Assembly (NCBI GenBank): GCA_027415455.1
Contig: DAIBSV010000083.1
Coordinates: forward strand, 1-8,307
Source of the DNA: Nitrospirota bacterium
GTDB taxonomy: Bacteria; Nitrospirota_A; Leptospirillia; Leptospirillales; Leptospirillaceae
Reading direction: 5' to 3'
DNA: 8,307 bases
Every line of letters starts with the position of its first letter. Position 1 is the first letter of the stretch. Positions 1-8,307 of this stretch are shown here, piece after piece. The position numbers and the translations under genes were made by a program. The notes beneath the pieces are model-generated. The model was not told the origin of the DNA, ran no database searches, and worked only from the letters and a program-made list of their open reading frames with translations.

Positions 1-755
1 AGCTGATCGACCGGGAAGGGGTCGGCCTCTACGACAAGATGAACGGGATCGGGGCCCACGAGGTGGTCATCGAAACCCCCGAGCACCGGAAGACCCTGGC
101 GAACTTTTCCGAGAAGGAGTTCGAGGACGTCCTCTGGGCTTACCGGGACCGGATCCTCGATCTCAAAAAGGACGCCCGTTTTCGCTACATCATGATTTTC
201 AAGAATTACGGGGAACCGGCCGGCGCCTCGCTCGAGCACAGCCACAGCCAGCTGATCGCCCTTCCCGTCATCCCGACGGTGGTGATCGAGGAGATGGTCG
301 GGGCCAAGACCCATTTCGAAGAGAAGGAGCGGTGCATTTTCTGCGACATCATCCGCCAGGAGGTCATGGACGGCTCGCGTCTCGTCGCGGAAAACCAGGA
401 ATTCGTGGCGATCACCCCCTTCGCCTCCCGCTTCCCCTTTGAAGTCTGGATTCTTCCCAAGCGCCATGCCGCCTCCTTCCAGGAGGGGCAGAAATCCCAG
501 TACGAGGCCCTGGCGAAGATCTTTCTTGACGTATTGAGACGCCTCAACAAGGCGCTCATGAATCCTCCCTACAACTTCATCCTCCATACCGCCCCGCTTC
601 AGGACAAGGGGTCGGAGGATTATTACCACTGGCATTTCGAGATCATGCCCACGCTCACCCAGGTGGCCGGCTTCGAATGGGGGACCGGGTTTTACATCAA
701 TCTGACCCCTCCGGAGGAGGCCGCCCAGTTTTTGAGAGAAATCACCCTTCCCTGA
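1..755 (+). CDS. galT: GalT / ADP-glucose-phosphorylase-like nucleotidylyltransferase, 5'-truncated
   Basis: Partial gene: the frame is open from base 3 and ends at TGA 753-755, giving 250 visible residues. The family is usually about 330-350 residues, so roughly the first quarter is missing. HIT-superfamily fold. Seen: NGIGAHEVVIETPEH near the visible start; the catalytic motif EHSHSQ at visible residues 78-83, whose second His (81) should carry the covalent nucleotidyl intermediate; a CxxC (CIFC, 111-114) typical of the structural zinc site; and a second-half HWHFEIMP at about 208-215. Known: GalT exchanges UMP between UDP-glucose and galactose-1-phosphate. The HSHSQ form and the C-terminal GTGFYIN...REITLP resemble, from memory, the plant enzyme At5g18200, an ADP-glucose phosphorylase, more than classical HPHGQ GalT. 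The downstream GH57 glucan gene makes an ADP- or UDP-glucose role in glycogen metabolism attractive (inference). The superfamily is secure, the substrate is not. The next gene follows after 72 bp; this gap holds a small GCCGG/CCGGC hairpin (777-790) without a T-tract. Confidence 0.9.
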   Translation, partial: LIDREGVGLYDKMNGIGAHEVVIETPEHRKTLANFSEKEFEDVLWAYRDRILDLKKDARFRYIMIFKNYGEPAGASLEHSHSQLIALPVIPTVVIEEMVGAKTHFEEKERCIFCDIIRQEVMDGSRLVAENQEFVAITPFASRFPFEVWILPKRHAASFQEGQKSQYEALAKIFLDVLRRLNKALMNPPYNFILHTAPLQDKGSEDYYHWHFEIMPTLTQVAGFEWGTGFYINLTPPEEAAQFLREITLP

Positions 756-827
756 CCGGGAGGCGATCGCAGACAAGCCGGAGAACCGGCACAAGGACAA
801 ACAGGGACCTTTCCAGGAGGAAGAGGC

Positions 828-2198
828 ATGTCGCAGGAGACCATGAACGACTGGCAGAAAAAATACCGATATGTGGCGGAGTTTACGGGATCGACTCCCG
901 AAGTGACCGATCTTTCCCGCCTGAAGAAGGAGTATCTGGACGCCCTTGTGGAGGATCTTCTCTTCCATCCCGATCTGGCGGTCCGGGGACAGGCCTTTCG
1001 CCTGATTCGGTCAGGGTTTTCGAAGTCAGGGGCCACGATGGCCTCGATCGAACCTCTCTACCGGGCCATCGGACGGGGGGAGGTCGGGGGCTTCACCGTT
1101 CCGGCCATCAACATCCGTGGACTCACTTACCTGACCGTTCGTCGGGTCCTCCGGGCCATGCGCGCGATTGACGGGGGCCCGGTCATCTTCGAGCTCGCCA
1201 AGAGCGAAATCGGCTATTCTTTCCAGCGACCGATGGAATATGCGGGGCTCGTCATGGCCGGCGCCCTGGCGGAGGGGCATGCCGGACCCGTCTTCGTCCA
1301 GGGGGACCACTACCAGTTCAATGCGAAGAACTATGCCAAGGATCCTGCGGGCGAGATCGAGGGCCTCAAGAAACTCATCCAGGAGTCGGTCGATGCCGGT
1401 TACCGCAACATCGATATCGACGCCTCGACCCTGGTGACCCTCGCTCCTCCGGACCTGAGGGACCAGCAGCGGGAAAACGGCCGCATGACGGCCCTCCTGA
1501 CCCACTTCATCCGCCAGATCACTCCGGACGGATCGCGTGTCCCCGTGTCGGTGGGGGGCGAGATCGGGGAGGTTGGAAAGGAGAATTCCACGCCCGAGGA
1601 GCTCGATGCCTTCATGGAGGTCTATTCCGAGGAGCTCGCCCGCCTCGACTCCCGGGACGTGCCGATCAGCAAAATCAGCGTTCAGACCGGGACTTCCCAT
1701 GGAGGGGTTCCTCTACCAGACGGGCGCATCGCGCCTGTCAAGCTCGATCTTGCGACCCTCGAAGCCCTCGGTGAGCGGGCGAGGAGCCGCTATCACATGG
1801 GGGGGGCCGTCCAGCACGGGGCCTCGACGCTCCCGGATGATCTCTTTGACAACTTTCCCAAGGTGAAGACCTTGGAAATCCACCTCGCCACCGGCTTCCA
1901 GAATGCCGTTTTCGATCATCCGGCCTTTCCTGCGGCCCTCAAGAAGGAGATGGAGGCCTTCATGACGAAGGAGTTCTCCAGTGAGCGGAAGGCAGGGGAG
2001 ACGGAGGAGCAGTTCTTCTACAAGAACCGCAAGCGGACCTATGGCCCCTTCAAGAAGGAGCTGTCGTCTCTTCCGCCGAAGGTTCTCGACCCGATCATGG
2101 ACGACCTCGAGGCGCGGTTCGTCACGCTCTTCAAAAAGCTTGGGCTCACCAAAACGTCGGGAGTCCTCGGAAAGTACTTCGAGGGAAGCGGTCAATGA
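828..2198 (+). CDS. fba: Class II fructose-bisphosphate aldolase (long form)
   Basis: 456 residues. Start ATG 828 is fixed by AGGAGG at 815-820, 7 nt upstream. Zn-dependent class II aldolase barrel: reversible cleavage of fructose-1,6-bisphosphate to dihydroxyacetone phosphate and glyceraldehyde-3-phosphate in the cytosol, used in glycolysis or gluconeogenesis. Residues visible: GFTVPAINI at 89-96 (barrel start); QGDHYQFN with catalytic Asp160 and metal ligand His161; GGEIGEVG with Glu245; TGTSHGG with His291; QHGAS with His330. The spacing of these residues resembles that of E. coli FbaA (D109, H110, E174, H226, H264). Odd: about 85 residues precede the barrel, and a charged, probably helical tail (about 385-456) follows it; typical members are 300-360 residues. 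Tagatose-bisphosphate aldolase belongs to the same fold and cannot be excluded, particularly beside a GalT-like gene. Downstream, 174 bp separate it from the GH57 gene. Confidence 0.88.
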   Translation: MSQETMNDWQKKYRYVAEFTGSTPEVTDLSRLKKEYLDALVEDLLFHPDLAVRGQAFRLIRSGFSKSGATMASIEPLYRAIGRGEVGGFTVPAINIRGLTYLTVRRVLRAMRAIDGGPVIFELAKSEIGYSFQRPMEYAGLVMAGALAEGHAGPVFVQGDHYQFNAKNYAKDPAGEIEGLKKLIQESVDAGYRNIDIDASTLVTLAPPDLRDQQRENGRMTALLTHFIRQITPDGSRVPVSVGGEIGEVGKENSTPEELDAFMEVYSEELARLDSRDVPISKISVQTGTSHGGVPLPDGRIAPVKLDLATLEALGERARSRYHMGGAVQHGASTLPDDLFDNFPKVKTLEIHLATGFQNAVFDHPAFPAALKKEMEAFMTKEFSSERKAGETEEQFFYKNRKRTYGPFKKELSSLPPKVLDPIMDDLEARFVTLFKKLGLTKTSGVLGKYFEGSGQ

Positions 2199-2210
2199 CC
2201 TCTTGCCCGG

Positions 2211-2228
2211 TTCCTGTGAGAGCAGGAA
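2211..2228 (+). other. Small inverted repeat after the aldolase gene
   Basis: TTCCTG (2211-2216) and CAGGAA (2223-2228) form a perfect 6-bp stem with a 6-nt loop, 13 bp after the aldolase stop. It is followed by an A-run and then a broken T-rich stretch (about 2238-2246), so it is at best a weak terminator or an mRNA-end stem. The rest of the 2199-2372 gap shows no convincing promoter or gene. Confidence 0.3.
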
Positions 2229-2372
2229 AAATAGACCTTCTTTTCCGGGGTTCAGGCGATTCTCACGCCGAAGACCGATTCTGTTGCCGGGATCTCTTGC
2301 AGCACGAATCTCTTCCCAGTCGAGGACCCGCCAGATCCCGACCGGTCAGGTTGAAAACGAGGGAGGCACATC

Positions 2373-3962
<1,590 letters not shown>

Positions 3963-4004
3963 CGACGGATCTCGTTTCCGACCCGTATGGCCTGAAGGGA
4001 TTTC

Positions 4005-4394
4005 CTAACGCTTTTCGGCCATGAAGGCCTTGAACCGCTCCAGCTCTTCGAGGGCCCCCTGGAATTCTTCCAGATCGCTCATGAAGGGTCGAATTTTCTC
4101 CATTTCCTCCATGAAGCTTTTGAAGCGTTCCATCTCGGCCATGAGGGCCTTCATGCGGTCCTGTTCCGAAACGAACACCGCCCGGAAACGGTCCATCTCC
4201 GCGAGAAGGAGCTTGAACTTCTCCACCTCGGCCATGAAGGAGCGGAAGCGCTCCATCTCGACTGTCAGGGCCTTGAAGCGGTCGAGGTCGTTCATGGAGG
4301 GGCGGACATAGAATAATTGGGTCATGAAGGAGCGGAATTTTTCGAGCGTCGAGGCGGTCTTTCCGGGTTCCATGAATCTCTCCATTCTTTGCAA
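4005..4394 (-). CDS. Unknown protein built of tandem 10-residue amphipathic repeats
   Basis: No family recognised. From residue 17 almost the whole product divides into about eleven consecutive 10-residue units with consensus [LM]-[ED]-[RK]-F-[KR]-x-F-M-x-E; one unit carries a single extra residue and the second is degenerate. Examples are MERFRSFMAE, MERFKSFMEE and LERFKAFMAE. Hydrophobics fall at unit positions 1, 4, 7 and 8, acids at 2 and 10, bases at 3 and 5, so a long amphipathic helix is expected. There is no signal peptide, no transmembrane segment and no Cys. Stop is TAG. Start is uncertain: the longest frame begins at TTG 4394 (129 aa). ATG 4385 and ATG 4373 are also in frame; the last has GGAGAG a few bases upstream and is the best Shine-Dalgarno match (122 aa). 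The gene is convergent with the GH57 gene and divergent from the lipoprotein gene. Sustained periodicity in a single frame and a nearby promoter-like sequence argue for a real gene; the role could be granule coating, membrane association or oligomerisation (inference). Confidence 0.72.
   Translation of the reverse strand: MQRMERFMEPGKTASTLEKFRSFMTQLFYVRPSMNDLDRFKALTVEMERFRSFMAEVEKFKLLLAEMDRFRAVFVSEQDRMKALMAEMERFKSFMEEMEKIRPFMSDLEEFQGALEELERFKAFMAEKR
4021..4346 (-). repeat. Degenerate 30-bp tandem coding repeat (10-residue units)
   Basis: The decapeptide array of the minus-strand gene corresponds to roughly eleven 30-bp units that have diverged at DNA level but keep the register. The bases ATGAAGGAGCGGAA recur near 4234 and 4325, and CTCGGCCATGA recurs near 4134 and 4228. 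One unit is 33 bp. This indicates expansion by internal duplication followed by drift under selection on the protein pattern. Confidence 0.7.
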
Positions 4395-4420
4395 ATGTGA
4401 ATAATAATTATTTATCTTTC

Positions 4421-4449
4421 ATAATAATCATGACGAGAAAAAATTGTAA
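4421..4449 (-). promoter_or_regulatory. Putative promoter of the decapeptide-repeat gene with AT-rich upstream tract
   Basis: Read on the minus strand: TTACAA (4449-4444), a 17-bp spacer, and TATTAT (4426-4421). The -10 matches the sigma-70 consensus at 5 of 6 positions, the -35 at only 3 of 6. The DNA upstream of the -35 on this strand (about 4450-4490) is nearly pure A/T with A-runs, as in UP elements. The predicted start near 4414 gives a leader of roughly 20-40 nt depending on which start codon is used. Confidence 0.4.
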
Positions 4450-4591
4450 GAGGTTAAAAAAGAAAAATTATTTTTTTATCTTTATTTTTCCAGCCAGCTC
4501 TCGCCAATGAAAAGGATACACCAATATTTTTGATTGTCCAAGAGGTCCGAACAGCTCTTTACGGAACCAGCGGGACCGGACGAGGAGACAA

Positions 4592-5647
4592 ATGCAGCTG
4601 ATCCGGCTCCTTCCCCGGTTGTCGATCATCCCGATCCTCCTTCCGATTCTTGCAGGGTGCGTCACAAACCCTGTTCACCCTCGCCCTTCCGGAAAGGCCG
4701 CGCCGCCATCTCCTCCTTCCGCACGTCCCCAGTCCGCCTTCCCTCTCACGAAAGGGCCAATTCCCTCTTCCGCTCCGGCTCCCGGGCCCCTATTTTCGTC
4801 CTCCTCTTCCTGCGCTTCCGTGATTGTTTCTGCCACGGGAACCCGTCTGGAATTTGTCATGGTTGGAACGGCCTCCTTCGAAAAGAACCTGTCGAAGGAG
4901 CGCCTTCTGGCCCTTGCCACTCAGGACGCCCTTGCCCGGATTGACCGGTGCGCACGCCTTGAGACGCGTCTGTCTCGATTCTACGATCGGACCTCTCTTC
5001 CGGATCCCGGGGATCCGGCGCGAATCCTGCGGATGATCCGGAAGGCCCTGGCCCCAAAGCCACACTACAGGATCGTCTCCGAGGACTGCGAGGAAAAGGG
5101 AGGCCGACAGTTTTGTCAGGTGACCCTCGAAGGAACTCTTCGGAGATTTCGGCAGGATTCTGGATTCCGGGTTCTCTCCGCAGGACCGGGACGGGGGGGT
5201 GCGTTCCGGGAGGGGGAGCCGATGACGCTTCGGTTTTCCCTGACAAAAAATGGCTGGATCTGGATTTTCGACGTGGACCGGAAACGGGGGGCAACGCTTC
5301 TCTTTCCGGGACCTCCCTTTCCGGATGTGAAAAACGGGATTGTGGCGAGGAAGGTCTTTGTTTTTCCCCCGGAGACCCAGGCGGCGATCCGGCTCGTTGT
5401 CGCCCTTCCTGCAGGGGCGCAAAAAAGGATCGGCCATCTCTGGGTCGTCGCACTCCGGAGGCCCGACTGGCCGGAGCTTGCAGCCCTCGGGAACGGAAAG
5501 CCGGAGTGGGGTGGGAGGATTTCCACGGAACGTTTCTTCGCGAGAATTCTCCCGTCTCTTGGGAGGATCGCTCCTTCCGGAGAATGGAGCCTTCAGGTGA
5601 TCCCCTATGAGATTCTTCCAAAACAGGGGACTTCACCCCAAAAATAA
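4592..5647 (+). CDS. Lipoprotein with DUF4384-like domain
   Basis: 351 residues. ATG 4592 is preceded by GAGGAG (4582-4587), 4 nt away. N-terminus: basic MQLIR, hydrophobic core to residue 20, lipobox LAGC with lipidation Cys23, then VTNP, so it should be exported and lipid-anchored, probably to the outer membrane because there is no Asp at +2. A Pro/Ser/Ala-rich linker (about 30-72) follows. A globular part (about 75-190) contains VGTASFEKNLSKERLLALATQDALARID, in the style of envelope proteins that begin with a LPP20/FlgT-like fold, and four Cys (120, 166, 175 and 74) that could form disulfides. Residues about 205-290 fit the DUF4384 pattern: EGEPMTLRFSL, NGWIWIFDVDRKRGATLLFP, VFVFPPET. This domain occurs in surface or secretion-linked proteins and kinase-associated proteins; its biochemical role is unclear. 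The gene stands alone between divergent and downstream non-coding regions, with no partner in view. The domain assignment is by recognition of pattern only. Confidence 0.82.
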   Translation: MQLIRLLPRLSIIPILLPILAGCVTNPVHPRPSGKAAPPSPPSARPQSAFPLTKGPIPSSAPAPGPLFSSSSSCASVIVSATGTRLEFVMVGTASFEKNLSKERLLALATQDALARIDRCARLETRLSRFYDRTSLPDPGDPARILRMIRKALAPKPHYRIVSEDCEEKGGRQFCQVTLEGTLRRFRQDSGFRVLSAGPGRGGAFREGEPMTLRFSLTKNGWIWIFDVDRKRGATLLFPGPPFPDVKNGIVARKVFVFPPETQAAIRLVVALPAGAQKRIGHLWVVALRRPDWPELAALGNGKPEWGGRISTERFFARILPSLGRIAPSGEWSLQVIPYEILPKQGTSPQK

Positions 5648-5934
5648 GGACCCCCGTTCCGGTCCTGAAACAGGTTTTCCCCCGGGCTGTGGCGTGAATA
5701 GGGACGTCCCCGGCCCCCGGAAGGGCAGAAAGAGTGGCTCCGGTTGCGTTCTGGACTTAAAAAAGGGCGTGTGCTATAGTCCGATGAGTTTGGCGGGTTC
5801 AAATGGAGACGATTTATGATCGCGATAAGAAATTCTTGAGCCAATTCGGACGATGCATCTGTTAGGATTGCAATGCGCCGGTAATGGACACCATCGGATG
5901 ACGGACGGAGAGAAGAGGGTCAGAATTCGATAGG
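5648..5934. other. Non-coding interval between the lipoprotein and efflux genes
   Basis: No convincing gene. It begins with an imperfectly terminator-like stem AGGACC/GGTCCT (5647-5666, 8-nt loop, no T-tract), then a perfect palindrome GGGACGTCCC (5701-5710), then a sigma-70-like promoter (separate entry). A 26-codon frame at 5853-5933 lacks a Shine-Dalgarno and holds the string LQCAGN, discussed in the findings. The reverse strand shows only frames without family resemblance. Confidence 0.6.
5752..5780 (+). promoter_or_regulatory. Putative extended -10 sigma-70 promoter, distal
   Basis: TGGACT (5752-5757, 4/6 match to TTGACA), 17-bp spacer, TATAGT (5775-5780, 5/6) preceded by TGC, the extended -10 arrangement. 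A start near 5787 would give about 250 nt of leader before the adaptor gene, running through a hairpin (5935-5955) and the three operators. It may drive the efflux operon or a small untranslated RNA; no gene begins close downstream. Confidence 0.45.
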
Positions 5935-5955
5935 GAGGCCGGTTCAGCCGGCTTC
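5935..5955 (+). other. Stem-loop upstream of the operator array
   Basis: GAGGCCGG (5935-5942) pairs with CCGGCTTC (5948-5955), including one G-U pair, around a 5-nt loop TTCAG. The 8-bp stem is GC-rich, but A-rich rather than U-rich sequence follows it, so it is not a standard intrinsic terminator. It lies immediately upstream of the proximal promoter and may insulate that promoter or shape the distal transcript. Confidence 0.4.
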
Positions 5956-5984
5956 ATGACAATAAAAATTTCATAGATTATGAA
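5956..5984 (+). promoter_or_regulatory. Putative proximal promoter of the efflux operon, overlapping operator 1
   Basis: ATGACA (5956-5961, 5/6 match to TTGACA), a 17-bp spacer and TATGAA (5979-5984, 4/6 match to TATAAT). The -10 coincides with the right arm of the first palindrome, and the expected start (about 5991) falls in the second. A protein bound to the palindromes would block polymerase, the usual layout of a repressible efflux operon. The leader would be about 50 nt. Confidence 0.5.
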
Positions 5985-5985
5985 A
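5969..5985. promoter_or_regulatory. Operator 1, palindrome TTTCATA-gat-TATGAAA
   Basis: Perfect 7-bp arms around a 3-bp centre (17 bp, centre 5977). Identical arms occur at 6007-6023. Overlaps the proximal -10. Size and symmetry suit a dimeric helix-turn-helix repressor, most probably of the TetR family that commonly controls RND operons; no regulator gene is present in the window. Confidence 0.75.
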
Positions 5986-5987
5986 GC

Positions 5988-6004
5988 TTTCATGGTGAAT
6001 GAAA
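5988..6004. promoter_or_regulatory. Operator 2, palindrome TTTCAT-ggtga-ATGAAA
   Basis: Same arms as the flanking sites, with 6 bp matching each side, centred at 5996, exactly 19 bp from the first and the third. Also, ATGAAAGCTTTCAT (5980-5993) is a perfect 14-bp palindrome formed by the right arm of operator 1 and the left arm of this site, so alternative binding registers exist. Confidence 0.65.
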
Positions 6005-6006
6005 TG

Positions 6007-6023
6007 TTTCATAGGCTATGAAA
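6007..6023. promoter_or_regulatory. Operator 3, palindrome TTTCATA-ggc-TATGAAA
   Basis: Perfect 7-bp arms, centre 6015, ending 17 bp before the GTG start of the adaptor gene. Only the 3-bp centre differs from operator 1, which indicates selection on the arms. It lies downstream of the predicted proximal start site, where bound protein would act as a roadblock. Confidence 0.75.
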
Positions 6024-6040
6024 GCGACTGAAAGTTGGCA

Positions 6041-7123
6041 GTGAGACTGACGCTTTCCAGAAAAAATCGCATTCTCGTTGGAGGTCTGGTCCTTCTCGTC
6101 CTGACCTCCGTCCTATTCTATGCTGCCCGCAAGCCGGGCTCCGTTTCTTCCCCGCTCCCCCTCGAGAAAGCCTCTCTTCCCTACGATCCCTCCCGCTATC
6201 GCCCCGGCCGCGTCCGCTACCGCCACTTCGAACTCTGGACCTCGATTCCCGGGGTCATCCACGGTTTCCGGAAAGCGATCGTCTATGGCCATGTTCCGGG
6301 GTATCTCAAATTTTTAAATGTCGACAAGGGGGACTGGGTCACCCGGGGACAGGTCCTGGGATACATCTACGATCCGGAGCTTTATCAGAGCTGGCAGCGG
6401 GCGCTTGCGGAAGCCGAGATCGCCCACATCACCTTCCTCCGGAAATACCGGGTCTGGAAGGACGACCCCCGGGTCATCTCCCTGCAGCGGGTCCAGATGG
6501 CCGAGGCGCTCTGGAAGGAACGCGAGGCACGGGCAAAGTATTACCATTCCCTTGTCCGCTACAAGACAATCGTCGCCCCCTTCACCGGCATCATTACTCA
6601 TCGTTATGTGGATCCCTGGAACCTCGTCTCCCGGGGAACCGGGGGGACGACTCCCGCCCTTCCCATCGTCAAGGTCACGGATGTGGACGAAATGCGTCTC
6701 TATGTCGGCGTTCCCGAGCATTTCGTCCGATTTATCAAACGGGGATTGCCCACGGAACTCCGGGCCCAGGGACTTCCGGGCCAGATCTTCAAGGCCCGGG
6801 TCACCCGGTATGCCTTCCGTCTCAACCCGGAAACGCGCACGATGCGGACCGAAATCGATGTCGATAATCCCCGTCATCTCCTTCACCCAGGCATGTTCGT
6901 GGATGCCCGCATCCGCCTTCATGTCTATCCCCACGTCCTCTCCGTCCACCATATGGCGGTGATCGAGGAGCGCCACGGAAATTTCATTTATGTCCTCCGG
7001 AACGGAAAGAAGGTCAAGCGTCCTGTGGTCGTGGGGTACCGGAACGGGGACTACACCGAGATTCTCCAGGGGCTCGACGGGTCGGAGACAGTCCTCGTCA
7101 AGCTTCACAAAACAATTTTCTAA
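6041..7123 (+). CDS. RND efflux membrane-fusion (periplasmic adaptor) protein
   Basis: 360 residues from GTG 6041. The frame extends to TTG 6035, but GAAAG (6030-6034) is correctly spaced (6 nt) only for the GTG. HlyD/AcrA-family adaptor linking an inner-membrane RND pump to an outer-membrane channel. Seen: basic N-terminus and one membrane anchor (about 11-28, ILVGGLVLLVLTSVLFYAA) with no lipobox Cys, so anchored rather than lipidated. First lipoyl half about 79-110 (GHVPGYLKFLNVDKGDWVTRGQ); a short alpha-hairpin about 112-172; second lipoyl half about 174-198 (KTIVAPFTGIITHRYVDP); beta-barrel about 212-295, including LNPETRTMRTEIDVDNP and LLHPGMFVDARI; membrane-proximal domain from about 298 (MAVIEERHGNFIYVLRNGK). 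Length is normal for the family. The pump gene follows after 58 bp, forming an operon likely controlled by the operator array upstream. The substrate cannot be read from sequence; no His/Met-rich metal motif as in CusB is seen. Confidence 0.9.
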   Translation: MRLTLSRKNRILVGGLVLLVLTSVLFYAARKPGSVSSPLPLEKASLPYDPSRYRPGRVRYRHFELWTSIPGVIHGFRKAIVYGHVPGYLKFLNVDKGDWVTRGQVLGYIYDPELYQSWQRALAEAEIAHITFLRKYRVWKDDPRVISLQRVQMAEALWKEREARAKYYHSLVRYKTIVAPFTGIITHRYVDPWNLVSRGTGGTTPALPIVKVTDVDEMRLYVGVPEHFVRFIKRGLPTELRAQGLPGQIFKARVTRYAFRLNPETRTMRTEIDVDNPRHLLHPGMFVDARIRLHVYPHVLSVHHMAVIEERHGNFIYVLRNGKKVKRPVVVGYRNGDYTEILQGLDGSETVLVKLHKTIF

Positions 7124-7181
7124 GATCCTGCAAACCTGCTACTCCGGATAACCGGGGATCAACGGAAAAGGGAGATGCTTC

Positions 7182-8307
7182 ATGTTTCTAGTCAGGATGT
7201 CGCTCAAGAGCCCCTATTCGATCATCGCGATGGCCCTGGCCATCGTTCTGCTGGGCGCCCAGAGCCTCTCCTCCATGAACGTCTCCATTCTTCCCCGGAT
7301 TCCCCTGCCGGTCGTCGAGGTCCTGACCGTCTTCCCGGGAATGAATGTCTACAACACCGAGATGGACATCACCGAACAGATGGAGCGCATCATCCTCCAG
7401 GCCCCTTACATCCGGTCGGTGAAGTCGGAGAGTCTGGTCGGGATCAGCATGATCCAGATCCGCTTCCGGTCGACCTATTCGCTGTCGGCCGGGGTCTCGA
7501 TGGTGACATCGCTCGTCTACTCTTCGCTCAAGTATCTTCCTCCCGGCATCTTTCCCCCCATCATCATTCCCTTCGGCATCTCGGCCATCCCCATTGCGGA
7601 TCTGGTCCTCTCCTCGAAGGAGCTGACCCAGATGCAGATGTTCGACCTCGGATATTACAATGTCCGCTCCCAGATGGGGACAGTCCCCGGCGTGGCCGCT
7701 CCCCCCGTTTTCGGAGGTCTCTCCCGGCAGATCCAGGTCTACACCAACAATACCGCTCTTCTGGCCCGGGGGCTCACGATCTGGGATGTGGTCAACGCCC
7801 TGAACAGGCAGAACATCGTCTGGCCGGCGGGATTCGCCAAGATCGGCGACATGAGCTACAACGTCTTTGTGAACGCCCTTCTGGGGCCGGTCAAGACGAT
7901 CGGGGACGTTCCGATCAAGGTCGAGCATGGACAACCCGTTTACATCAAGGATGTCGGAGTTGCCAAGGACTCCTACCGCATCCAGACCAATCCCGTCCGG
8001 GTCGACGGCCGGAAATCCGTGTACATTCCCGTTCTGAAGCAGGAAGGGGCCAACACCGTCAAGGTGATCGACGCCACGAGAAACGCGATCAAGACCTTCT
8101 ACGGTCTTCCGAAAAGCCTCGACATCTCGCTGGTCTTTGACCAGTCCGTCTACATCCGGGACTCGGTCGCATCGCTTGAGCGTGAAGGGATTGTCGGAAT
8201 CCTTCTGACCGCGGCCATGATCTTGATCTTTCTTGGAAACGTCCGCTCCACCCGCATCCATGCAGACACACCCCACAGATACCCGCCCGGCCCACGCACA
8301 CGCCGGA
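7182..8307 (+). CDS. RND efflux pump inner-membrane subunit (HAE-1/AcrB-like), 3'-truncated
   Basis: First 375 codons of a protein normally about 1,000-1,050 residues; no stop before the window end. ATG 7182 has GGGAG at 7170-7174, spacing 7. Proton-driven tripartite exporter subunit. Seen: TM1 about 12-32 after MSLKSPYSIIA; VSILPRIPLPVVEVLTVFPGM (34-54), the conserved entry into the porter domain; DITEQMERIILQAPYI (62-77); PPGIFPP (120-126); VPGVAAPPVFGG (168-179); docking and second porter segment to about 330; then TM2 start EGIVGILLTAAMILIFLGNVRST (335-357). Most similar in style to the HAE-1 branch; CusA-type metal-pump features are not seen. Odd: after residue 358 the sequence becomes HADTPHRYPPGPRTRR, hydrophilic and Pro/Arg-rich, where the family has hydrophobic residues and a conserved Pro, so the last ~50 bases are suspect. 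The first ~357 residues are confident. Confidence 0.9.
   Translation, partial: MFLVRMSLKSPYSIIAMALAIVLLGAQSLSSMNVSILPRIPLPVVEVLTVFPGMNVYNTEMDITEQMERIILQAPYIRSVKSESLVGISMIQIRFRSTYSLSAGVSMVTSLVYSSLKYLPPGIFPPIIIPFGISAIPIADLVLSSKELTQMQMFDLGYYNVRSQMGTVPGVAAPPVFGGLSRQIQVYTNNTALLARGLTIWDVVNALNRQNIVWPAGFAKIGDMSYNVFVNALLGPVKTIGDVPIKVEHGQPVYIKDVGVAKDSYRIQTNPVRVDGRKSVYIPVLKQEGANTVKVIDATRNAIKTFYGLPKSLDISLVFDQSVYIRDSVASLEREGIVGILLTAAMILIFLGNVRSTRIHADTPHRYPPGPRTRR

Follow-up and report, generated by a model that had tools for sequence, protein, structure and literature searches.

An invariant-armed array of three palindromes ahead of an RND efflux operon in Leptospirillum-like bacteria, a candidate operator

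The described systems closest to the locus presented here come from three families of regulators. QacR, a member of the TetR family, binds as two dimers cooperatively to two overlapping palindromes, the MarR-family operators of RND pumps (MexR) are sites of 16-20 bp that precede the RND operon, and LysR-type regions contain two to three sites of which the outer two are bound better than the middle one, each as given in the excerpted text of PMC6018408. The window, which is the whole stretch of 8307 bp of DNA that was analysed, belongs to a Leptospirillum-like bacterium and contains an array of three palindromes that precedes an efflux-pump gene pair encoding an adaptor and an RND permease. As far as the excerpts describe the TetR efflux operators of the QacR type, the likeness lies in a palindromic, here putative, operator of an efflux gene; the array is composed of three separate 17-bp sites, whereas the QacR type is one extended 28-bp site. 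Unlike the TetR systems, this locus has no visible TetR gene, and the TetR set common to the array genomes has another palindrome upstream. Operators of the MexR type, within the same excerpts, are alike in site size and in their place before an RND operon, but the array has three evenly spaced sites and no MarR gene was seen at the locus. The LysR-type regions, again as excerpted, share with the array a middle copy that is the odd one, but here the copies are full palindromes at an even 19-bp pitch and no divergent LysR gene adjoins them.

The array consists of three copies of TTTCAT-N5-ATGAAA that begin at 5969, 5988 and 6007, their starts 19 bp apart. Site 1 (5969-5985, TTTCATAGATTATGAAA), site 2 (5988-6004, TTTCATGGTGAATGAAA) and site 3 (6007-6023, TTTCATAGGCTATGAAA) are each 17 bp long, carry no strand assignment and are separated by 2-bp gaps, for a total of 55 bp. 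A search of the window for the 14-letter motif TTTCATANNNTATGAAA with at most three mismatches returned three matches, with zero, two and zero mismatches at sites 1, 2 and 3 respectively, where 0.08 were expected and none of 200 shuffles reached three; the three palindromes, their exact 19-bp phasing and their positions therefore stand as given in a preliminary description of this DNA. Base composition by itself predicts about 1.4e-20 to 1.4e-18 occurrences of six fixed hexamers so arranged per 8.3 kb. That description had also called the middle copy degenerate, which holds for its seventh base pair, mismatched in the window only there (G..A), but not for the hexamer arms TTTCAT/ATGAAA, which are perfect in all three copies; the seventh pair is G..C in six of the 13 sequences aligned, so that copy 2 is there a palindrome with 7-bp arms. 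Its reading of the array in two registers is likewise half sustained, as ATGAAAGCTTTCAT forms a mismatch-free palindrome of 14 bp in each of the 13 sequences, but the outer two half-sites vary no more than the inner ones do, in agreement with three inverted sites. The pitch of 19 bp corresponds to 1.8 helical turns (10.5 bp per turn), so the spacing is even and the sites lie on different faces of the helix.

The relatives were selected through the adaptor protein, independently of the motif. A search of one genome collection provided 14 loci, of which L001-L011 encode adaptors that are 76-99% identical and the distant L012-L014 were left out, and a class-level search of a second collection provided 21 genomes, 12 of them with an adaptor orthologue at 76-99%. 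The array is present at the same place and ungapped in all 12 genomes with a close orthologue as well as in the window, which gives a conservation set of 13 sequences with nine distinct rows over 79 columns. The hexamers of sites 1, 2 and 3 are identical in all 13, and 48 of the 55 alignment columns are invariant, the seven variable ones being five in the site centres and two in linker 2. Over the array, all 12 genomes match the window at 50-55 of 55 bases. Fourfold sites of the adaptor gene exhibit 44-57% identity to the window in L006-L010, the five most diverged, and 60-97% in the other six counted, with L044 left out of these figures due to a coding frame that breaks early (19 fourfold sites). 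The 60 bp upstream of the array, compared ungapped, match at 11-16 positions in nine of the 12, at 29 in L003, 53 in L002 and 60 in L001, figures that overstate the drift since gapped alignment shows a few shared blocks in the closer relatives. A G follows the left hexamer (TTTCATRG) in 39 of 39 copies and a GC follows sites 1 and 3 in 13 of 13 sequences, neither of which would be explained by plain dimer symmetry.

The array is absent from all four of the more distant orthologues, at 55-65% (G012, G014, G015, G018), so the pump itself can do without it; the refuting outcome named in the preliminary description, loss of the array from relatives that keep the operon, is not seen in the 12 close-orthologue genomes. 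G018 contains a lone one-mismatch site (L177:11482-11498, TTTGATGACAGATGAAA), whose first base is 45 bases upstream of the start codon adopted. A site as good was obtained in 12 of 1000 shuffles of the region, four genomes having been examined, and the lone site could be a remnant, an ancestral form or a chance match. The other five of the 21 genomes encode more distant adaptors only and are uninformative on the array.

A two-site pattern with at most three mismatches, searched in 395 genomes of the phylum, was found in the same 12 genomes at the array only, and otherwise once each in G077 and G369, with three mismatches. No second array was found in the 12 array genomes, in which the operator reading thereby withstands the other refuting outcome of the preliminary description, scattering without link to promoters. 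Outside the array, five exact single sites were identified in 11 genomes, four of which are one word inside one gene (L023, L180, L181, L182) that we take to be Lon-like, and the fifth (G001:C48) is located within a 463-codon stop-free frame. One-mismatch sites in the 12 genomes amount to 5-16 forward matches per genome versus 0-4 for the reversed control, an excess that persists beyond the three array sites. Among the matches listed, eight of eight one-mismatch places inspected are within stop-free frames of at least 235 codons, one of these eight (L188) at the very edge of its frame; one word is common to G001 and G002 (L183, L184) and a similar word occurs in the same protein stretch of both (L185, L186). 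A literature search by motif spellings and topic, covering titles and abstract openings, did not return the motif or the array.

The adaptor (membrane fusion) gene (6041-7123, plus strand) contains HlyD_D23 and HlyD_3 domains, with RND_mfp identified in L001, and the RND permease gene (7182-8258, plus strand) contains an ACR_tran domain and is cut by the contig end, the L001 permease being 1058 aa long. The RND operon postulated downstream of the array is thereby confirmed by family search. Upstream of the array is a DUF4384 gene (4592-5647). The adaptor gene most likely begins with the GTG at 6041, 17 bases past the array, and both this start codon and the 17-base distance are found in 13 of 13 sequences. 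A GAAAG at 6031-6035 on the plus strand, invariant in all 13, may serve as a weak ribosome-binding site. The sole element found by a promoter scan of 5640-6100 is TGGACT-N17-TATAGT (5752-5780, plus strand), a promoter-like sequence with a TG ahead of the second hexamer (one found, 0.3 expected in shuffles); judged by eye in the alignment, most relatives with sequence there have a similar element. A possible weak promoter, ATGACA-N17-TATGAA, extends over site 1 (5956-5984, plus strand); it was noticed by eye and is absent from the scan output, and its hexamers are separated by 17-19 bases in the closer relatives while the -35 is not kept in the others.

We consider it fairly probable that the array is an operator that controls the pump genes and takes up three dimers of a one-component regulator, encoded at an unlinked place and probably a repressor. 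Each site would be occupied by a single homodimer, and the DNA-binding protein is probably of the helix-turn-helix type, because the half-site centres are 11 bp apart, which is about one helical turn. One hexamer in all six half-sites is as expected if a single protein reads all of them, and its presence at six places favours a protein that reads DNA over an RNA. Three neighbouring dimers, perhaps bound cooperatively, would cover the region from the possible -10 in site 1 through to 17 bases before the GTG, and could block initiation there or stop polymerase arriving from the promoter at 5752-5780. The adaptor-RND operon would then stay silent until the protein is released by a signal, and the regulator gene would be encoded elsewhere. 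The promoter over site 1, which is weak and was missed by the scan, counts against the operator reading, as do the G after each left hexamer, the GC after sites 1 and 3 and the lack of the array in the four distant orthologues. An efflux repressor with a single target and no site before its own gene is unusual. The 55-bp block, near-fixed amid upstream DNA that has drifted, offers a handle for finding the regulator and could be used as one probe, with one target operon and about a dozen species to compare.

Alternatively, the array could act in the mRNA leader, where alternative hairpins before the weak ribosome-binding site would control translation or early termination, a reading that we regard as unlikely. 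Transcription of the array is possible given the promoter-like element 188 bp upstream, the constant distance of array to GTG would suit such a role, and one fold pairs the conserved GC of linker 1 with the GC after site 3. Folds are stable against shuffles in four of four sequences folded (z -2.95 to -4.93), but strong folds are expected of palindromes anyway, and the best fold varies among relatives. No pairs are changed on both sides in three structures, a count that is uninformative since the arms are invariant. The six identical half-sites are unnecessary for hairpins, and an Rfam search of the window provided no match at gathering and three matches at E 2.2-3.9, far below it.

Activators turn on many efflux genes, and the sites could instead be recognised by an activator or by a response regulator that turns on the pump genes, which appears quite unlikely. 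The use of two to three sites with the outer ones bound better is common among LysR-type regulators in the excerpts of PMC6018408, but the layout given there includes a divergent regulator gene nearby, and none is seen here. The end of the array, 17 bases from the start codon, is also close for an activator, and the one response regulator borne by the locus sits in genomes without the array. A role apart from the pump, for example in organising the chromosome or in a mobile element, would agree with the single place per genome in the 12 genomes but is highly improbable given the fixed distance to the adaptor gene (13 of 13) and a search of viral contigs in which the exact triple pattern had zero matches.

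For the favoured operator reading, the regulator has to be sought away from the pump genes. No regulator gene was seen next to the operon in the window or where the flanks of the relatives are readable. In L001, to which the family search of this flank was confined, the permease gene is followed by an oppositely oriented YgfZ-like gene, a second adaptor gene and a TolC-like gene, after which comes a reductase that is presumably TrxB-like; the available flanks of other relatives show these genes as well. The earlier proposal of a regulator either distal or past the pump gene is accordingly narrowed, as the latter was not seen in the available flanks and the former agrees with the unlinked gene suggested here. 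A TetR gene is usually, though not obligatorily, adjacent to its operator. None was identified by family search among the seven proteins of the window, nor in the flanks of 11 relatives among the ORFs read by eye and in part family-searched. TetR matches occur in 21 of 21 class genomes, with one each in G004, G010 and G011, so at most one TetR set can be common to the 12 array genomes as assembled, and this set is also found in relatives without the array. Upstream of it, in 11 of the 12 array genomes (L089 of G007 was left out of the alignment, and assemblies may be incomplete), there is a TTGATTG/CAATCAA-like or AATTAATTG/CAATTAATT palindrome and not TTTCAT/ATGAAA. This palindrome is plausibly the operator of that TetR protein. 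The idea of a TetR-type regulator with the array word before its own gene is weakened by this result, and TetR as the binder of the array is likewise weakened and unsupported.

The conserved ATTGATTGGTTAATCAAT-type palindrome is positioned, in L080-L088, L090 and L092, approximately 100-150 bases ahead of the helix-turn-helix and upstream of a TetR gene that is found class-wide. MarR matches were obtained in 19 of 21 genomes, none seen at the pump locus and none in the array genome G006, whose completeness is not stated. LysR matches were obtained in 20 of 21, including all 12 array genomes, with none listed on the pump stretch, and ArsR matches in 20 of 21, the array genome G004 having none. 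The MarR, LysR and ArsR gene lists single out no family as restricted to array genomes and hold no stand-out candidate.

G012, G015 and G018 have an extra gene, flanked by those for the YgfZ-like protein and the second adaptor, that encodes a protein with receiver, sigma-54-interaction and Fis-type domains. This NtrC-type response-regulator gene (L176:5353-6741, L177:4530-5870, L175:4498-5910, minus strand) is at the locus in three of the four array-lacking orthologue genomes, which are those with a readable locus, and not in the array genomes, where the best matches to it are 38-47% identical and lie elsewhere in the genome. A relative of the regulator (47%) directly precedes the second adaptor in G016, and fragments are located at contig ends in G014 (66%) and G017 (47%). 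The adaptor-to-adaptor distance is 5.7-5.8 kb in 10 of 12 array genomes, G003 and G004 being outside the count with their two adaptors on different contigs, versus 6.8-7.1 kb in the three genomes with the extra gene. A WGTCA-N6-TGACW palindrome precedes the adaptor in three of the four array-lacking genomes and in none of the 13 array sequences, two of which are short; no convincing sigma-54 promoter was found before the adaptor in the array-lacking genomes. The array and the NtrC-type gene at the locus would represent an apparent change of control, a contrast that rests on one split of the tree and counts as one event, not many. Tentatively, this could be a lineage-level swap from an NtrC-type two-component regulator at the locus to a dedicated, single-target and unlinked regulator with an undescribed operator, possibly with a second role for the repeats in the mRNA leader. 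The contrast with the response-regulator relatives would open the replacement of one kind of pump control by another to direct testing in bacteria that are for the most part uncultured.

All 10 array stretches that extend far enough, but none of three array-lacking ones, contain a coiled-coil-looking frame of 129 codons with abundant MERF-like repeats (4005-4394, minus strand), located between the array and a glycoside-hydrolase gene. The frame exhibited no known DNA-binding family in a family search, which gave one sub-threshold match, and a protein search provided one relative; it is not thought to be the regulator of the array, though its co-occurrence with the array stands. A leader peptide from the ATGAAA words was considered and rejected, as short frames exist by eye but the changes are mostly non-synonymous. 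In L009 (9965-10007) the frame from an ATG within site 2 runs without a stop into that of the adaptor (373 codons), where the other 12 sequences have a TGA. Across 8254 aligned positions, the window and L001 share 98.5% identity. Its last 57 bases (8251-8307) match L001 15431-15375 reversed, the start of the YgfZ-like gene, and this match overlaps the preceding L001 match by 8 bases, with the joint at approximately 8251-8258. The contig end of the window is probably chimeric and would thus cut the permease, which in L001 reads on to its full length.
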